Shown: positions 1 to 64,000 of the stretch, in pieces
How positions within the stretch are numbered: the first letter of the stretch is position 1
Layout of the letters: each line of letters opens with the position of its first letter
Assembly (NCBI RefSeq): GCF_001276715.1
Contig: NZ_LIUQ01000005.1
Span: 62,001-126,000 of the forward strand
Source of the DNA: Planktothricoides sp. SR001
GTDB taxonomy: Bacteria; Cyanobacteriota; Cyanobacteriia; Cyanobacteriales; Laspinemataceae
Direction: 5' to 3'
DNA: 64,000 nucleotides
The notes under the pieces: model-generated
Seen by the model: the letters and a program-made list of their open reading frames with translations, nothing else
What the model was told of the DNA's origin: nothing
Database searches by the model: none
Program-made: the position numbers and the translations under genes

Positions 1-588
1 CGGTAAATAAGCACCTATATTATGATCTCCTTTGCCTTTTGCTCTGATTCCTTGATGAAAGTATGACCAAAACTGAAAAAGAGAAGTTTGATGTTCAACC
101 GATAAGCTGTTGATCAAGGAACTAAATTCTAAGCGATTAAGTAAATTTATGGGTTCCACTGCTAAGATTAGTCCACCTGGTTTAGCAATCCGTTTCATTT
201 CTGCTAAGACTTTTTTCGGATCGTAGCAGTGCATCAGTAATGTTTGACAAGTTACTAAATCAAAACTATTACTGGGTAAGCTGAGGTTATGGGCATCATC
301 TTGAATAAAATGTAATTCAGAAAACTCCACTTCTTTTTGGATGTTCTTAAAAGTTTCTTTCGCTTTTTCAATCCAAAAATATTCAATATCAACCCCCACA
401 AAACGTAAGGGTTGAGAGAGAAATGGAATTAAGAGGCGTGACCAATGCGCCAACCCTATACCTATATCCGCAATACTATTAATTTGGGATAGATTGAACC
501 TTTTAGCCAAAAGTTCCAGAAAATCTGGATTCCACCATTCAAAGCGATAGTCCTGAAGATACTGATAAGAATGTATTTTTTCGCTCAT
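1..588 (-). CDS. SAM-dependent class I methyltransferase (C-terminus beyond window)
   Basis: The reading frame is open from an ATG at 588 down to the window edge (196 codons), so the 3' end is missing. It probably transfers a methyl group from S-adenosylmethionine; the acceptor is unknown. Near residue 45 there is a glycine-rich SAM loop (ADIGIGLAHW), followed by an acidic strand end (VGVDIE), an aspartate pair (IQDDAHNL), the strand SFDLVTCQTLLMH and KPGGLILAVEP, the order expected of a Rossmann-fold methyltransferase. Its start lies 3 nt after the stop of the HExxH gene, so the two are almost certainly co-transcribed and perhaps translationally coupled. The pairing suggests a peptide or small-molecule tailoring role, but that is inference. 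Confidence 0.85.
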   Translation of the reverse strand, partial: MSEKIHSYQYLQDYRFEWWNPDFLELLAKRFNLSQINSIADIGIGLAHWSRLLIPFLSQPLRFVGVDIEYFWIEKAKETFKNIQKEVEFSELHFIQDDAHNLSLPSNSFDLVTCQTLLMHCYDPKKVLAEMKRIAKPGGLILAVEPINLLNRLEFSSLINSLSVEHQTSLFQFWSYFHQGIRAKGKGDHNIGAYLP

Positions 589-591
589 ACC

Positions 592-1464
592 CTAAACAGC
601 AACAACTGTCTTTAGTGATTTCTCTAATTGACGTAAAGATACTTCGATATTGGCTAAAATTTCGTAAAATCTTGGTTGCACCAAGTTGCTGTTATCAATC
701 ACAGCCTTGATACTATTAATAGTCGCTAAAGATGCCGAAAGCATTTGCTCAGAAGGCGGATGAACAAGAGGAGTGCTTGGTTCTCCGGCTTCTTGGCGAT
801 AATGCAGTACCTCATGGGAAACTACCAGACTATGAAATGCTTTATCCAGAGGACGTTGTTTATTTAAAATGCTTGATTTGGCATAGTGCTTTTTGTCACC
901 CAACTGTACCATATCAGTATAGTGTTGATAACATAATTCATCTAAAAATACAAGATTATGAGTCAGTTCATGCACTAAAAATTCGGCAATATCCATATCT
1001 GTCCAGTTGCGTTTGATTGCACACCAGATAACTCCAGGTGCGTCTGATACTGAACCACCTCCTGCATTAGGCGATCGCACATAAAATAAAGTATGAATCA
1101 CTAGATCAAATATTGTGCCTAGAGAAGGATTGACTTGATTTAAAAGGATCTGACCCTTTTTCACATAACTTAATGCCTCCTCCATTGATGCAATAGGGGT
1201 ATTCAAATCAATTTTTGTTTTTAAATCGGTTAATATTCCATCTTCTTGATATTTTACCGCGATTTTTTTGATTCGCTCTATATCAAAACAAAATTGGTCT
1301 AAGTTAGCTTCAGTGGGAATCGGAGTTTCTGAAAAATGTTGATTTAAAAAACAAATATATTGATTTTTTAATTCCTCAAGGCTGTTAATCTTCTGTTCTT
1401 GGTTACTACAGGCCAAAAGAAAAACTGTTTTTATACAATTTTTATATCCATCCAGATAAAACAT
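592..1464 (-). CDS. HExxH-motif protein, putative aKG-HExxH-type peptide beta-hydroxylase
   Basis: A 290-residue protein with HELTHNLVFLDEL near residue 165, then RPLDKAFHSLVVSHEVLH about 45 residues later. That spacing and the RPL..xFH block resemble the HExxH family first noted beside RiPP precursors and now associated with alpha-ketoglutarate-dependent peptide beta-hydroxylation; in that family HExxH plus a later histidine bind the metal. A plain zinc metallopeptidase is the alternative. A GGAGAG ribosome site precedes the ATG at 1464. It is followed after 3 nt by the methyltransferase gene. No precursor-peptide ORF is obvious in the 200 nt upstream; one could lie downstream of the methyltransferase, outside the window. 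Confidence 0.65.
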   Translation of the reverse strand: MFYLDGYKNCIKTVFLLACSNQEQKINSLEELKNQYICFLNQHFSETPIPTEANLDQFCFDIERIKKIAVKYQEDGILTDLKTKIDLNTPIASMEEALSYVKKGQILLNQVNPSLGTIFDLVIHTLFYVRSPNAGGGSVSDAPGVIWCAIKRNWTDMDIAEFLVHELTHNLVFLDELCYQHYTDMVQLGDKKHYAKSSILNKQRPLDKAFHSLVVSHEVLHYRQEAGEPSTPLVHPPSEQMLSASLATINSIKAVIDNSNLVQPRFYEILANIEVSLRQLEKSLKTVVAV

Positions 1465-1582
1465 TCTGACTCTCCGTGTTTCTATTCATCTAATGTTTAC
1501 CTTTGAGTAATAAATTCATGCGTCAAATTTTTGTTTGCCTTCAAAACAGAAAGACTATTGATACATTTTTTACTGTAAGATG

Positions 1583-1622
1583 CTAAATGTAGGGGCGATT
1601 GGCGAATCGCCCCTACATTTAG
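1583..1622. repeat. Perfect palindrome of the GGGGCGAT / ATCGCCCC family
   Basis: Two 18-nt arms (1583-1600 and 1605-1622) are perfectly complementary around a GGCG loop. The same core occurs elsewhere in the window (5937, 17039, 13923), so this is a dispersed REP- or MITE-like hairpin rather than a gene-specific signal. It lies between the leftmost operon and the 83-residue ORF and could also end transcripts. Confidence 0.85.
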
Positions 1623-1660
1623 AGACGAGCTAAATTTTTGCTAAATTTCAATGAAATTAA

Positions 1661-1912
1661 TTAAAACATTTCCGCTTCTAAGTCATGGGCAATCATAACC
1701 AGGTTAACGACAGTATTTTCCCCGTTTTCGGTGTACATACTGCGAACTTTAGTCGCAACTACTTTTGTCTGTTTAATTTCATCAGTCGATACGGTGTTGG
1801 CCAGATTTGCAATTAAATCCTGAACGTTATTTTGCATGAGCATAATTGCGGAAATCCTATTTAGGTAATTTAGTTCCTTTCCAATATTGAAAATAAAATC
1901 AGTTCTAGCCAT
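1661..1912 (-). CDS. Hypothetical 83-residue helical protein, divergent from the STAND ATPase
   Basis: No family is recognised. The frame is open further upstream, but the upstream part reads antisense into the promoter and start of the divergent ATPase gene, so the ATG at 1912 (start MARTDFIFNI) is preferred; it yields 83 residues. The protein looks mostly helical, with an internal stretch rich in Asn, Ala and Leu and a Val/Thr-rich second half, and it has no signal peptide or membrane segment. About 125 nt separate it from the oppositely oriented ATPase start, so the two may share a promoter region. Partnership with the ATPase is only positional inference. Confidence 0.6.
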   Translation of the reverse strand: MARTDFIFNIGKELNYLNRISAIMLMQNNVQDLIANLANTVSTDEIKQTKVVATKVRSMYTENGENTVVNLVMIAHDLEAEMF

Positions 1913-2036
1913 ACTAAAATGTCCTATTTTATCCTGATTTTGGTTAAGAAATATTTCAAGCAAAATCGTGAAATATCGTGCGATGCCGTGTCGGAGTGAG
2001 TTATAATGGCGGAAACCCTTACCCCATCTTAGCTGT

Positions 2037-3407
2037 ATGATTATTACAGAAGTGTTACAATTTGCCGATCGCCTCGTCTTTGCCGAAACGGGAAAACACT
2101 TAGATGACATTCAAAAGGCTGTGGTAAAAGGGGTTTGGCAAGGGGAAAGTTATGAAAAAATTGCCCAAGAATGTCATCGCAGTGAGAGTCGGGTTAGGGA
2201 TGTGGGCTATAAGCTGTGGCAAATTTTGTCAGAACGGTTATCAGAAGAGATAAATAAATCTAATTTTCGGGCAACAATTGAAAGGTTGCATATCCCAATT
2301 AATTCGTCTCAGTTAGTTGGATTAGGAATTTATAGCCACTTTACTTTATGTCCAGAAACATCAGATAAACAGCAGAAAAATTCTTCTTCAAGCACTCAAG
2401 CTGGTGTAAAATATTCTATAGATTTAGCACTAGCCCCAAAGATTACTCACTTTGAAGGACGCAGGGAAGAACTGGAAAAACTTTCTGAGTATATTTTGAA
2501 TCAACCCACTCGTCTTATGGCAGTGTTGGGATTAAGTGGTATTGGCAAAACAACGCTGGTGAAGCGATTTATTGACCTACATTCGCCACAGTTTGATGCA
2601 GTCATTTGGAAAAGTCTGAAATTTCCGAAAGCCCTAACTCATCTGCTGCATGATATTTTGGCAACTTTCAACCAAGAAACGGAAAAGAGTCTAGGGCTTG
2701 ATGAACAGATTAATCAAGTATTTGAACTGTTATCCGATCGCCGATGTTTGCTGGTTTTTGATGATGTACAAAATCTGTTTATCCCTGGACAATTCGCGGG
2801 ACAGTATAAACCTGAATATACAGACTATAAAACGTTTTTCAAAATGATGGCTGAGATTGCACATCAAAGTTGTTTAATCCTGATGAGTCAAGAAAAATCG
2901 CCAGAGATGATATCTTTGGATGCTGAGTTATATCCGAAGAAATCTTTAGAACTAGGAGGGTTAGATGCTGACGGTGGAAACTTTCTCCAATATCAGGGAT
3001 TACCTCGTCAAGAAAATTTACTTGAGTTAAGCAACCTTTATCAAGGAAATCCTTTATATTTGCAATCTATCTCTAGTTTGATTAAAGAAGTTTTCTCAGG
3101 TCGCGTCGATGAGTTGATGGCTGAGGATAGTTTAATTTTTCCCGAAGATATGAAACTGCTTTGGGATACCTTGTGGATGAGGCTATCTCCGGTGGAACAA
3201 GAAATCAGTTTAGAGATGAGTCGGGCAAAAGCCCCGATTTCCAGAGATGATTTAAGAAAATCTTTAAACTTGTCTTCTTTGGAACTTGTCAATGGGTTAC
3301 AGTCTTTGAGTAGACGATATCTATTAAGTCAAGTCGATTCAGATGAAATATTATTCACTTTGTTGCCAGTATTTGAAGAATATATAAAAAATTTCCATTT
3401 TTCTTAA
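2037..3407 (+). CDS. vMAP-type STAND ATPase: helix-turn-helix-like N-terminus plus NB-ARC, no repeat sensor
   Basis: Residues 1-80 match the cyanobacterial vMAP N-terminal pattern (LDDIQKAVVKGVWQG, then YEKIAQECHRSESRVRDVGYK and LWQILSERLSEE), which resembles an RNA polymerase sigma region 4 helix-turn-helix. An NB-ARC/AP-ATPase domain follows: Walker A GLSGIGKTTLV near 165, Walker B RRCLLVFDDVQ near 235, and a C-terminal helical lid. STAND ATPases are signal-gated switches often used in defence or cell-fate control. The protein ends at residue 456, without the WD40 or TPR sensor usually fused to such proteins in cyanobacteria; sensing may be done by a partner or by the remaining C-terminal helices. 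Confidence 0.8.
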   Translation: MIITEVLQFADRLVFAETGKHLDDIQKAVVKGVWQGESYEKIAQECHRSESRVRDVGYKLWQILSERLSEEINKSNFRATIERLHIPINSSQLVGLGIYSHFTLCPETSDKQQKNSSSSTQAGVKYSIDLALAPKITHFEGRREELEKLSEYILNQPTRLMAVLGLSGIGKTTLVKRFIDLHSPQFDAVIWKSLKFPKALTHLLHDILATFNQETEKSLGLDEQINQVFELLSDRRCLLVFDDVQNLFIPGQFAGQYKPEYTDYKTFFKMMAEIAHQSCLILMSQEKSPEMISLDAELYPKKSLELGGLDADGGNFLQYQGLPRQENLLELSNLYQGNPLYLQSISSLIKEVFSGRVDELMAEDSLIFPEDMKLLWDTLWMRLSPVEQEISLEMSRAKAPISRDDLRKSLNLSSLELVNGLQSLSRRYLLSQVDSDEILFTLLPVFEEYIKNFHFS

Positions 3408-3561
3408 CCTAGCAAGTTTAATTCAGGTCTGGTAAATCGCGATCGAGTTATGAAATCCCACATTTGATCTCAGAGGCAATCTTGGATATTCTGATTTCTT
3501 TCGCCTCAACCAAGTCAATCAGGTATAACCCCATTGACTTGGTTGGTATCGAGGGTATTGA

Positions 3562-3666
3562 TGTATAGTAGTGGATTTAGAAAAAATCAAAGCACTTACT
3601 ATGACATTAGTATCAATGACAATTCGTTTAGTCTTCATCATTGAGAATAGAGTCTAAAATTTCTAC
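3562..3666 (-). pseudogene. Relic copy of the PIN toxin / antitoxin junction
   Basis: About 105 nt here are roughly 90 percent identical by eye to 4572-4673. They encode the first ~24 codons of the PIN toxin (MKTKRIVIDTNVIVSALIF) overlapped by the last codons of the antitoxin. Both sides then diverge abruptly, so this is a truncated duplicate of the intact pair at 4221-4857. Confidence 0.85.
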
Positions 3667-3689
3667 CGTCAACACCCGTTACCGAAGCC

Positions 3690-3773
3690 AGCTAACGGTC
3701 AAGCTTACCCGCTGCTAGAAATTTTGCGGTTTAATCGGATAATCCTGCGGTCGGGTGCAGCTTATTGTTAGAC
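3690..3773 (-). other. attC-like imperfect palindrome (candidate integron recombination site)
   Basis: Read on the minus strand, the 84-bp element opens with GTCTAAC and closes with GTTAGCT. Inside, AAGCTGCACCCGACCGC faces GCAGCGGGTAAGCTT as an imperfect inverted repeat, with mispaired spacers between the outer (R) and inner (L) boxes, the layout of an attC site. The upstream small ORF runs into it and gains the tail KLHPTAG, a C-terminal tail I associate with attC read-through. The outer R' box deviates from GTTRRRY at one base and no integrase gene is seen, so a solitary or relic site is most likely. Confidence 0.5.
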
Positions 3774-3925
3774 CTGCGTTTGATAGGAATTCTTACAAGT
3801 CTATCTTGATGAACTAGCTCCTTTTGTTTCAAGTCATTGAAAATAGCTCTTAAATCATAATGAAACGAGCGAGCGTATTCTTCCCTGTGTCTGTAAATTT
3901 CATCAAGAATTTCATTTTTGTACAT
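3731..3925 (-). CDS. Small partner protein of a VapC-like toxin operon
   Basis: A 64-residue protein beginning MYKNEILDEIYRHREEYA, with the pattern HYDLRAIFNDLKQKE. Short proteins of this kind follow a PIN-domain VapC gene in many cyanobacteria; their exact function (antitoxin or accessory) is not known to me. The ATG at 3925 is 2 nt past the stop of the truncated VapC frame, so the original operon order is kept. The last dozen residues (NNKLHPTAGLSD) are encoded by the attC-like palindrome and are probably not part of the ancestral protein. Confidence 0.6.
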   Translation of the reverse strand: MYKNEILDEIYRHREEYARSFHYDLRAIFNDLKQKELVHQDRLVRIPIKRRSNNKLHPTAGLSD

Positions 3926-3927
3926 AA

Positions 3928-4118
3928 CTAAACCTCTGAATTATACCCGATTAGCTCATAGGGAGTGCAAATTACAGGCAGTACATAACCCAGATCGGAA
4001 CTGATGTTAGCTAGTTTCCGCTGAATTTGAGCATTTGCCATGTGTTTGCAGTTCCACGTTAACAGATAATCTAAGCTATAGACAGTTGCTAGTGCGATGT
4101 GTAAAGCATCGTTGGGCT
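3928..4118 (-). pseudogene. 5'-truncated VapC-like PIN-domain toxin
   Basis: Reading the minus strand from about 4118 gives PNDALHIALATVYSLDYLLTWNCKHMANAQIQ and ends GYNSEV then TAG at 3928. The DALHIA..LLTWNCKHMANA block is typical of the C-terminal half of cyanobacterial VapC-family PIN proteins, including the late acidic active-site region. An in-frame TAG lies directly upstream of the conserved part and the N-terminal half is absent, so the toxin is dead while its small partner gene remains. Confidence 0.75.
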
Positions 4119-4220
4119 ACCCTATCGCTAACCGAACCTATTGATCAATTTGAGATTGAAAATCAAGAATTATTGAAGAAAATAATCAGTTTGACAAATC
4201 GGAAATTTGTGGGGTTAATC

Positions 4221-4649
4221 TCATGGCTGTAATTCTCCAATAACCTCTAAAAATTGGCGTGGGGTTAAAATAGAAATACCTCGAAACGGGTGCAATTCTA
4301 ATAAGTCTCCATCTCCCGTGATAATATGAGTGGCATTTCCATTAACTGCAACTTCTAAAAATTTATTGTCTTTTGAATCTCGACAAACCTCAATTTTTTC
4401 ATCAATTTTTATGATTTCTGCTTCCGTAAATAAGCTCGCTAGAAAATCTTCACGAATTTCTCTGGATAGATAACGGTCAAATTTTTGACGGCTCAATACA
4501 TCAATGAGTTCCGAAAAAATATCATCAGAAATTAGAAGCACTCCCTTTTCTTTTGCTACCCTAAAAACTTGCATAGTAGTAGATTTTGAAAAAATTAAAG
4601 CACTTACTATTACATTAGTATCAATAACAATTCGTTTAGTCTTCATCAT
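4221..4649 (-). CDS. PIN-family toxin of a type II toxin-antitoxin pair
   Basis: A 142-residue protein of the 'putative toxin-antitoxin system toxin component, PIN family' class (COG1569-like). It has the first acidic residue in VIDTNVIVSAL near residue 10, a central acidic segment RDSKDNKFLEVAVNG, and a late acidic motif ATHIITGDGDLLEL, as expected of a metal-dependent ribonuclease. It overlaps the upstream antitoxin gene by 14 nt, a typical translational coupling. A relic of this gene's 5' end lies 1 kb away at 3562-3666. Confidence 0.88.
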   Translation of the reverse strand: MMKTKRIVIDTNVIVSALIFSKSTTMQVFRVAKEKGVLLISDDIFSELIDVLSRQKFDRYLSREIREDFLASLFTEAEIIKIDEKIEVCRDSKDNKFLEVAVNGNATHIITGDGDLLELHPFRGISILTPRQFLEVIGELQP

Positions 4650-4857
4650 TGAGAATAGATTCTAAAATTTCTGGAGTTATTCCATTAGCGATCGCTTGTT
4701 GACTGACATCTTCCATAATTTCTATCAATGGTCTTTTATTGAGTGTTTTTTTGAGCATGACATTGAGAAACATGGCAATTTTTTGCTGTTTTTCCGGGTC
4801 AGCTTCTCGGTAAGCTTTGGCAATTGCTGGGTCAACTGGAATAGTAATTGTTTCCAT
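4636..4857 (-). CDS. Antitoxin of the PIN-family pair
   Basis: A 73-residue protein (METITIPVDPAIAKAYREAD...) located directly upstream of, and overlapping, the PIN toxin gene. The N-terminus resembles the short beta-strand plus helix start of small cyanobacterial antitoxins; the remaining helical half (ILESILNDED end) would bind the toxin. The family is inferred from position and composition; residues alone do not identify a named DNA-binding fold. Such antitoxins commonly autorepress the operon. Confidence 0.75.
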   Translation of the reverse strand: METITIPVDPAIAKAYREADPEKQQKIAMFLNVMLKKTLNKRPLIEIMEDVSQQAIANGITPEILESILNDED

Positions 4858-5455
4858 CGTTGGTTAAGATTTAGATCAAGAATATTTTTAATTGTACCAA
4901 GTTGATTTATACAGCAGATTAATATACAATCCGCTGTAATTATCTTTTCATTGCATCTTTCAATCGATTTTGATGAGAGCGAAAAGACTATTTCAAAGCC
5001 GGTATCCTCCAATCAGATGCGGTTGGTAGCAATAAAACCCACTTGCCATAATTTTATGAACTAAATTTTTCATAAGATAAACCTCCTGGCGATCAAAGTT
5101 ATAGGCATTTGATGATTTGATCCTCAATTTGACTTGATTGGGCTGCTGACTACCATTTAACGCCAATTCAATTATAGCAGTAGCCTAAGATATTGACAAC
5201 AACTTTCACGATTATTTTTTCACGATTATTTCACCTTTGTGGCAATTTTTCGACTGGTTTTAGCCTCAATTTATAATTCTTATTCGGTATATAGCAGTCC
5301 TAAATCACTTGTGGTAATTTTAGGGGTAGGGTTTCTCTGTCCTGACGACAAATCAGGCGAAACCGCAGGCGACACGACATCCCGTGGAGACGTATAGTAT
5401 TGCCAGGGGTAGAGGGGTAGAAAATGCGCGATCGCCCGAAATCATCCTCAATAAG
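4858..5455. other. Non-coding stretch, no convincing gene
   Basis: About 600 nt upstream of the antitoxin gene. It is AT-rich, with short open frames that look random. It should hold the promoter of the toxin-antitoxin operon, but no box is clear enough to call. One HIP1-like GCGATCGCCC motif lies near 5429. Confidence 0.6.
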
Positions 5456-5661
5456 TCAAATTAAATCATCTGAGAGTCGCTGTGTGGATTCAGCCATTGT
5501 TTGCCAGCGACGCAAAACTCCATCACCAAAGATTCATTGATCAAACTATCCTTGCCATTTTGTGTATAGTCTTGGATGTGATCGATACATTCTAAAATAT
5601 GCTGGATTTTGTAGTTTACCCAATAGAAAATTGCTGTATTATCTAGTAGGTAAACCATCAA
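5456..5661 (-). pseudogene. Frameshifted HepT-like (DUF86) toxin relic
   Basis: The minus-strand frame from 5661 gives IQHILECIDHIQDYTQNGKD then SLINESLVMEF, which matches the first helices of HepT/DUF86 proteins. After a one-base shift near 5505 the continuation RRWQTMAESTQRLSDDLI again matches the HepT core up to a stop near 5456. The catalytic R..(4)..H region further downstream is missing. HepT normally pairs with a MntA nucleotidyltransferase, which is not seen here. Confidence 0.7.
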
Positions 5662-5740
5662 AAAGTTTCTCTTTCTGCTGGTTCTGACTATAGATGTCGG
5701 ACGAATGTTTTATCCTGAATACAGCCATAAAAGCGATCGC

Positions 5741-5806
5741 ATCCCATCCGCTGCCAATCCGCATCCCATCCGCTGCCAATCCGCATCCCATCCGCTGCCA
5801 ATCCGC
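5741..5806. repeat. Three tandem copies of a 22-bp unit
   Basis: The unit ATCCCATCCGCTGCCAATCC plus GC occurs three times without change (5741, 5763, 5785), followed by a decayed fourth copy with HIP1-like GCGATCGC ends. It is non-coding and probably length-variable. Confidence 0.9.
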
Positions 5807-5873
5807 GATCACATCCACTATCCCATCCGCGATCGCACTTCTAATTTACAGCGGTTTTCAGATTACTGAACCA

Positions 5874-6034
5874 CGGTAGGGCGAAGCATTCCGTAGGGGT
5901 CCGCGCATTTCGGCAGTCCATTTAGTGTTATAAGCAGTAGGGGCGAATGGCCATTCGCCCCTACACTGCCGAAATGCGCGGGTCCGTACAATATTCTAAG
6001 TAATAAATTATCTGCCGGAATGCTTTGCCCCTAC
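5874..6034. repeat. Nested palindrome (MITE-like), about 160 bp
   Basis: Three pairs of inverted arms nest around one centre. The outer arms are 5875-5893 and 6016-6034 (GGTAGGGCGAAGCATTCCG against CGGAATGCTTTGCCCCTAC). The middle arms read CCGCGCATTTCGGCAGT near 5900 and ACTGCCGAAATGCGCGG near 5964. The core is a perfect 28-bp palindrome at 5937-5964 (GTAGGGGCGAATGG centre). It has no coding capacity. Confidence 0.8.
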
Positions 6035-6133
6035 AGGTGTTTGTGGTAGATTCAATAGAAAATTGCTGTAATTTGAAACATTTAAAAAATTTTGATTCTA
6101 CTCATATCTTTAATTAAGCTAATGCCAATAGAA

Positions 6134-6188
6134 AGCTCTGCCTCCTGTTGCTGTTAGCTGTGAGCGATTAGCTACAGGAGGCAGAGCC
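6134..6188 (-). terminator. Stem-loop downstream of pntB
   Basis: AGCTCTGCCTCCTGT (6134-6148) pairs with ACAGGAGGCAGAGCC (6174-6188) over at least 14 bp, 36 nt past the pntB stop. No strong T-run follows on the minus strand, so it may be a dispersed repeat that also stabilises or ends the pnt transcript. Confidence 0.5.
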
Positions 6189-6224
6189 TAGAAACCAGAA
6201 TCAATTAAAGTTGATGCTATATAA

Positions 6225-7640
6225 TTAAAGCTGCTTCACCTCACTAACAATTTTGGCCACCATATCCTTGGCGCTGCCAAACAGCATCATCGTCTTATCC
6301 TTGTAAAACAACTCATTCTCAATCCCGGCAAAGCCCGTATTCATACTGCGCTTAATCACGATCGTATGGGCAGCCTTATCCACATCTAAAATCGGCATCC
6401 CATAAATCGGGCTACTGGGATTTTCCCGTGCCGCTGGGTTGACCACATCATTAGCCCCAATTACCAACGCCACATCAGTGCGATCGAACTCGGAGTTAAT
6501 ATCTTCCATATCGTACAACTGCTCATAAGGCACATTCGCCTCTGCCAGCAGCACGTTCATGTGTCCGGGCATCCGACCGGCCACCGGGTGAATGGCATAT
6601 TTTACCTCTACCCCCAGGCGTTCCAACTGGTCAGCCAACTCCCGAACCGTATGCTGTGCTTGAGCCACCGCCATGCCATATCCAGGCACAATCACCACAG
6701 ACCGGGCATAACCCAACATCATGGCGCTTTCTTCGGGGTCGATACTGTGAACCGTCATATCCGCTGTAGCACTTGTACTGGCAGCCGCACCGCCACCTTC
6801 CCCAGTACCAAATCCAGCAAATAACACATTGGTCAGCGATCGGTTCATGGCCTTACACATAATCACCGTGAGGATAATCCCCGAAGCGCCCACCAAGGCA
6901 CCGGCAATGATCAGCATATTGTTCATCACCACGAAACCAGCGGCAGATCCCGCTAACCCAGAGAAGGAGTTAAGCAGAGAAATCACCACGGGCATATCCC
7001 CGCCACCAATAGGGATCACGAACATCACCCCTAACATAAGGGAGATGACGGTCAACGTGAGAAATACGGGAGTATTCAAGGGATGAATGCAGATGTAGAT
7101 ACTACCAACCACAAATCCGCCTAATAGTAAGCCGTTAACGACTTGTTGGGCAGGGAACAGAATGGGAGAACCACTCATAATCCCTTGCAGTTTGGCAAAG
7201 GCAATCAGAGAACCCGTGAAAGTGACGCCACCGATTAACACACCCAGTAAAGCGGTGATGGTGGTATCCAGGGGTGGATTATCAAAGCTGCTGTAATACT
7301 TCCAAAATTCTCCCACCGCCACCAGGGAGGAGGCAGCACCCCCAAAGCCGTTTAACAGACCGACCATTTGGGGCATTTCCGTCATGGCCACTTTCTGCGC
7401 GATGATCGCCCCGATCGCCGAACCAATAGCGATCGCAATCAGAATCATCTGATAGTTGAGTACCTGCCTATCTAATAGTGTTGCCACGATCGCCAGCAAC
7501 ATTCCCACCGATGCCAACAAATTACCATTCCGAGCCGTAGCCGGAGAACCTAGTTGTTTTAATCCGAAGAAAAACAATGACGTAGCCACCAAATAGGTTA
7601 TCTGTATTCCAGTTGGCACAAATGCTGTCATACTGTTCAT
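6225..7640 (-). CDS. pntB: NAD(P) transhydrogenase subunit beta
   Basis: The 471-residue beta subunit couples hydride transfer from NADH to NADP+ with proton entry across the membrane. The N-terminal ~270 residues form several hydrophobic helices (domain II). From about 310 there is the NADP(H)-binding domain III, with VIVPGYGMAVAQAQH, GVEVKYAIHPVAGRMPGHMNV, VALVIGANDVVNPAA and VIKRSMNTGFAG, all family hallmarks. The start MNSMTAF overlaps the stop of pntA2 by 4 nt (ATGA). Split alpha subunits (pntA1, pntA2) plus pntB in this order are usual in cyanobacteria. It probably supplies NADPH in the plasma or thylakoid membrane. Confidence 0.97.
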   Translation of the reverse strand: MNSMTAFVPTGIQITYLVATSLFFFGLKQLGSPATARNGNLLASVGMLLAIVATLLDRQVLNYQMILIAIAIGSAIGAIIAQKVAMTEMPQMVGLLNGFGGAASSLVAVGEFWKYYSSFDNPPLDTTITALLGVLIGGVTFTGSLIAFAKLQGIMSGSPILFPAQQVVNGLLLGGFVVGSIYICIHPLNTPVFLTLTVISLMLGVMFVIPIGGGDMPVVISLLNSFSGLAGSAAGFVVMNNMLIIAGALVGASGIILTVIMCKAMNRSLTNVLFAGFGTGEGGGAAASTSATADMTVHSIDPEESAMMLGYARSVVIVPGYGMAVAQAQHTVRELADQLERLGVEVKYAIHPVAGRMPGHMNVLLAEANVPYEQLYDMEDINSEFDRTDVALVIGANDVVNPAARENPSSPIYGMPILDVDKAAHTIVIKRSMNTGFAGIENELFYKDKTMMLFGSAKDMVAKIVSEVKQL

Positions 7641-7930
7641 GCCTTCACCTCTTTTTTCTTAAACATTTGCAACATCCGGTCAGTCACCAGGAAACCACCC
7701 ACCACGTTAATGGTGGCAAACACTACCCCAATCAATCCCAAAATCACGGTGACACTCCAATCTTTGTCACCAGCGATAATGATCGCCCCCAGCACGGAAA
7801 TGCCAGAGATGGCATTAGATCCAGACATTAGGGGAGTGTGTAATGTCGGTGGCACTTTGGTAATCACCTCAAATCCCGCAAACGTTGCCAGCACAAACAC
7901 AAATAAAGCGGATATCAAGGCTTCAGCCAT
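7637..7930 (-). CDS. pntA2: NAD(P) transhydrogenase subunit alpha-2 (membrane part)
   Basis: A 97-residue membrane subunit that is the C-terminal half of alpha split from domain I. It has three to four hydrophobic segments and family blocks FAGFEVITKVPPTLHTPLMS and GSNAISGISVLGAI, ending in a charged KKKEVKA tail. It lies between alpha-1 and beta; 139 nt of spacer containing a CCCCCCTT hairpin separate it from pntA1, whereas it overlaps pntB. Confidence 0.95.
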   Translation of the reverse strand: MAEALISALFVFVLATFAGFEVITKVPPTLHTPLMSGSNAISGISVLGAIIIAGDKDWSVTVILGLIGVVFATINVVGGFLVTDRMLQMFKKKEVKA

Positions 7931-8029
7931 AAATTCAGAAAACTCCTTTAATTGTTGATTGTTGGTTGTTGAGCGTCGCTCGATCGCTACCGATTTTCGT
8001 TGACGATCAAACAGTTAGAATCCCCCCTG

Positions 8030-8048
8030 CCCCCCTTGAGAAGGGGGG
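8030..8048. repeat. CCCCCCTT-GA-AAGGGGGG type hairpin
   Basis: A short perfect GC-rich stem-loop between pntA1 and pntA2. Because it lies inside an operon it more likely modulates message stability or relative expression than ends transcription; it could also be a dispersed repeat. Confidence 0.6.
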
Positions 8049-8069
8049 AGTCGGATAAGCGATCGCATT

Positions 8070-9218
8070 TCAAACCTTAGCTTTCAGAGATTCCAGGGCA
8101 TCGCGGACTCGTTGATTGCGAATCTCCCCAGCGTGGGTCACACAAGTGGCATCGATAATATCGTCTTCAAAATTCAGCTTAAATTCGCCCTTGTCCAGCA
8201 TCAGTTCTATCAACGTGGATATATTCTTGGCATACATTTGACTGGCGTGAACGGGCATCGATGCGGGTAAATTAATCGGCCCAATGATAGTCACACCGTT
8301 ATGAACCACATCTTTACCCGCTTGGGTCAGGTCACAGTTGCCCCCTTGTTCCGCCGCCAAATCAACAATCACCGCCCCTGGTTTCATTTTGGCCACCATG
8401 TCTGCCGTCACCAAAACCGGCGCTTTTCGGCCTGGAACCTGGGCGGTGGTAATCACCACATCCGCAGCGGCCACGGTATCAGCCACCAACGCTTGAGTCC
8501 GTTTCTTGGACTCCTCGGAAATTTCCTTAGCGTAGCCACCTTCCGCCACCGTATCTTCTTCCAGCTTAATTTCCACAAATCTGGCGCCCAAGCTTTGCAC
8601 TTCTTCTTTCACTGCCGGACGAATATCAAACGCTTCCACCACGGCACCCAGACGGCGGGCGGTGGCGATCGCCTGTAACCCAGCCACCCCTGCGCCCATC
8701 ACAAACACCTTAGCTGGGCGAATAGTCCCCGCAGCGGTGGTCAACATAGGGAAAAACTTCGGAGCAGCGGCGGCGGCAATTAACGTCGCTTTATATCCTG
8801 CCACCCCGGCTTGAGAAGACAGCGCATCCATACTTTGAGCGCGGCTAGTCCGGGGAATCAGTTCCATACTAAATGAGGTCACGCCTTTAGCCGCTAATTT
8901 TTCCACGATTTCTGGCTGACCCAAAGGATTTAAGAACCCGACCACCGCCGAACCCGATCGCATCATAGTAACTTCTGACTCTTTTGGCGGCGCCACTTTC
9001 AAAATCGCATCAGCTTCAGCCCAAAGTTGGTTGGGGTCAGAGACAATTTTCGCCCCCACAGCGGTATAGGCATCATCGCTAAAGAATGACCCCTCACCTG
9101 CCCCACTGGCCACCAATACCTCAATGCCTTTTTTGACCAATCGAGCGACCACATCAGGAACTAGAGCAACCCGGCGTTCGCCCACTTCAATTTCTTTAGC
9201 CACAGCTATTTTCATCAA
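8070..9218 (-). CDS. pntA1: NAD(P) transhydrogenase subunit alpha-1 (NAD-binding)
   Basis: The 382-residue soluble domain I binds NAD(H) and works with pntA2 and pntB. It shows the alanine dehydrogenase/PntA fold: KEIEVGERRVALVPD at the start, the Rossmann loop KVFVMGAGVAGLQAIATARRLGA near 170, DVVITTAQVPGRKAPVLV, and the VDLAAEQGGNCDLT segment near 290. The start could be either methionine of the MMKIAVAKE doublet. It is the first gene of the operon, with about 1 kb of non-coding DNA upstream that should contain the promoter. Confidence 0.96.
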   Translation of the reverse strand: MMKIAVAKEIEVGERRVALVPDVVARLVKKGIEVLVASGAGEGSFFSDDAYTAVGAKIVSDPNQLWAEADAILKVAPPKESEVTMMRSGSAVVGFLNPLGQPEIVEKLAAKGVTSFSMELIPRTSRAQSMDALSSQAGVAGYKATLIAAAAAPKFFPMLTTAAGTIRPAKVFVMGAGVAGLQAIATARRLGAVVEAFDIRPAVKEEVQSLGARFVEIKLEEDTVAEGGYAKEISEESKKRTQALVADTVAAADVVITTAQVPGRKAPVLVTADMVAKMKPGAVIVDLAAEQGGNCDLTQAGKDVVHNGVTIIGPINLPASMPVHASQMYAKNISTLIELMLDKGEFKLNFEDDIIDATCVTHAGEIRNQRVRDALESLKAKV

Positions 9219-10245
9219 TTTCTCCAGATATCTGAGATTTACGAGGCTGACAAATTCTCATTAGTCACCTTAATTTTCCTACCCAAATCATTTTTTTGCT
9301 GGGGAATTTATTGGTCAAACCAATAAACTTTTTGACCAACTAATCAGCAAATCTTAATTATTGCTTCATCTTGCTCAACTTACTCAACCGTATATATGAT
9401 TGTTTGGGTCATTGGCGAATCCCCCGTTTTTTTTATAGCAACATTCTAGAATATTTTCAATTCAACCAAATAAAATTTTTGATGATTTAGCCATATTTTG
9501 GCAGGTTTTTCTAGGTATTTTGTGGTATTACTGCCTAGCTTTTAGACAATCCCTAATAATTTGATCGCCCCTATTGGTCCTCGCAAAACTGTTTGATTAA
9601 TTTGATTTTCCGTAATTTCACGTAAAATTGTGATAATTGTGATAATTTTGCTGTAATGTTTTTTTGTCAAACGCCAAAAAGTCAAGATATCTTAACATAA
9701 TCTCTGAGCAAGTGGCTACTCAATAAGCTACTCAATAATCTAAACGATCCGGGCATATTTCTGGCCATTTTCTTAGAAAATCTTTACTATTGGTGACTTT
9801 TAGGATGTTCAAGAAACAAAAGACAACCCCAGGAGGTTTGCCTCTGCCTGAGTGAGAGAAACCGCAGCGGCATCTTAGTCGTCATCTTAGTCGTCATCTT
9901 AGTTGTCATCTTAGTCGTCTCTGATAAGCATCCGCAGCAAGGAGGAGCGTTAAAGGGACAAAAATTAATCAGAGTTCCACAGGTTTGTGTTAAGGTTTGT
10001 TAAAATTTAACTGAGATCCAGGAAATCGATCGCCAAAACATGACTAGCTAGTCAAAAACCTGAGAATCCCCGATGATGCAAACCTGGTTTGATGCAAATT
10101 TTCTCAGTGGCTATGTGCAGTGGTGGATTTAACTATCCCGATCGCGCATATCCCGATCGCGGAACATCAGGTCATGGCGATGGAGCGGACGTAGCAACAC
10201 GAAAGTACGATTTCTATTATTTATAAGTGGTTTGAAGGAGAATCT
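9219..10245. other. 1-kb non-coding region between divergent pnt and DUF2808 genes
   Basis: No ORF with coding character. It is AT-rich near pntA1 and contains a tandem repeat at 9871-9918. Promoters for both divergent transcripts must lie here, but none stands out enough to mark. A good ribosome site (GAAGGAG) sits at its right end before 10246. Confidence 0.6.
9871..9918. repeat. Four tandem copies of a 12-bp unit (CATCTTAGTCGT)
   Basis: Units start at 9871, 9883, 9895 and 9907; only the third differs, by one base. They are non-coding. Slippage would change the distance between upstream signals and the DUF2808 gene. Confidence 0.9.
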
Positions 10246-10818
10246 ATGAAACGGCTATTATCTGTATTCGCGATTGTCGGTTGTGCGTGGGTGGGGATGC
10301 CAGAACTGACCTTAGCCCAGACTACCGGAGGATTTACCTTATTTGGCGGCCCCCAGAGAGGATATGAACTGGATTATTATCTAGCCCGGGGCAAGGCTGA
10401 TGTGCGCGATCGCTACGAATTAAAAATTCCCGGTAATAAACTCAATGCCCCGGTCACCCAGATTAGCATTGACTATCCCAATCACTACCGAGGGCAATTC
10501 AACACCAACCGAGTGCAAGTGGTTGTAGGCAATGAAGAGAAAACCTTGCAATGTCAAGAAAAATCCGCCACCACTCAAGTCAATCCCTCAGATAACAGAT
10601 CCGCTGCTCCCTGCTTGGTCAGTTGGGATCCGGAAAGTCGGTCAATTCAAATCCAGTTTACCGAGCCAGTTGCCCCTAGAAGCAATGTCGAATTAGTGTT
10701 TGACCGGGTAAAGAATCCGGTGTTTGGCGGGATGTTTAACTTTAACTGTCGGGTGTCTACCCTGACGGGGGCAGAGTTTCCCCAATACATCGGCACATGG
10801 GTCGTGGCAATTGATTAA
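10246..10818 (+). CDS. DUF2808 domain secreted protein
   Basis: A 190-residue protein with a signal peptide (MKRLLSVFAIVGCAWVGMPE, cleavage probably after LTLAQ) and the cyanobacterial DUF2808 fold: YLARGKADVRDRYELKIPGN, DRVKNPVFGGMFNF and a C-terminal YIGTWVVAI. The role of DUF2808 is not established to my knowledge; the features fit a periplasmic or outer-envelope beta-rich protein. A strong GGAG ribosome site precedes the ATG. It stands alone, since a terminator at 10859-10900 separates it from rpmH. Confidence 0.85.
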   Translation: MKRLLSVFAIVGCAWVGMPELTLAQTTGGFTLFGGPQRGYELDYYLARGKADVRDRYELKIPGNKLNAPVTQISIDYPNHYRGQFNTNRVQVVVGNEEKTLQCQEKSATTQVNPSDNRSAAPCLVSWDPESRSIQIQFTEPVAPRSNVELVFDRVKNPVFGGMFNFNCRVSTLTGAEFPQYIGTWVVAID

Positions 10819-10858
10819 ACCAGATTCAAAGAGTGCTAAATCAAAATAAATGACGCAG

Positions 10859-10900
10859 ATTCACAATTTTCAATGATACAATTGAAAATTGTGAATTTTT
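10859..10900 (+). terminator. Rho-independent terminator after the DUF2808 gene
   Basis: A perfect stem of at least 15 bp (10860-10874 with 10881-10895) around a GATACA loop, followed by TTTTT. The stem is AT-rich (TTCACAATTTTCAAT). It isolates the rpmH transcript from the gene upstream. Confidence 0.85.
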
Positions 10901-10933
10901 AATCCTTAAGTAAGTAAACCCGGAGAAACTGCG

Positions 10934-11071
10934 ATGACAAAGCGTACCTTGGGCGGTACTAGCCGTAAAAGAAAAAGAGTTTCTGGCTTTAGAGCTCGGA
11001 TGCGTACCAAAAATGGTCAAAAAGTGATCAAAGCTCGCCGAAGCAAGGGACGGGTTCGGCTGGCTGTTTAG
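10934..11071 (+). CDS. rpmH: 50S ribosomal protein L34
   Basis: A 45-residue, highly basic protein beginning [15 protein letters not shown] and ending GRVRLAV, which is the full L34 pattern including [19 protein letters not shown]. It is a structural component of the large ribosomal subunit. It sits directly upstream of rnpA, the near-universal bacterial order. Confidence 0.97.
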
Positions 11072-11155
11072 TCTGTCCCTCTCACTGTCCATTGGCCCGC
11101 GATCGGGTTGCCGATCCAAAGCGAAATCAACCCAAGCAACTTATCTAGCATCCAA

Positions 11156-11566
11156 GTGTTGCCCAAAGTCAATCGACTGAAGCATCGGCACGATTTTACT
11201 GCCGTGTACAAATCTGGGACTCGTCGGTCAGACGGAACCCTGACATTGATCGCCAAAAAGCGTACCAATGGATTTACCAAAGATGTCCCGTCCTCTAGCC
11301 CGAATTTATCCAACGGATCCTATATCTGCGTAGTACCGACCCGCATTGGCATTTCCGTGAGCCAAAAAGTCAGCAAAACAGCGGTGGTTCGCAATCGGAT
11401 CAAGCGGCAAATTCGGGCAGCTTGGCGATCGCTCTTATCCCAAGTAGCAGAGGGTTGGGATATCGTCGTCGTGGTGCAGCCACCGGCAAGACAGTGCAAT
11501 TATCGACAATTTCTGCAAAAATTAAAGCAGTTAATGGCACAAGTGGAGGGACTCAATGGGAATTAA
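11156..11566 (+). CDS. rnpA: Ribonuclease P protein component
   Basis: The protein subunit of RNase P, which matures tRNA 5' ends. Evidence: LPKVNRLKHRHDFTAVYKSG at the N-terminus and the signature RNR region KTAVVRNRIKRQIRAAW. There is no in-frame ATG. The frame is open from a TTG at 11108, but the conserved region starts at the GTG at 11156 (VLPK) or the TTG at 11159, giving about 136 residues. A segment of about 20 residues rich in Ser and Asn (near PSSSPNLSNGS) interrupts the usual spacing before ICVVPTRIGISVSQK. It overlaps the next gene by 11 nt. Confidence 0.93.
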   Translation: MLPKVNRLKHRHDFTAVYKSGTRRSDGTLTLIAKKRTNGFTKDVPSSSPNLSNGSYICVVPTRIGISVSQKVSKTAVVRNRIKRQIRAAWRSLLSQVAEGWDIVVVVQPPARQCNYRQFLQKLKQLMAQVEGLNGN

Positions 11567-11948
11567 AGAGGAATTGTACTTTGAAGGACGCCCCCATATT
11601 GGGGATCTGATCGTCAACATTTTGTTTGGGTTGACGATTGTGGGCTTGCCGCTGACCATTGGGGCTATTGTCAGAGCGCTGTGGTTGCGTTATCGGATTA
11701 CCAATCGTCGGGTGACGGTGATTGGTGGCTGGATGGGCCGAGATCGCTCTGACGTGGTGTACTCAGAAATTAGCAAAATCGTCATCGTACCTCGTGGCTT
11801 TGGCATCTGGGGTGATATGGTGATTACACTTAATGATGGTTCTCGTCTGGAAATGCGGGCCTTGCCTAAGTTTCGAGAGGTTTACGATTATATGAATGAT
11901 AAATTGTCTGCCTCTGCCCGTGCAGCCAGTGGTGCGATCGGTAAATAA
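11556..11948 (+). CDS. PH domain-containing membrane-associated protein
   Basis: A 130-residue protein with a hydrophobic segment near residues 18-45 and a bacterial PH-like beta domain (RYRITNRRVTVIGGWMGRDRSDVVYSEI, then GFGIWGDMVITLNDGSRLEM). It starts inside the end of rnpA and so is translationally coupled to it. PH-domain proteins between rnpA and yidC are a recurring cyanobacterial arrangement; the function is unknown, but the position suggests a link to membrane biogenesis. Confidence 0.85.
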   Translation: MGIKEELYFEGRPHIGDLIVNILFGLTIVGLPLTIGAIVRALWLRYRITNRRVTVIGGWMGRDRSDVVYSEISKIVIVPRGFGIWGDMVITLNDGSRLEMRALPKFREVYDYMNDKLSASARAASGAIGK

Positions 11949-12295
11949 CTCGCTGATTCACCTGAATGGGCTTCAAGCGGCGGAGGTTAACACCAAAACT
12001 CGGAAGACTCTAAATTGACTTCAGATTTAGAACCCCAACAATCACGCAATTATCTTCTTTGAAGAAACTTTTTCAGGAGATGTGATTACAGCCAATCATT
12101 CACAGAAGAAAACAAGTTTTTTCCATCGACGAACAGTCCAACTTAAGTGATTAAGTCGAGTCCCAAGGGTTTTTCTAGAAACCCAGTTATCTCAAGCCCC
12201 CCTATTGCGGCTGAAGATAGCGAATATTTAACTCGGTTATAGTCTGAAAACAGATAGTCTGAAAACAATAATTGTATTAGGTTGATATAGACAGA
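11949..12295. other. Non-coding leader upstream of yidC
   Basis: About 350 nt with no ORF and no clear hairpin. Near 12250 the short direct repeat ATAGTCTGAAAACA occurs twice. It may hold a separate yidC promoter or a long leader. Confidence 0.5.
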
Positions 12296-13441
12296 ATGGA
12301 CTTTGGAGTAGGGTTTCTTTCCAACAACGTCATGCTACCGATCCTAGATTTATTCTTTGGGATCGTTCCCAGCTATGGTCTGGCGATCGTCGCTTTGACG
12401 TTAGTCATTCGCTTTGCGCTTTATCCCTTAAGTGCGGGATCAATTCGCAGTATGCGCCGAATGCGCGTCGCCCAGCCACTCATGCAGAAACGAGTCAAAG
12501 AAGTTCAAGAGCGGTACAAAGACAATCCGACTAAACAGCAGGAGGAAATGAGCAAAATTTACCAGGAATATGGCAATCCTCTTTCTGGTTGTTTGCCAGT
12601 CCTCCTGCAAATGCCCGTGCTGTTTGCCTTGTTCGCCACTCTGAGAGGATCGCCATTTTCTGACGTGAATTACTCCGTCAATCTGCAAATCTTTCCCTCA
12701 GAACAAATTGAACGAATTCAACCTCAGTCTTTTGCCACCCCATCCCAAAATATTTATGTAGCCGGTAGCGTCCATGCGCCAGTCGCCGCTTTGCTGCCCA
12801 GTGGCAATAAGTTAGCAGTGGGTGACAAAACCAAAATTGAATTTCAAACCGTAGAGGGTAAACCTTTCCAACAGTTGTTAGCGGAGTATCCAGACAGCGA
12901 CATTGCCCCGACCTGGCAAGTGATCAAAGGTCAAGAACGAGTCAAGGTGTCTGAAGATGGCACCATTGAAGCCCTGCAACCGGGAGATGTGACGATTCAA
13001 GGGACGATTCCTGGATTAGCATCTAAGCAAGGGTTCCTGTTTATTGAGGCTCTCGGTCGGGTTGGGGCCACGGCGGAAGATGGCACAATTCATTGGGACA
13101 TTGTGGGCATGGTGCTATTTTTTGGCATTAGCTTGTATGTCAACCAAATTCTATCCGGTCAAGGACAAAGTTCAAGCGATAACTCTCAGCAAGCAACGGT
13201 GAATAAACTCACTCCGGTGATCTTTTCCGGGATGTTTTTGTTCTTCCCTCTGCCTGCGGGAGTTTTGATGTATATGGTGATTGCCAATATCTTCCAAACC
13301 GCACAAACTTTTATTCTGTCTCGCGAACCTCTGCCAGAAAATCTCCAGAAAATCGTGGATGCAGAAGCCAAATCCGCTGCGGTTAAAGATGGACGACAAT
13401 CACTGCCTTTTGAACCCGGTCGTTCTAAGAAAAAAGCTTAA
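12296..13441 (+). CDS. yidC: Membrane protein insertase YidC/Oxa1/Alb3
   Basis: A 381-residue Oxa1-type insertase for plasma and thylakoid membrane proteins. Transmembrane segments lie near 10-60 (including [14 protein letters not shown] with the groove arginine), 100-115 ([19 protein letters not shown]) and a C-terminal cluster from about 265 to 345 ([20 protein letters not shown]). Between the second and third segments is an extra domain of about 130 residues with a bacterial Ig-like pattern ([20 protein letters not shown]), commonly present in cyanobacterial YidC. The basic tail RSKKKA would face the ribosome. jag follows 8 nt after the stop. Confidence 0.96.
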
Positions 13442-13449
13442 GGTAAATT

Positions 13450-13923
13450 ATGAGCGATCGCCCCATTGACCGAGGTCAACAGTGGCTCAAGCAACTGTTA
13501 ACCCTTGCGGCTTGTCCCACGGAAGTTCACGCGGAAGAAAAACCCGATTGCTACTGGCTGACCATTGATCACACCAACCTGACCCCAGAGCAAATTGACA
13601 TCCTGATCGGAGCCAAGGGTTCTGTCCTGGATAGTATTCAATATCTAGCGAATACAATTTTGAATCTGGGACAAACCCCGGATCAACAAGCCGCTTATAC
13701 CATTGAATTGAATAACTATCGATCTCACCGCCAAGCGGAACTCGAAGCTATTGCTCTCAATGCAGTCGCTCATGTTCGGGAAACAGGGGAGGAGTTTGAA
13801 ATTAAATCACTCTCCTCCGCCGAACGTCGCCAACTTCATAACTTATTGAAAGAATACGACGATTTGGAAACCTACAGTCGCGGACAAGAACCCGATCGCC
13901 GTTTGGTCGTTTACCGACGGTAG
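13450..13923 (+). CDS. khpB: KhpB/Jag-family RNA-binding protein (R3H)
   Basis: A 157-residue protein with a KH-like region (TPEQIDILIGAKGSVLDSIQYLAN) and a C-terminal R3H domain (SSAERRQLHNLLKEYDDLETYSRGQEPDRRLVVY) containing the R...H motif. KhpB/Jag binds single-stranded RNA and is classically encoded next to yidC. The N-terminal Jag domain of Firmicutes is absent, as usual in cyanobacteria. A GGGGCGCT hairpin follows the stop at once. Confidence 0.9.
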   Translation: MSDRPIDRGQQWLKQLLTLAACPTEVHAEEKPDCYWLTIDHTNLTPEQIDILIGAKGSVLDSIQYLANTILNLGQTPDQQAAYTIELNNYRSHRQAELEAIALNAVAHVRETGEEFEIKSLSSAERRQLHNLLKEYDDLETYSRGQEPDRRLVVYRR

Positions 13924-13945
13924 GGGCGCTACTTCCAAGCGCCCC
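13923..13945 (+). terminator. GGGGCGCT / AGCGCCCC stem-loop after khpB
   Basis: A perfect 8-bp GC stem with a 7-nt loop directly at the stop codon. No long T-run follows, so it may be a dispersed hairpin that works as a weak terminator. Confidence 0.5.
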
Positions 13946-14052
13946 ATCATTCAATGATGCCTCTAAAATCCTGGATAAATAGTTGAGTGGAGAGTTGAGA
14001 GTCAATTAATCTCTCAAATCTCAACTCACAGAAAAAATTCTTCAACAGCCCT

Positions 14053-14565
14053 ATGGAGCCTATTTATATTCCTCAACTGACCACCGCACCTGAGCGAACT
14101 GAGGAAATTCAGTTTGAGGAGTTTTTCTCAGAGTTTGAAACTTTGACTCCCGTCAAAGGCACCCTCGTCGTGAAGCATCAAGGAAACTATTTGGAAGTTT
14201 TCGCTCAAGCGGAAACCATTGTCACCCTGACTTGCAATCGGTGTCTGCAACAGTATAATCACCGATTAACCGTAGATACGTCTGAATTAATCTGGCTCGA
14301 TGAAGCCGCCGATCAACCAGACACAGGCCCCCTGGAACGGGAAACAGCCCTGGAAGATTTGGTAGAAACTTTGTCCCCTCACGGATATTTTGAATGTACA
14401 GAATGGGTTTATGAACAACTTTGTTTAGCCTTGCCACCGCGCCAACTTTGTGATGCCAATTGTTTAGGAATTCAAACAGATAGTTATTTACCGCCGACTG
14501 CACCGCCTGCAATCGATCACCGTTGGGCATCTCTGGCAGAATTAAAAAAACTATTTCCCAACTAA
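14053..14565 (+). CDS. YceD/DUF177 family protein
   Basis: A 170-residue protein of the DUF177 family, whose plant and bacterial members are linked to 23S rRNA accumulation and to expression of rpmF. The metal-binding-like pattern is visible: TLTCNRCLQQY mid-protein and later LPPRQLCDANCLGI. It carries a cyanobacterial C-terminal tail (DHRWASLAELKKLFPN). It lies downstream of khpB with about 130 nt of spacer and upstream of ycf46. Confidence 0.9.
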   Translation: MEPIYIPQLTTAPERTEEIQFEEFFSEFETLTPVKGTLVVKHQGNYLEVFAQAETIVTLTCNRCLQQYNHRLTVDTSELIWLDEAADQPDTGPLERETALEDLVETLSPHGYFECTEWVYEQLCLALPPRQLCDANCLGIQTDSYLPPTAPPAIDHRWASLAELKKLFPN

Positions 14566-14736
14566 GCAGTCTCCCTAAAAACAGACAATAGATCCATATC
14601 TCCAGAATTTGCCGGAAATTTATAGGCAAATATTTGGGTATTTGGGGGCAAATATTCAGAGAATTAAATCCGGCTACAATGCTCAATAATTCTAAAGTTT
14701 GATTAAGTTTGAAGTGTTGATTAGGGGTGAAATTCA

Positions 14737-16251
14737 ATGACATTTAGTGATGAGTTTGAACTGCTTTTGCGAGCCAGATATCCGTTGATTTATATTCCCA
14801 CTCGCGAAGAAGAAAGAGTCGAAAAAACCATTACTCAAATTGCCAAAAACCAAGGCAATCGAGGGGTATATATCTGGGATTTTGTGGATGGCTATACGGG
14901 CAATCCCAATGACACGGGTTTTGGCAAGCGCAATCCGTTACAAGCTTTAGAATTGGTGGAAAAATTGCCAAGCAACGCCCCAGCAATTTTTATTTTGCGA
15001 GATTTTCACCGTTTTTTAGAGGATGTGGCGATTTCTCGCAAATTACGCAATTTAGCGAAACTGCTGAAATCTCAGCCGAAAAATTTGGTGCTGATTTCTT
15101 CAGAAGTAGCGATTCCCGAAGAGTTAAGCGAAGTTTTGACGGTTTTGGAATTTCCCTTGCCGAATCAAGCAGAAATTGCCGCAGAAGTGCAAAGACTTTT
15201 GGGGGCGACGGGAGAATCTTTGTCCCGGAATACCCTCGATGAAATCGTCAGATGTTGTCAGGGACTTTCCATTGAACGAGTGCGTCGGGTATTGGCGAAG
15301 GCGATCGCCACTCATGGCAAGTTAGAAGTAGATGATCTGGAATTAATTCTGCAAGAAAAACGCACAATTATTCGCCAAACCCAAATTTTAGAATTCTATC
15401 CAGCCACGGAACAAATTTCTGATATTGGTGGTTTGGATAATCTGAAAGAATGGTTGCTGCGACGAGGCAGCGCTTTCTCGGAACAAGCAAGACAATATGG
15501 TCTGCCTCATCCCAGAGGTTTGCTGTTGGTGGGGATTCAAGGAACGGGCAAATCTTTGACCGCAAAGGCGATCGCCCACCATTGGCATTTACCGTTACTA
15601 CGTCTGGATGTCGGTCGGCTATTTGGCGGTTTAGTCGGTGAATCAGAATCCAGAACTCGACAAATGATTCAACTGGCTGAAGCCTTAGCCCCCTGCATCT
15701 TATGGATTGATGAGATTGACAAAGCCTTTGCGGGGTTTGAGAGTAAAGGGGATGCAGGCACCACCAGTCGAGTCTTTGGTACATTTATTACCTGGTTGGC
15801 GGAAAAAACTTCTCCGGTTTTCGTGGTGGCTACAGCCAATAATATTCAAGCATTGCCCCCGGAAATCTTACGCAAAGGCCGTTTTGATGAAATATTTTTT
15901 GTGGGTTTGCCCCATCAAGACGAGCGCCGTGCTATCTTCGAGGTGCATTTATCCCGCTTGCGCCCTCATAATTTAAAAAATTATGATTTGGATCGACTTG
16001 CCTATGAAACTCCTGATTTTTCAGGGGCAGAAATTGAGCAATCCCTGATTGAAGCCATGCACATTGGATTTAGTCAAAACCGTGATTTTACCAATGATGA
16101 TATTTTAGAAGCGGTGAGTCAGATTATTCCCTTGGCGCGAACTGCCGCTGAACAAATCGAATTTTTGCAAGCTTGGGCAGCTTCTGGCAAAGCTCGTCTG
16201 GCTTCTCGATCCAGTGGTTTATCTTCTCGCATCCAAAGTCAACGAAAATAG
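14737..16251 (+). CDS. ycf46: Ycf46-type AAA ATPase
   Basis: A 504-residue protein. Residues 1-240 form the degenerate first AAA-like module typical of Ycf46 (LLRARYPLIYIPTREEERVE, IFILRDFHRFL). Residues 245-480 form an active AAA domain with Walker A LLLVGIQGTGKSLTAKAIA, Walker B CILWIDEIDKAF, and the arginine-finger region PEILRKGRFDEIFFVGLP. Ycf46 is conserved in cyanobacteria and some plastids; published work links it to photosynthesis and carbon metabolism, without a fixed mechanism that I can state. An SH3 gene follows 22 nt downstream. Confidence 0.93.
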   Translation: MTFSDEFELLLRARYPLIYIPTREEERVEKTITQIAKNQGNRGVYIWDFVDGYTGNPNDTGFGKRNPLQALELVEKLPSNAPAIFILRDFHRFLEDVAISRKLRNLAKLLKSQPKNLVLISSEVAIPEELSEVLTVLEFPLPNQAEIAAEVQRLLGATGESLSRNTLDEIVRCCQGLSIERVRRVLAKAIATHGKLEVDDLELILQEKRTIIRQTQILEFYPATEQISDIGGLDNLKEWLLRRGSAFSEQARQYGLPHPRGLLLVGIQGTGKSLTAKAIAHHWHLPLLRLDVGRLFGGLVGESESRTRQMIQLAEALAPCILWIDEIDKAFAGFESKGDAGTTSRVFGTFITWLAEKTSPVFVVATANNIQALPPEILRKGRFDEIFFVGLPHQDERRAIFEVHLSRLRPHNLKNYDLDRLAYETPDFSGAEIEQSLIEAMHIGFSQNRDFTNDDILEAVSQIIPLARTAAEQIEFLQAWAASGKARLASRSSGLSSRIQSQRK

Positions 16252-16273
16252 CCTAATTTTAAATAGCATAGCG

Positions 16274-16729
16274 ATGAGCATTTTCTCTGGTTTGATCAAA
16301 TTTTTGATTGGTTTTATATTGGCACTGGCGATCCTTGCCGGTGGTAGTGTTGCTGCTGGCCTTTATTTTGTGACTCGCTTAACCGAATTGCCCCCAAGAC
16401 CAGTTTTTGACAATGAGCAACCCGTTAAGCCAAAACCTAGTTCACCGACTCCTGCCGCTAAACAAAATACGCCAGCAAATTCTAGCAGCAATTCCAGCGC
16501 CAATTCCACAACTTTGGCACCGGGAACTTACCGGGCTCGCGTGATTTGGCAAGATGGGTTAATTTTGCGCGATCGCCCTAGCTTTGATGCCAAGTCAATT
16601 GGCGGGGTTGATTTTAATAAAAACGTCATTGTATTGGAAACCACTTCTGATAAAGAATGGGAAAGAGTGCGTGTAGAAGGTGCTAATCAAGAAGGCTGGG
16701 TCAAAGGCGGTAATACAGAGAAAATTTAA
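16274..16729 (+). CDS. Membrane-anchored SH3-domain protein
   Basis: A 151-residue protein from the ATG at 16274, preferred over an upstream in-frame start inside ycf46 because it begins directly with MSIFSGLIKFLIGFILALAI, a membrane anchor. After it comes a Pro/Ser/Asn-rich linker (residues 45-85) and a bacterial SH3 domain (YRARVIWQDGLILRDRPSFDAK to NQEGWVKGG), probably exposed to the periplasm and binding cell-wall peptides. It is likely co-transcribed with ycf46. Confidence 0.85.
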   Translation: MSIFSGLIKFLIGFILALAILAGGSVAAGLYFVTRLTELPPRPVFDNEQPVKPKPSSPTPAAKQNTPANSSSNSSANSTTLAPGTYRARVIWQDGLILRDRPSFDAKSIGGVDFNKNVIVLETTSDKEWERVRVEGANQEGWVKGGNTEKI

Positions 16730-17158
16730 TCACTGTGCAGCCAAATTTATTACGCAATTTTTAAAATTTTCTTCCCAGCAGCATACCCAAAAAATTACCC
16801 AAAAATACTCCAAAATTTAATTAACTCTGAAATTTAATTAAAATTCGTCTACCTCATCGGTTTTTTAATCGGAAAAAGCGATGATTTTCTACGGTTTCAG
16901 ACAGTCTGGTATCGGCAAAAAACCCAGACTGATTGAATCTGTTGATCGCCATGCATCACCAGGGCATTTTTACAGAAAATAGCGATGATGACTTTCTCTT
17001 GTTATATTGTTATAACGTTTTCAAGCAGAGAACAGTAGGGGCGCAATGCTTGCGCCCAAATTAACCTCGTAATTGTAGAAATAATTTTTGAAATTGGTAT
17101 TAGGATTAAAATCGCAAAATTTTTTAATATAATCACAGAGGGTATTTTAATACATAAA
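16730..17158. other. Non-coding region upstream of the MoxR operon
   Basis: AT-rich, no ORF. It contains a GGGCGCAA / TTGCGCCC palindrome with a 3-nt loop at 17039-17057, of the dispersed hairpin family. It should include the promoter of the MoxR operon; an AT-rich stretch with TATAAT-like sequences lies near 17130. Confidence 0.55.
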
Positions 17159-18121
17159 ATGGCTGAAACACAAGTAGATAATTATCAGTTTTATGGCCAA
17201 GCAATTTATCAAAAAATTACTGCCAACATTGGCCAAGTCATCAAAGGACAATCCGCTGCTATTAGAAAGTTACTGTCAGCGTTTGCTAGTGGTGGTCATG
17301 TGCTCTTAGAAGACTACCCAGGAACGGGAAAAACTACCTTGGCAAAAGCCCTAGCTTTTTCCGTAGATGTCAGCTTCAAACGGATTCAATTTACCCCCGA
17401 CCTTTTACCCTCAGATATTTTGGGGGTTTCCATGCTCGATCCCAATGAGCGGACTTTTTATTTCCATGAAGGGCCAATTTTTGCCAATATTGTCTTAGCC
17501 GATGAAATTAATCGCGCTTCTCCACGAACTCAATCGGCATTATTAGAAGCAATGGCAGAATCCCAAGTTAGTATTGATGGCACTTTGCGAAAGCTTAACG
17601 ATCCTTTTTTTGTGATTGCTACTCAAAATCCCGTAGAATCTCGCGGCACTTACCCACTGCCAGAAGCCCAAATGGATCGGTTTGCGTTGCAATTTTCTTT
17701 GGGATATATTTCTCCAGAAGATGAAGTGAGTCTGCTCTCGGATCAAATTCAGCAACTGCCGATCGCCTCCCTTAAACCTTGTGTTTCGATCCAGGAGATT
17801 ATGGCGTTGAAACAGCAAGTTAGAGCCGTGAGAATTAGTGAAACTTTAAAACGCTATGTGGTGGATATTGTGAATGGGACGCGATCGGCCCAAGGGGTAC
17901 AATTAGGAGCGAGTCCCAGAGCTTCTATTGCCTTGATGAAAATTGCTCAAGCCTTAGCCTTATTTGATGGCTATGAGTTTGTCACTCCCGAACATATCCA
18001 AGAGTTAGCCGTAGATGCGATCGCTCATCGGTTAGTGATGGAACCCCAAGCCCGTTTTTCTGGCATAACTGCCCCTGGGGTTGTCCAAGAGATTCTTGAT
18101 TCTATCCCGGTTCCCCGCTAA
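17159..18121 (+). CDS. MoxR-family AAA ATPase
   Basis: A 320-residue MoxR ATPase: Walker [18 protein letters not shown] near 55, Walker B IVLADEINRASPRTQSALLEAM near 115, sensor 1 FFVIATQNPVESRGTYPLPEAQMDRF, and the C-terminal lid. MoxR proteins act as chaperone-like ATPases with partner genes for DUF58 and transglutaminase proteins, and here these follow downstream. The normal 3-nt step into the DUF58 gene is broken: a DUF58 stub and a lectin gene now intervene. Confidence 0.93.
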   Translation: MAETQVDNYQFYGQAIYQKITANIGQVIKGQSAAIRKLLSAFASGGHVLLEDYPGTGKTTLAKALAFSVDVSFKRIQFTPDLLPSDILGVSMLDPNERTFYFHEGPIFANIVLADEINRASPRTQSALLEAMAESQVSIDGTLRKLNDPFFVIATQNPVESRGTYPLPEAQMDRFALQFSLGYISPEDEVSLLSDQIQQLPIASLKPCVSIQEIMALKQQVRAVRISETLKRYVVDIVNGTRSAQGVQLGASPRASIALMKIAQALALFDGYEFVTPEHIQELAVDAIAHRLVMEPQARFSGITAPGVVQEILDSIPVPR

Positions 18122-18124
18122 AAT

Positions 18125-18271
18125 ATGAAACGGTTTATTTATCAGATTTTTCGGGAGTCTTCGGCGTTTGAGCGATCGCGCCAAAGACGATTAACCCCCA
18201 AGGGTTTAGTTGTTTTAATCTGCCTGATTTGCTCTGGGGTTTTGAGTCTCGACCCACTCCCCAGGGGTTAG
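18125..18271 (+). pseudogene. Truncated 5' copy of the DUF58 gene
   Basis: From the ATG at 18125, 40-odd codons (MKRFIYQIFRESSAFERSRQ then RRLTPKGLVV) are nearly the same as the start of the full DUF58 gene at 19005. The match stops at LSLD, and the frame ends PLPRG then TAG. The stub sits 3 nt after moxR, where the intact DUF58 gene would be expected, so it marks the original operon junction. Confidence 0.9.
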
Positions 18272-18427
18272 GGAAAAATATATTGACTAGAAAGGATACT
18301 TATGGTATCTATGTAAATATCAGTAAGACCAATAATTAATAAGCCAATTTAAATTTTAATCTAAAAAGTATAAAATTAACTTATTAATTATTTAATTTGA
18401 AATACAAAGATAATTTGGAAGAAAACA

Positions 18428-18748
18428 ATGAGTTGTAATTATCAATTGACTTGCACAAACATCACCATTGATGGAAATGTATTGTCGGCGATTTGTAATA
18501 GAAGAGATGGCTCTCCCAACTATACCTCTTTGGTTCTGAAGGGAATTGAGAACATTGACGGCACCTTAACCGTCACAGATCCCGAAGCAGAAGCTAATTT
18601 TCACCTGAGTTCTCAGAATATTTCTATTGAGGATGACGTTTTATCAGCCGAGTGCGAAACAATGAGTGGTGATTGGGTTTTCAGCCAAATTACTCTGAAT
18701 GGTATTGAGAATATTGATGGGGAATTGACTTACACGGGTAGTCCCTAA
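18428..18748 (+). CDS. Cyanovirin-N homology (CVNH) lectin
   Basis: A 106-residue protein made of two CVNH repeats: FxxTCxNxxIxGxxLxAxC-like LTCTNITIDGNVLSAIC with NIDGTL, and HLSSQNISIEDDVLSAEC with NIDGEL. CVNH proteins bind high-mannose glycans; in cyanobacteria their natural role is unclear. Cys9-Cys23 matches the first disulfide of cyanovirin-N. In the second repeat the equivalent of the first cysteine is Ser, leaving Cys76 alone, so the second disulfide cannot form; Cys3 is extra. No signal peptide is seen. A strong terminator follows. Its insertion inside the MoxR-DUF58 operon, between duplicated fragments, suggests acquisition by recombination. Confidence 0.9.
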   Translation: MSCNYQLTCTNITIDGNVLSAICNRRDGSPNYTSLVLKGIENIDGTLTVTDPEAEANFHLSSQNISIEDDVLSAECETMSGDWVFSQITLNGIENIDGELTYTGSP

Positions 18749-18852
18749 TCTGAGCCAGGGTTGCCAGTAATTGTATTTCTCTCCTGGAGCCTTTTTCCTA
18801 GTAGAGAAAGATACTAAGTATTCAAGACTATTTTTTGTAAATTGTAACGTTT

Positions 18853-18889
18853 AACCCCTCGCTTTATTTGTGTTTAGCGGGGGGTTTTT
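18853..18889 (+). terminator. Rho-independent terminator of the CVNH gene
   Basis: AACCCCTCGCT (18853-18863) pairs with AGCGGGGGGTT (18876-18886), with one or two non-Watson-Crick positions, followed by a T-run. It ends the lectin transcript before the operon resumes. Confidence 0.85.
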
Positions 18890-18942
18890 AAACCTCTATT
18901 ATCCTTGGGGAAATCTAGGGAATGGAAACTAATGACTACCGT

Positions 18943-18988
18943 TGGGGTTGTGCAAGAGGTGCTTGATTCTGTCCCAGTTCCCCGTTAA
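18943..18988 (+). pseudogene. Duplicate of the moxR 3' end
   Basis: The last 14 codons of moxR reappear here (GVVQEVLDSVPVPR then TAA), with several synonymous-type base changes relative to 18077-18121. It lies directly before the intact DUF58 gene and is the partner of the DUF58 stub, so a moxR-DUF58 junction flanks the lectin on both sides. Confidence 0.88.
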
Positions 18989-19004
18989 AATATGAAGCTA
19001 AAAG

Positions 19005-20357
19005 ATGAAACGGTTTCTTTATCAGATTTTTCGGGAGTCTTCGGCGTTTGAGCGATCGCGTCAAAGACGATTAACCCCCAAGGGTTTAGTTGTTTTCATC
19101 TGCCTGATTTGCTCTGGGGTTTTGAGTGTCGATACCAATCAGAGTATGGCGGCGCAAATCTTTACGTTTTTGTTATCGCTTTTTATCATAGCGATCGTTT
19201 CTAGTCGGCTGTTTCGCTTTCGCTTTCACGCAGTGCGGATGCTGCCTAAATTTGCTACAGTTGGCGTTACAATCAAATATCGTCTGGTAATTCATAACCG
19301 CACGAACAAAACCCAAAAATGTTTGAAACTTTTAGAAAATTTTGCTGACCCCAGACCGAATTTTTCAGAATTTTTAACCACTCCTGAACCGAATGAAAAT
19401 ATCCATAATGTTGTGGATCGCTACCTGGGATATTATCGCTGGCTGTGGTTAGTGAAAAGGAAACAAGGTGCAACGGCAAAATCCGTCGATTTACCGCCAC
19501 TTTTGCCGGAAAGTAAAACCGAAGCGATCGGCGAAATTACACCATTATATAGAGGAGTGATTCGGTTAGTCGGTTTGACGGTCTTTCGCCCGGATCCGTT
19601 TAATCTTTTCAATGCTGCTGTGACGATTTCTTTACCCCAATCTTTGTTAGTTTTACCAAAATTATATCAAATCCCACCGATTCAACTTCCGGGTTTCAGG
19701 AGATATCAATCCGGTGGAGTTGCCTTAGCTTCTTCCGTGGGAGATGCGGAGGAATTTCGGTCTTTGCGGGAATATCGTCCCGGTGATTCTCTGCGAAAAA
19801 TTCACTGGAAAAGTTGGGCAAAAGTGGGCAAACCAATTGTTAAAGAAGAACAAGATGAGTTTTTTGTCCGCCATGCTTTGATTTTAGATACGTTTCAATC
19901 GATGAAATATAGCGAGGTGTTGGAAGAAGCGATCGCGATCGCTGCTTCTTTTGCTTGTGAAGTGCAAACCCAAGAATCTTTACTAGATTTAATGTTTGTC
20001 GGTCACGAAGCCTATTGTTTTACCTTTGGTCGCTCCCTCAGCCATACAGATAAAATGCTGGAAATTCTCGCCTCAGTTGTGGCTTGTCAGGATAAATCTT
20101 TTAGTGCTTTGACTCCAGTTTTGCTGGAAAGAGTTTCCCTCCTCAGTGGTTGTATTTGTATTTTTATTTCATGGGATGATGAACGGCAACAGTTAGTCAA
20201 TTATCTCAAAAGTATCGGTTTAAATACCTTAATTTTAATTATATCAGAAACCGCAACCAAATTACCGAATTCTGAGATTAACTCTATTAGAGATAATTTA
20301 ACCCAATGCCAGGTTTTACGCTTGGGCAAAATTCAAGAGGATTTAATGCAACTATGA
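19005..20357 (+). CDS. DUF58 domain membrane protein
   Basis: A 450-residue protein with two adjacent membrane segments near 28-70 (VVFICLICSGVLSVD and FTFLLSLFIIAIVSS), then a beta-rich region and the DUF58 signature SVGDAEEFRSLREYRPGDSLRKIHWKSWAK near 245-275. The C-terminal part is a degenerate von Willebrand A-like fold (HALILDTFQSMKYSEVLEEA). It belongs to the MoxR-DUF58-transglutaminase module, often tied to envelope processes. It overlaps the transglutaminase gene by 4 nt. Its natural moxR neighbour has been displaced by the lectin insertion. Confidence 0.92.
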   Translation: MKRFLYQIFRESSAFERSRQRRLTPKGLVVFICLICSGVLSVDTNQSMAAQIFTFLLSLFIIAIVSSRLFRFRFHAVRMLPKFATVGVTIKYRLVIHNRTNKTQKCLKLLENFADPRPNFSEFLTTPEPNENIHNVVDRYLGYYRWLWLVKRKQGATAKSVDLPPLLPESKTEAIGEITPLYRGVIRLVGLTVFRPDPFNLFNAAVTISLPQSLLVLPKLYQIPPIQLPGFRRYQSGGVALASSVGDAEEFRSLREYRPGDSLRKIHWKSWAKVGKPIVKEEQDEFFVRHALILDTFQSMKYSEVLEEAIAIAASFACEVQTQESLLDLMFVGHEAYCFTFGRSLSHTDKMLEILASVVACQDKSFSALTPVLLERVSLLSGCICIFISWDDERQQLVNYLKSIGLNTLILIISETATKLPNSEINSIRDNLTQCQVLRLGKIQEDLMQL

Positions 20358-22414
20358 AAACACCCATTTTTCTCCTCGGTGCAGCGGTACTTTTCTGGGG
20401 TTGGCACAGTGGAATGTTGATTTTTGCGATCGCGATTTCCACGGTATTAGAAGCCTCTCGCTGGGTAAATTGGCGCTGGGATTTATCCGCAAAATATTTT
20501 CGACGGATTGCTAATTTATGCATAATTTTGGTGATGGTTTTAATTATTTACCTGTTGGCTAAAGATGCTTCAGCTTCAATTTATTTTATTTATAATTTTT
20601 TACAGCTACTTCCTCTGGTATTTTTCCCCATCTTAGCGGCTCAAGCTTACTCGGTGACAGAAAAAGTCGATCTGAGGACACTGTTTCTGTTCTTCGATCA
20701 AACTATGGAGGCAGACGACCCTAGTAAATTTACCGTAGATTTAAGCTATTTTTATTTAATCCTCTGTCTTTTGTCTGCCAGTGCCGTAAATCTGGAAAAT
20801 TTTGCTAATTTCGCATTTTATGGGGGTATATTTATCCTCTCAGCGATCGCCCTTTGGTCGGTGCGTTCTCAGCGATTTGCCCCAGGGGTTTGGTTGAGTT
20901 TACTCTTGCTGGCAGGAATCCTCGGTTTTGTTGGCTATCTGGGCTTATATCAACTTCATTTAACCGTAGAAGACCGGCTAGTTAATTGGTATTATAATAC
21001 TTATGAACGCGAAAGTGATGCTTTCCAAAAAACAACCAATCTGGGCACACTTGGGGAACTAAAAGGGTCAAATGCCATTGATTTTAGAGTTGCCCTTGAC
21101 TTTCATAAGCCGGAGCGATTTTTGCTCAGAGAATCAACTTATGATAAATATCAGTCTTCTACTTGGCTGGCATCTGAGGCGAATTTTACCCCAGTAAAGG
21201 CGGAGGAAAATGGGACAAGCTGGCAATTAAGCGGTCAACCGGATTCAGATAAAACAATTACCGTCTTTTCCTCATTGTCTGGGGGTCAGGGATTATTAAA
21301 ATTGCCAGAAGGAACATGGCAAATTAATCGTTTACCCGTCAGCCAAATGGAAAAAAATCAATATGGGACGATTAAGGTGACGGGTAAGGATGGCCCGATC
21401 GCCTACCAAGTCCAATTTAATCCTAATTTTCCTAATTTATCTGAAGATAGCCCACCAACGGACAATGACTTACATATCCCACCGGCAGAAAAAGCCGCGA
21501 TCGCGCAAATTTTGCCCCAACTAAATCTGCAAGGGAAATCCCCCGCCGAAATATTACCAGAATTAGACAAATTTTTTCAAAGAAATTTCACTTATTCCCT
21601 GGCTTTGACTGGTCAAAATAATTCCATGACCCCTGTAGCAAACTTTTTGCTAAAAAATCGGTCGGGTCATTGCGAATATTTTGCCACCGCCACCAATTTA
21701 CTGTTGCGATCGCTAGGAATACCAACCCGTTATGCGGTTGGCTACTCCGTTCACGAATTTAGCCAATTAGAAAATCAATATATTGTCAGAAGTCGCCATG
21801 CTCATGCTTGGACTTTAGTGTATTTAGACGGAAAATGGCAAACTTTTGATACCACTCCCGCCAATTGGACAAGTTTTGAGGATGCCCGGATGTCCCAATG
21901 GGCAATTATTGGAGATTTTTGGTCATTTTTTATATTTAAATTTTCTCTTTGGTTCCAATGGGTGATGGGGCATCCTACCTTAAAGTATGGCTTGCCGATT
22001 TTCGGCTTATTAATTGTTATATTTATGCGGAGATTTTCCCCCAAAAAATTGGCGTTGCGGTTGGCGAAAAAGTCCAAATTGCGCCAATCTAAACCCCAGT
22101 TATTTGCCCAAGTCACAGAATTTGATTTAATTGAGCAAGCTTTGGCGGATTTAGGCTATATGCGTCATCCCTCAGAGTCGTTAAAAAAATGGATTACCCG
22201 TTTAGAAAATGAGCTTCCCGATTCCAGTTGCTTAGAAAATTTGCGGCGGATTGTTGAGCTTTATTATCGCGATCGCTTCGATCCCAACGGAATTAATCTC
22301 CCTGAACGAGAACAATTAAAATCCTTAATCAAATCTTGGTTACAGGAATATCCCCAGGCGATCTCCACTCAAAAAACACTCGATTCTCTGGGTTCTTCAT
22401 CACCTAAAATTTAA
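20354..22414 (+). CDS. Membrane transglutaminase-like (TgpA/DUF3488 type) protein
   Basis: A 686-residue protein from the ATG at 20354, which overlaps the DUF58 stop (ATGA); the longer frame from 20306 is discarded because it lies inside DUF58. Residues 1-215 contain about six hydrophobic helices. An extracytoplasmic transglutaminase-like domain follows with a Cys-His-Asp triad: RSGHCEYFATATNLLLRSLG near 435, SRHAHAWTLVYLDGKW near 480, and FDTTPANW. Another helix pair near 525-560 leads to a DUF4129-like C-terminal tail. It is probably a cysteine protease or crosslinker of envelope proteins, partnered with MoxR and DUF58. Confidence 0.9.
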   Translation: MKTPIFLLGAAVLFWGWHSGMLIFAIAISTVLEASRWVNWRWDLSAKYFRRIANLCIILVMVLIIYLLAKDASASIYFIYNFLQLLPLVFFPILAAQAYSVTEKVDLRTLFLFFDQTMEADDPSKFTVDLSYFYLILCLLSASAVNLENFANFAFYGGIFILSAIALWSVRSQRFAPGVWLSLLLLAGILGFVGYLGLYQLHLTVEDRLVNWYYNTYERESDAFQKTTNLGTLGELKGSNAIDFRVALDFHKPERFLLRESTYDKYQSSTWLASEANFTPVKAEENGTSWQLSGQPDSDKTITVFSSLSGGQGLLKLPEGTWQINRLPVSQMEKNQYGTIKVTGKDGPIAYQVQFNPNFPNLSEDSPPTDNDLHIPPAEKAAIAQILPQLNLQGKSPAEILPELDKFFQRNFTYSLALTGQNNSMTPVANFLLKNRSGHCEYFATATNLLLRSLGIPTRYAVGYSVHEFSQLENQYIVRSRHAHAWTLVYLDGKWQTFDTTPANWTSFEDARMSQWAIIGDFWSFFIFKFSLWFQWVMGHPTLKYGLPIFGLLIVIFMRRFSPKKLALRLAKKSKLRQSKPQLFAQVTEFDLIEQALADLGYMRHPSESLKKWITRLENELPDSSCLENLRRIVELYYRDRFDPNGINLPEREQLKSLIKSWLQEYPQAISTQKTLDSLGSSSPKI

Positions 22415-22650
22415 GTTGAGTAAAGAAATATTAACAAATATTGGAAAATATTAAGAAATATTGGCAAGAAATATTGGCAATGGGCTTTTGCCCAGCCTAG
22501 TTATGAGCGGATTTAGTAACAAAACTTAGCCTCTTATGTTAAGAAAATTCTCAAAATTTAAAGGTTAATTGCAAAATCGGGTTTAGTAGTTTTGCCAAAA
22601 AAAATTCGGTGCTAGGATGTGCCAATTAAAATCACTTTCCTCAACCCTGG

Positions 22651-22833
22651 ATGAAAAATATGTACAACAAAAATTCTCAAGGAGATTTACTCACCGCTGC
22701 GGTGACTGCTGGTTTAGGTGCTGGAGTTGTCACTTCTTTTGCCGTATTCAGTGGGCAAAATCCGCTGATTGCTTTGGGGATTACGGGATTTTCCGTGGTG
22801 GCGGCTTTATTGTTGGATTCTTTGATGCGTTAG
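22651..22833 (+). CDS. Small membrane protein, hypothetical
   Basis: A 60-residue protein with a short polar N-terminus (MKNMYNKNSQGDLL) and two close hydrophobic segments rich in Gly, Ala and Val (AGLGAGVVTSFAVFSG and ALGITGFSVVAALLLD). The ORF overlaps a longer +1 frame that is cysteine- and arginine-rich and looks non-coding. No family is recognised. The start could also be the internal Met at codon 4. Confidence 0.6.
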   Translation: MKNMYNKNSQGDLLTAAVTAGLGAGVVTSFAVFSGQNPLIALGITGFSVVAALLLDSLMR

Positions 22834-22990
22834 CGGTGATGGATCGTACCAGGGGAATTAACCAGCAGCAAAAAGCCACGAATGATTGCTAACAATGATT
22901 GCTAATTCCCCAACCGGGTTTTTTTGGCCGTTCGCGAAGCGTGCCCGATGGCATTACTGAATTCTGATTTTTAGACTAAACTAAAATCTA

Positions 22991-23039
22991 ACACCCCCAA
23001 CTATGGGTTTTTCTCTTCGCTCTCTGGTTGGGGGAGTGT
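22991..23039. repeat. Imperfect stem-loop ACACCCCCAAC / GTTGGGGGAGTGT
   Basis: Eleven base pairs with a two-nucleotide bulge enclose a 25-nt loop, 36 nt before the start of the peptidoglycan-binding protein. It could be a terminator of the small membrane gene or a leader hairpin; no T-run follows on the plus strand. Confidence 0.5.
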
Positions 23040-23074
23040 GAATTTTAGTTTTGGGGCTAAAAGGTCTAAAAGAT

Positions 23075-24220
23075 ATGGAAAACTTTGCTTATTTCTGTTT
23101 GGCTAATGCATATAAGGCAACGGCAGAAGATGATCTGGTTGATCCGTCTTTCAGCGAATCTGTCGATCGCTTGTTTCAGGACTTGTTTCAGGGCTTGTTT
23201 CAGGGCTTGTTTGCGAGATTAAATGGGTGCAGACTTTCCAGTTTGACCTATATTCGTTTTGCGTCCCTGGGGGTAATGTTGTTGGTGCTGAGTATCACCA
23301 GCAACTCCTGGGCCATGAGTCGGGGCGATCGCGGTTCGTCTGTTTCCTACTTACAACAAGATTTGCGATCACTTGGTTGTTTTGATGGGTTGATCACTGG
23401 GGTTTACGATCGCACCACGGAAGCGGGAGTGCGTCGTTGTCAGGATGCCTTGGGACTGCCTGCCAATGGGGTAGCTGATTTGACCACCCAGCAGGTATTG
23501 CAGCAACGACTGGGACAAGTCCGCGCCCAGACATTGATTCCCAGGCAAACAGAAACGAGATTAGCACGGGGCGATCGCGGGGAGCAAGTAACATTTGTGC
23601 AACAAACTTTGCTGAATCGGGGATACTTCAGCGGGCCGGTGACGGGTTTTTATGGGGAGTTAACGGAAGTCGCCGTGCGGAATTTTCAAGCAGCCAATGG
23701 ACTCTCAGTCTCTGGGCAAGTGGATGCCGCCACCTATCAAAGATTGCAACAATTGCAAGCAGCACAAGTCGCATCCTTTTCGGTTCCCAGTCAGGGATTC
23801 AATACCGTTGCTGGCAGTCAGGCGTTAAAGCGAGGCGATCGCGGCATTCAAGTGAGAAACCTGCAAAAAAGACTCATTGTCGCCGGTTATCCCAACGTGG
23901 TAGTCGATAGTATTTATGGGGCGGAAACGGAAGCTGCCGTCAAACAATTTCAAATTGGTTATGGATTTGTCCCTGATGGGATAGCTGATGCCAACACCCA
24001 AAAAGTTCTCAATGAGAAACTATATGTCGTGGTGATTCCCAAAAGAAGTAACATCACTCTGGCTCAAGTCCAGCAAATTTTCCCCACCGCATTTGAGGCT
24101 CCTTCTCAATTAGGCACCTATATTCACGCAGGTTCTTATCCCAATTACGACATTGCCAAAACACGAGTGAAATTTTTACAACAAAGCGGGATCATTGACG
24201 CTCGGGTTGCTTATCTTTAA
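23075..24220 (+). CDS. Secreted protein with three peptidoglycan-binding repeats
   Basis: A 381-residue protein from the ATG at 23075; the frame is open 8 codons earlier from a TTG. An unusually long N-terminus (about 60 residues, with the repeat LFQDLFQGLFQGLF) precedes a hydrophobic signal or anchor (FASLGVMLLVLSITSNSWA). Three PG_binding_1 units follow (MSRGDRGSSVSYLQQDL, LARGDRGEQVTFVQQTL, LKRGDRGIQVRNLQKRL), each ending in a GV.D..T pattern. The C-terminal 60 residues resemble a SPOR-like fold (LGTYIHAGSYPNYDIAKTR). It probably docks to the cell wall. The RGDRG of each repeat is encoded by a HIP1 site (GCGATCGCGG). Confidence 0.85.
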   Translation: MENFAYFCLANAYKATAEDDLVDPSFSESVDRLFQDLFQGLFQGLFARLNGCRLSSLTYIRFASLGVMLLVLSITSNSWAMSRGDRGSSVSYLQQDLRSLGCFDGLITGVYDRTTEAGVRRCQDALGLPANGVADLTTQQVLQQRLGQVRAQTLIPRQTETRLARGDRGEQVTFVQQTLLNRGYFSGPVTGFYGELTEVAVRNFQAANGLSVSGQVDAATYQRLQQLQAAQVASFSVPSQGFNTVAGSQALKRGDRGIQVRNLQKRLIVAGYPNVVVDSIYGAETEAAVKQFQIGYGFVPDGIADANTQKVLNEKLYVVVIPKRSNITLAQVQQIFPTAFEAPSQLGTYIHAGSYPNYDIAKTRVKFLQQSGIIDARVAYL

Positions 24221-24237
24221 AATCTGCAAACCAATCG

Positions 24238-24330
24238 ATAATTGATAATGGACAATGGACAATGGACAATGGACAATGGATAATTTCCTACTCATCAACC
24301 ATCAATTATCAATTATCCATTATCAATTAT
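24238..24330. repeat. Inverted repeat enclosing a tandem AATGGAC array
   Basis: ATAATTGATAATGG at 24238-24251 is perfectly complementary to CCATTATCAATTAT at 24317-24330. Between the arms, AATGGAC is repeated about four times. It lies between convergent genes and reaches into the fur stop codon; it may act as a bidirectional terminator. Confidence 0.75.
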
Positions 24331-24785
24331 CAAAGAGGCATTAAAGCTCTCTGACAAGTGGGACAAATCGCATGAATCGTTAATTGACAATCTAATAAGT
24401 GATATCCTTCTTTTTTTGCCGTTTTGCTGCCGACTTTTAAAATAGAATCACTTTTGAACTCAATAGTTTTATTACAGCGGACACAAATCAGGTGATGGTG
24501 ATGATAAGGATAAGGTTGATTGAGTTCATAATGCTTATGTCCTTCTGCCAGTTCGAGTTCCCGCAGAATTCCCATCCGTGCCATTAACTTGAGGGTTCGG
24601 TAAATCGTCGATAAACTAATATGCTGATTTTCACTCTGGAGTAGCCGGTATAAATCCTCAGCACTGAGATGATGACCCTTGTTCAAGTTCTGAAAGACCT
24701 GTAAAATCTGTTCTCGCTGTGGAGTCATTCTCCATCCGCGCTCGTTGAGTTCAGCTTTCAGGGAACTTGCTGTATAAAAAGACAT
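24330..24785 (-). CDS. fur: Ferric uptake regulator (FurA type)
   Basis: A 151-residue Fur protein that closely follows cyanobacterial FurA: LKAELNERGWRMTPQREQILQ, then LSAEDLYRLLQSE, STIYRTLKLMARMGILRELELAEGHKHYE and YPYHHHHLICVRCNKTIEF. The winged helix lies in residues 1-85, the metal-binding histidine cluster near 95, and there are two CxxC motifs (CVRC and CPTC). With Fe2+ it would repress iron uptake genes. A perfect palindrome resembling a Fur box lies 16 nt upstream of its start, suggesting autorepression. Confidence 0.95.
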   Translation of the reverse strand: MSFYTASSLKAELNERGWRMTPQREQILQVFQNLNKGHHLSAEDLYRLLQSENQHISLSTIYRTLKLMARMGILRELELAEGHKHYELNQPYPYHHHHLICVRCNKTIEFKSDSILKVGSKTAKKEGYHLLDCQLTIHAICPTCQRALMPL

Positions 24786-24800
24786 AGTAACGCTCTCAAG

Positions 24801-24827
24801 TTCTCAATAAAATATATTTATTGAGAA
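24801..24827 (-). promoter_or_regulatory. Candidate Fur box upstream of fur
   Basis: TTCTCAATAAA (24801-24811) and TTTATTGAGAA (24817-24827) are perfect 11-bp inverted arms around ATATA. The AT-rich composition and position 16-42 nt before the fur start fit an autoregulatory Fur site; it resembles the AATAAATT-type cyanobacterial boxes more than the exact E. coli 19-mer. Confidence 0.65.
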
Positions 24828-25038
24828 TAATACCTGTTTATTTGTAAAGTTGCAACAATTTCCGCTTATTGACGGGTAAATTTCCCCGTCTGACGAGGCG
24901 AAATCGCCGATAATATCCCTAAAGAATTGTCAAAAAGTCCAAGAAACCGGGTGTTTTCGGATTGTTTTCCCAGAAGATTGGCCAAACATCAATGGATTTA
25001 CCCGGTTTCTCCAGCCCCTGAATGGTTGTTGCCCGGAT

Positions 25039-26283
25039 TCAAGTTAATGACTCCAGATAGTCCCGAACGCGATTTCGCCGCTTCGGTTGGCGTAATTTTT
25101 GTAATGCCTTGGCTTCAATTTGACGCACCCGCTCGCGAGATAATTCTAAAGCCTTGCCTACATCCGAGAGAGAATAGGGATGACCATCTAACAACCCAAA
25201 TCTCATTTCAATGACCTCTCGCTCGCGAATGCTTAAATCCGCTAAGAGTTCTTTTAAGTCCCGCTGTAAAGATTCTCGGACGAGGAGGTCTTCGGGAGAA
25301 ATTTCATCGGTTTCTAGTAAATCTCCTAGTTCGGTGTCTTTTTCTTTACCCACTTTCGTTTCCAAAGAAACCGACCGAGGAACACGCAACAAGACTTCCC
25401 TCACTTCTGAGGGCTTGTTGCCTAATTCGCGAGCAATGTCATCAATACTGGGAGTTCGGCCTTTTTCTTGAGAAAGTTTCCTTTGCGCTTTTTTAATTTT
25501 GTTGAGTTTTTCCGTAATGTGAACGGGTAGTCTAATCGTTCGGCTTTGGGTGGCGATCGCTCTAGTAATCCCTTGACGAATCCACCAGTAAGCATAGGTG
25601 CTAAATCGATATCCTTTGGTCGGGTCAAACTTGTCTACGGAGCGTTCTAAGCCCAAGGTGCCTTCCTGAACTAAATCGAGCAGTTCTAAGCCGCGATTTT
25701 GATACTTTTTGGCTACGGACACCACTAAACGCAGGTTGGCCTTGATCATGTGCTCTTTCGCCCGAATGCCTTGGGTTTGGATCCGATCCAGTTCCTCTAC
25801 GGTTAAATCGGCAATTTTTGCCCAAGCTGCTTTGCCTACGGCAATTAGCTTTTTCAGTTCTGCTTCCTGAAGCTTGGCATCCCTAGCCCATCTCGCTAAA
25901 GGCGGTTGATGCCCTAATTTGGCGGCAAGGCGATCGCGCAAATCCATCAACTCCACATATTGACGCATGATGCCGTCTTTTGTCTGCGCTGCTTGGGTCC
26001 GCAACTCCAGCAACTGCATATAACGTTGCACTCTTTGGGCTTCGGCAACTTCTTCATCTCGACTCAACAGGGGAACCCGACCAATTTCCTGTAGATATAA
26101 GCGAACTAAATCCTGGCTCCGAGAACGAACTGCCGGTTGCAAGGTATTGCTACTGACATCTTGTTCTAACTCCGTTGAGTTTTCGTCAAATTCCAGAGAT
26201 AAACTATCGATATCTTCCACCTCAACATTGGCGGCATCTCGTTGCTCGTCATCTTCTCCAGAATAAAAAGAGGTGTTTTGCAT
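25039..26283 (-). CDS. sigC: Group 2 RNA polymerase sigma factor (SigC-like)
   Basis: A 414-residue sigma-70 factor. Region 1.2 is DLVRLYLQEIGRVPLLSRDEEV near 60. Region 2 runs through MIKANLRLVVSVAKKYQNRG, LLDLVQEGTLGLERSVDKFD and YRFSTYAYWWIRQGITRAIATQSRTIRLPVH. Regions 3-4 end with LSRERVRQIEAKALQKLRQPK and the tail RNRVRDYLESL. A C-terminal end in RDYLESL, rather than the SigA-type end, and the long spacer between regions 1.2 and 2 agree with SigC. It would direct polymerase to adaptive, carbon- or nitrogen-related or stationary-phase genes. The acidic first 45 residues are not conserved. Confidence 0.85.
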   Translation of the reverse strand: MQNTSFYSGEDDEQRDAANVEVEDIDSLSLEFDENSTELEQDVSSNTLQPAVRSRSQDLVRLYLQEIGRVPLLSRDEEVAEAQRVQRYMQLLELRTQAAQTKDGIMRQYVELMDLRDRLAAKLGHQPPLARWARDAKLQEAELKKLIAVGKAAWAKIADLTVEELDRIQTQGIRAKEHMIKANLRLVVSVAKKYQNRGLELLDLVQEGTLGLERSVDKFDPTKGYRFSTYAYWWIRQGITRAIATQSRTIRLPVHITEKLNKIKKAQRKLSQEKGRTPSIDDIARELGNKPSEVREVLLRVPRSVSLETKVGKEKDTELGDLLETDEISPEDLLVRESLQRDLKELLADLSIREREVIEMRFGLLDGHPYSLSDVGKALELSRERVRQIEAKALQKLRQPKRRNRVRDYLESLT

Positions 26284-26867
26284 AAGCTAAGTATCAATTA
26301 CTCCCGGTGACAAAGATGGTCGGTTGGCAGATGCTTCTTTTGATTATCCCCACTATCGATTGAGTAAATGGACATTTCTCGGTATTCTGTTACAGAACTT
26401 TACTCTCTCAGTATGAAGCAAAATTTCTCGCAGTTGTGGCAATCAATTGCCCAGGTAAAAGAGATGACCGCTCTTTTTAGCGCATCTGCGTGACAGAGAA
26501 ATGCTGATGAACCATCAGCACCTATCGTTAGTATAGAGATTGATGCTTCCTAGATAAGTGACCTAGGTCAAGGGATCTATTAATATTCATCACCCGCGAA
26601 ACCTCCTGCGATCGTTGGCATTGAGCGTTTATAGTGATACAAATCTTGCGGCACACAATTCATCCCTGGGCGGAAAATCGCTCAAAATTTAAGGGATTAA
26701 TCTCGTCTTCGGGGCAATAGATCGATTACCTCGAAGACGAGTGGCGATCGCATCCATCCTCATCCCTTTAGACACCAATCATTAGACCGCTAAAGGCTGA
26801 CTGGATATTTCAGCCGTAAATCGGCGTTTGCCTGAACCCGAAATCTCGATCGATAGTTAAATTCTAG
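26284..26867. other. Non-coding region between sigC and the SPFH gene
   Basis: No credible ORF. It holds an inverted repeat CTCGTCTTCG (26702-26711) / CGAAGACGAG (26732-26741) that may close the SPFH-gene transcript, and the sigC promoter region on the left. Nothing else stands out. Confidence 0.55.
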
Positions 26868-27860
26868 CTAACGATTTCCCAGTTTTTTAAAGATTTCCGT
26901 TTCACTGTCAGAAGGTTCTTCGCTAACAATCGATCGCAGTCCTTCAAAGGTGGCGGGAATACTTCGGGGATCCATAAACATCACCTTACTACTATCGCTG
27001 CTGCCAATTTTCATCCCCATTTCTAGATATTGTTGCGCCAGTAAAAACTGAAGCGACTCCCGGGCATTGGGTTCATTTTCCAGTTTTTGCGCCACAATTT
27101 GTAAGGCTTCCGCCGTGGCTTTAGCTTTGAGAATTTGTTGCTGCCGTTCCGCTTCGGCTTTCAAAATGAGTGCCTGTTGTTCCGCTTCAGCGGCTAAAAT
27201 TGCGGCTTTTTTACGAGATTCGGCTTCTAGAACTTGGGCTTCGGCTTTTCCTTTCGCCGAGTTAATCGCGGAATCCCGTTCCCCCTCAGAAGTGAGAATC
27301 GCTGCCCGACGTTTGCGTTCGGCGGTCATCTGCAATTCCATCGAGTCTTGTACCGCTTTGGAGGGAAAAATATCCCGCAGTTCCACGCGAGTGACTTTTA
27401 TTCCCCAAGGATCAGTCGCTAAATCCAATTCTCGCAGTAAGGTTTCATTGACTTCAGAACGCGCAGTAAAGGTTTCATCTAATTCTAGTTTACCCATTTC
27501 GGCGCGAATTTGAGTTAAAACTAAATTCTGCATAGCCAGCAGCAAATTTTCTACTTTGTAATAGGCTCTCGCCATATCCACAATTCGCCAATAAACTACT
27601 GCATCTACGCTGATGGAAACGTTATCGCGGGTGATACAAGTTTGTTTGGGGATATCTAATACTTTTTCCCGGATGGTTTCCGTATAAACAATTTTATCGA
27701 AAAAAGGGTTAATCCAGTGCATCCCAGGAGTGAGTTTGCTTTTATACTTGCCTAAGCTTTGCACCAGAGATTCATTCCCTTGATCGATAAATTTCAAACC
27801 CCGAAACAGAAACGTGCCGCTAAAAATGACGAAGGCCAAAAAAATTGGTGCTATATCCAT
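26868..27860 (-). CDS. SPFH/Band 7 (stomatin-like) membrane protein
   Basis: A 330-residue protein with an N-terminal membrane helix ([16 protein letters not shown]), then the Band 7 domain ([49 protein letters not shown]) and a long Ala/Glu/Lys coiled coil near 190-260 ([19 protein letters not shown]). It forms ring-like membrane microdomain scaffolds and often partners with NfeD or FtsH. The NfeD gene lies 155 nt upstream on the same strand, giving the classic pair. Confidence 0.93.
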
Positions 27861-28014
27861 ATTAAACCTCTCAAGTCATTATTTTGAAAAAACATCAGAA
27901 ACAATTGATTCAATTCAATTCAATTTAATTTAATTTAACCCAGAATAAATCAAGGATAAATTAAGGATAAATTAAGGACTAGACCAGAAAGAGAGATACC
28001 ATATGCCATTGAGG

Positions 28015-28464
28015 TTAAGAATTCAAAAGGTGTTCTGGCATCACGATCAAGGTAGTGCCTTCTCGACTAATGACATAAACTTTTTGATTCGGCGCGATCG
28101 CCTGATGGTCATCGGCACATCGTGCTTGCCAAGAATTGCCTTCAAACAACACTCGACCCACTTTGCCTGGGGGAATTTCCGTTAAAGTTTCCGCCTCATT
28201 TGCGTCAGCCAGCAAATCGAATTTCTGCCGAGACATGAAGAATTGACGACCTCGGAACACCAAGACCCCAGATAAACCCATCCAGACCAACACTTGTAAG
28301 CCCAAGTTTGGCAACACCAACGCCAACCCAGCCATGATCAAGGCACTGACACCCATCATCATAGACACAAAGGCATTGGGCAACATCAACTCAAACCCAC
28401 ACAAAATTAAGCCAACAATTAACCAAATGACACTAGGACTCATAGCCAGTAAGGGAAAATTCAT
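28015..28464 (-). CDS. NfeD family membrane protein
   Basis: A 149-residue short NfeD: three to four hydrophobic helices in residues 5-75 (VIWLIVGLILCGFELMLPNA, ALIMAGLALVLPNLG) and a C-terminal OB-fold (IPPGKVGRVLFEGNSWQARC, VYVISREGTTLIVMPE). NfeD proteins form complexes with stomatin-like partners, and one is encoded directly downstream. The first in-frame ATG is at 28464; a second Met (MSPSVIWL) is possible. Confidence 0.9.
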   Translation of the reverse strand: MNFPLLAMSPSVIWLIVGLILCGFELMLPNAFVSMMMGVSALIMAGLALVLPNLGLQVLVWMGLSGVLVFRGRQFFMSRQKFDLLADANEAETLTEIPPGKVGRVLFEGNSWQARCADDHQAIAPNQKVYVISREGTTLIVMPEHLLNS

Positions 28465-28785
28465 GGCGAGAAACTACAATGGATCATAAATTACTTGCAT
28501 TACTTGCATATTTATCTCTGAATCACTCTCATTGTCCAATCTTAACCAAAAGATGCCGAATTCATTGATTAGAGCATCTAAAGGCTAAAATTATCTTGAA
28601 TCTTCCTCTATTTTACAGAGCAGCGATTTTTTTGGGGTTCTACATATGCCAAATTCGTTGATTTTCCTGAACTCTTCTGCACAAAATAGAGAAGGCTACC
28701 ACCAGTTTAAGCTGGCTGTGAGCAATGAGTGCCTCCGGGTTTATGTGATGCGTCTTAATTTTACTGTGATTACTTTTTGCTGCTT
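28465..28785. other. Intergenic region with divergent promoters
   Basis: About 320 nt between the NfeD gene and the divergent phosphatase gene. It contains the short direct repeat ATTACTTGCAT twice near 28490. No ORF or hairpin of note. Confidence 0.5.
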
Positions 28786-30765
28786 ATGACCAGTTCCAGC
28801 CGCCCGCAAATTGATTGTCCCAATCCTGCTTGTACCCACCCAGCTAACGATTTGGGGCAAAAGTATTGTGCATCTTGTCAAAATCCCTTGACTTATCGGT
28901 ATTTGTGGGCGGTGGGTTCCCAGGCAGCCCAATTCCCCCCAGCTTCACCGATTGGCGATCGCTACTATGTGGTCAGCCCGCAAATTTGGTTAGATACCAC
29001 CCCTGGGAAACCCCCGACATTGCCCCAAGAGATTCCCGAGGCGATCTTACCTTACCTAAAATTGTATCGGCATTCCTTGCATATTCCTCAAGTCTATGGG
29101 TTTTGTCCTGTCAAAGAGCAGGATTGGCAAGTGCTACTTCTGGAAAATGTGCCGGTAGATCCGAAAACAGGCCAACTCTACCCCACCATGATCGAATCAT
29201 TTGCCAATGCTGCCCCAGTGCGTCACGTTTATTGGTTTTGGCAAATACTGCAACTCTGGACGCCTTTATTGGAGTTGGGTTTGACTACCAGTTTGTTTCA
29301 ACCGAAAAACATTCGCGTCCAAGGTTGGCGCGTCTGGCTATTGGAACTCTATGGGGATCAGTCCTCGGTGACTAAACCAGATTTACAGGATTTGGGCTAT
29401 CACTGGTTGACTTGGACCGGGAAAATTTCCCTTTCCGACGGCCAAAACTTTACGGGCAATTATGTTGACCGTCTCAAGGAAATAGGCAAACTGATGCGGG
29501 CTCCCCATGCTGAAGTTAATGGGATTCGTCGTCAACTGAATCAACTGTTGCTAGAATTAGCCGGTCAATTGCCTTTAAGATTGCGATCGGCAGGCGCCAC
29601 TGACTCCGGACCAGAGCGATCGCACAATGAAGATGCCTACTATCCCACTAGGGCTGATTTACCCAAACCGGGGACGAAGCCCAACCCAAATTCTCTGGTG
29701 TCTAACCTGGTGATGGTTTGTGACGGGGTAGGTGGCCATGACGGGGGTGAGGTCGCCAGTCAATTAGCGGTTAATTCATTGAAATTAGCCCTCCCAACTT
29801 TGCTCAAAGAAATTTCCGCCCAACCTGATATTAGCCCGCCCAATTTAGTCTCTGAAGAAATGGCGGCTTTGATCCGCGTGGTAAATAATACCATTGCCAG
29901 CCAAAATGATGCTCAGGGTCGGGCTTACCGACAAAGGATGGGAACGACTTTGGTGATGGGATTGCAGTTAGGCCAAAAAGTACCCAGGGCAGATGGGTCA
30001 GAATTCGCGAATAGCCATGAATTATATGTGGTGAATGTGGGGGATTCTCGCGCTTATTGGATTACGGAAAATTACTGCCAGCAACTCACGGTGGATGATG
30101 ATTTGACCACCAGAGAAGTTTGCCTGGGGCGCGGTTTTTATCGACAAATTAAACAACGTCGAGATGCGGGTGCTTTGATTCAAGCACTGGGCACGAAAGA
30201 TGGTAATTTAATTAAGCCGAATATTCAACGATTTATTATTGAAGAAGATGGCTTGTTGATGCTCTGTTCTGATGGTTTGAGTGATAATGGTTGGGTTGAA
30301 AAATCTTGGCCAGAATATGCCACCCCCATATTAGATGAGCGGGTATCGATTGAAGATGGTCTGAAAGCTTGGATTGATTTTGCGAATCAAAAAAATGGCC
30401 ATGATAATACTTCGATTGTGGTGATGCGTTGTCGGATTTCTCCAGAAAAACTGGTGCTTTTTGAGACGAATAAATTACCGAATAAAACGGTGGTAGAAGG
30501 CGAAATGTCTGATGCTTCTAAGGTTTTGCTTTATGATACGGAGGCAGCAGAGGTAAATCCTGCCTCGACTGTGAGCCAAGCCCAGCGCAATGGTTCTAAT
30601 CTTTGGTTGGCGATCGCCACTTTCTTTTTGATCGTCTTGGTGGGATGCGGCATTGCTTTGGTGGGATTTTGGCAATTAAATCCCGAAGTCTTTAAGGATT
30701 GGCAACAAAAACTATTTCCATCATCTCAACCAGAAGAAACACCGGCTGAAAATTCAGATTATTAA
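28786..30765 (+). CDS. PP2C-type Ser/Thr phosphatase with zinc ribbon and C-terminal membrane helix
   Basis: A 659-residue protein from the ATG at 28786 (an in-frame TTG is 9 nt earlier). The order is: a zinc ribbon (CPNPACTHPAND..YCASC) in residues 10-35; a kinase-lobe-like region to about 260; a PP2C domain at about 265-545 with the metal-binding aspartates in RSHNEDAYY, VMVCDGVGGHDGGEVAS, GDSRAYWI, CSDGLSDN and GHDNTSIVV; and a membrane helix near 610-635. Proteins of this design occur in cyanobacteria and probably reverse Ser/Thr kinase signalling at the membrane. A lipoprotein gene follows 47 nt downstream. Confidence 0.9.
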   Translation: MTSSSRPQIDCPNPACTHPANDLGQKYCASCQNPLTYRYLWAVGSQAAQFPPASPIGDRYYVVSPQIWLDTTPGKPPTLPQEIPEAILPYLKLYRHSLHIPQVYGFCPVKEQDWQVLLLENVPVDPKTGQLYPTMIESFANAAPVRHVYWFWQILQLWTPLLELGLTTSLFQPKNIRVQGWRVWLLELYGDQSSVTKPDLQDLGYHWLTWTGKISLSDGQNFTGNYVDRLKEIGKLMRAPHAEVNGIRRQLNQLLLELAGQLPLRLRSAGATDSGPERSHNEDAYYPTRADLPKPGTKPNPNSLVSNLVMVCDGVGGHDGGEVASQLAVNSLKLALPTLLKEISAQPDISPPNLVSEEMAALIRVVNNTIASQNDAQGRAYRQRMGTTLVMGLQLGQKVPRADGSEFANSHELYVVNVGDSRAYWITENYCQQLTVDDDLTTREVCLGRGFYRQIKQRRDAGALIQALGTKDGNLIKPNIQRFIIEEDGLLMLCSDGLSDNGWVEKSWPEYATPILDERVSIEDGLKAWIDFANQKNGHDNTSIVVMRCRISPEKLVLFETNKLPNKTVVEGEMSDASKVLLYDTEAAEVNPASTVSQAQRNGSNLWLAIATFFLIVLVGCGIALVGFWQLNPEVFKDWQQKLFPSSQPEETPAENSDY

Positions 30766-30812
30766 ATAATTTACCCAAGCAATTTACAGCGAACATAAAC
30801 GGAGAAATTTCT

Positions 30813-31289
30813 ATGGTTTTAATGCCAGTTAAATCCATCGTCAAAATCATCATTAGTATGGTTTTAGTTGGCTGGCTTTCTGCTTGTAATATTCAAATCA
30901 GCCTGGGGGGATTTCAACCGACCAGATTAATTGTGCAACAAGCAATTACAATGCAATTAAATCTCACTAAAGCTGAACTGGATGAGCATCTCAAACAACA
31001 CAATCTTGACCGGAAGCAGCACCCGGATTATGAGATTAATCGCGTGGTGATTCTGAATGAAGAACCTGTGGTGATTCAAGATTTAATTGCCTATCATATT
31101 CGCGGCACTTATAATTTGACCTTTAAGTTGCCCGATGGTCGCATCACTGACCGGGGTAATCCTTTTGATATTTATTTGCAATTGCAAAAAGAGGCGAAAA
31201 GTTGGCGTCTGGCGATCCAAAAATCCAGCGGCAAGAACGATCAACCCATTTGGGGGACTTATTTGATTAAACCCAAAGGTTATGTTTAA
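30813..31289 (+). CDS. Putative lipoprotein, hypothetical
   Basis: A 158-residue protein whose N-terminus is a lipoprotein signal with lipobox LSAC (cysteine at 25), so it is probably lipid-anchored outside the plasma membrane. The mature part is a small alpha/beta domain (LTKAELDEHLKQHNLD, then YHIRGTYNLTFKLPDGR). No named family is recognised. It may be co-transcribed with the PP2C gene. Confidence 0.8.
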   Translation: MVLMPVKSIVKIIISMVLVGWLSACNIQISLGGFQPTRLIVQQAITMQLNLTKAELDEHLKQHNLDRKQHPDYEINRVVILNEEPVVIQDLIAYHIRGTYNLTFKLPDGRITDRGNPFDIYLQLQKEAKSWRLAIQKSSGKNDQPIWGTYLIKPKGYV

Positions 31290-31344
31290 GATGCCCTAGG
31301 CGATCAATGGTTAAATTTTTGGTTAAATTTTTGGGAAATTTATT

Positions 31345-31709
31345 AGGGGTCGATAGGAGAGTCACCTCTCCTACCTCCAATTCAGAACGGAACGTGCCAC
31401 TTTCACAGCCCTGCCGCTCCTACCTACGCTGACCTACGCTGACTCAATTGGCTCTTCGGGGATTCCCTATCTGGTTAAGAGTTACCACCAATAAGCCCGC
31501 TTCACACTGTAGATAGTGAGTCTCCGGGTGGAGCTACTGCCTAACTAGCCCTGGGGTTGTTCCCAGGAAATCCGGGTAATTGTCCTCCTTGATGGACAAC
31601 TTTCACCACAGTTATTCGGGCTGGGGCTAATGGAACCCCTGAAACCCTTACCCCTGCCACACTTCAGCCTATTGGCCTCTGCTTTTGCGCTCTTCCGAAT
31701 CTCACGCAT
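31345..31709 (-). ncRNA. ORF-less group II intron-like sequence (3' domains V-VI), copy 1
   Basis: On the minus strand, 31420-31385 folds as a domain V hairpin: GAGCGG pairs with CCGTTC, the upper stem is capped by a GAAA tetraloop (CTGTGAAAGTGG), and the catalytic AGC lies at the base. A domain VI-like stem (GGTAGGAGAGG with CTCTCCTATC) follows, then the candidate 3' end. The 5' limit is uncertain; ATGCGTGAG near 31709 resembles a mutated GTGCG start, which would make a shortened intron. There is no reverse transcriptase, so splicing would need an IEP in trans. It lies antisense, between the lipoprotein gene and gvpA. Confidence 0.6.
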
Positions 31710-31960
31710 ATATATATAGTGTATCTATCCTCCGAGAGCGAGTATATCCCCAGAGTTAGTTCCACTAACAAAGATTTTGCTCGGAGCGTGCAAACCCTGG
31801 GGATATTTCGTCTAAACTGGTCTTCAGTGAAAAACTCAAAACTGATCTGAAGCTTTAAAGATCGCCAACGAATCACGGCTTTACCAGTCAGTTGGTCTTC
31901 ACTGCTGAGTCAATTCAGCCAAATCAACCCTCAAAATTTGATTATTTAGGAGATAACATC

Positions 31961-32179
31961 ATGGCTGTTGAAAAAATGAATTCTTCCTCAAGCTTGGCAG
32001 AAGTTGTTGATCGCATCCTTGATAAAGGGGTGGTGGTCGATGCTTGGGTACGGGTATTTCTCGTCGGTATCGAGTTGTTATCGATCGAAGCACGGGTTGT
32101 CATCGCTTCCGTCGAAACTTACTTGAAGTATGCTGAGGCAGTGGGTTTGACGTCTCAATCTGCCGTTCCAGCCAACTAA
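31961..32179 (+). CDS. gvpA: Gas vesicle structural protein GvpA
   Basis: The 72-residue main shell protein of gas vesicles. It starts [20 protein letters not shown] and has the GvpA core [20 protein letters not shown]. Where cyanobacterial GvpA normally has DAWVRVSLVGIE, a phenylalanine replaces serine. The ATG at 31961 follows a good AGGAG site; the longer frame from 31892 has no support. It is the first gene of the gvpA-gvpC-gvpN-gvpJ order. Confidence 0.96.
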
Positions 32180-32298
32180 CGGCAATTTTTTGCTTATTTG
32201 GTCATTTGTCCTTAGTCATTGCTTATTGCTGACAAAAGACAAAGAACCAAGAACAAGAGACTTTCGGACCCAGGACAAATCATTATGAGGCGGGAATT

Positions 32299-33567
32299 AT
32301 GGCTCTTTTTAATGAATGGCAAGCCCAAAGACAGCAGCGTCAGCAAGAGTTACGGGCTCGCCAAAAACAAGTGAGTGAGGATTTGGCAGTTTGGCGAGAA
32401 AACCGGGTCAATATGAGTCGAGAAATGCGCCAATCCCTCAGTGATTATTACAGCCAGATCCAGGTGCAAACGGAACAATTTTTAAACAATTGTCGAGAGC
32501 AGCGCTATCAAAATAGTCAGCGATTTATGCAGGCATTAGATGAGTTTGCCAATATTTTGGCGGCAGAAACTAGGCAGTTTCTCAGTAATATAGCCCAAGA
32601 ACGCTCGACAATGGCTCAAGACCAAACAAAAGTATTGCAGGCTTTTCACTATCATCTCAACCGTTATGCGATCCAGTTTCTCCAAGAATGTCATTATCAG
32701 CGAATGGATATGAAAGCTGAATTGACTGAATATTTGGAGCAGTTTATGCACCAACTGTCGTCAGATGTGGCCGCTTATTTGCAAGAGTTTGATTGGCAAC
32801 AACAACAAGTTGCCCAAGAGTTACAGGAAACTTTCCTGGCCGAGCGTCAGCAGCGATCGCAAACTCTGCAAACTTTATACGATAGCTTTGCTAATTTACG
32901 TTGGCAGCGGCAACAAGAAATCGCCACTTTACAAGCGGAAATGTGGGGCAATGTTAAAGAATATCGCGTCAATTTGTCTAATCAGGTTTGGGGCTATATG
33001 CCGACACCAACCCAGGTACAATCTCCAGGGGGCGATCCTGGGGGCGACCACAGAGGGGACGCCCCTACGAAATCGATCCCGTTTGCTCAACCCGTCCCTA
33101 GTCGAGTTACTGCGCCTACTGCACCAGCGATCGCCTCTGCACCCGTGACGAAACCTCCATCAGCAGTGTCCCCAACCCCCAGGACACAAACCCCACAACC
33201 AGAGACCCCACCAAAAGACCCAGAAACGGTCCCACCAAAGGCAGACTGGCCACCGATCGCCCCTCCGGAGACCCCACAAACGGACTCACCAAAGGTGATC
33301 GCGCCACCGATCTCCCTTTCTGCGGCGCCCCCGGCCGCCGGACTATTGGCAACCCCCGCGCCATCCGTTGCCACCCCAAGTACGACCGCGATCGCCGACC
33401 CTATGCAGCAAGCAGTCTATGATTACCTGAAGCAAGTAAAATCGGCGCGAATTAAAGATATTGAAGAACGGTTACAGATCAACCGCATTCAAACCGTTGA
33501 TATCCTCCAATCCCTGATCGATCAAGGATTAATTACCCAAAATAATCGGGACTATCTGATTGTGTAA
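32299..33567 (+). CDS. gvpC: Gas vesicle protein GvpC with Pro-rich linker and C-terminal winged-helix-like module
   Basis: A 422-residue protein. The first ~225 residues consist of about four GvpC-type ~33-residue helical repeats rich in Gln, Arg and Leu (FLNNCREQRYQNSQRFMQAL, FLSNIAQERSTMAQDQTKVL, FLQECHYQRMDMKAELTEYL), which would wrap the vesicle shell for strength. Residues 235-365 are a Pro/Ala/Thr linker; its start (GGDPGGDHRGDAPTKS) is encoded by a dispersed GGGGCGA palindrome read in frame. Residues 370-422 form a winged-helix-like module (VYDYLKQVKSARIKDIEERL) also present in GvpN of this locus. Known cyanobacterial GvpCs are usually much shorter, so the tail is unusual. Confidence 0.88.
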   Translation: MALFNEWQAQRQQRQQELRARQKQVSEDLAVWRENRVNMSREMRQSLSDYYSQIQVQTEQFLNNCREQRYQNSQRFMQALDEFANILAAETRQFLSNIAQERSTMAQDQTKVLQAFHYHLNRYAIQFLQECHYQRMDMKAELTEYLEQFMHQLSSDVAAYLQEFDWQQQQVAQELQETFLAERQQRSQTLQTLYDSFANLRWQRQQEIATLQAEMWGNVKEYRVNLSNQVWGYMPTPTQVQSPGGDPGGDHRGDAPTKSIPFAQPVPSRVTAPTAPAIASAPVTKPPSAVSPTPRTQTPQPETPPKDPETVPPKADWPPIAPPETPQTDSPKVIAPPISLSAAPPAAGLLATPAPSVATPSTTAIADPMQQAVYDYLKQVKSARIKDIEERLQINRIQTVDILQSLIDQGLITQNNRDYLIV

Positions 33568-33850
33568 ACTTGTGTAAACTCAAGGGGGAAAAATTTATTC
33601 AATTATGTAGGGTGGGCAATGCCCACCAAATTTTATGGATATCTATAACCCTTAGATAACACTTAAATTTGCCCAAATCATTCGGTTATTGATTGATTGC
33701 TCCTGAGACGCGGGGTGAGAAAAAATCAACCGTCAAAAGTAGCAAACAATAAAACAGTTAATTCACAGATTACTAGCAAAAATTGATTCACTAATTACTG
33801 TAAACTGTCAACCAATAACAGTTAACCAATCATCACCGTTCGGAACCAAA

Positions 33851-35296
33851 ATGGCTACTGTCATCCAAGCACGTCCAAGACAATTTGTTAATACACCAGC
33901 GGTTGAACGCCTTGCCAAGCGAACCCTGAGATATTTAAACTCCGGCTTTTCCATCCACCTACGCGGCCCAGCGGGGACGGGTAAAACTACTCTGGCGCTG
34001 CATTTAGCCAACTTAGTAGGGCGTCCCATGATGATCATTTTTGGCGATCGCGAGTTAAACTATTCGGATTTAATTGGCAATAAAAATGGTTATAATCGCC
34101 GAAAAGTGGTGGATAATTTTATTCATAGCGTGGTCAAGATTGAAGATGAATTAACACAAAATTGGAATGAGGAGCGGTTGACTTTAGCCTGTAAAGAAGG
34201 GTTTACTTTAGTTTATGACGAATTTAACCGATCTCGCCCGGAAGTGAATAATGTTTTTCTCTCGGCATTAGAAGAAAAACTGTTAATTTTGCCTTCGGGG
34301 GAAGGGCAATCAGAATATATTCGGGTTAATCCCCATTTTCGGGCAATTTTTACCTCTAACCCCGAAGAATCTTGCGGAGTGCATGGCACTCAAGACGCGC
34401 TATTAGACCGATTGGTGACGATTAATATGCCTGATCCGGATGATCAGACCCAACAAGCAATTTTGGTACAAAAAACCAAGATCGATCCGGAGTCTGCCCT
34501 GCGAATTGTGCAAATTGTCAAAGCATTTCGGGACACGGTGAAACAAAGTCTCCCGGAAACATCTCATCACGCAAAAAGGGCTAAACATTCTTCGCCTTTA
34601 CGTTCTTGTTTGATGATTGCAAAAGTCAGCAAAGAACATAATCTGATGGTGCAGGAAAATAACCCGGATTTTCGAGAGGTTTGTACTGATGTGCTGCTGT
34701 CACGGACTAATTTAGAGTGGGCAAAAGCCCAGGCAATTTTGGATCAGTTTTTCGAGTCTCGAATTACCCCGGTTTCTCTAGCCAAAGTTAATAATTTGCC
34801 CCTGAGAGATGGCTTGCCTAATCAGCGAGTTGAGAACCCGTCAACAACGCCAAACCCGGCTGAGGTGAATCCCTCAGAACCTTTAATTGTTGAAGCACCG
34901 AATTATGATGAGAATGGTCATAAATTACACATTTCCCTGGGTTCGGAAAGTTTTAAAAATGGCAAAGCACTGCTGAATGGAAAGTCCAATTCCCCGCAGT
35001 CAGAAAATTCCGCTTTCGGCAAGCGATCGCTTGCCGAAACAGGATTAAATCCTGCACAAGCCGCACAAGCTGCACAAGCTGCACAAGCTGCACAAGCTGC
35101 ACAAGCTGAACAAGCTGAACAAAAAGTCTATCACTATTTGCAGAAATCTGAAGGAATGCGCGTTTCGCAAATTTCTCAAGCCCTGGGATTGAATCGATTT
35201 CAAACTATTGATGCCCTGCGATCGCTGCTGAAAAAGGGTCTGCTCATTCAACGAGACGATCGCCTCTATGTTGCTTCACAGGATAAATTATCTTAA
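33851..35296 (+). CDS. gvpN: Gas vesicle AAA ATPase GvpN with C-terminal extension
   Basis: A 481-residue protein. Residues 1-300 are the GvpN MoxR-like ATPase that assists vesicle assembly: Walker [21 protein letters not shown] near 38, Walker [18 protein letters not shown] near 118, and sensor [27 protein letters not shown] Pro/Asn/Ser-rich stretch and an (A-Q-A)n run encoded by 9-bp tandem repeats lead to residues 425-478, a winged-helix-like module ([20 protein letters not shown]) matching the GvpC tail. Family members I know end near 270-380 residues. gvpJ starts 2 nt after the stop. Confidence 0.93.
35054..35116. repeat. 9-bp tandem repeat inside gvpN
   Basis: Six copies of GCACAAGC(C/T) starting at 35054, then two GAACAAGCT/GAACAAAAA variants, encode repeated Ala-Gln-Ala. 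Because the unit is 9 bp, changes in copy number would alter linker length without changing the frame. Confidence 0.93.
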
Positions 35297-35298
35297 CG

Positions 35299-35553
35299 AT
35301 GACACAAAGTTCTATTAACAGTCCAAAACGCGATCAAATTACCACATCAACCCCCGGAAGTACCTTGGCAGATATTCTCGAACGGGTGTTAGATAAAGGA
35401 ATTGTGATTGCTGGTGATATTTCCGTATCTGTGGGTTCAACGGAATTGCTAACGAGTCGGATCCGTTTGTTAATTGCTTCCGTGGATAAAGCCAAAGAAA
35501 TTGGGATTAACTGGTGGGAAAGCGATCCTTATTTACAGCGTTTTTCAAATTAG
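35299..35553 (+). pseudogene. gvpJ: Gas vesicle protein GvpJ, 5' part, truncated by an IS630-type insertion
   Basis: The frame begins MTQSSINSPKRDQI and carries the GvpA/J core (LADILERVLDKGIVIAGDIS, then RIRLLIASVDKAKEIGINWW and ESDPYL). At ESDPYL the insertion sequence begins (35536), so the last codons QRFSN and the stop come from its terminal repeat. Beyond the element (36558) the frame resumes as SSQAVSLIESNQRLL, as expected of full GvpJ. The 84-residue product keeps the conserved vesicle domain but loses the C-terminal extension. Confidence 0.9.
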
Positions 35554-36557
35554 TGAACCACAATCATGTATAATATAATGAATTTTTAAGCTCCCTATCT
35601 ATTTCTGATCATGCCAGCCGCATATTCTACCGATTTACGCAGTCGATTCCGAGATGCTTACCAAAATCAATTAGGGTCTCAACGTGAGATGGCGAGGAGA
35701 TTTGACGTAAGTTTAACTTTTGTGAGAAATTTATTACGACACTATAGAATAACCGGAACAATCACCCCCAAACAATATACTAGGGGTCGTTCACCCAAAA
35801 TCCCTGAGTATATCGGGGATTTAATATTATCAAAAATTGAGAAACAACGAGATATACTGATTAAAGAGTTGTGCGATTATGTGGAGTAAAAAACAGGAAT
35901 TAAAGTTAGTCAATCTACCATGTATCGGTTCTTAATAAAAAATCGCTTAACTCGCAAAAAAAAGTCTTTACGCCTCGGATCAAGAAAGAGGCGATATTCA
36001 ATAGGACTGTTATGATTATCGAAAATGGCTAGACAAGCAAGATAGATATTAATAATATGGTATTTGTGGATGAATCGGCAGTAAATTTAGGGATGACTCG
36101 TTTGTATGGACGAGGAAAAATTGGGGACTGGGTGGTTGAACTATGTCCAAGAAATAAAGGGAAAAATATTAGCGTAATCGGTGCAGTAAGTGAAGAAATG
36201 GTTTAATTGCTTCAATGACTATAGAAAGGAGTACAGATTCGGCAGTGTTTCAAACATATTTTGAGTCAGTATTAGTGCCTAATTTATTGCCAGGAGCGTT
36301 GGTGTTAATGGATAATTGTTTATGAAAATGTCAAAGTCAGAAAAGCTATAGAATTGGCGAGAAGCTTGTATTTTTACCTATTCTCCAGATTTATCCCCGA
36401 TAGAATTATGTTGGTCTTTAAAGAATTTCTTCGTTCTAGTAAAGCTAGAACTAAAGAAGCTTTAGATATAGCAATTAATGAAGCTTTCAGTAAAATTACG
36501 GAATCTGATGTTTTTAATTGGTTTGAGCATTGTGGTTTATTCATTTGAAAACCGCTG
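35536..36557 (+). mobile_element. IS630-family insertion sequence
   Basis: A 1022-bp element. The terminal arms CAGCG(T/G)TTTTCAAAT..AACCACAAT (35536-35564 and the complement of 36529-36557) match at 25 of 29 positions. The sequence is flanked by TA on both sides (35534-35535, 36558-36559), the usual IS630 target duplication. It contains a broken transposase and interrupts gvpJ. Confidence 0.9.
35611..36548 (+). pseudogene. IS630-family transposase, several stops and frameshifts
   Basis: The N-terminal helix-turn-helix region is intact (TDLRSRFRDAYQNQLGSQRE, then RRFDVSLTFVRNLLRHYRITG). The frame then breaks after ELCDYVE at 35889, and later pieces appear in other frames, ending YSPDLSPIELCWSL and a C-terminal helix WFEHCGLFI. 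The last DDE acid (E of SPIE) is visible. The transposase is inactive. Confidence 0.9.
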
Positions 36558-36690
36558 TAAGTAGCCAAGCGGTTTCTTTGATAGAATCCAATCAAAGGTT
36601 ACTCTAACAAGTGAAGAATTTGCAAGAAGAAGTGCAAAGTTTGAAGGCGATCGCGGCTATAGTTAATTCAAAGGTGCGATTCGTTGGAGC
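36558..36690 (+). pseudogene. gvpJ: gvpJ continuation between the two insertion sequences
   Basis: Joining the codons before 35536 to the sequence after 36559 restores ESDPYL-SSQAVSLIESNQRLL, then a TAA, then QVKNLQEEVQSLKAIAA, a coiled-coil-like tail expected of GvpJ. The TAA inside is an additional nonsense mutation. The IS66 element enters after GTTGGAGC at 36690. The sequence after that element (38411 onward) keeps the frame only briefly. Confidence 0.75.
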
Positions 36691-38402
36691 GTAAGGATTC
36701 AGGTCAGGGGCTTGACAGGAGGGGATTTTGGGGTAAAGTGTTGATATGAATCTAGATAATGTGCCACAGCTACCAGACAGGAAAACTCTTGAACAGTTGC
36801 CCCAGAGACAACTGGTAGATATGCTATTGGCACAGCAAAAAGTAATAGAGGGGTTGATCGAAGAAGTTAAACGCCTTAAAACCTCTCTAGGGCTAGACAG
36901 TAAGACATCATCGAAGCCTCCCTCTACAGACGTTCTCAAGAAATCCGAAAAACCCAAAAAACAATCCAACGCAGAAACCAACCCAGAGCCAAAACGTTTT
37001 CCGGGGGGGCAACCAGGCCATAAAGGTTCGACTCGGAAAGGATTTAATAGAATTGACCGCATAGAGGAACTGATTCCACAGCATTGTCACCACTGTGGCA
37101 GCAATAGTTTTGCGGACGAGCCAGTAGGGGTCAAAGTTCAACAAGTGGCTCAACTGGTAGAGCGCCCCATCGAAGTAGTCGAGTATCGTCAGAGATGGTG
37201 TCGATGCAATAGCTGTGGGCAAGAAAGTGCTGGAGCATGGCCGACGAGGGTTATTCCCGGTCAAGACTTGGATGCCGGTTTACAAGCATTACTCGGATGG
37301 CTCGGTTGCTATGGACAGATGTCCTATGAAAAACAAGCCGAACTGGTGCGAGAACTGGGTCAAATCGAGGTGGGCGTAGGAACTCTGGTTAAAACCAACG
37401 AGCGAATTGCCACCACAATCACCAATGCGGTCAATGAACTCGTGGAAGCGCTACCACAGCAGTCATACCTCCATGTCGATGAAACCCCCTGGATCGTTAA
37501 AGGGGTTAAAGAGTGGTTATGGGTAGCTACCAATCCGCATTTTTGTCTGTTTCATGCAGCCGATACCCGAGGCCGAGTCGAACTGGAAACCAAATAGCGG
37601 GAAACACTTCGACGGCGTACTGGTGAGTGATGATTTCAAGGTGTATAACGGGTATCCGGTGGCGGCTCAACAGAAATGTCTGGCACATCTGAGACGCCAT
37701 ATCCAGAAATTGATTAAATTTGGCAGTCCGGTTCAAGTCACCATTGGGGAGACAAACATTCCTTGGTAGATGAGGCATTTCGGCAGCATCATCAGTGGCG
37801 CGAACATGGGGATAATTCTTCATACCAGACCTGGGCGACGCAGTTTCGGTATCGGGTGGAGGTAGCGCTCAAAGAATGGTTCCCCAAAGCGGGTTACGAG
37901 GCGGGAAAGTTGCTGCGGAATTTAAAAGAAAAAGCCGAACAATGGTGGTACTTCCTAGAACACCCCGAAGTTCCTCCAGATAATAATCTAGCAGAAAGAG
38001 CTTTACGATTAGCGGTGACTAAACGTAAAGTTAGTGGGGGTTCTCGCTCTATGGAAAGATTTGAGAACACAGCTAAATTATTGAGTGTGGCTCAAACCTG
38101 TCGATTTCAGGGACGCTCACTGATGCAGTTTTTCCAAGAAGCACTTTCGGCTGATGCTCACTCAGGATTACCTCACCCCACGCTCATTTCTCCGGTGCCG
38201 ACGTAGGTTATCCGGGGTATGAATGTTATTTAACACTCGTCCATGAAGCTAAGTTTTTATCCTGATTGTCCCGATGATAACTTCGGGTTGTTTTCGTTTG
38301 ACTTAATTAATTGATAACGGTAGAGAACCCTAATTTTTCATCTCTGCTGACCCTCGCTCGCTCTGTCTCATAGACGACGCATTTTTTGACCTGAATCCTT
38401 AC
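36691..38402 (+). mobile_element. IS66-family insertion sequence with 8-bp target duplication
   Basis: A 1712-bp element with terminal repeats GTAAGGATTCAGGTCA at 36691-36706 and its exact complement at 38387-38402. The flanking 8-bp duplication GTTGGAGC occurs at 36683-36690 and 38403-38410, as is typical of IS66. Perfect ends and duplication indicate a fairly recent insertion, although its transposase gene has since been broken. Accessory TnpA/TnpB genes are absent; only the tnpC-type gene is present. Confidence 0.95.
36746..38206 (+). pseudogene. IS66-family transposase (TnpC type), two frameshifts
   Basis: The first 283 codons contain a leucine-zipper-like start, a zinc finger (CHHCGSN.., CRCNSCGQ) and the first catalytic Asp (YLHVDETPW). 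The frame is lost near 37590; the second Asp (GVLVSDDFKVYNG) is in a frame starting near 37560, and the final Glu (DNNLAERALR) is in a third frame from 37763. All three DDE residues survive but not in one polypeptide. Confidence 0.93.
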
Positions 38403-38429
38403 GTTGGAGCAATCCACTTTTGTCATCGA

Positions 38430-38980
38430 CATCGACATCAGCCCCACGGAACGGAATAGCTATCAATCTTGTGAAGCGAGCTCTCCCGAAGCCGATAAGA
38501 CCTAAGCAGATGGTCAAAAAAGTCGGCATCTGAGTCAATTGCTCATGGATAGAGTTATGGGAACCATCGTCTTGAATCCTCCTAATAACTAAGTGGCGAA
38601 ACTGCTTGATACGCCGCGCACAAAAAGTGACTGGAGAAATCCTAGGAATTCACTAGGAAAAAGACGGAGAAATAATTGATTCATCCGTTACGAAGTCCCA
38701 AAAGTATCCGGATAGATGGACAGCCTAAAAGCAAAATAACCTTCTCTTGGCGACGAAGTAACCCCACGTTGGCTCTCCAGCAATGGAGTATTGATTTAAG
38801 TGTAAGAATAGCCTTCGTGGGGGTAGGTTAAATCTGAAGGTTATGCCGAACAGGAAGACTAACAGCTTTCTGATTAGGATGTGAGATTAAAGCAAGGCGC
38901 TGCTAGGAGCGGCTGGGCTGTGAAAGTGGCACGTTCCGTTCTGAATGGGAGGTAGGGGAAGCGATTCCCCTATCGACCCT
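38430..38980 (+). ncRNA. ORF-less group II intron-like sequence, copy 2
   Basis: The 3' part is clear: domain V at 38906-38941 (GAGCGG pairing with CCGTTC; upper stem with a GAAA tetraloop) differs from copy 1 at one base in 36, and domain VI (GGTAGGGGAAG with CCCCTATC) follows. Upstream about 450 nt are rich in short stems (for example AAGTCGGCATCTGAGTCAAT and GAGTTATGGGAACCAT, typical of domain I), but no GTGCG start is certain, so the left boundary is a guess. No reverse transcriptase ORF lies in domain IV. It runs directly into an IS1-type transposase fragment. Confidence 0.6.
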
Positions 38981-38984
38981 ACCT

Positions 38985-39172
38985 ATAAATGAATCGTGTT
39001 GAAGGGGAAAATACAAGATTAAGACATTACTTAGATCGATTACATAGAGATCGATTACATAGAAAAAATTTTTGTTATTCTAAGTTATTCTAAATCTCGC
39101 TTAATGTTGAAACTATCAGTAAGATTAGTTATTTATTATGTAAGGCATAAAACTGTACCTATTCCATTGACT
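38985..39172 (+). pseudogene. IS1-like transposase C-terminal fragment
   Basis: The frame MNRVEGENTRLRHYLDRLHR then NFCYSK and, after a small duplication, SRLMLKLSVRLVIYYVRH fits the end of cyanobacterial IS1-type transposases (pattern VE.EN.RLRHYL.RLHR.....YSKS). Two short internal duplications (GATCGATTACATAG and TTATTCTAAG) break the frame. The 5' two-thirds of the gene is not in the window. It immediately follows the intron-like element, which may have inserted into it. Confidence 0.7.
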
Positions 39173-39489
39173 AACTCTGGCGAGCCACTGGAAACCCTGT
39201 CTCCATAGCATACCAACAATGTGCAACGCCTAATTTTTTAAGTTTTTTTAATGTTTAAGGATCAATTCCTAACCCCTAGCAGGATTAATGCCGGATCAAT
39301 CATCGGCATTTTGGCGATGACCGTTGAACCTAGAAAAAGCGAGGGATATGAAATGCCATCACCGATGGATGAGACCGATGAATGAAGCGGGGAGAGACAT
39401 TCAACCATTGGACAATCGACTCGACTTTTTCCGAATTTTTCCGATTTTTTATAACTTTTTATAACTTTTTATAACTTTTTATGACTTTT
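39173..39489. other. Non-coding region with an AT-rich tandem repeat
   Basis: No ORF. At 39446-39490 TTTTTATAAC is repeated about four times just past the stop of the 107-residue gene, where it could help end its transcript. The remainder has no feature I can name. Confidence 0.6.
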
Positions 39490-39813
39490 TTATCCGACTA
39501 ACACAGGTTGAGGTTGACGCCAGACTACTTTTTCTACTTGATCTGGGGAAATTTTCAGATCATCAAGCATCTGAAAAGCGCCTCTAACTAGACTGGCATT
39601 ATTGGTGGTGGCATAATTTTGAAATAATCTTAACTCTTCGTGCTGCGTCAACCCTCTAAGGTTCACGCTATAAGCCATTTCAATATCCACAAACTCGCCA
39701 AATTCGTCATAAACTTCCACAAACTCTTCAGGGTTTTCGCTATCCGTAGGAACTCCTTGGGGAAAGAGTTCTTGCAGTTCAGGATTTTTGTCGTTGAGAA
39801 TTAGGTAATACAT
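39490..39813 (-). CDS. Hypothetical 107-residue acidic protein
   Basis: No family is recognised. It begins MYYLILNDKNPELQELFPQG after a strong GGAGG ribosome site, which supports a real gene. It is acidic in the first half (NPEEFVEVYDEFGEFVDIE) and has a helical second half (HEELRLFQNYATTNNASLVR). The absence of stops and the good start contrast with the surrounding debris. Confidence 0.7.
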   Translation of the reverse strand: MYYLILNDKNPELQELFPQGVPTDSENPEEFVEVYDEFGEFVDIEMAYSVNLRGLTQHEELRLFQNYATTNNASLVRGAFQMLDDLKISPDQVEKVVWRQPQPVLVG

Positions 39814-40025
39814 TTTTAGCCTCCAGGGTTGAACCTCAAGTTTCAGCGATCGCTAATGACTTTGTATTACATCTGGTCACGAGTCAGGTCAGGACAGAAC
39901 TAGATATTTTAGTCTCTTTTCATCTCTTTTTTTGGAGATATCCTGAATCGGTCTATCAGAGCGACCTCAGACTCGGGTCTACTTCTGAATCACAGATGTT
40001 ATCATGCAGTCGAACAGATTGCCAA

Positions 40026-40661
40026 CTATTTTTGCCAACTCTTTGATCCAAACTGGCATCCAGCACCTGGGTGAGTGGCGTATGACTTTCTATTACTTTT
40101 AGGTATAGCGATGATCTCTGAGGATGTCTGGTGCTGGTGGACAGTTTCAGAATCGCACCTATGATCCGGGTCACATTGTTGCCACACTACAGAAAAGTGT
40201 TGGAATTTTTTGCTACTGATTGCTCCTAAGTACAGATTTCCGTCGTTCAGTTTGCCCGGTTGGAACCATCTATAAGTCCAATAGGGGCTGTAAATTTTGG
40301 CAGCGGGCGAATGGGAGAGGTCGGTAATGGTGTGAGATCGCCCACACTCATCAAAATATTTGTATTGGGGCGCTAACCATCCTTTTTTGTCCCGCTTGCC
40401 ATTGAACTTTTTGCAAACTAGCTGTTCTTTTTGTTGCCATTTTAGTTGCTGGATCATCTCCAGACGCGGAGAAGCTGTGTGGCGGCCACCGGCATTTTTT
40501 TCTGTAGTGCCGGAAAAGTCCAGTGTGAGTCGCTTTGGGCTGCCTGACGGCGGGGTTGCGAATCGGGGCATTAAGAAGCATCCGGCAACACAGCGACTTG
40601 CGCGACCTGGACAATCGCAGGATTTGTTCTGTGATGATTGCATCATAGCATTTCTTGCCAC
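40026..40661 (-). CDS. Hypothetical protein, possibly a degraded accessory gene
   Basis: A 211-residue open frame. The middle part looks coding: a basic linker (ASPRLEMIQQLKWQQKEQLV), GKRDKKGWLAPQYKYFDECG and SPAAKIYSPYWTYRWFQPGK. The pattern PYW.YRW...GK occurs in small cyanobacterial proteins of unknown function. The N-terminus is rich in Cys and Ser, and the last ~50 residues are low in coding character, so the true start and end are doubtful. Confidence 0.4.
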   Translation of the reverse strand: MARNAMMQSSQNKSCDCPGRASRCVAGCFLMPRFATPPSGSPKRLTLDFSGTTEKNAGGRHTASPRLEMIQQLKWQQKEQLVCKKFNGKRDKKGWLAPQYKYFDECGRSHTITDLSHSPAAKIYSPYWTYRWFQPGKLNDGNLYLGAISSKKFQHFSVVWQQCDPDHRCDSETVHQHQTSSEIIAIPKSNRKSYATHPGAGCQFGSKSWQK

Positions 40662-41201
40662 AGATAGCCAGAAATTTCCCGCGATCGCTGTTCATCATCC
40701 CAGACCAAAACCGCCTAAAAAAGCACCATTTTTGCGATTAATTAAATTTGCTTATTTATCAATAAAACGGGTATTTTATTAAAAATTGAAGTAGCAAGTT
40801 ACTCCCGATATTCCAACAATTTTAGATGCATAAATGGCGAACCTATAAGGGGTATGTGCGGGATTTTATCCCAACCAATACCTAACCATTCTTTGACTTA
40901 TCGCGGCTTTGAAACATGGGCTAGGGCGCCGTAGCTTTTCCTGCGAGTTTCTTAGTTCTATTCTCCGAATTGTTGTGATTTCCCTCGCTTTTGCAGAGGG
41001 CAGGAGTTTCTATGTCCGAATTTTCCGACAGCAAGGTTGACATGGCCGCATTCAAGGCTTGTGAATGCACAATTTTAGGCCAAAAAGAGTGTATTCCATT
41101 AATTCAACCATCACTTAATCTCGCGAAGTTGCGGTAATTCTAAAAACTGGGTTCCGAAAAATCACTATCAAAACAAGATTTTAGATTATTACAATTTTAC
41201 G
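40662..41201. other. Non-coding region
   Basis: About 540 nt without a convincing ORF or hairpin. It probably includes the promoter of the 96-residue ORF at 41202. Nothing else is recognised. Confidence 0.5.
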
Positions 41202-41492
41202 GTGAAAAAGTGGTGTGGCAGCCCAGAGGCGATTAAAGAGAAGCAGGAACAAGAAGAAAAAGACAAACTCATGCCGGAGATAAAAAGCCAAATGGGAGCA
41301 AAGCTATCAAAAGAAGATATGGCTCAAATTGAGGAAATTGTCCGAGGAAAAGCAAAAGAGACAAAAGTTAAAAATCCTACGTCTAACCAAGCCAAGAAGA
41401 AGTGGCAGCGGTTAATAAATTCTCGCGTCGCTGCGAAGTGCGTTGAAATGCTGTGGCAAGCTTTGGTGGATGAGATTTATCCCAAGGCATAG
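41202..41492 (+). CDS. Hypothetical 96-residue charged protein
   Basis: No family is recognised. Starting from a GTG at 41202, it is lysine- and glutamate-rich (EAIKEKQEQEEKDKLMPEIK, then AQIEEIVRGKAKETKVK), probably helical or coiled-coil, and ends in a more hydrophobic helix (VAAKCVEMLWQALVDEIYPK). The start lacks a clear ribosome site; the internal Met at codon 24 is an alternative. A very strong terminator directly downstream supports expression of something here. Confidence 0.5.
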   Translation: MKKWCGSPEAIKEKQEQEEKDKLMPEIKSQMGAKLSKEDMAQIEEIVRGKAKETKVKNPTSNQAKKKWQRLINSRVAAKCVEMLWQALVDEIYPKA

Positions 41493-41506
41493 TCTGCTAT
41501 TCTGAG

Positions 41507-41568
41507 AAAGAACGGATCCTTTTTTAAGGTGCTTGTCAGCCTAAACAGAGGATCCGTTCTTTTTTTTG
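41507..41568 (+). terminator. Strong rho-independent terminator
   Basis: AAAGAACGGATCCT (41507-41520) is perfectly complementary to AGGATCCGTTCTTT (41549-41562), 14 bp with a 28-nt loop, and is followed by a run of T. It lies 15 nt after the 96-residue ORF. The symmetrical A/T ends could make it work in both directions. Confidence 0.9.
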
Positions 41569-41579
41569 GTTTTTTGACC

Positions 41580-41880
41580 CTAAACAAACAAGACCGCAAA
41601 TAGATTGGGGGATGCTTGGTGGGATGCTTGGTGAGATGCTTGGTGGTTACGTGCAATAGCTTCGGTTAATTTGTTCATAAACCAAGCGCGATTGGGCAAG
41701 CAAGTCAGGGGATGGTGGAAAGCCATATATAAAAGTTCTTCTTGGGCTTTTTCCCGCTGGATAATTTCTTGTTTTAGCTGCTGCTGTGCCAGGTTGATTT
41801 GTCTATTTAAATCCAGGGATTCCTGAAGTTTATATTCGAGTTCAGCGGTTTTTGCTGCGAGTTTTTGTTCTATTTTTATA
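41580..41880 (-). pseudogene. Fragment of a GGDEF-domain signalling protein
   Basis: The minus strand reads LAAKTAELEYKLQESLDLNR, LAQQQLKQEIIQREKAQEEL, LYMAFHHPLTCLPNRAWFMN and LFAVLFV then TAG. This is the coiled-coil linker plus the first third of a GGDEF domain (normally ALHDPLTGLPNR..FAVLFLDLD). A GATGCTTGGT tandem repeat has been inserted before LFAVLF. The catalytic GGDEF motif and the sensor are missing. Confidence 0.8.
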
Positions 41881-41882
41881 GT

Positions 41883-42982
41883 TAGGCAATGGTTTTGTTA
41901 TTGTAAATATTTTAAGTTTAATTTATGCTTTAAAATTAAAATAATAAAATATCGCAGTAAAACATATTTTATGATAAAAATATTTACTTAGTAAATATTT
42001 TTATCTAATCAGCTATTTAATCTTATATAATAATAAAAAATACTGGGATATTGCCTTGGAGTTTTTTTTTATTTTTCACAAAGGACATAGCCAGACATTT
42101 CTGGCCTTTTGATATAAAATTAGATGAGTTTGCTTGGGTTGAATTAGAGGCGCTGGCAGGATTGATGGCTTGATAAAATATCCTGAAAAATTTGAGAATT
42201 TTACAGGCTATCATCAACGATTAAAATCTCTGCTTTCATAGGTTTTTTTATGGCTATAAATTGGGATAAATTGAATTTTCTTTTTTTAACGGTTAATCAA
42301 GGGAGCGCATCTAATGTTTTTAAGATTTTGGCACAACACTTGGCACAACAGTCAGAGCCAAGCGCCGCCACTATGTTGAATGATGGACATTCTAAACCGA
42401 TGGATGGCACTTAGAGGATTGGCGGTGCAAAGATGAAGAGACAGCGGTTTGAGATCCCGTGGGTGATGGCACCCAGCCCCAGATATCAGATTTCAATCTA
42501 GAAAATGCGGTGTAGGGGCGCTTCGGGAAGTAGGGGCGCTTCGGGAAGCACCCCATGAAAAAAATTTTAATTTGCAGATAGTTGGATCGCTAGATTTAAA
42601 TTTTAACGGTATCAGGCATTTCTGGGATCATCGGTCTAGATATCCCTCTAGAGCGGGGATTCTAAGCGGTGACGATCGCGGCTGCAATTCCTGCAATTTC
42701 TACTTTATGTGTTTATGTGGAATGGCGATCGCTTCCAGGGGACTGGAGTCGGCGAAAACCGATGCCGTTGCTCGGACTGTTGCGATCGCCCCTGACCAAT
42801 AGCCGAACCCCGCGAATGTTAACCCCCACATCTGTCAAAGATTTTTTCCTAGGCCAATGGGCTTTGAATAGTTTAATAAAAATATAGACATCCATAGACA
42901 GGCATTTGACAAATATTGAAAAATGTTATCCTACGGAGGTAGGTAGGTGATGAACAATGGAACGTCATAAAGAGAAAACAAG
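41883..42982. other. 1.1 kb of degenerate, AT-rich DNA
   Basis: There are only short ORFs without coding character. A direct repeat of GTAGGGGCGCTTCGGGAA lies near 42513-42548. Upstream of 42983 there is a GGAGGTAGGTAGGTG stretch that probably belongs to the left end of the IS200/IS605-type element. No other feature is supported. Confidence 0.5.
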
Positions 42983-43588
42983 ATGCAGCTAGTCGAAAGA
43001 CACCATTACAAGAAGACTCATAAGTATTGGCAAGAGTGTGATACCTTGTGCTTTAAAGCCAAGAATCTTTACAATCTCTGTAACTACTATATGAGGCAGC
43101 GATTCTTTAAGACGGGCAAGGTCTGGTCTAACGCCAAATTGTATCACTTAGTAGCTGATAATGATGCCTATAAACAAATGCCTTAGACCAAAATAGCTTG
43201 CTCTTTAATTAGGCAGGTTTGCCAAGCTTGGACTGGGTACTTTAAAGCCCACAAGGACTGGGAAATTCACCCTGATAAGTATATATCCGAACCAAAAATA
43301 CCCAAGTACATAGACAACTTGAAGGGACGTTATTCCGTTCTCTATAAAGGGTCTGATGCCATCTACAAAAGACCTCTAGCCGAGGTAATTTGTCACCTAT
43401 CTCAGAGTGGCATCAAGATAAAAATGTACCAAGCTAAAAAACCAATTCAAGCTAGAATCGCCCCGAAAAATGGCGGCTATTTGATTGAAGCGGTGTATGA
43501 GGTCGAAGAGCCTTCAAAAAAAGAAAGCAATGAAATAATTGCGGGGATTGACTTAGGGGTAGATAACTTAGTGGCTTTAAGCTGTTAA
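42983..43588 (+). pseudogene. Truncated TnpB (IS200/IS605 family)
   Basis: MQLVERHHYKKTHKYWQECD starts the gene. A TAG at 43184 interrupts after AYKQMP, and the frame continues TKIACSLIRQVCQAWTGYFK and then SEPKIPKYIDNLKGRYSVLY up to the RuvC-I motif GIDLGVDNLVALS, where it ends. The remaining RuvC motifs and the zinc finger are missing, so the RNA-guided nuclease is dead. No TnpA is seen. Confidence 0.9.
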
Positions 43589-43786
43589 AATGATCGCCTA
43601 AAATAATCGCCAGAAAAGTAATGCGATCGTCAAGCCCAACAATTTCAGATTGATCAATGTTTTCGGAGACTTCAGAGCATTCTCTGACTAAATAAATCAG
43701 CATCACCCTTGAAAGTCGTGATAACGTGATGGCGATATCGCTGTTTAACCCGTTGTGGATTCACCAAATTGTACTCACCAGATTGT

Positions 43787-46621
43787 ATGAATGACCATTC
43801 TCAGCTAGATTCTCAATTTGCTTGGCATACTTTGGCAGTGCCTCAGACGCTTGAACGTTTAGAAACCAATGCCCAGATCGGTTTAACTTTACAGCAGGTA
43901 TCCGCCAGACAAGCTCAATTCGGCCCTAATGAAATTCAAGAAACCGGTGGTCGCACCCCTTTAGAAATTTTAATTGACCAGTTCACTAACGTGATGCTAT
44001 TAATGCTGATCGCGGTGGCATTTGTGTCAGGAATTTTAGATATCCAAGATGGGGACTTTCCCAAAGACGCGATCGCCATATTCCTAATCGTCATCCTCAA
44101 TGGCGTACTGGGTTATCTGCAAGAAAGCCGTGCGGAAAAAGCCTTAGCCGCTTTAAAAAACATGGCCTCGCCCTTAGTGGTCACGATCCGCGACGGCAAA
44201 ACTGTGGAAATATCCGCCAAAGAGTTGGTGCCCGGAGATGTGATACTTCTAGAAGCTGGGGTGCAGGTGAGTGCCGATAGTCGGGTGATCGAAGCCTCGA
44301 ACCTGCAAGTCCGGGAAGCCGCCCTCACCGGGGAAGCCCAAGGGGTGACGAAACAGCCAAATGTCACCCTGCCAGAAAATATCAGCTTAGGCGATCGCCT
44401 CAACCTAGTTTATCAAGGCACCGAGGTAGTCTTTGGTCGGGGGAAAGCGGTGGTGATCAATACCGGCATGAACACCGAACTCGGACGCATTGCCGCGATG
44501 ATCCAGGGGGTAGAAAGTGAGCCCACCCCCCTACAACAGCGGATGACCCAACTGGGGAATGTTCTGGTCACAGGTTCTTTGATTTTAGTGGCCTTGGTGG
44601 TGGTCGGCGGCACCATTGCCAACCAAAGTGCTTTTCGGGACTTATTAGAAATCTCCCTAAGTATGGCCGTGGCGGTGGTTCCCGAAGGCTTGCCCGCTGT
44701 GATTACCGTAACCTTGGCCTTGGGCACCCAAAGAATGGTCAAGCGCAATGCCTTAATTCGCAAACTTCCCGCTGTGGAAACCCTGGGCTCGGTGACGACC
44801 ATTTGTTCCGACAAAACCGGCACCTTGACCCAAAATAAAATGGTGGTGCAAAAGGTGCAAACCGCCAGTTATAGCTTATTTGTCACCGGGGATGGCTATG
44901 AACCTTTAGGGGAATTTAAACTGGAAAATTCCTCTAGCAATGGTCGCGTCCCAGCAATGGCCAGCGAACAGCTACAAAACGATCCAGAAGTGCGATCGCT
45001 TCTCCTCAGTTGCGTCCTTTGTAACGATGCTCAGTTACAGGAAGAAAAGCAGCAATGGACGATTCTCGGCGACCCCACCGAAGGCGCCCTCTTAGCTCTG
45101 GCTGCCAAAGCCCAATTAGATCGACAAAAATTAAGCCGTCAAATGCCCAGGGTCAATGAATTTCCCTTTTCCTCAGAAACCAAGCGCATGAGCACCATTT
45201 GTAAGCAGCCATCTGCCGTTGGCGAAGCCTGCCGGATGGCATTAGGTGCTTATGCCATGTACACCAAAGGCTCCCCAGAGTTGACCTTAGACCGCTGTAC
45301 CCAAATTCAACAAGGAGAGGAAATTCAACCCCTGACGGCGGAAAAACGAAAGGAAATTTTAGATCAGAATAATCTGATGGCGGCTCAAGGCTTGCGGGTC
45401 TTGGGATTTGCCTATAAGCCCCTCACCGACGTATTTCCCGCTGACACCAGCCAAGATCAAGCGGAAAAACAGTTAGTCTGGCTGGGCTTAGTCGGGATGC
45501 TCGATGCCCCCCGTCCCGAAGTCCGCACCGCTGTCGCCAAATGTCGCCAAGCGGGAATTCGTCCGGTGATGATTACCGGAGATCACCCCCTGACCGCTAA
45601 GGCGATCGCCTCTGACCTGGGCATTGCCCAAAGCGGCGATCGCGTCCTAATTGGTCAAGAATTAGAACAACTCAGTCAACCGGAACTAGAACAGCAAGTT
45701 GAGCGAGTCAGCGTCTATGCGCGAGTATCCCCAGAACATAAACTACGCATTGTCAAAGCCCTGCAAAGTCGCGGTCAATTCGTGGCCATGACCGGGGATG
45801 GGGTCAACGACGCCCCCGCCTTGAAACAAGCAGATATTGGTATTGCGATGGGCATCACGGGCACCGATGTCAGCAAAGAAGCCAGTGATATGGTGCTCCT
45901 GGATGATAACTTTGCCACCATTGTGGCCGCTACCGAAGAAGGGCGAGTAGTCTACAGCAACATTCGCCGATTCATTAAATATATTCTCGGTTCCAATATT
46001 GGCGAAGTGCTCACCATTGCCTCTGCCCCCTTATTGCTACCCGTGGCGGATGTCCCCCTGACTCCATTGCAAATTCTCTGGATGAACTTAGTCACCGACG
46101 GCTTTCCCGCCCTTGCCCTCGCCGTGGAACCCCCCGAACCGGATGTAATGAAAACTCCACCGAATAGTCCCCGGGAGAGTATCTTTGCCAGAGGATTGGG
46201 ACTCTATATGGTGCGAATTGGGATTATTTTTGCTATTTTGACCATTACCCTAATGGGTTGGTCTTATGACCATGCCACCAAGAATTACAATGAGATTCTT
46301 CAGCCGGATCGGTGGAAAACAATGGTCTTTACAACTCTGTGTATTGCCCAAATGGGACACGCGATCGCGGTTCGTTCTAAAACTCGCTTAACCATCGAAG
46401 TCAACCCCTTTTCTAATCCTTATGTATTGGGGGCGGTGGTGATTACCACCATTCTTCAATTAATGCTAATTTATGTCGAACCCTTGCGGAATTTCTTTGG
46501 CACTCAAGTGATCGATGGATTAGAGTTACTCGTTTGCCTCGGATTTAGTGTTTTAATGTTTGTCTGGATTGAGTTGGAAAAACTCTTTGTCCGCTGGTAT
46601 AAATCCCGGAAAAAGGCTTAG
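43787..46621 (+). CDS. Cation-translocating P-type ATPase (Ca2+ type)
   Basis: A 944-residue type II P-ATPase. The N-terminal cation ATPase domain, actuator ([11 protein letters not shown], with A where many have S), M4 motif [20 protein letters not shown], phosphorylation site [13 protein letters not shown] near 350, nucleotide domain with [13 protein letters not shown], hinge [22 protein letters not shown], and six C-terminal helices are all present. PEGLP and the overall layout point to calcium export, as in cyanobacterial PacL-type pumps. A repeat-derived insert ([13 protein letters not shown]) sits between STICKQ and [14 protein letters not shown] 43787 is preferred over the in-frame TTG at 43769. 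Confidence 0.93.
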
Positions 46622-46692
46622 GATAAATCTCAGCAAAATTAATTATGTAGCAGGGTGGGCAAAATTTGGACTGAAAAATTTTTTGTAATTAT

Positions 46693-46830
46693 GTAGGGTG
46701 GGCAATTTTTTGCCCACCTTACGCAAAAGTAAAACTGATACAGGTAGGGTGGGCAATTTTTTGCCCACCTTACGCAAAAGTAAAACTGATACAGGTAGGG
46801 TGGGCAATTTTTTGCCCACCCTACGCAAAA
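46693..46830. repeat. Tandem 51-bp repeat, each unit a hairpin (2.7 copies)
   Basis: Units begin at 46693, 46744 and 46795. Each starts with GTAGGGTGGGCAA, has a TTTTTT loop and then TTGCCCACC(T/C)TAC, followed by a spacer GCAAAAGTAAAACTGATACAG. Units 1 and 2 look identical. The array lies 17 nt before recF and 70 nt after the ATPase gene, so it probably ends the ATPase transcript. Confidence 0.92.
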
Positions 46831-46846
46831 GCTACTATTTTCAAGA

Positions 46847-47980
46847 ATGTATATTAAAAATATCTACTTAAAACATTTTCGCAACTATCAAGAACAACCC
46901 TTAGAATTTTCTTCCGTAAAAAATATTTTACTGGGAGAAAATGCCCAAGGAAAAACAAATTTACTCGAAGCGGTAGGGTTGCTCTCTACCTTAAAAACCA
47001 ACCGGGCTAGACGCGATCGCGACCTGATTTTGCACGGAGAAAATATCAGCCAAATTGCCAGCACCATTAACCGGGAAACCGCCCCCATTGAATTAGCCAT
47101 CACCCTACGCCATAGCGGACAACGCACCTGTACCATTAATGGCGAAGGTTCGCGCAGGCAGATGGATTTTATCGGCCTATTAAATATTGTCCAATTTTCC
47201 AGCTTAGACTTAGATTTAGTCCGGGGAGGCCCGGAACAACGGCGCAATTGGTTGGATGAATTATTAATCCAACTTGAACCAATTTACGCCCATATTTTAC
47301 AACAATATAATAAAGTCTTGCGCCAAAGAAATGCCCTGTTAAAAGAATTAAAAAAACAAGAGCATATCTTAAACTCCCAAAAATCACAATTGGCTTTATG
47401 GGATGCCCAATTAGCCACCCTAGGCGCCCGAGTCACCGTCAGGCGATCGCGGGCTTTACAGCGACTCGCCCCCATTGCCGAAACCGGACATCATGCCATC
47501 AGCGGTCACAGCGAAACCTTAGAAATTAAATATTTACCCAACATCGAAGCCATGCAAGACCCCACAGTCCGGGAGTCTGCCCAAAAAGCTGAACTGGCTT
47601 TCTTGGCAAAAATCCAAAGTCGGGCGATCGCCGAACAACACCAAGGCACCAGCTTAGTCGGGCCACACCGTGACGAAATTGCCTTTTTTCTCAACCAGCA
47701 ACCTGTCCGGCAATTTGCCTCCCACGGACAACAACGCACCCTAGTCTTATCTCTCAAACTCGCCGAACTCAAACTCATCGAAGAAGTCGTCGGCGAACCC
47801 CCGGTACTCCTCCTGGATGATGTCCTCGCCGAACTCGACCCCAAAAGGCAAAACCAACTATTTCATACCCTTGGCGATCGCTTTCAAACCCTGATCACCA
47901 CCACCCACCTTGACCAATTCGCCCAACAGTGGATCGACGCCGCCCAAATTTTCACCGTCAAAAGCGGTCAAATTTTCTGA
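46847..47980 (+). CDS. recF: DNA replication and repair protein RecF
   Basis: A 377-residue RecF, an SMC-like ATPase that loads RecA at gaps with RecO and RecR. It has Walker A LLGENAQGKTNLLEAVGLLS near 30, the RecF signatures SSLDLDLVRGGPEQRRNWLDELL and GPHRDEIAFFLN, the ABC-type signature FASHGQQRTLVLSLKLAEL and Walker B VLLLDDVLAELDPKRQ. dnaA and dnaN are not neighbours, as is usual in cyanobacteria. Confidence 0.97.
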   Translation: MYIKNIYLKHFRNYQEQPLEFSSVKNILLGENAQGKTNLLEAVGLLSTLKTNRARRDRDLILHGENISQIASTINRETAPIELAITLRHSGQRTCTINGEGSRRQMDFIGLLNIVQFSSLDLDLVRGGPEQRRNWLDELLIQLEPIYAHILQQYNKVLRQRNALLKELKKQEHILNSQKSQLALWDAQLATLGARVTVRRSRALQRLAPIAETGHHAISGHSETLEIKYLPNIEAMQDPTVRESAQKAELAFLAKIQSRAIAEQHQGTSLVGPHRDEIAFFLNQQPVRQFASHGQQRTLVLSLKLAELKLIEEVVGEPPVLLLDDVLAELDPKRQNQLFHTLGDRFQTLITTTHLDQFAQQWIDAAQIFTVKSGQIF

Positions 47981-47993
47981 TAATTTCAATTAT

Positions 47994-48094
47994 CTGTTGG
48001 TTGTTATTTGTTGGTTGTTATTTGTTGGTTGTTATTTGTTGGTTGTTATTTGTTGGGTAGGGATTCTTTGGGTAGGGATTCTTTGTTTGTTGTT
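47994..48094. repeat. 14-bp tandem repeat plus 15-bp doublet
   Basis: TGTTGGTTGTTATT occurs four times in a row from about 47994, then GGGTAGGGATTCTTT occurs twice. The array is directly downstream of recF and is non-coding. Confidence 0.88.
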
Positions 48095-48221
48095 TGTTAT
48101 CCGTTAGACAAGAATGCTTTGCTTTCATTATAAAAAGCCTCATCCGTTGCCACATTCGGGGCAACCACCGCAAAAAAAAGGAATTGCCCCTACCATCCTC
48201 ACACTAATCCGCTTACTATTG

Positions 48222-48489
48222 CGATGTAGTTAATGGGTGGGTTACGGACGGATGGAATTAAGGTTAATTGTTTTTCCCTCAAATTTCCGCGAACACACCC
48301 TACATTTACTATTACGATGTAGTTAATGGGTGGGTTACGGCTGGAATTAAGGTTAATTTTTTTTCCCTCAAATTTCCGCGAACACACCCTACGTTTACTA
48401 CATTTACTACTGGTGCGTTACGGCTGGAATTAAGGTTAATTGTTTTTCCCTCAAATAATTGCCAACCTAACACACCCTACGTTTACTAA
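48222..48489. repeat. Three diverged direct repeats of about 93 bp
   Basis: Each unit reads GATGTAGTTAATGGGTGGGT, ACGGCTGGAATTAAGGTTAA, TTTTTCCCTCAAATTTCCGC and GAACACACCCTACGTTTACT in order; copies begin near 48222, 48315 and 48408. The third is truncated at its left end and runs into the 3' end of the kinase gene on the other strand, providing its last codons. Confidence 0.85.
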
Positions 48490-49777
48490 TTTCTGATTCG
48501 GGTAGCATGGGTAATGTAAAATAAAAAGTTGTGCCGACATCGACTTCAGATTTTAGCCAAATTTTTCCCCCGTGACGTTCCACAATTTTCTTACAAATCG
48601 TCAAACCAATCCCTGTACCGGGATATTCGCGATCGGTATGTAAACGTTGAAAGATCTGAAAAATATGTTCAAACTCTCTATCTGGGATGCCGATGCCATT
48701 ATCTTCAATGGCAATCAGCCATTCACTCCCTTGAGTCCGATCCGGTTTACGTTCTGTCATCTGCATCAACCATTTCGCAGCCGATGAAACCGTTGGCTGA
48801 TGACTATTAGCAGTCGGTTTGAACCCGTTTTTACTTTCTAGTCCATTGGGGAAAATCTCTGCAGAGACTTTAATTTTTGGCTGAATCCCCGGATGTTGAA
48901 ATTTAATCGCATTAATCAACAAGTTTTGCCAAAGTTGTTGTAATTGGGTTCGATCACCCATCACTGTGGGTAGTGGTTGCTGGCATATAATTTCTGCCTC
49001 AGTTTTTTTAATCGACCATTCTAAGGAACATAAAACTTCTTGAAAAGCTGAGTTTAAATCAATCGGTTCAAAGGATTTAGCCTGAGTTTGAATCCGAGAA
49101 TATTCCAACAAATCCTTAATCAGATGGTTCATCCGATTCGACCCCTCGACAATGCGATCAATATAATGGCTGGCTTTTTCATCAAGCATCGATTCGTATT
49201 TTTTGCCTAATAAGCGAGCAAACCCCATCGTCGTTTGCAACGGAGACTGTAAATCGTGAGAAACAATATAAGCAAATTGTTCCAATTCTTGATTAGATTC
49301 CGCCAGCTTGCTATTTAAATCCGCCAAGTTTTTATTTTGCTCCGTCAATTGCAGATTTTGTGCGGCAATAATCTTGCGTTGCCGTTGAATGATCAGTTGA
49401 TGTTCAACGCGGGCTAAAACCTCCTTCACATGAAAAGGTTTAGTAATATAGTCTACTCCTCCCAACTCAAAGGCTTTAACCTTATCGATTTCCCCATCCA
49501 AAGCACTTAAAAAAATAATGGGTATTTGGGCGGTTTTTTCTGATTCTTTGAGTTGCCTACAGACTTCATAGCCATCCATTTCCGGCATCATAATATCCAG
49601 GAGAATTATGTCAGGGGGATCGTAATAGGCAGCATTAAGTGCTTGTTTACCGTTGATGACCTGACGCACTTCATAGCCATTTTCCGTGAGAATACTAAAC
49701 AACAGTGCGGCATTTTCTAAGCGATCGTCAACAACTAAAATATCTCCATTTTTTTGAAAAAATTGCTCTGTATTCAT
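48467..49777 (-). CDS. Response regulator-histidine kinase (REC-HisKA-HATPase)
   Basis: A 436-residue protein. The N-terminal receiver domain (residues 10-125) has the acceptor D61 in LLDIMMPEMDGYEV and the lysine in DYITKPF. After a coiled coil (130-165), the HisKA domain has the phospho-histidine H174 in IVSHDLQSPLQTTMGFARLL. HATPase_c follows with the N box (QNLLINAIKFQHP), G1 (EDNGIGIPDREFE) and G2 (GTGIGLTICKKIVERHGG). The phytochrome-like HDLQSPL variant is common in cyanobacterial kinases. It follows the large hybrid kinase after only 3 nt. Its last ~9 residues (EISKRRVC) derive from the 93-bp repeat. Confidence 0.93.
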   Translation of the reverse strand: MNTEQFFQKNGDILVVDDRLENAALLFSILTENGYEVRQVINGKQALNAAYYDPPDIILLDIMMPEMDGYEVCRQLKESEKTAQIPIIFLSALDGEIDKVKAFELGGVDYITKPFHVKEVLARVEHQLIIQRQRKIIAAQNLQLTEQNKNLADLNSKLAESNQELEQFAYIVSHDLQSPLQTTMGFARLLGKKYESMLDEKASHYIDRIVEGSNRMNHLIKDLLEYSRIQTQAKSFEPIDLNSAFQEVLCSLEWSIKKTEAEIICQQPLPTVMGDRTQLQQLWQNLLINAIKFQHPGIQPKIKVSAEIFPNGLESKNGFKPTANSHQPTVSSAAKWLMQMTERKPDRTQGSEWLIAIEDNGIGIPDREFEHIFQIFQRLHTDREYPGTGIGLTICKKIVERHGGKIWLKSEVDVGTTFYFTLPMLPESEISKRRVC

Positions 49778-49780
49778 GGT

Positions 49781-52700
49781 TTATTCATTCTTACTTAAAA
49801 AAACGAGTGTATCAAAATCAAGATTGTCAAATAACTCCGTTAAACCCTGAATCAGCCATTGATTTTCCGGGGGTATTTTTTGAATCAATTGTTGAATGAT
49901 TTTACCTCGGGCACTGAGGGCAGCAAAATGGAGTTGGGAAATCCACTCACTCGGCATGACCGCCAAATCTTCAGGGGTCATTTTTATTTGAGGAATTGCT
50001 GGTGCATCTGCGGAAATTGAACATGATTCCTGATATATATACTTTACACCGAGATAAAAAGAAATTTTCTCAAGGAGCAAATTTTCTGGAAAGGGTTTCG
50101 GCAGAAAGTCATTACATCCCGCTGAGATGATGGCAGCCCGTTCCGACTCAAAAGCACTAGCCGTTAAAGCAATAATGATGGGTGCTTCACCATTAACTGA
50201 TGCCCGAATTTCTTTAGTAGCTTGATACCCATCCATCACCGGCATCCGAATATCCATAAAAATTAAGTGCGGCTGCCAACTATGCCACAGAGACACCGCT
50301 TCTTCTCCATGACTGGCTTGCTGTACCTCAAAGCCAATTTGTTCTAACAATTTCACCAAAAGTTTACGGGAAGCCCAAATATCTTCAACCACTAAAATGC
50401 GGTAATGAGGTTGATTTGGTGCCAGCCCAATCACCATCGATCGGGCGGTAGACACTTCAATTTCACTCTGGGCGAGTAAGTCTTCCAACTCATCCGCTGC
50501 TACAGGTTGAAACTGTATGTCAAATTTAAAAACACTTCCCTTTCCTAGGGTACTCTCAACCGCGATCTGCCCACCCATTAACTTAACAAATTGTTGACTA
50601 ATGGCCAAACCCAGACCGGTTCCTTCATTGGATTGTTTGCCGCTTTGACTTTGAAAAAAGGCATCAAACAAGCTTTGCAGTTCTTCTCGGGCAATTCCCG
50701 GTCCCGTATCGGTTACGGCAAAAATTAACCGATCGCGGTGTAGTGGGTCTGAGGGCTTTGCATTGAATTGATTCGCTTTAGCGATCCGCTGTGCGAAATC
50801 GCTCTGGTAATCTTCCGGGCTGTGGATCGCTGAGGATTTTGAAGATGTTGTTACTTCCAGGGTGACGCTGCCAGACTTGGTAAATTTAATGGCATTACTC
50901 AGGAGATTAATTAATATTTGACGCAGTTTATTTTGATCTGCTTTAATATATTTAGGAAGCTGCTTACTTCGGATAATATTGAACTTCAAACCTTTGATTT
51001 CAGATCGGATCTCTAGCATATCATAAAGATTATCAAGCATCCGATCTAAATTAAAAATTTCCACATTCTGGGTAATCCGACCAGCTTCAATTTTGGAAAG
51101 ATCCAATATCTCATTGATCAAGGCAAGTAGATGCTCTCCCGATCGCAGAATAATTTCTAACTGTTCTCGCTGTTCTGATTTTATTTGCGAATTTCGTACC
51201 AGCAGTTGAGTAAAACCCAGAATTGCATTCAGGGGAGTTCTTAGTTCATGGCTCATATTGGCTAAAAAGATACTTTTCGCCCGGTTAGCGGCATCGGCCG
51301 CTTCTTTAGCTTCTTGTAAGGCAGCTTCCACTTGTTTTTGAGTGGTAATATCCCGGGAAGAACCTTGAATTTTGATAACTTTTCCCGTGCTATCGGCAAT
51401 GGGAACTAAGGTGGTGAGGAGGTGGCGATTTCCCTGGGGTAGATCAATGGTTTCCTCATAGTTAATCGGTTTTTGAGTATTCAGACATTCCTGAAATTTT
51501 TGCCTAAAATTGGTGGTGTATTGCGGCGATCCCACTGCCGACAAGCTCTTGCCGACCACAGCCAATCGACTCATATGAAATAACTGTTCATTTGTGGGAT
51601 TAATCGTTTTATAAATTAACTCTCCATTGTCTTGGATATCCAGCAGAAAAATACTCTCCGCCGAATGATCGAAAATCCCTGCATACAGGGCTTCCGAGTC
51701 TCGGAGTTCTGCTTCCATTTGCAAGCGAGAAAAATAACTATAAATCATTTCTCCTACCAGGCGCAACATTTGAGCATCTTCATTAGACCAATCCTGATTC
51801 ATTTCATAACTATGCAGGTCAATGCTGCCCCATAAATTACCCACGGAATCGACCGGGAAAAGGCGATCGCGATCGGCTTCAGGGTTTTCCCCGCTGTGAC
51901 TCAGATCGTGGTTAAAAATTGGCACAGCTAACACAGACCTCACGTTCCTAGATTGAAAATATTGTCTTTCAATGTTCGCGTTGACTGGCAAACTATCAAT
52001 ATGAGAAACGATAATATTTTGATTGGCATTTAACTGCTGCATCCACCAAGGAAAATTTTCGGCGGCTAAATATTTAACTGCCGGAAAATTCTCAAATCGC
52101 TCCCCAAATCCATCGCCGTTGTGCCATTCAGCAATCACCGCTATCTTCCTACAGTTTTCCGTAAAATAGTTAACAAAAACCCGATTCGCTCCCACCGCCA
52201 GACCAATGGTTTTTAACACTTCCTTAATCTCGCGACTCTGGCTGGTGACTAACTGTCGAGAAACTTGGGCAACAGCGCTTTCCACTGCGAGGCGGTATTG
52301 CAATTTAATCTCAGTAGTTTTGCGTTCTTGGATATCCTCCACAATACCAATTAGGTATTTGGGTTTTTCCTCCGCTTCATAAACCACAGACACCACAATT
52401 TTCACCCAGTGAATTTGACCATGCTTTCTAATATATCTTTCTTCTAGTTCATAAGTTCTTATTTGATTATTTATAACTTGATTTAAATAATTCAAATGCT
52501 TATCTAAATCTTCTGGATGGATATAATTTTGAAATTTTTGATTTAATAATTCAGCTTCATCGTATCCTAATATTTCACAAAACTTTTGATTTAATTGCAG
52601 AAATTTCCCATAAATACTTCTTCTAAATATCCCCACGGCTGCTTGTTGAAAAATAACTCTGAATCTTTCTTCGCTATTGATTAAGGCTATTTCCGATCGT

Positions 52701-55363
52701 TTGCGATCGCTAATATCTTCTACCGCATAAATAAAATACTTGGGTTGATTCAGTGGATTCGCTGACGGGTTAGCGAAGCTATCGCGCATCAAAGACACCA
52801 TCACATTCACCCAAACAATTTCGCCCTTTTTAGAGATATAGCGTTTTTCCATTGAATAGTGAGAAATCGTCCCACGTAACAACTGACTGATATACTCTTC
52901 ACTTTCGCGCCGATCTTTGACAATAGTAAGATTTTGAAACGTTCGTTCTAAGAGTTCTTCACGAGCATAACCAACAATATCACATAACTTTTGATTTACC
53001 CGGAAAAATTGGCCATTTAAAGTACAAATACTCATGCCCACCGCTGCTTGTTCAAAAATGGCGCGAAAGCGTTCTTCACTTTCTTTCAAGGCTAATTCTG
53101 CCCGGTGGCGATCGCTCACATCTAACACGAAGGAAAACAGCGACAAAAACTCCCCTTGATTATTTAACAAAATCGAGTTATACCACTGACAATATAAATG
53201 AGTGCCATTTTTCGTAAAATTAATCGTTTCAAAAATCATTCGAGGTTGTTTTTTATTTTTCATCCGATCCAGAACTTCGGCAAAATTTTCCCAGGATTCC
53301 TCGTAAATAAATCCCCAGTCGTCGTAACGTTTACCGATCGCCTCAGAAGATAACCAACCAAAAATTTTTTCTGCCGTACCCGACCATTGAGACACGCGAT
53401 AATCCTGAGTCCATTCAATAAAACCCAACGGAGAATTTTCTAGATGGAATTCTAATTGCTGATGAGTCACTTGGAAAGCTTCCGTATTTTTCTTGCGCTC
53501 GGTGACATCTTCAGAAATACCGGCAATTCTCATCACTTTTCCTCGTCGATCCAGTACGGGAAAACTCCGCTCGTAAATCCAGCGAATTTCCCCGTCACCG
53601 CGCACAATCCGATATTCTAAAGAAGTCGATGAGCCTAGGGTTTGGCGATGCAAATTCATCCGAAACCGCTCGCGATCCTCTGTATAAATACTGTCAAAGA
53701 GATTTAAAGGATTTTCATAGAGACTGTCGCAAGTTTTGCCCCAAATCTTTTCATACGCTGGACTGACATATAAAATCTTCAGAGGCACCAAGGTCAACAG
53801 CCAAAACACATCCTCAATATTGTCCGCTAACTGGCGAAAGCGTTCTTCGCTTTCTCGCAGGGCAGACTGGGCTTGGCGGTGTTCCGTAATATCTCGCAAG
53901 GACACCACATAAAGGGATTCTCCGGGGAATTGAGAGGGCGCGACCAGCATTTCCCCAATCCGAATTTGTCCCGAAGATTGCATAATTTCTAACTCGGTGG
54001 TTTGACCAACGGCCATTGGCCACTGCAACTCGGCCTCTAGCAGGTCTTCTAGGGGTTGATTAAATAATTTGGCCGCTGCGAGATTCGCAAATCTAATCAC
54101 TCCCTGGGGATCTACAATCAGCAGACCTTCAATACTATTGGTCAACATATTATATAACTGGGCTTCGTTTTGGCTGAGTTGCTGCCAAATCAATTGATTG
54201 TTGGTAATATCGATCGCCGTCCCCAGAATTTGCACGGGGATCCCGTCAGCATCTCTGGTAAAAACCAAATGCTGACAACTCAACCAGCGCCAAGAACCAT
54301 TCTGATGTTTCAGTCGATATTTCGTAGAAATCGCTTCTCCATCCCCCAGAGTTGGAAAGCGGTCAGAAAAAAGCTGCTGAAAGATAAACGTATCATTGGG
54401 ATGCACTCGTTGGCATAAAAAATTCCAGCCACCTTGCTGAATTTCCGGCTGGCTGTAACCCAATATCTGAGTAATTTGTTGATTAAAATAGAGATTCTGA
54501 CCGCTTTTTAGATCGTAGATATAGACCAATTGCGGCAAACTGTTGAGCATATTTTCCATCAGCAGTTGCCGCTGTTGCCGTTGGGCGGCAATCTGTTTGT
54601 AGGCCGTGCTGTCTAAGGCAACCCCAAGGATCTGTTGGACTCGACCGTCGGCAGTTCGAGAAAAGACAGTTTCTTGACAGTCGAGATAGCGATCGCTGCC
54701 CCAGATATCTTTCAGTCGAATTTCTCGATGGCAAATTTTCCCATCGGCAACGGTGTGCCACTGTTGAACTTGCTCTGCGGTGAGGGCTAACGGATCCCCC
54801 GTTCCCTTTGGGTTTGGCATATTTGGGTCTGGGATATAAGTTAGCCATTGGCTAATTTCTCGGTTCACATAGACGGGGCTTTCCTGGGTCAAATCATAAA
54901 CATAGACCAGCACCGGAATAGTATCGAGTAATTTGTGCAAAAAATCAGGGGTTTTCCTGGTCAGCACCTGGGTAGGTTTTGCTTGAAGCTGCCGGGGATA
55001 AGCGATAGTTAATCTAAGCGATCGCTCGACTATCGGCGCACAGATTTGATCCCGCACCCAATAATCAGCGGCACCTGCGGTCAACAACTCCATCCCCTCT
55101 GCCGATCTGTCTACCAACCAAATCACTGGGACTGGACGTAATCCCGTCATCCAATAGGCCAAATTGGAAAACTCCTGGGAAAAATGCCCATCAATCACAT
55201 AACCATCGTATCCGGCAGGCGGCATCGTGTTGAGATTGTCGCCCTGAGACCATCTATATCGCTGGCATTGAAATGTCTGAATTTTATCGAGCAAATTACC
55301 AACTTGTTTATAGTCAGCTTCGTCAAAATTCACGAATAATACGCGGAACATAGCACCATTCAT
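49781..55363 (-). CDS. 1860-residue multi-PAS hybrid histidine kinase
   Basis: Domains in order: a degenerate receiver-like start (1-125; VIDGH, Asp58); seven PAS/PAC units (about 140-260, 265-395, 400-500, 505-625, 630-755, 760-890, 895-1015); a GAF domain (1030-1220); an eighth PAS (1225-1345); HisKA with H1372 (FLANMSHELRTPLNAILGFT); HATPase_c (RQILINLLSNAIKFTKSG, VTDTGPGI, GTGLGLAISQ); and a receiver with D1704 (IFMDIRMPVMDGYQA) and K1756. The tail resembles the helical end of similar kinases. It has no membrane helices, so it probably senses cytoplasmic signals. It forms a two-gene module with the REC-kinase 3 nt downstream; MFRVLF at codon 5 is an alternative start. Confidence 0.94.
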   Translation of the reverse strand: MNGAMFRVLFVNFDEADYKQVGNLLDKIQTFQCQRYRWSQGDNLNTMPPAGYDGYVIDGHFSQEFSNLAYWMTGLRPVPVIWLVDRSAEGMELLTAGAADYWVRDQICAPIVERSLRLTIAYPRQLQAKPTQVLTRKTPDFLHKLLDTIPVLVYVYDLTQESPVYVNREISQWLTYIPDPNMPNPKGTGDPLALTAEQVQQWHTVADGKICHREIRLKDIWGSDRYLDCQETVFSRTADGRVQQILGVALDSTAYKQIAAQRQQRQLLMENMLNSLPQLVYIYDLKSGQNLYFNQQITQILGYSQPEIQQGGWNFLCQRVHPNDTFIFQQLFSDRFPTLGDGEAISTKYRLKHQNGSWRWLSCQHLVFTRDADGIPVQILGTAIDITNNQLIWQQLSQNEAQLYNMLTNSIEGLLIVDPQGVIRFANLAAAKLFNQPLEDLLEAELQWPMAVGQTTELEIMQSSGQIRIGEMLVAPSQFPGESLYVVSLRDITEHRQAQSALRESEERFRQLADNIEDVFWLLTLVPLKILYVSPAYEKIWGKTCDSLYENPLNLFDSIYTEDRERFRMNLHRQTLGSSTSLEYRIVRGDGEIRWIYERSFPVLDRRGKVMRIAGISEDVTERKKNTEAFQVTHQQLEFHLENSPLGFIEWTQDYRVSQWSGTAEKIFGWLSSEAIGKRYDDWGFIYEESWENFAEVLDRMKNKKQPRMIFETINFTKNGTHLYCQWYNSILLNNQGEFLSLFSFVLDVSDRHRAELALKESEERFRAIFEQAAVGMSICTLNGQFFRVNQKLCDIVGYAREELLERTFQNLTIVKDRRESEEYISQLLRGTISHYSMEKRYISKKGEIVWVNVMVSLMRDSFANPSANPLNQPKYFIYAVEDISDRKRSEIALINSEERFRVIFQQAAVGIFRRSIYGKFLQLNQKFCEILGYDEAELLNQKFQNYIHPEDLDKHLNYLNQVINNQIRTYELEERYIRKHGQIHWVKIVVSVVYEAEEKPKYLIGIVEDIQERKTTEIKLQYRLAVESAVAQVSRQLVTSQSREIKEVLKTIGLAVGANRVFVNYFTENCRKIAVIAEWHNGDGFGERFENFPAVKYLAAENFPWWMQQLNANQNIIVSHIDSLPVNANIERQYFQSRNVRSVLAVPIFNHDLSHSGENPEADRDRLFPVDSVGNLWGSIDLHSYEMNQDWSNEDAQMLRLVGEMIYSYFSRLQMEAELRDSEALYAGIFDHSAESIFLLDIQDNGELIYKTINPTNEQLFHMSRLAVVGKSLSAVGSPQYTTNFRQKFQECLNTQKPINYEETIDLPQGNRHLLTTLVPIADSTGKVIKIQGSSRDITTQKQVEAALQEAKEAADAANRAKSIFLANMSHELRTPLNAILGFTQLLVRNSQIKSEQREQLEIILRSGEHLLALINEILDLSKIEAGRITQNVEIFNLDRMLDNLYDMLEIRSEIKGLKFNIIRSKQLPKYIKADQNKLRQILINLLSNAIKFTKSGSVTLEVTTSSKSSAIHSPEDYQSDFAQRIAKANQFNAKPSDPLHRDRLIFAVTDTGPGIAREELQSLFDAFFQSQSGKQSNEGTGLGLAISQQFVKLMGGQIAVESTLGKGSVFKFDIQFQPVAADELEDLLAQSEIEVSTARSMVIGLAPNQPHYRILVVEDIWASRKLLVKLLEQIGFEVQQASHGEEAVSLWHSWQPHLIFMDIRMPVMDGYQATKEIRASVNGEAPIIIALTASAFESERAAIISAGCNDFLPKPFPENLLLEKISFYLGVKYIYQESCSISADAPAIPQIKMTPEDLAVMPSEWISQLHFAALSARGKIIQQLIQKIPPENQWLIQGLTELFDNLDFDTLVFLSKNE

Positions 55364-55792
55364 CGGTGAGTGGCTCCTACGAAATTAAAGAAGAATGATT
55401 TTTATCTACTGAAGCATCAAGCATTAATGTCTGGTGGGCATTGACCACCAATTCCCCAGATATTGAATTTACCTTTAGAGTATCAGCCCCCTGTGCCGTC
55501 TTGATTTATCAAAAGCTAGGGAAAAAATTGTTGAGGAGTCATCTTGGGGGCTTGGGGGAGTGGCTGGATCCCTATAAATTCGCCAGTTCGCGGCAGATCA
55601 GATCCGGTGAGATTTTATGAATTCTTTCTCACACCTGTTTATATTTTACTACTGGTTTCGGCAGAATTTGTTAAAACATAAAAAATCACCCCTGAAGGTT
55701 TGCCAAAGATTTATTTTATCAAGCGGGGGTTTAGTTTGAGAAAATAATCCGCTATGATATTTAATCAGAATATCTAGTTAAATCATAAAAAA
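55364..55792. other. Divergent intergenic region, kinase / ABC exporter
   Basis: About 430 nt. No ORF. It includes the promoters of both divergent operons; near 55745 an AT-rich block (GCTATGATATTTAATC) precedes the ABC gene. There is no clear hairpin. Confidence 0.5.
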
Positions 55793-56800
55793 ATGTTAAC
55801 AATTGATGTACAGTCTTTAAGAAAAGTTTATCCTGTAGCCAATAAAAGTCCCGGAATCAAAGGAAGTTTGCAGCATTTTTTTCGCCGCAACTACCTGATG
55901 ATTTCTGCCGTAAAAGATGTGTCCTTTCACATAGAACCCGGAGAAGTTGTCGGATTTCTAGGGCCAAATGGCGCGGGAAAAACCACCACCTTAAAAATGC
56001 TCACGGGCTTAATTCATCCTTCGAGTGGTGTGGTCACGGTGGCCGGTCACGTACCATTCCGCCGTCAGGAAGAATTTCTGAAAAAAATTACCCTAATCAT
56101 GGGGCAAAAACAGCAGTTAATTTGGGATTTACCCGCCATAGATTCCCTGAAGATTAATGGGGCTGTTTATGGTATTCCTCAGACCGAATTACGGCGCACC
56201 ATTGATGAGCTAACTGAGATGCTGGGACTAGAAGGAAAGCTTACCCAACCTGTGCGAAAACTTTCCCTGGGAGAACGGATGAAAGCGGAGTTAATGGCGG
56301 CTTTATTACATCAACCGAAAATTTTATTTTTAGATGAACCAACCCTGGGTTTAGATGTGAATGCTCAAGCCGCAGTGCGGAATTTTCTCCGAGATTATAA
56401 TCAACGCACGGGGGCGACGATTCTGTTAACCAGTCATTATATGGCGGATATTACGGAATTGTGCGATCGCGTCATTGTTATTTATGGCGGTGAATTAATT
56501 TATGATGGCAGTTTAGATCAGTTACTTGAGCGGTTTGCCCCTTACCGAGAAGTGCAAATAGAACTAGCTCATCCATTACCCAAAGAGGAAGATGACCCCG
56601 AATTGTTAAATATTTTACAGCAATTTGGAGAAATTGAATCCGTGGAAGGGCAGTCGGTTCGCCTGTTGGTTGATCGCCAAGAATTAACCGGGGCGATCGC
56701 CAAAATCCTGGAAAAGTTAGATATCTTAGACTTAACCATTACCGACCCACCCATTGAAGCCGTCATTGGTCGAGTCTTCCAAAACGGCAGTCTTGATTAA
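55793..56800 (+). CDS. ABC-2 type transporter ATP-binding protein
   Basis: A 335-residue ATPase with Walker A GFLGPNGAGKTTTLKMLTGL near 75, Q-loop MGQKQQLIWDLP, signature LSLGERMKAELMAALLHQPK, Walker B ILFLDEPTLGLDV and the H-loop LTSHYMADI. A long N-terminal segment and a C-terminal domain (residues 260-335) place it in the COG4586-like group of uncharacterised ABC-2 exporters. The adjacent permease starts 52 nt downstream. The substrate cannot be read from the sequence. Confidence 0.93.
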   Translation: MLTIDVQSLRKVYPVANKSPGIKGSLQHFFRRNYLMISAVKDVSFHIEPGEVVGFLGPNGAGKTTTLKMLTGLIHPSSGVVTVAGHVPFRRQEEFLKKITLIMGQKQQLIWDLPAIDSLKINGAVYGIPQTELRRTIDELTEMLGLEGKLTQPVRKLSLGERMKAELMAALLHQPKILFLDEPTLGLDVNAQAAVRNFLRDYNQRTGATILLTSHYMADITELCDRVIVIYGGELIYDGSLDQLLERFAPYREVQIELAHPLPKEEDDPELLNILQQFGEIESVEGQSVRLLVDRQELTGAIAKILEKLDILDLTITDPPIEAVIGRVFQNGSLD

Positions 56801-56852
56801 TAGGCTTTTTCCACTTAAAATAACTGAAAAATCGCCTTTTAAATTACCTTCT

Positions 56853-57641
56853 ATGTATCGATTTTTTCGCCTAGCAAAAACATTTTTAGCGGTTTACTAC
56901 TCTTATATGGTAGAATACCGCGCCGAACTCATATTATGGTCTTTATCCAACTCCTTACCCATCATTTTAATGGGGGTGTGGATGGAAGCAGGCGATCGAG
57001 GAAACTTTGCCATGAATTCCATCGAATTCGCTCGCTATTTTCTGGCAGTATTCTTAGTCAGACAACTGAATGTAGTCTGGGTAATTTGGGAATTTGAAAC
57101 CCAAATCGTCCAAGGAAAACTATCACCAAAACTCTTACAACCTGTTGACCCAGTGTGGCACCATATCGCCGGACATCTGGCGGAAAGATTAGCTCGAATG
57201 CCCTTTGTAATTGGCTTAATGTTACTATGCTTTACGCTCTATCCCCAGGCCATTTGGATTCCTAGTTTGGGCAATGTTTTATTAGTTTTACTCTTAATTT
57301 CCCTGGCCTTTATCTTGCGCTTTTTAATTCAATATACCTTAGCACTCTTTGGCTTTTGGCTCGAAAGAGTATCGGCATTAGAGCAGGTATGGCATTTACC
57401 TTATATCTTTACTTCCGGGTTAATTGCCCCCTTAGCCGTCTTCCCGGATCAACTGCGAGAAATTATTCTTTGGACACCTTTTCCTTATATGCTTTATATC
57501 CCGGCTTCTTTATTAATCGGATTGCCCGTGGATATCGTCCGTTGTTTATTAGTCATCTTGAGTTGGACTGTCGTGATTTTTCTGCTAAATCGCTGGTTAT
57601 GGCGACGGGGTTTGCGACACTATTCCGGTATGGGGGCTTAA
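56853..57641 (+). CDS. ABC-2 type transporter permease
   Basis: A 262-residue membrane protein with about six hydrophobic helices (for example LILWSLSNSLPIILMGVWME, FVIGLMLLCFTLYP, LLVLLLISLAFILRFL, ILSWTVVIFLLNRWLW) and the COG4587-like sequence VWVIWEFETQIVQGKLSPKLLQP. The ATG at 56853 (MYRFFRLAKTFLAVYY) is preferred to an in-frame TTG at 56754 that lies inside the ATPase gene. Related systems usually have a second permease gene; none is adjacent, so it may be encoded elsewhere or this protein may homodimerise. Confidence 0.9.
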   Translation: MYRFFRLAKTFLAVYYSYMVEYRAELILWSLSNSLPIILMGVWMEAGDRGNFAMNSIEFARYFLAVFLVRQLNVVWVIWEFETQIVQGKLSPKLLQPVDPVWHHIAGHLAERLARMPFVIGLMLLCFTLYPQAIWIPSLGNVLLVLLLISLAFILRFLIQYTLALFGFWLERVSALEQVWHLPYIFTSGLIAPLAVFPDQLREIILWTPFPYMLYIPASLLIGLPVDIVRCLLVILSWTVVIFLLNRWLWRRGLRHYSGMGA

Positions 57642-57648
57642 TTACCTA

Positions 57649-57684
57649 GTAGGGTGGGCTTGCATTTTGCTTTGCCCACCCTAC
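57649..57684. terminator. GTAGGGTGGGC / GCCCACCCTAC stem-loop between convergent genes
   Basis: A perfect 11-bp stem with a 14-nt loop lies between the permease stop and the rbfA stop. It belongs to the same dispersed family as the array before recF and is well placed to end both transcripts. Confidence 0.7.
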
Positions 57685-57690
57685 AAATGC

Positions 57691-58101
57691 TTATTCCTCA
57701 GCGCCTAAATCATCCATACTGTCATCATCGGCCTCGGTAGAATCTGTAGGGTGATGATTCAGTTGATTAATCAGCGATAAAACCCGACTGCCACGTTCGA
57801 TGGAAATATCCTCAACAAAGACAATTTCTGGGGTACGACGCAGCCGAACTCGATGACCCAGTTCACTGCGGACATAGCCAGTGGCAGATTTTAACCCTTT
57901 CATGGTTTCACGGCGGGCTTCTTCTGTGCCATAGATACTCACAAAGATTTTGGCGTGTTGGAGGTCGCCTGCAACTTCCACATCCGTGACGCTGACCATC
58001 CCAGCGCCCACTCGTTCATCTTTGATATCATGGAGCAACATTTGGCTGATCTCCCGTTTAATCAGGGAGGCCACACGGGAAACTCTACGTTCCGTAGCCA
58101 T
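57691..58101 (-). CDS. rbfA: Ribosome-binding factor A
   Basis: A 136-residue KH-type protein needed for 30S maturation. Family blocks are [41 protein letters not shown] and [20 protein letters not shown] near 80. The C-terminal tail is acidic ([16 protein letters not shown]), as in several cyanobacterial homologues. The gene stands alone. Confidence 0.96.
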
Positions 58102-58283
58102 AACTATTTCGCTCCCTTACTTACTTGATCGTTGTAGACTTTGGCAATCTGTAGGATTGCAATATATTTATATAGTCTAGACTGGCAGTAGGCTAATTGC
58201 TATCCCATTGCCAAATAACTAAAATCTTATGGAAGCCCTGGTAGCGATCGCTCGCGGCAGTTTTTAGGCTGGCCATAGAACTA

Positions 58284-58481
58284 TCATGCCAGACCTAGCA
58301 TCGCCCGGAGGGTGAAGGAAATAAAGAAAAGGCCAGCGACGAAAAAGCCAATCAGCGCGATCGCCGTTGCTGGTTTTTGTAGCAAGGGCTTCAGCCAACC
58401 AAAGGTGAAAAAGAAAATCCCCAGCATCACCGTGACAAAGTAGCTGGCATAGCGGGAGACGTTTTGGAAGAATTCGTTCAT
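58284..58481 (-). CDS. ycf33: DUF751/Ycf33 family small membrane protein
   Basis: A 65-residue protein from the ATG at 58481 (MNEFFQNVSRYASYFVTVML), chosen over the much longer frame because the homology starts here. It has two hydrophobic helices (GIFFFTFGWLKPLL and AIALIGFFVAGLFFISFTLR) and ends in AMLGLA, the full Ycf33 pattern. It is conserved in cyanobacteria and some plastids, with no assigned function that I know of. Confidence 0.9.
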   Translation of the reverse strand: MNEFFQNVSRYASYFVTVMLGIFFFTFGWLKPLLQKPATAIALIGFFVAGLFFISFTLRAMLGLA

Positions 58482-58693
58482 AGTAATGGTATGGATTTTA
58501 TGGTATCGGACAAGGAATCGTGTAGGGGCGCGGCGGAAAAGCCCCCAGAGATCGCCCTTCTGCTGTAAGTTATCATATCTAAAAGAGTGCGCTTGCCGAA
58601 ATCTCGATCTTTCCCAACTATCAAAATTTCTGACTAACATCATCCGTCAAACATCTCCTAGACTGAAAAAAGCAACTTTAAGGAAAGCTTTTT

Positions 58694-59173
58694 ATGACTA
58701 CACAGATCCAACCAGAGACCACTCAAGAGTTATCCAGCCCAGACTTGCTGAACAATTCCACATCCATTAACTATGTCGAAGAAATTGAAACGGTCATTGC
58801 GGGAATGGCCGAAGACCAAAAAGTGATGGTAGGCCAAAATGAGGCGGGCTATCAGTGGAAATTTAAGTACGGCAGTGTTGATATCTTTGTGCAACTAACT
58901 GGGACATCCGACGAGGATATGTTCACCGTTTGGTCTTCGGTGCTGTCATTGCCTGCCAAGGATGAAGCCAAACTGATGCGGCTGCTGCTAGAGATGAACT
59001 GGTCTGGGACGTTTGAAGCCCGTTATGCGATCGTGGACAACCAAGTGGTTGTGTTAGCTAGTCGCACCGTGGAGGATCTCTCTCCGGTAGAAATTTCTCG
59101 CGCTATTACGATTGTGGCCACGATCGCGGATGATAGTGATGAACCCCTGATGGAAGAATTCGGTATCGCATGA
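58694..59173 (+). CDS. YbjN domain-containing protein
   Basis: A 159-residue protein with a polar N-terminus (1-25), then a YbjN/type III chaperone-like alpha-beta fold (YQWKFKYGSVDIFVQL, MLRLLLEMNWSGTFEARYAI-like LLLEMNWSGTFEARYA, then VVVLASRTVEDLSPVEISRA). YbjN-like proteins are suggested to stabilise or regulate other proteins; the role here is unknown. An AAGGA ribosome site precedes the ATG. It overlaps the ligase-family gene by 4 nt (ATGA), so the two are translationally coupled. Confidence 0.85.
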   Translation: MTTQIQPETTQELSSPDLLNNSTSINYVEEIETVIAGMAEDQKVMVGQNEAGYQWKFKYGSVDIFVQLTGTSDEDMFTVWSSVLSLPAKDEAKLMRLLLEMNWSGTFEARYAIVDNQVVVLASRTVEDLSPVEISRAITIVATIADDSDEPLMEEFGIA

Positions 59174-60006
59174 AGAATCCAGCCAGTTCTGCCCCTTGGC
59201 GTCTAATTCCCCCAATGGAAGCCACCGGGGAGCAACTGATGGCGATCGATCGGTGGCTGTTACAACAACACCGACTGGGTAAACATCCACCGGCTTTAAG
59301 GTTTTACACCTGGTCGCCGGTGGCGATTTCTTTGGGCTATCATCAACGACATTGGCCAAAGTCTTGGGAAAATTTGACCTATCTTGGTCAGCCCGTGGAT
59401 TTGGTCAGACGCCCTTCTGGGGGTCGGGCGGTGCTGCACCAAGGGGATTTAACCTATATGGTGGTTACTTCCGAGGTGACAGGGGATGTAACCGGCGAAG
59501 TGAAAGGCGATGCCCCAAGGAATCCCCGTTTCGGGAATCGCCTGCAAGCCTATCAAGAGATTTGTCAGTTTTTGATTCAAGGGTTTCTGTCCCTGGGAAT
59601 TCACCTGGACTATGGCACTAGCAGACAGGTGGAAAGAACCAAACCCCCCAAGGAAAATGTGAATTGTTTTGGCACCGCCACCGTAGCAGATTTAGTGTTG
59701 CCCGACGGCGCTAAGTTGATTGGCAGCGCCCAACTGCGTTCGCGGGACGGGCAACAAACCTACTACTTACAGCATGGGTCGATTCAACTACAACCAGATC
59801 CGGATCTGTTTTGTCAGGTTTTTGGGGCAGAGGCATTGGCCAAAATTGGCCGCAGCGATCGCTTTCCCCCGTCTTTGCCCCGCGATCGCGCCTCCCTGAT
59901 GCCGATCTTGATTAACGCCTTAGTTCAAGCGGCCCAAGATTGTTGGGGGGTTAAGTTCTACACCCAGCCACTCACTGAGGCGGAATGGGCAGAAATTGGT
60001 TGTTAG
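59170..60006 (+). CDS. Biotin/lipoate A/B protein ligase family protein
   Basis: A 278-residue protein with the LplA/LipM-like fold: RFYTWSPVAISLGYHQ near 50, VDLVRRPSGGRAVLHQGDLTY near 80, and KLIGSAQLRSRDGQQTYYLQHGSI with the lysine and HGSI of the active site. It would attach or transfer lipoate or octanoate to carrier proteins. A segment of about 20 residues (TGDVTGEVKGDAP..) inserted after TYMVVTSEV looks derived from a GGGCGATGCCCC-type repeat and breaks a strand that is normally continuous with the following helix. Confidence 0.88.
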   Translation: MKNPASSAPWRLIPPMEATGEQLMAIDRWLLQQHRLGKHPPALRFYTWSPVAISLGYHQRHWPKSWENLTYLGQPVDLVRRPSGGRAVLHQGDLTYMVVTSEVTGDVTGEVKGDAPRNPRFGNRLQAYQEICQFLIQGFLSLGIHLDYGTSRQVERTKPPKENVNCFGTATVADLVLPDGAKLIGSAQLRSRDGQQTYYLQHGSIQLQPDPDLFCQVFGAEALAKIGRSDRFPPSLPRDRASLMPILINALVQAAQDCWGVKFYTQPLTEAEWAEIGC

Positions 60007-60160
60007 TTGGTGGTTGGTGGTTGGTGGTTGTTTGTTGTTTGTTGTTGGTTGGTGGTTATTCGCTGGTCAAACAACAATGAACAAACAACCACCAACAATC
60101 AACAATCAACAATGAACAAACAACAACCAACAATCAACAATCAACAATATTGTTGGTTTT
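60001..60160. repeat. GGTTGGTG / CACCAACC low-complexity inverted repeats
   Basis: A run of TTGGTGGTTGTTTGTTG-like motifs on the left (60005-60060) is complementary to AACAACCACCAACAATCAAC-like motifs on the right (60070-60160). It lies between convergent genes and probably works as a mutual terminator region. Confidence 0.75.
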
Positions 60161-60169
60161 AGCGATTAA

Positions 60170-61366
60170 TTATTCTTCGGTAGCATCAGCGATCGCCCCT
60201 AATTGAAAACCGGGGGGATACTTGCCTTCTTCTTTGATTCGCTTAATCTCCGCCGAAGAAATGGGAATATTCAGCTTTTTCCCTAAAGCCGCCACAATAT
60301 CCCCGCGATCGATCACACCGGAAACCGCACCCGCTGGAGACAGTACCGTAATCCAGGGTAAATTCTTGGCTTCCATCAGCTTAATCACTTCTACCAGGGA
60401 CGACCGTTCGCCGACGCTGATTAATTCTGGCAAGGGATGGACAATGCTATTTAAGGTTTGATTGTCCCAGTCGCTGCGAGAAATCATCCGCAGATCGTTG
60501 GGCTGAACTAGGCCGCGATACCGACCATGAGCGGCGGCAAAATAGATCGAATAGCGATCGTCAGACAGGATATATTCATCGGCAAAGGTACGGAGGGTCA
60601 TGTCGGCATTGACCACGCGAAAAGCACGAGTCATGGCATCTTCCGCATGGATATTTAGTAAGGCTTCTTGTAAATTGGTAAAGCGATCATATGCAGTGGC
60701 ATTCTGAAAGGCAAACCAGCCAATTAGGGAAATCCATAAACCACTGAAATCATCGGCTAAAAAGACCAGAAATAGCCCCAGGGCGATCGCGGTCATACCC
60801 AAAGCTTTGCCGGTTTTCGCTGCCCAATGCACCCCGGCAAAGCGATCGCCCGTGAGTTTCCACACCGCTGCTTTGAGTACCTGACCCCCATCCAGGGGTA
60901 AACCGGGAATCAGATTAAACAAGCCCAAAACTAAGTTAATTCTGGATAAATCGGCAACCAGAGATTGAAGTAAGGACTTGTCTGGCAAAAATTTGCCCAC
61001 CACTGCCAGCAGCACAAATAAAATAAAACTCACCGCAGGACCTGCGATCGCCACTTGAAACGCTTCTTCGGGAGTTTTGGACTCTCGGTCAATCGCCGCA
61101 ATGCCCCCAAAAATAAACAAAGTAATCGAGTTAACTTGGATGCCTTGCGACCGCGCCGCCAGACTATGCCCCAACTCATGCAGCAATACAGAACCAAATA
61201 ACAACAGCGCCATTGCCAAGCCCGCACTCCAAGCCAGAACGGGTTGCCATCGGTTAGCAAATTCTAACCCATTCGCCAAAGTCATCAATGTAATAATAAT
61301 TAACCAAGAAGAATCTATATATAGAGGAATGCCAAATATAGATCCGATGCGCCAACCTGCCTGCAT
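60170..61366 (-). CDS. Site-2 protease-type M50 metallopeptidase with CBS pair
   Basis: A 398-residue intramembrane protease. Catalytic zinc motif HELGH near residue 64 (GSVLLHELGHSLAARSQG) and the third ligand in GLPLDGGQVLKA near 160, embedded in about six hydrophobic helices. Residues 245-360 contain two CBS units (MTRAFRVVNADMTLRTFADE, then LPWITVLSPAGAVSGVIDRG) that probably sense adenine nucleotides. It would cleave membrane-bound regulators. A C-terminal tail (GKYPPGFQLGAIADA) follows the CBS pair. Confidence 0.93.
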   Translation of the reverse strand: MQAGWRIGSIFGIPLYIDSSWLIIITLMTLANGLEFANRWQPVLAWSAGLAMALLLFGSVLLHELGHSLAARSQGIQVNSITLFIFGGIAAIDRESKTPEEAFQVAIAGPAVSFILFVLLAVVGKFLPDKSLLQSLVADLSRINLVLGLFNLIPGLPLDGGQVLKAAVWKLTGDRFAGVHWAAKTGKALGMTAIALGLFLVFLADDFSGLWISLIGWFAFQNATAYDRFTNLQEALLNIHAEDAMTRAFRVVNADMTLRTFADEYILSDDRYSIYFAAAHGRYRGLVQPNDLRMISRSDWDNQTLNSIVHPLPELISVGERSSLVEVIKLMEAKNLPWITVLSPAGAVSGVIDRGDIVAALGKKLNIPISSAEIKRIKEEGKYPPGFQLGAIADATEE

Positions 61367-61720
61367 AACCCTTTCCCTTCCTTGTTAGCCGGACTTTTCC
61401 AATAGGAGAAGACCCTTTGTTTAATCCTGTTTCCCCTATTGTAGATAATTTGAGCCTCGTTAATTGATACCGGGCTAAATTTGGGAAAATTTAACTAAAA
61501 ATTAATAATCTGATTTACTGATTTATTTTTAAATATTCGGGAAAGCAATAGAGATGGTTTCACCTGCCGTCTCTACTGCTGATGGGCAAAATACCGGGCA
61601 AAATACCGGGCAAAATACCGGACAAAATACCGGACAAAAATCACCTGATCGCTGAATGCACCGGAATTTTAGCTGAGACAGCAAAATCAAACCCGCGATC
61701 GAATAATTCCGCTCCCGAAT
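61367..61720. other. Intergenic region with a 12-bp tandem repeat
   Basis: No ORF. At 61585-61632 the unit GGCAAAATACCG occurs three times and then once as GACAAAATACCG. The rest is AT-rich and featureless. Confidence 0.7.
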
Positions 61721-62803
61721 TCAACGCCTTCTGATAACTGTTATCCCTAACTCTTGCAAAGCTTGCTGAATCATCGCATCCAGATCATCCTCAGCATTAT
61801 CCCGTGCGGAAACTGGCCCATCTAAAAACTCTTTAATGGTGATTTTTTTATCGCGAAAATCTTTCACAAATGTTCTGACGTTTGCCAATTCTTCAATGTG
61901 CCTTTTCGCATCGGCCACCATGTAGTCAATCGGGTTTAACCCTTCTTTCTTAATTGCCCGATAGCTTTTCACCATCTCCCCTTCTGGAGTAGCTCGCATC
62001 CAGCGTAGTTCAGATTTTAAGTTTTCATATTGATTTTCCAGTAATTGATTATCCTGTTCCAGGCGATCGCACTGTCGTTCAATTTCGCTACTAGAAGCAT
62101 TCGCCAAGTCAATAGATTGACCCACCTGATACTGGCGCTCAATTTCCAACAATCGAGCTAAATCTCCTTCCTCATAAGCGCGGTTAATTTCTTTCATCAC
62201 CTCCGTGTAATGTTCCTGATTTTCTTGGTTATTCACCTTATCAGGATGAAAGACTTCTGCCAACCGGAGAAAAGTCCGGCGCATTTGCTTTAAGTCTCCA
62301 CTTGCTTTAGACTTGTCATGGTCTGGTGGCGGATTATTTTCCTGGTTAAAATAATCCCCATCGAAGCCGAAATTAAAATCATCATCTTCGTCATCTTTGG
62401 CAGATTTATCGGCGTTTTTATCCTCCGCTTCATCTTCATCATTTGAATTATGCATTTCTTTCGGACTAATTATCCCTAACATCTGAAGCCTGCGATAAAT
62501 TCCTTTGACTTCTTTTTGAGTTTTTTTCCCCAATTTACGAGTTTCAAAAATCTCCGCAAATAAAGCATGAATTTCTTGATCGAGTTCGATCAGTTCTTTA
62601 TGAAACGGCTGAGTTTGTTGGATAATCTCAACCGCAATTTTTTGCATTTGCTCCAGAAAATTATTTAATTCTTTACGTTTTTTTTGAATTTGCTTCAGCA
62701 GCCATTGATGGTCTTTTTGTAATTCATCAAAGCGCAAATGAAAGGAAGACAGGGCTAAATCTGTATTCGGCTGCGGAGCGGTTTTTGTCTTTTTTTTGGC
62801 CAT
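61721..62803 (-). CDS. J-domain protein with coiled coils and acidic linker
   Basis: A 360-residue protein. Residues 20-110 form coiled coils (LQKDHQWLLKQIQKKRKELN, then KKTQKEVKGIYRRLQMLG). Residues 120-165 are an acidic linker (NDEDEAEDKNADKSAKDDED). A J domain follows near 175-225 with the HPD motif (RRTFLRLAEVFHPDKVNNQ, then INRAYEEGDLARLLEIE), so it should stimulate an Hsp70. A further coiled coil and a C-terminal helical region follow (EIERQCDRLEQDNQLLENQY). It begins MAKKKTKTAP and has no G/F region or zinc finger, so it is a type III J protein with an unknown client. Confidence 0.88.
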   Translation of the reverse strand: MAKKKTKTAPQPNTDLALSSFHLRFDELQKDHQWLLKQIQKKRKELNNFLEQMQKIAVEIIQQTQPFHKELIELDQEIHALFAEIFETRKLGKKTQKEVKGIYRRLQMLGIISPKEMHNSNDEDEAEDKNADKSAKDDEDDDFNFGFDGDYFNQENNPPPDHDKSKASGDLKQMRRTFLRLAEVFHPDKVNNQENQEHYTEVMKEINRAYEEGDLARLLEIERQYQVGQSIDLANASSSEIERQCDRLEQDNQLLENQYENLKSELRWMRATPEGEMVKSYRAIKKEGLNPIDYMVADAKRHIEELANVRTFVKDFRDKKITIKEFLDGPVSARDNAEDDLDAMIQQALQELGITVIRRR

Positions 62804-62869
62804 GTTTTGCGGCAGTTAATTAGGTTAATTACATTGAGTGAATCGGCAAATTAATCATTTAGTTACTGG

Positions 62870-63062
62870 TTGATTTAGTTATTAGTTATTGGTTATTCGT
62901 GATTCGGAAAAACCCCCAAATAACCAATAACTAATAACCAACAACCAATAAGCAACAACTAATAACCATTATAGCGGTTATGATCCCGATGAAGTACAGA
63001 GTTGTTCTGGATTCCCGCGCGGGAATGACAGGTTTTTTTGTACTTCATAACTCTGCCAAGTG
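62870..63062. repeat. Low-complexity TTAGTTATTGGTTATT repeats and a GAAGTAC hairpin
   Basis: Left TTAGTTATTGGTTATTCG and right CCAATAACTAATAACC motifs form loose inverted repeats. At 62990-63050 ATGAAGTACAGAGTT and GTACTTCATAACTCT flank a TTCCCGCGCGGGAA palindrome, which could fold as a long stem. It lies between the helicase stop and the J-domain gene start. Confidence 0.6.
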
Positions 63063-63077
63063 CTATAAATGCAAAAC

Positions 63078-64000
63078 TTATTCATCTTCATCAATCACCG
63101 CATTGCGGTCAAGAATCAGCAAGTTTCGCAATTGGTCTGTATCCAAATCAGTGAGCCAATTTTCTCCAGAACCAACCACTTGTTCTGCTAAGGCTTGCTT
63201 ACTTTCGATTAAGTCGTGAATTTTCTCTTCTAGCGTACCACTACAAACAAATTTATGCACTTGCACGTTGCGGGTTTGCCCAATTCTAAATACTCGGTCA
63301 GTGGCTTGATTTTCTACGGCAGGGTTCCACCAGCGATCGAAGTGAAAAACGTGGTTAGCACGAGTTAAGTTTAACCCAACGCCACCGGCTTTTAAGGAAA
63401 GAATCATAATCGGTGGCCCTTGGGGGTCTTCTTGGAAGCGATCGATCATTTCTTCTCGTTGATTTTTCCGCGTCGCCCCATAGAGAAATAAAACTTCTCG
63501 TCCCAGTTGTTGTTCTAAATAAGGTTTCAGCAGTTTTCCCCATTCTGCAAACTGGGTGAAGATTAAGGCGCGATCGCCTTCAGAAATTAATTCTTCAATC
63601 ATTTCCTCTAATCGCATTAATTTCGCCGAACGATGGCCTTTCTCCAGGGTTTGTTCCTTCAGAAATTGCGCCGGATGATTGCAAATTTGTTTCAGCTTAG
63701 TGAGTAATGCTAAAATAATGCCATGACGTTGGATGCCTTCCGCTGACTCCACTTCCGCCAGAGATTCATCCACCAATTTTTGATATAAACTCGCCTGTTC
63801 GTTGGAGAGTCCACAAAATACCGGCATTTCTTGTTTTTCCGGTAAATCTTGAATAATGGTTTTGTCGGTTTTGGTGCGACGGAGAATAAAGGGACGAACC
63901 AGCGATCGCAGAGTTTGCAATGATTCCGTGTCGCCATATTTTTGAATGGGAACCGCAAAGCGGCGCTGAAAAAATTGCTTGCTGCCCAAATAACCTGGAT
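63078..64000 (-). CDS. SNF2/DEAD-family helicase (C-terminal part; start beyond window)
   Basis: The frame is open to the right edge ([14 protein letters not shown] at the boundary), so only about 307 C-terminal residues are seen. Motifs are [20 protein letters not shown], the helicase C domain [34 protein letters not shown] (motif V) and [21 protein letters not shown] (motif VI), with the SNF2-typical tail [17 protein letters not shown]. It is an ATP-dependent DNA translocase that would remodel protein-DNA complexes. It ends in an acidic tail (NAVIDEDE). Confidence 0.93.

Follow-up and report, generated by a model that had tools for sequence, protein, structure and literature searches.

Among described gas vesicle systems, a close parallel to the arrangement reported here is that of Halobacterium salinarum, for which PMC9372576 describes a globular domain (GvpC aa 329-382) behind the GvpC repeat rod; this domain self-associates (relative fluorescence 20.7) and also binds GvpN. 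In that work GvpN pulls down the GvpC monomer, and the authors suggest that this competes with GvpC dimerisation. The domain differs from the one we describe in that a zinc-finger motif, not a winged helix, is described for it, and in that it also binds GvpF, H, I, L and O. PMC11445434 discusses, as an open question of assembly, in what way the GvpN ATPase works on the growing vesicle; in PMC7204071, the passages on C-terminal tails concern GvpF and the passage on GvpN names the AAA domain only. Among cyanobacteria, plasmid p4 of Nostoc sphaeroides encodes orthologues of both proteins in the order found here (WP_118171794.1 and WP_118171795.1), but its GvpC stops after the repeats and its GvpN has a C-terminal domain altered at two positions discussed below (I at 28, T at 31). 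A sequence-only reading of the locus studied here had noted a C-terminal module common to GvpC and GvpN, and knew of no description of it in gas vesicle proteins. We likewise found no published account of a winged-helix or TrmB-like tail in either protein among the matches listed, in a search confined to papers outside subscription.

The DNA that we analysed is a 64,000-nucleotide stretch of the Planktothricoides sp. SR001 genome (hereafter the window), in which a gvp cluster lies on the + strand. The major shell protein gene, gvpA (31961..32179), encodes 72 aa from an ATG at 31961 and matches the Pfam profile PF00741 above its cut-off (contig positions 93991-94107). It is followed by an intact open reading frame of 422 aa (32299..33567) whose body of 33-residue helical repeats (32299..32994) ends at a VWG motif (residue 232) and contains four QFL/AYL motifs at an exact 33-residue spacing (residues 60, 93, 126 and 159). 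This protein scores 15.9 bits against TIGR02641, under the 18.8 cut-off; we call it GvpC because of its place between gvpA and gvpN, the spacing of its motifs and this sub-threshold match. Behind the body come a Pro/Ala-rich linker (residues 233-367, 32995..33399) and a tail (residues 368-422, 33400..33564). The next gene, gvpN (33851..35296), is also intact and encodes an AAA+ ATPase of 481 aa, identified by TIGR02640 (361.4 bits vs a cut-off of 266.8) and AAA_5. Its AAA+ domain (residues 12-285, 33884..34705) is joined by a linker with Ala-Gln repeats close to its end (residues 286-420, 34706..35110) to a tail of its own (residues 421-475, 35111..35275). Last comes a gvpJ-like gene (35299..35553; PF00741, 54.9 bits) that is shortened at its 3′ end, its product having 84 aa in the window vs 131 aa in a relative of the same genus (locus L006). 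Transposase-like open reading frames adjoin this early-ending gvpJ, and no match to GvpF/L was found on the window's contig. The cluster looks like a decaying copy; we therefore judged conservation on other loci. The genome G037, listed as the window's species, has two more GvpN loci, both of the Nostocaceae type defined below (L045 and L046).

The terminal ~55 residues of GvpC and GvpN are homologous, well beyond chance. When the full-length proteins are compared by BLASTP, only the tails align significantly (20/49 identical, 41%, E 6e-9), and a search of the complete 7.07 Mb genome with the GvpN tail has the GvpC tail (E 2.4e-9) as its sole match at E <= 10 besides the query itself. The alignment covers 47-49 of the ~53 residues over which the tails had been said to align in full, so the homology stands and the full length does not. 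The linkers had been described as Pro-rich in GvpC and built of Ala-Gln repeats in GvpN. The former holds in general, with Pro and Ala making up 36% of the linker in the 69 GvpC whose body end could be placed; the latter are missing from the GvpN linker of L006. We also considered local duplication or gene conversion as the origin of the likeness and rejected it: GvpC and GvpN tails of the same locus are as alike (0.442) as those of different loci (0.437), and the nearest tail is of the GvpC type for 74/75 GvpC tails and of the GvpN type for 70/75 GvpN tails.

AlphaFold2 predicts a winged helix for each tail, which bears out the view that a shell reinforcer and an AAA ATPase carry the same C-terminal module. 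The alignments given to it held four sequences each, from the window and L006 only. The GvpC tail is predicted with pLDDT 95.9 and pTM 0.81 (order H-E-H-H-E-E) and the GvpN tail with pLDDT 89.6 and pTM 0.75 (H-H-H-E-E plus a short end helix), so that both have the three helices and following beta-hairpin wing of a winged helix-turn-helix. In structural comparison by VIA-align the first row for both is ZitR (5yi1), with Z 11.4 and rmsd 0.7 over 56 aligned residues for the GvpC tail, and Z 10.8 and rmsd 2.1 over 59 for the GvpN tail. AF2008 (1sfx) and Zalpha domains (Z about 10-11) come just below; because rows within Z 1 are tied, these comparisons establish the fold and not the closest relative. 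Sequence matches are weaker. Searching the PDB with the tail profile gave weak matches only, the best to AF2008 (E 0.046), and an Anabaena-type GvpC (L084) found no match there. The Pfam family TrmB (PF01978, cut-off 25.6) scores the window GvpN tail at 26.7 bits and the GvpC tail at 16.8 in the whole protein or 22.1 as the tail alone. Some GvpN tails are thus likely to be annotated automatically as TrmB-like. The tails share the fold and a weak to moderate sequence match with winged helices of the TrmB, MarR and ArsR types, but they have no TrmB effector domain, and their place, behind a long linker on a shell protein or an AAA+ ATPase, is not that of a regulator.

These neighbours raise the possibility that the tails bind nucleic acid, either tethering coated vesicles and GvpN to DNA or RNA or acting as moonlighting regulators of their own operon. 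The solved neighbours listed are mostly winged helices that bind DNA or RNA (ZitR, AF2008, MarR types, FtsK gamma, Zalpha and SelB), TrmB is the best Pfam family for 10/10 diverse tails tried (above the cut-off in 4/10), and GvpC tails have conserved Arg at tail positions 15, 27, 35, 46 and 48. The mean net charge over 50 positions, however, is only about +0.9 for GvpC tails and +0.6 for GvpN tails, and the helix-3 positions that would face DNA are hydrophobic (28 and 31) or acidic (32) in most GvpC tails. In GvpC tails, positions 27, 28, 31, 32 and 35 form a stripe of R, F/V/I, V, D and R. Among 75 such tails, position 27 is R/K in 75, 28 is hydrophobic in 70, 31 is hydrophobic in 73, 32 is D/E/N/Q in 73 (acidic in 70) and 35 is R/K in 66; K/R occurs at 28, 31 or 32 in none. 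The acidic residue at 32 is itself weak evidence against DNA binding, because one is found close to this position in TrmB proteins as well. Zalpha domains have as hallmarks an Asn and a Tyr of the recognition helix and a wing Trp; by hand alignment we take V31 and R35 of the tail to be the counterparts of N173 and Y177 of ADAR1, and positions 27, 28, 31, 32 and 35 to correspond to those with which Zalpha touches DNA. From these contacts and the buried pattern of helix 3, the five positions should be exposed. Given the charge and the stripe, nucleic-acid binding is a less favoured explanation, and we consider it unlikely.

How widely the module occurs was surveyed in 388 genomes of the class with a tail profile built from four tails, those of the window and L006 (E <= 0.01). 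The profile matches 122 of the 388 sampled cyanobacterial genomes, many of them twice at sites about 1.3 kb apart. At E <= 1e-30, 179 of the 388 have a GvpN (above its own cut-off in 170), among them 119 of the 122 with a tail match. We took the tail matches of the other three (G247, G415 and G452; E 0.002-0.006) as background, as these genomes have no GvpN at E <= 1e-30. For locus-level analysis we assembled 113 GvpN, the window's included, from 112 further fetched stretches, a non-random sample with one or a few per genus among the matches listed and with other genera missing, and scored tails by six-frame search with an iterated tail profile. Both tails are present at 64 loci, a GvpN tail only at 12, a GvpC tail only at 11 and neither at 25; at the remaining locus, L152, the contig ends inside gvpN and no class was assigned. 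The loci with both include that of a genome (G490; L088 and L180) in which gvpC has moved ~6 kb away with its tail still present, and one locus counted under neither (L090) belongs to a genome, G413, with a weak tail match somewhere in it (7.0e-4). In two GvpC genes the linker is interrupted between body and tail, at L114 by a frame change and at L163 by a stop codon. Many cyanobacterial families thus keep the tail in GvpC and in GvpN, and it is not a local duplication lacking conservation.

At these loci the module is restricted to the two proteins. The 150 tailed open reading frames comprise 76 GvpN and 74 others, with never more than one of the latter at a locus. Of these 74, 73 are the longest open reading frame immediately preceding gvpN; the exception is a 69-aa frame at L163 that lies in frame with gvpC past its linker stop codon. 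None of the 150 represents a third kind of tailed protein, so the idea that other Gvp proteins might share the tail found nothing in its favour at the loci read. gvpC and gvpN overlap by 4 bp in 27/61 measured pairs, as they do in Halobacterium. Outside cyanobacteria, five annotated GvpN loci on plasmids of Spartinivicinus, Methylosinus, Octadecabacter, Halobacterium (whose GvpN, of 347 aa, is without a tail) and Methylocella gave no tail match, nor did a Paenibacillus locus (L007) whose ATPase, at 25% identity, is perhaps not GvpN. The GvpN of the Nostoc sphaeroides plasmid does have a tail match, and a plasmid search with a tailed GvpC (L104) found nothing.

Both tails are tethered. The GvpC linker has a median of 73 residues (range 32-204 in 69 GvpC; 135 in the window) and the GvpN linker, counted from residue 290, a median of 68 (range 13-402); long linkers of such variable length are typical of a binding domain on a tether. 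A winged helix behind an AAA+ domain is also found in RuvB, MCM and Cdc6/Orc1, where it lies close behind the AAA+ domain and is typically DNA-binding; GvpN is unlike these in the length of its linker and in that the same domain is carried by a partner that is not an ATPase. Within GvpC the tail is the better conserved part, with a mean pairwise identity of 0.58 vs 0.36 for the body at 66 loci. R27 is invariant in GvpC tails, E20, V31, L34 and L37 are nearly so, and a QRDR wing lies at 45-48. At 63 loci with two tails, mean identity is 0.57 for the GvpC tail, 0.42 for the GvpN tail and 0.74 for the AAA domain.

On a tree of the AAA domains (111 rows, without L171's second GvpN), presence of the GvpN tail requires 15 changes, a count unaffected by leaving out L152, and presence of the GvpC tail 6. 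The midpoint places 11 tail-less rows on one side and all tailed rows among the other 100. One simple interpretation places both tails on the 100-row side from an early stage, with repeated losses afterwards, the GvpN tail more often; gain and loss are not strictly separable here because the root of the tree is not inferred. In one clade of 15 rows (100*), the GvpC tail is present in none, the GvpN tail in nine and neither tail in six; we call this clade Nostocaceae-type after one member, G168, whose gvpN is positioned as in Nostoc sphaeroides plasmid p4. An independent-pairs test for joint gain or loss of the tails found too few pairs (3 and 8 on starred branches).

The Nostocaceae-type clade, whose GvpC is without a tail, has lost the helix-3 stripe of the GvpN tail. 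Where GvpC is tailed, positions 28 and 31 of the GvpN tail are hydrophobic in 113/126 cells (63 tails), vs 4/18 in the nine Nostocaceae-type GvpN tails; the ten core positions are hydrophobic in 614/629 and 89/90, respectively. The associated p of 4e-9 treats related sequences as independent and concerns essentially one clade and one event. Nearness of the GvpN tail to its consensus follows the same division (0.555, n 63, with a tailed GvpC vs 0.455, n 12; Mann-Whitney p 2.5e-4), again mostly one clade and hence one event. The other three GvpN tails without a GvpC tail (L100, L103 and L149) keep the stripe (6/6). It thus seems that the Nostocaceae-type GvpN tail has kept its fold while its stripe face was released. 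GvpC tails do not show the reverse dependence: without a GvpN tail they keep the stripe in 20/22 cells (L152 left out), and their nearness to consensus is independent of the GvpN tail (0.660, n 64, vs 0.639, n 11; p 0.64). A locus of the window's species, L038, was left out of the stripe test, the tree and the mirror-tree below and kept in the n 64 group.

These patterns have implications for what the tails bind. Together with the Halobacterium data, the stripe result favours docking of the tails on each other, with the apparently exposed stripe as the probable interface. The asymmetry of the stripe points to a second partner of the GvpC tail, another GvpC tail being the simplest candidate, and to joining the GvpC tail as the role of the GvpN tail. 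Retention of the GvpC stripe without a GvpN tail is as expected if GvpC tails also bind each other. Some observations count against docking. There are 23 one-tail loci (11 with GvpC only, 12 with GvpN only), and sharing a locus does not make a GvpC and a GvpN tail more similar. A partial mirror-tree of GvpC and GvpN tails beyond the AAA domain was also negative (partial r 0.083, permutation p 0.12, 63 loci). This result and the GvpC tails kept without GvpN tails indicate that simple one-to-one docking of C on N is not the whole story. They would also fit a different arrangement, in which both tails bind a common third partner (for example GvpF/L, J, K or a host protein) and make no mutual contact: a common partner explains the negative mirror-tree, and explains why both tails have the same stripe despite loss of one without the other. 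In Halobacterium, GvpL is reported to bind every Gvp but GvpA, and the partners of the GvpC C-terminal domain are F, H, I, L, N and O (PMC9372576). Loss of the GvpN stripe in the clade without a GvpC tail argues against such a partner, which we regard as improbable.

The uneven conservation of the two tails admits another interpretation, namely that GvpC tails connect adjacent vesicles or ribs, with pairing of tails between vesicles packing gas vacuoles, and that the GvpN tail is the diverging leftover of an old fusion. The long tethers, the greater conservation of GvpC tails (57% vs 42% at the 63 loci) and the 15 vs 6 changes on the tree are in keeping with it. GvpN tails that share a locus with a tailed GvpC nevertheless keep both their core and their stripe, unlike a leftover, and we think this interpretation very unlikely.

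Our preferred reading, which we judge to stand an even chance, is that both tails are one winged-helix protein-docking module, self-associating in GvpC, with the GvpN copy binding the GvpC tail. In this mechanism, the tethered tail of a rib-coating GvpC would use the exposed side of helix 3 to associate with the tails of other GvpC. The GvpN tail, a diverged copy on its own tether, would bind the GvpC tail directly and so bring the ATPase to the growing shell, where it may open contacts between GvpC tails; tail binding would thereby serve vesicle assembly. A fuller version, offered tentatively, is that the GvpN copy mimics the self-association domain of GvpC, replacing contacts between tails on the coat, so that an AAA+ ring with several tethers would stay on the shell and, during growth, open or load GvpC; Haloarchaea would use the same wiring with an unrelated zinc finger. 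The usual laboratory models, clusters of the Nostocaceae (Anabaena) type, lack the GvpC half, which would be why the module has gone unnoticed. By this analogy, we propose that the cyanobacterial tails could provide Halobacterium-like wiring with a domain unrelated to the haloarchaeal one.

A conserved pair of domains on a coat protein and an ATPase offers a concrete and cheap test, for which two 55-residue proteins and a few residues on their surface would suffice. GvpC has been used to functionalise vesicles for imaging, and its tail is a natural attachment module at the GvpC end. Our results also suggest that the well-studied Anabaena-type GvpC is, as regards the tail, a reduced form.

The gvp operon of the window is interrupted 3′ of gvpN, over positions 35299-38206. 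Its gvpJ encodes 84 amino acids, versus 131 in the same-genus relative (locus L006), and directly 3′ of this gene lies a short transposase-like ORF without a Pfam match (35611-35889), followed by a split IS66 transposase (36746-38206). GvpF/L had no match anywhere on the window's contig, and a GvpK search of the genome returned no matches, but its control matched nowhere either. Upstream, the window's GvpA (31961-32179) carries an F in place of the S of VRVSLVGIE; this S is present in GvpA of the same-genus relative and in the other cyanobacterial GvpA proteins compared here, and the same-species genome shares the F.

The C-terminal ends of GvpN and GvpC vary among gvp loci of other genomes. 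At nine of these (L119, L124, L125, L129, L133, L140, L145, L150 and L154), GvpN lacks the winged helix yet has a C-terminal extension past the AAA region, frequently rich in acidic residues, and GvpC retains its winged-helix tail. At L100 and L103, GvpC ends not in this tail but in a short similar motif, QDLVE..V.DL, which in L100 is encoded in a different frame.

An ATPase of ~600 amino acids with two GPPGTGKT motifs, CDC48-like as judged by eye, lies inside or adjoining several cyanobacterial gvp clusters (L180:6795-8630, in a stretch of genome G490; also L041 and L103, and fragmented in L100). Downstream of gvpN, a gene for a small protein with repeated CxxCxGxG motifs of DnaJ-like zinc-finger type was observed at L006:8378-8761, where it is immediately 3′ of gvpJ, at L041:2683-3078 and at the start of L043.

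The single-contig genome G037, listed as the window's species, has two further gvp loci, L045 and L046 (C1:6.09 and 6.23 Mb). At both, GvpN is placed in the Nostocaceae-type clade and the GvpC-like ORF upstream is without the tail; this suggests that G037 acquired a second kind of gvp cluster by horizontal gain.
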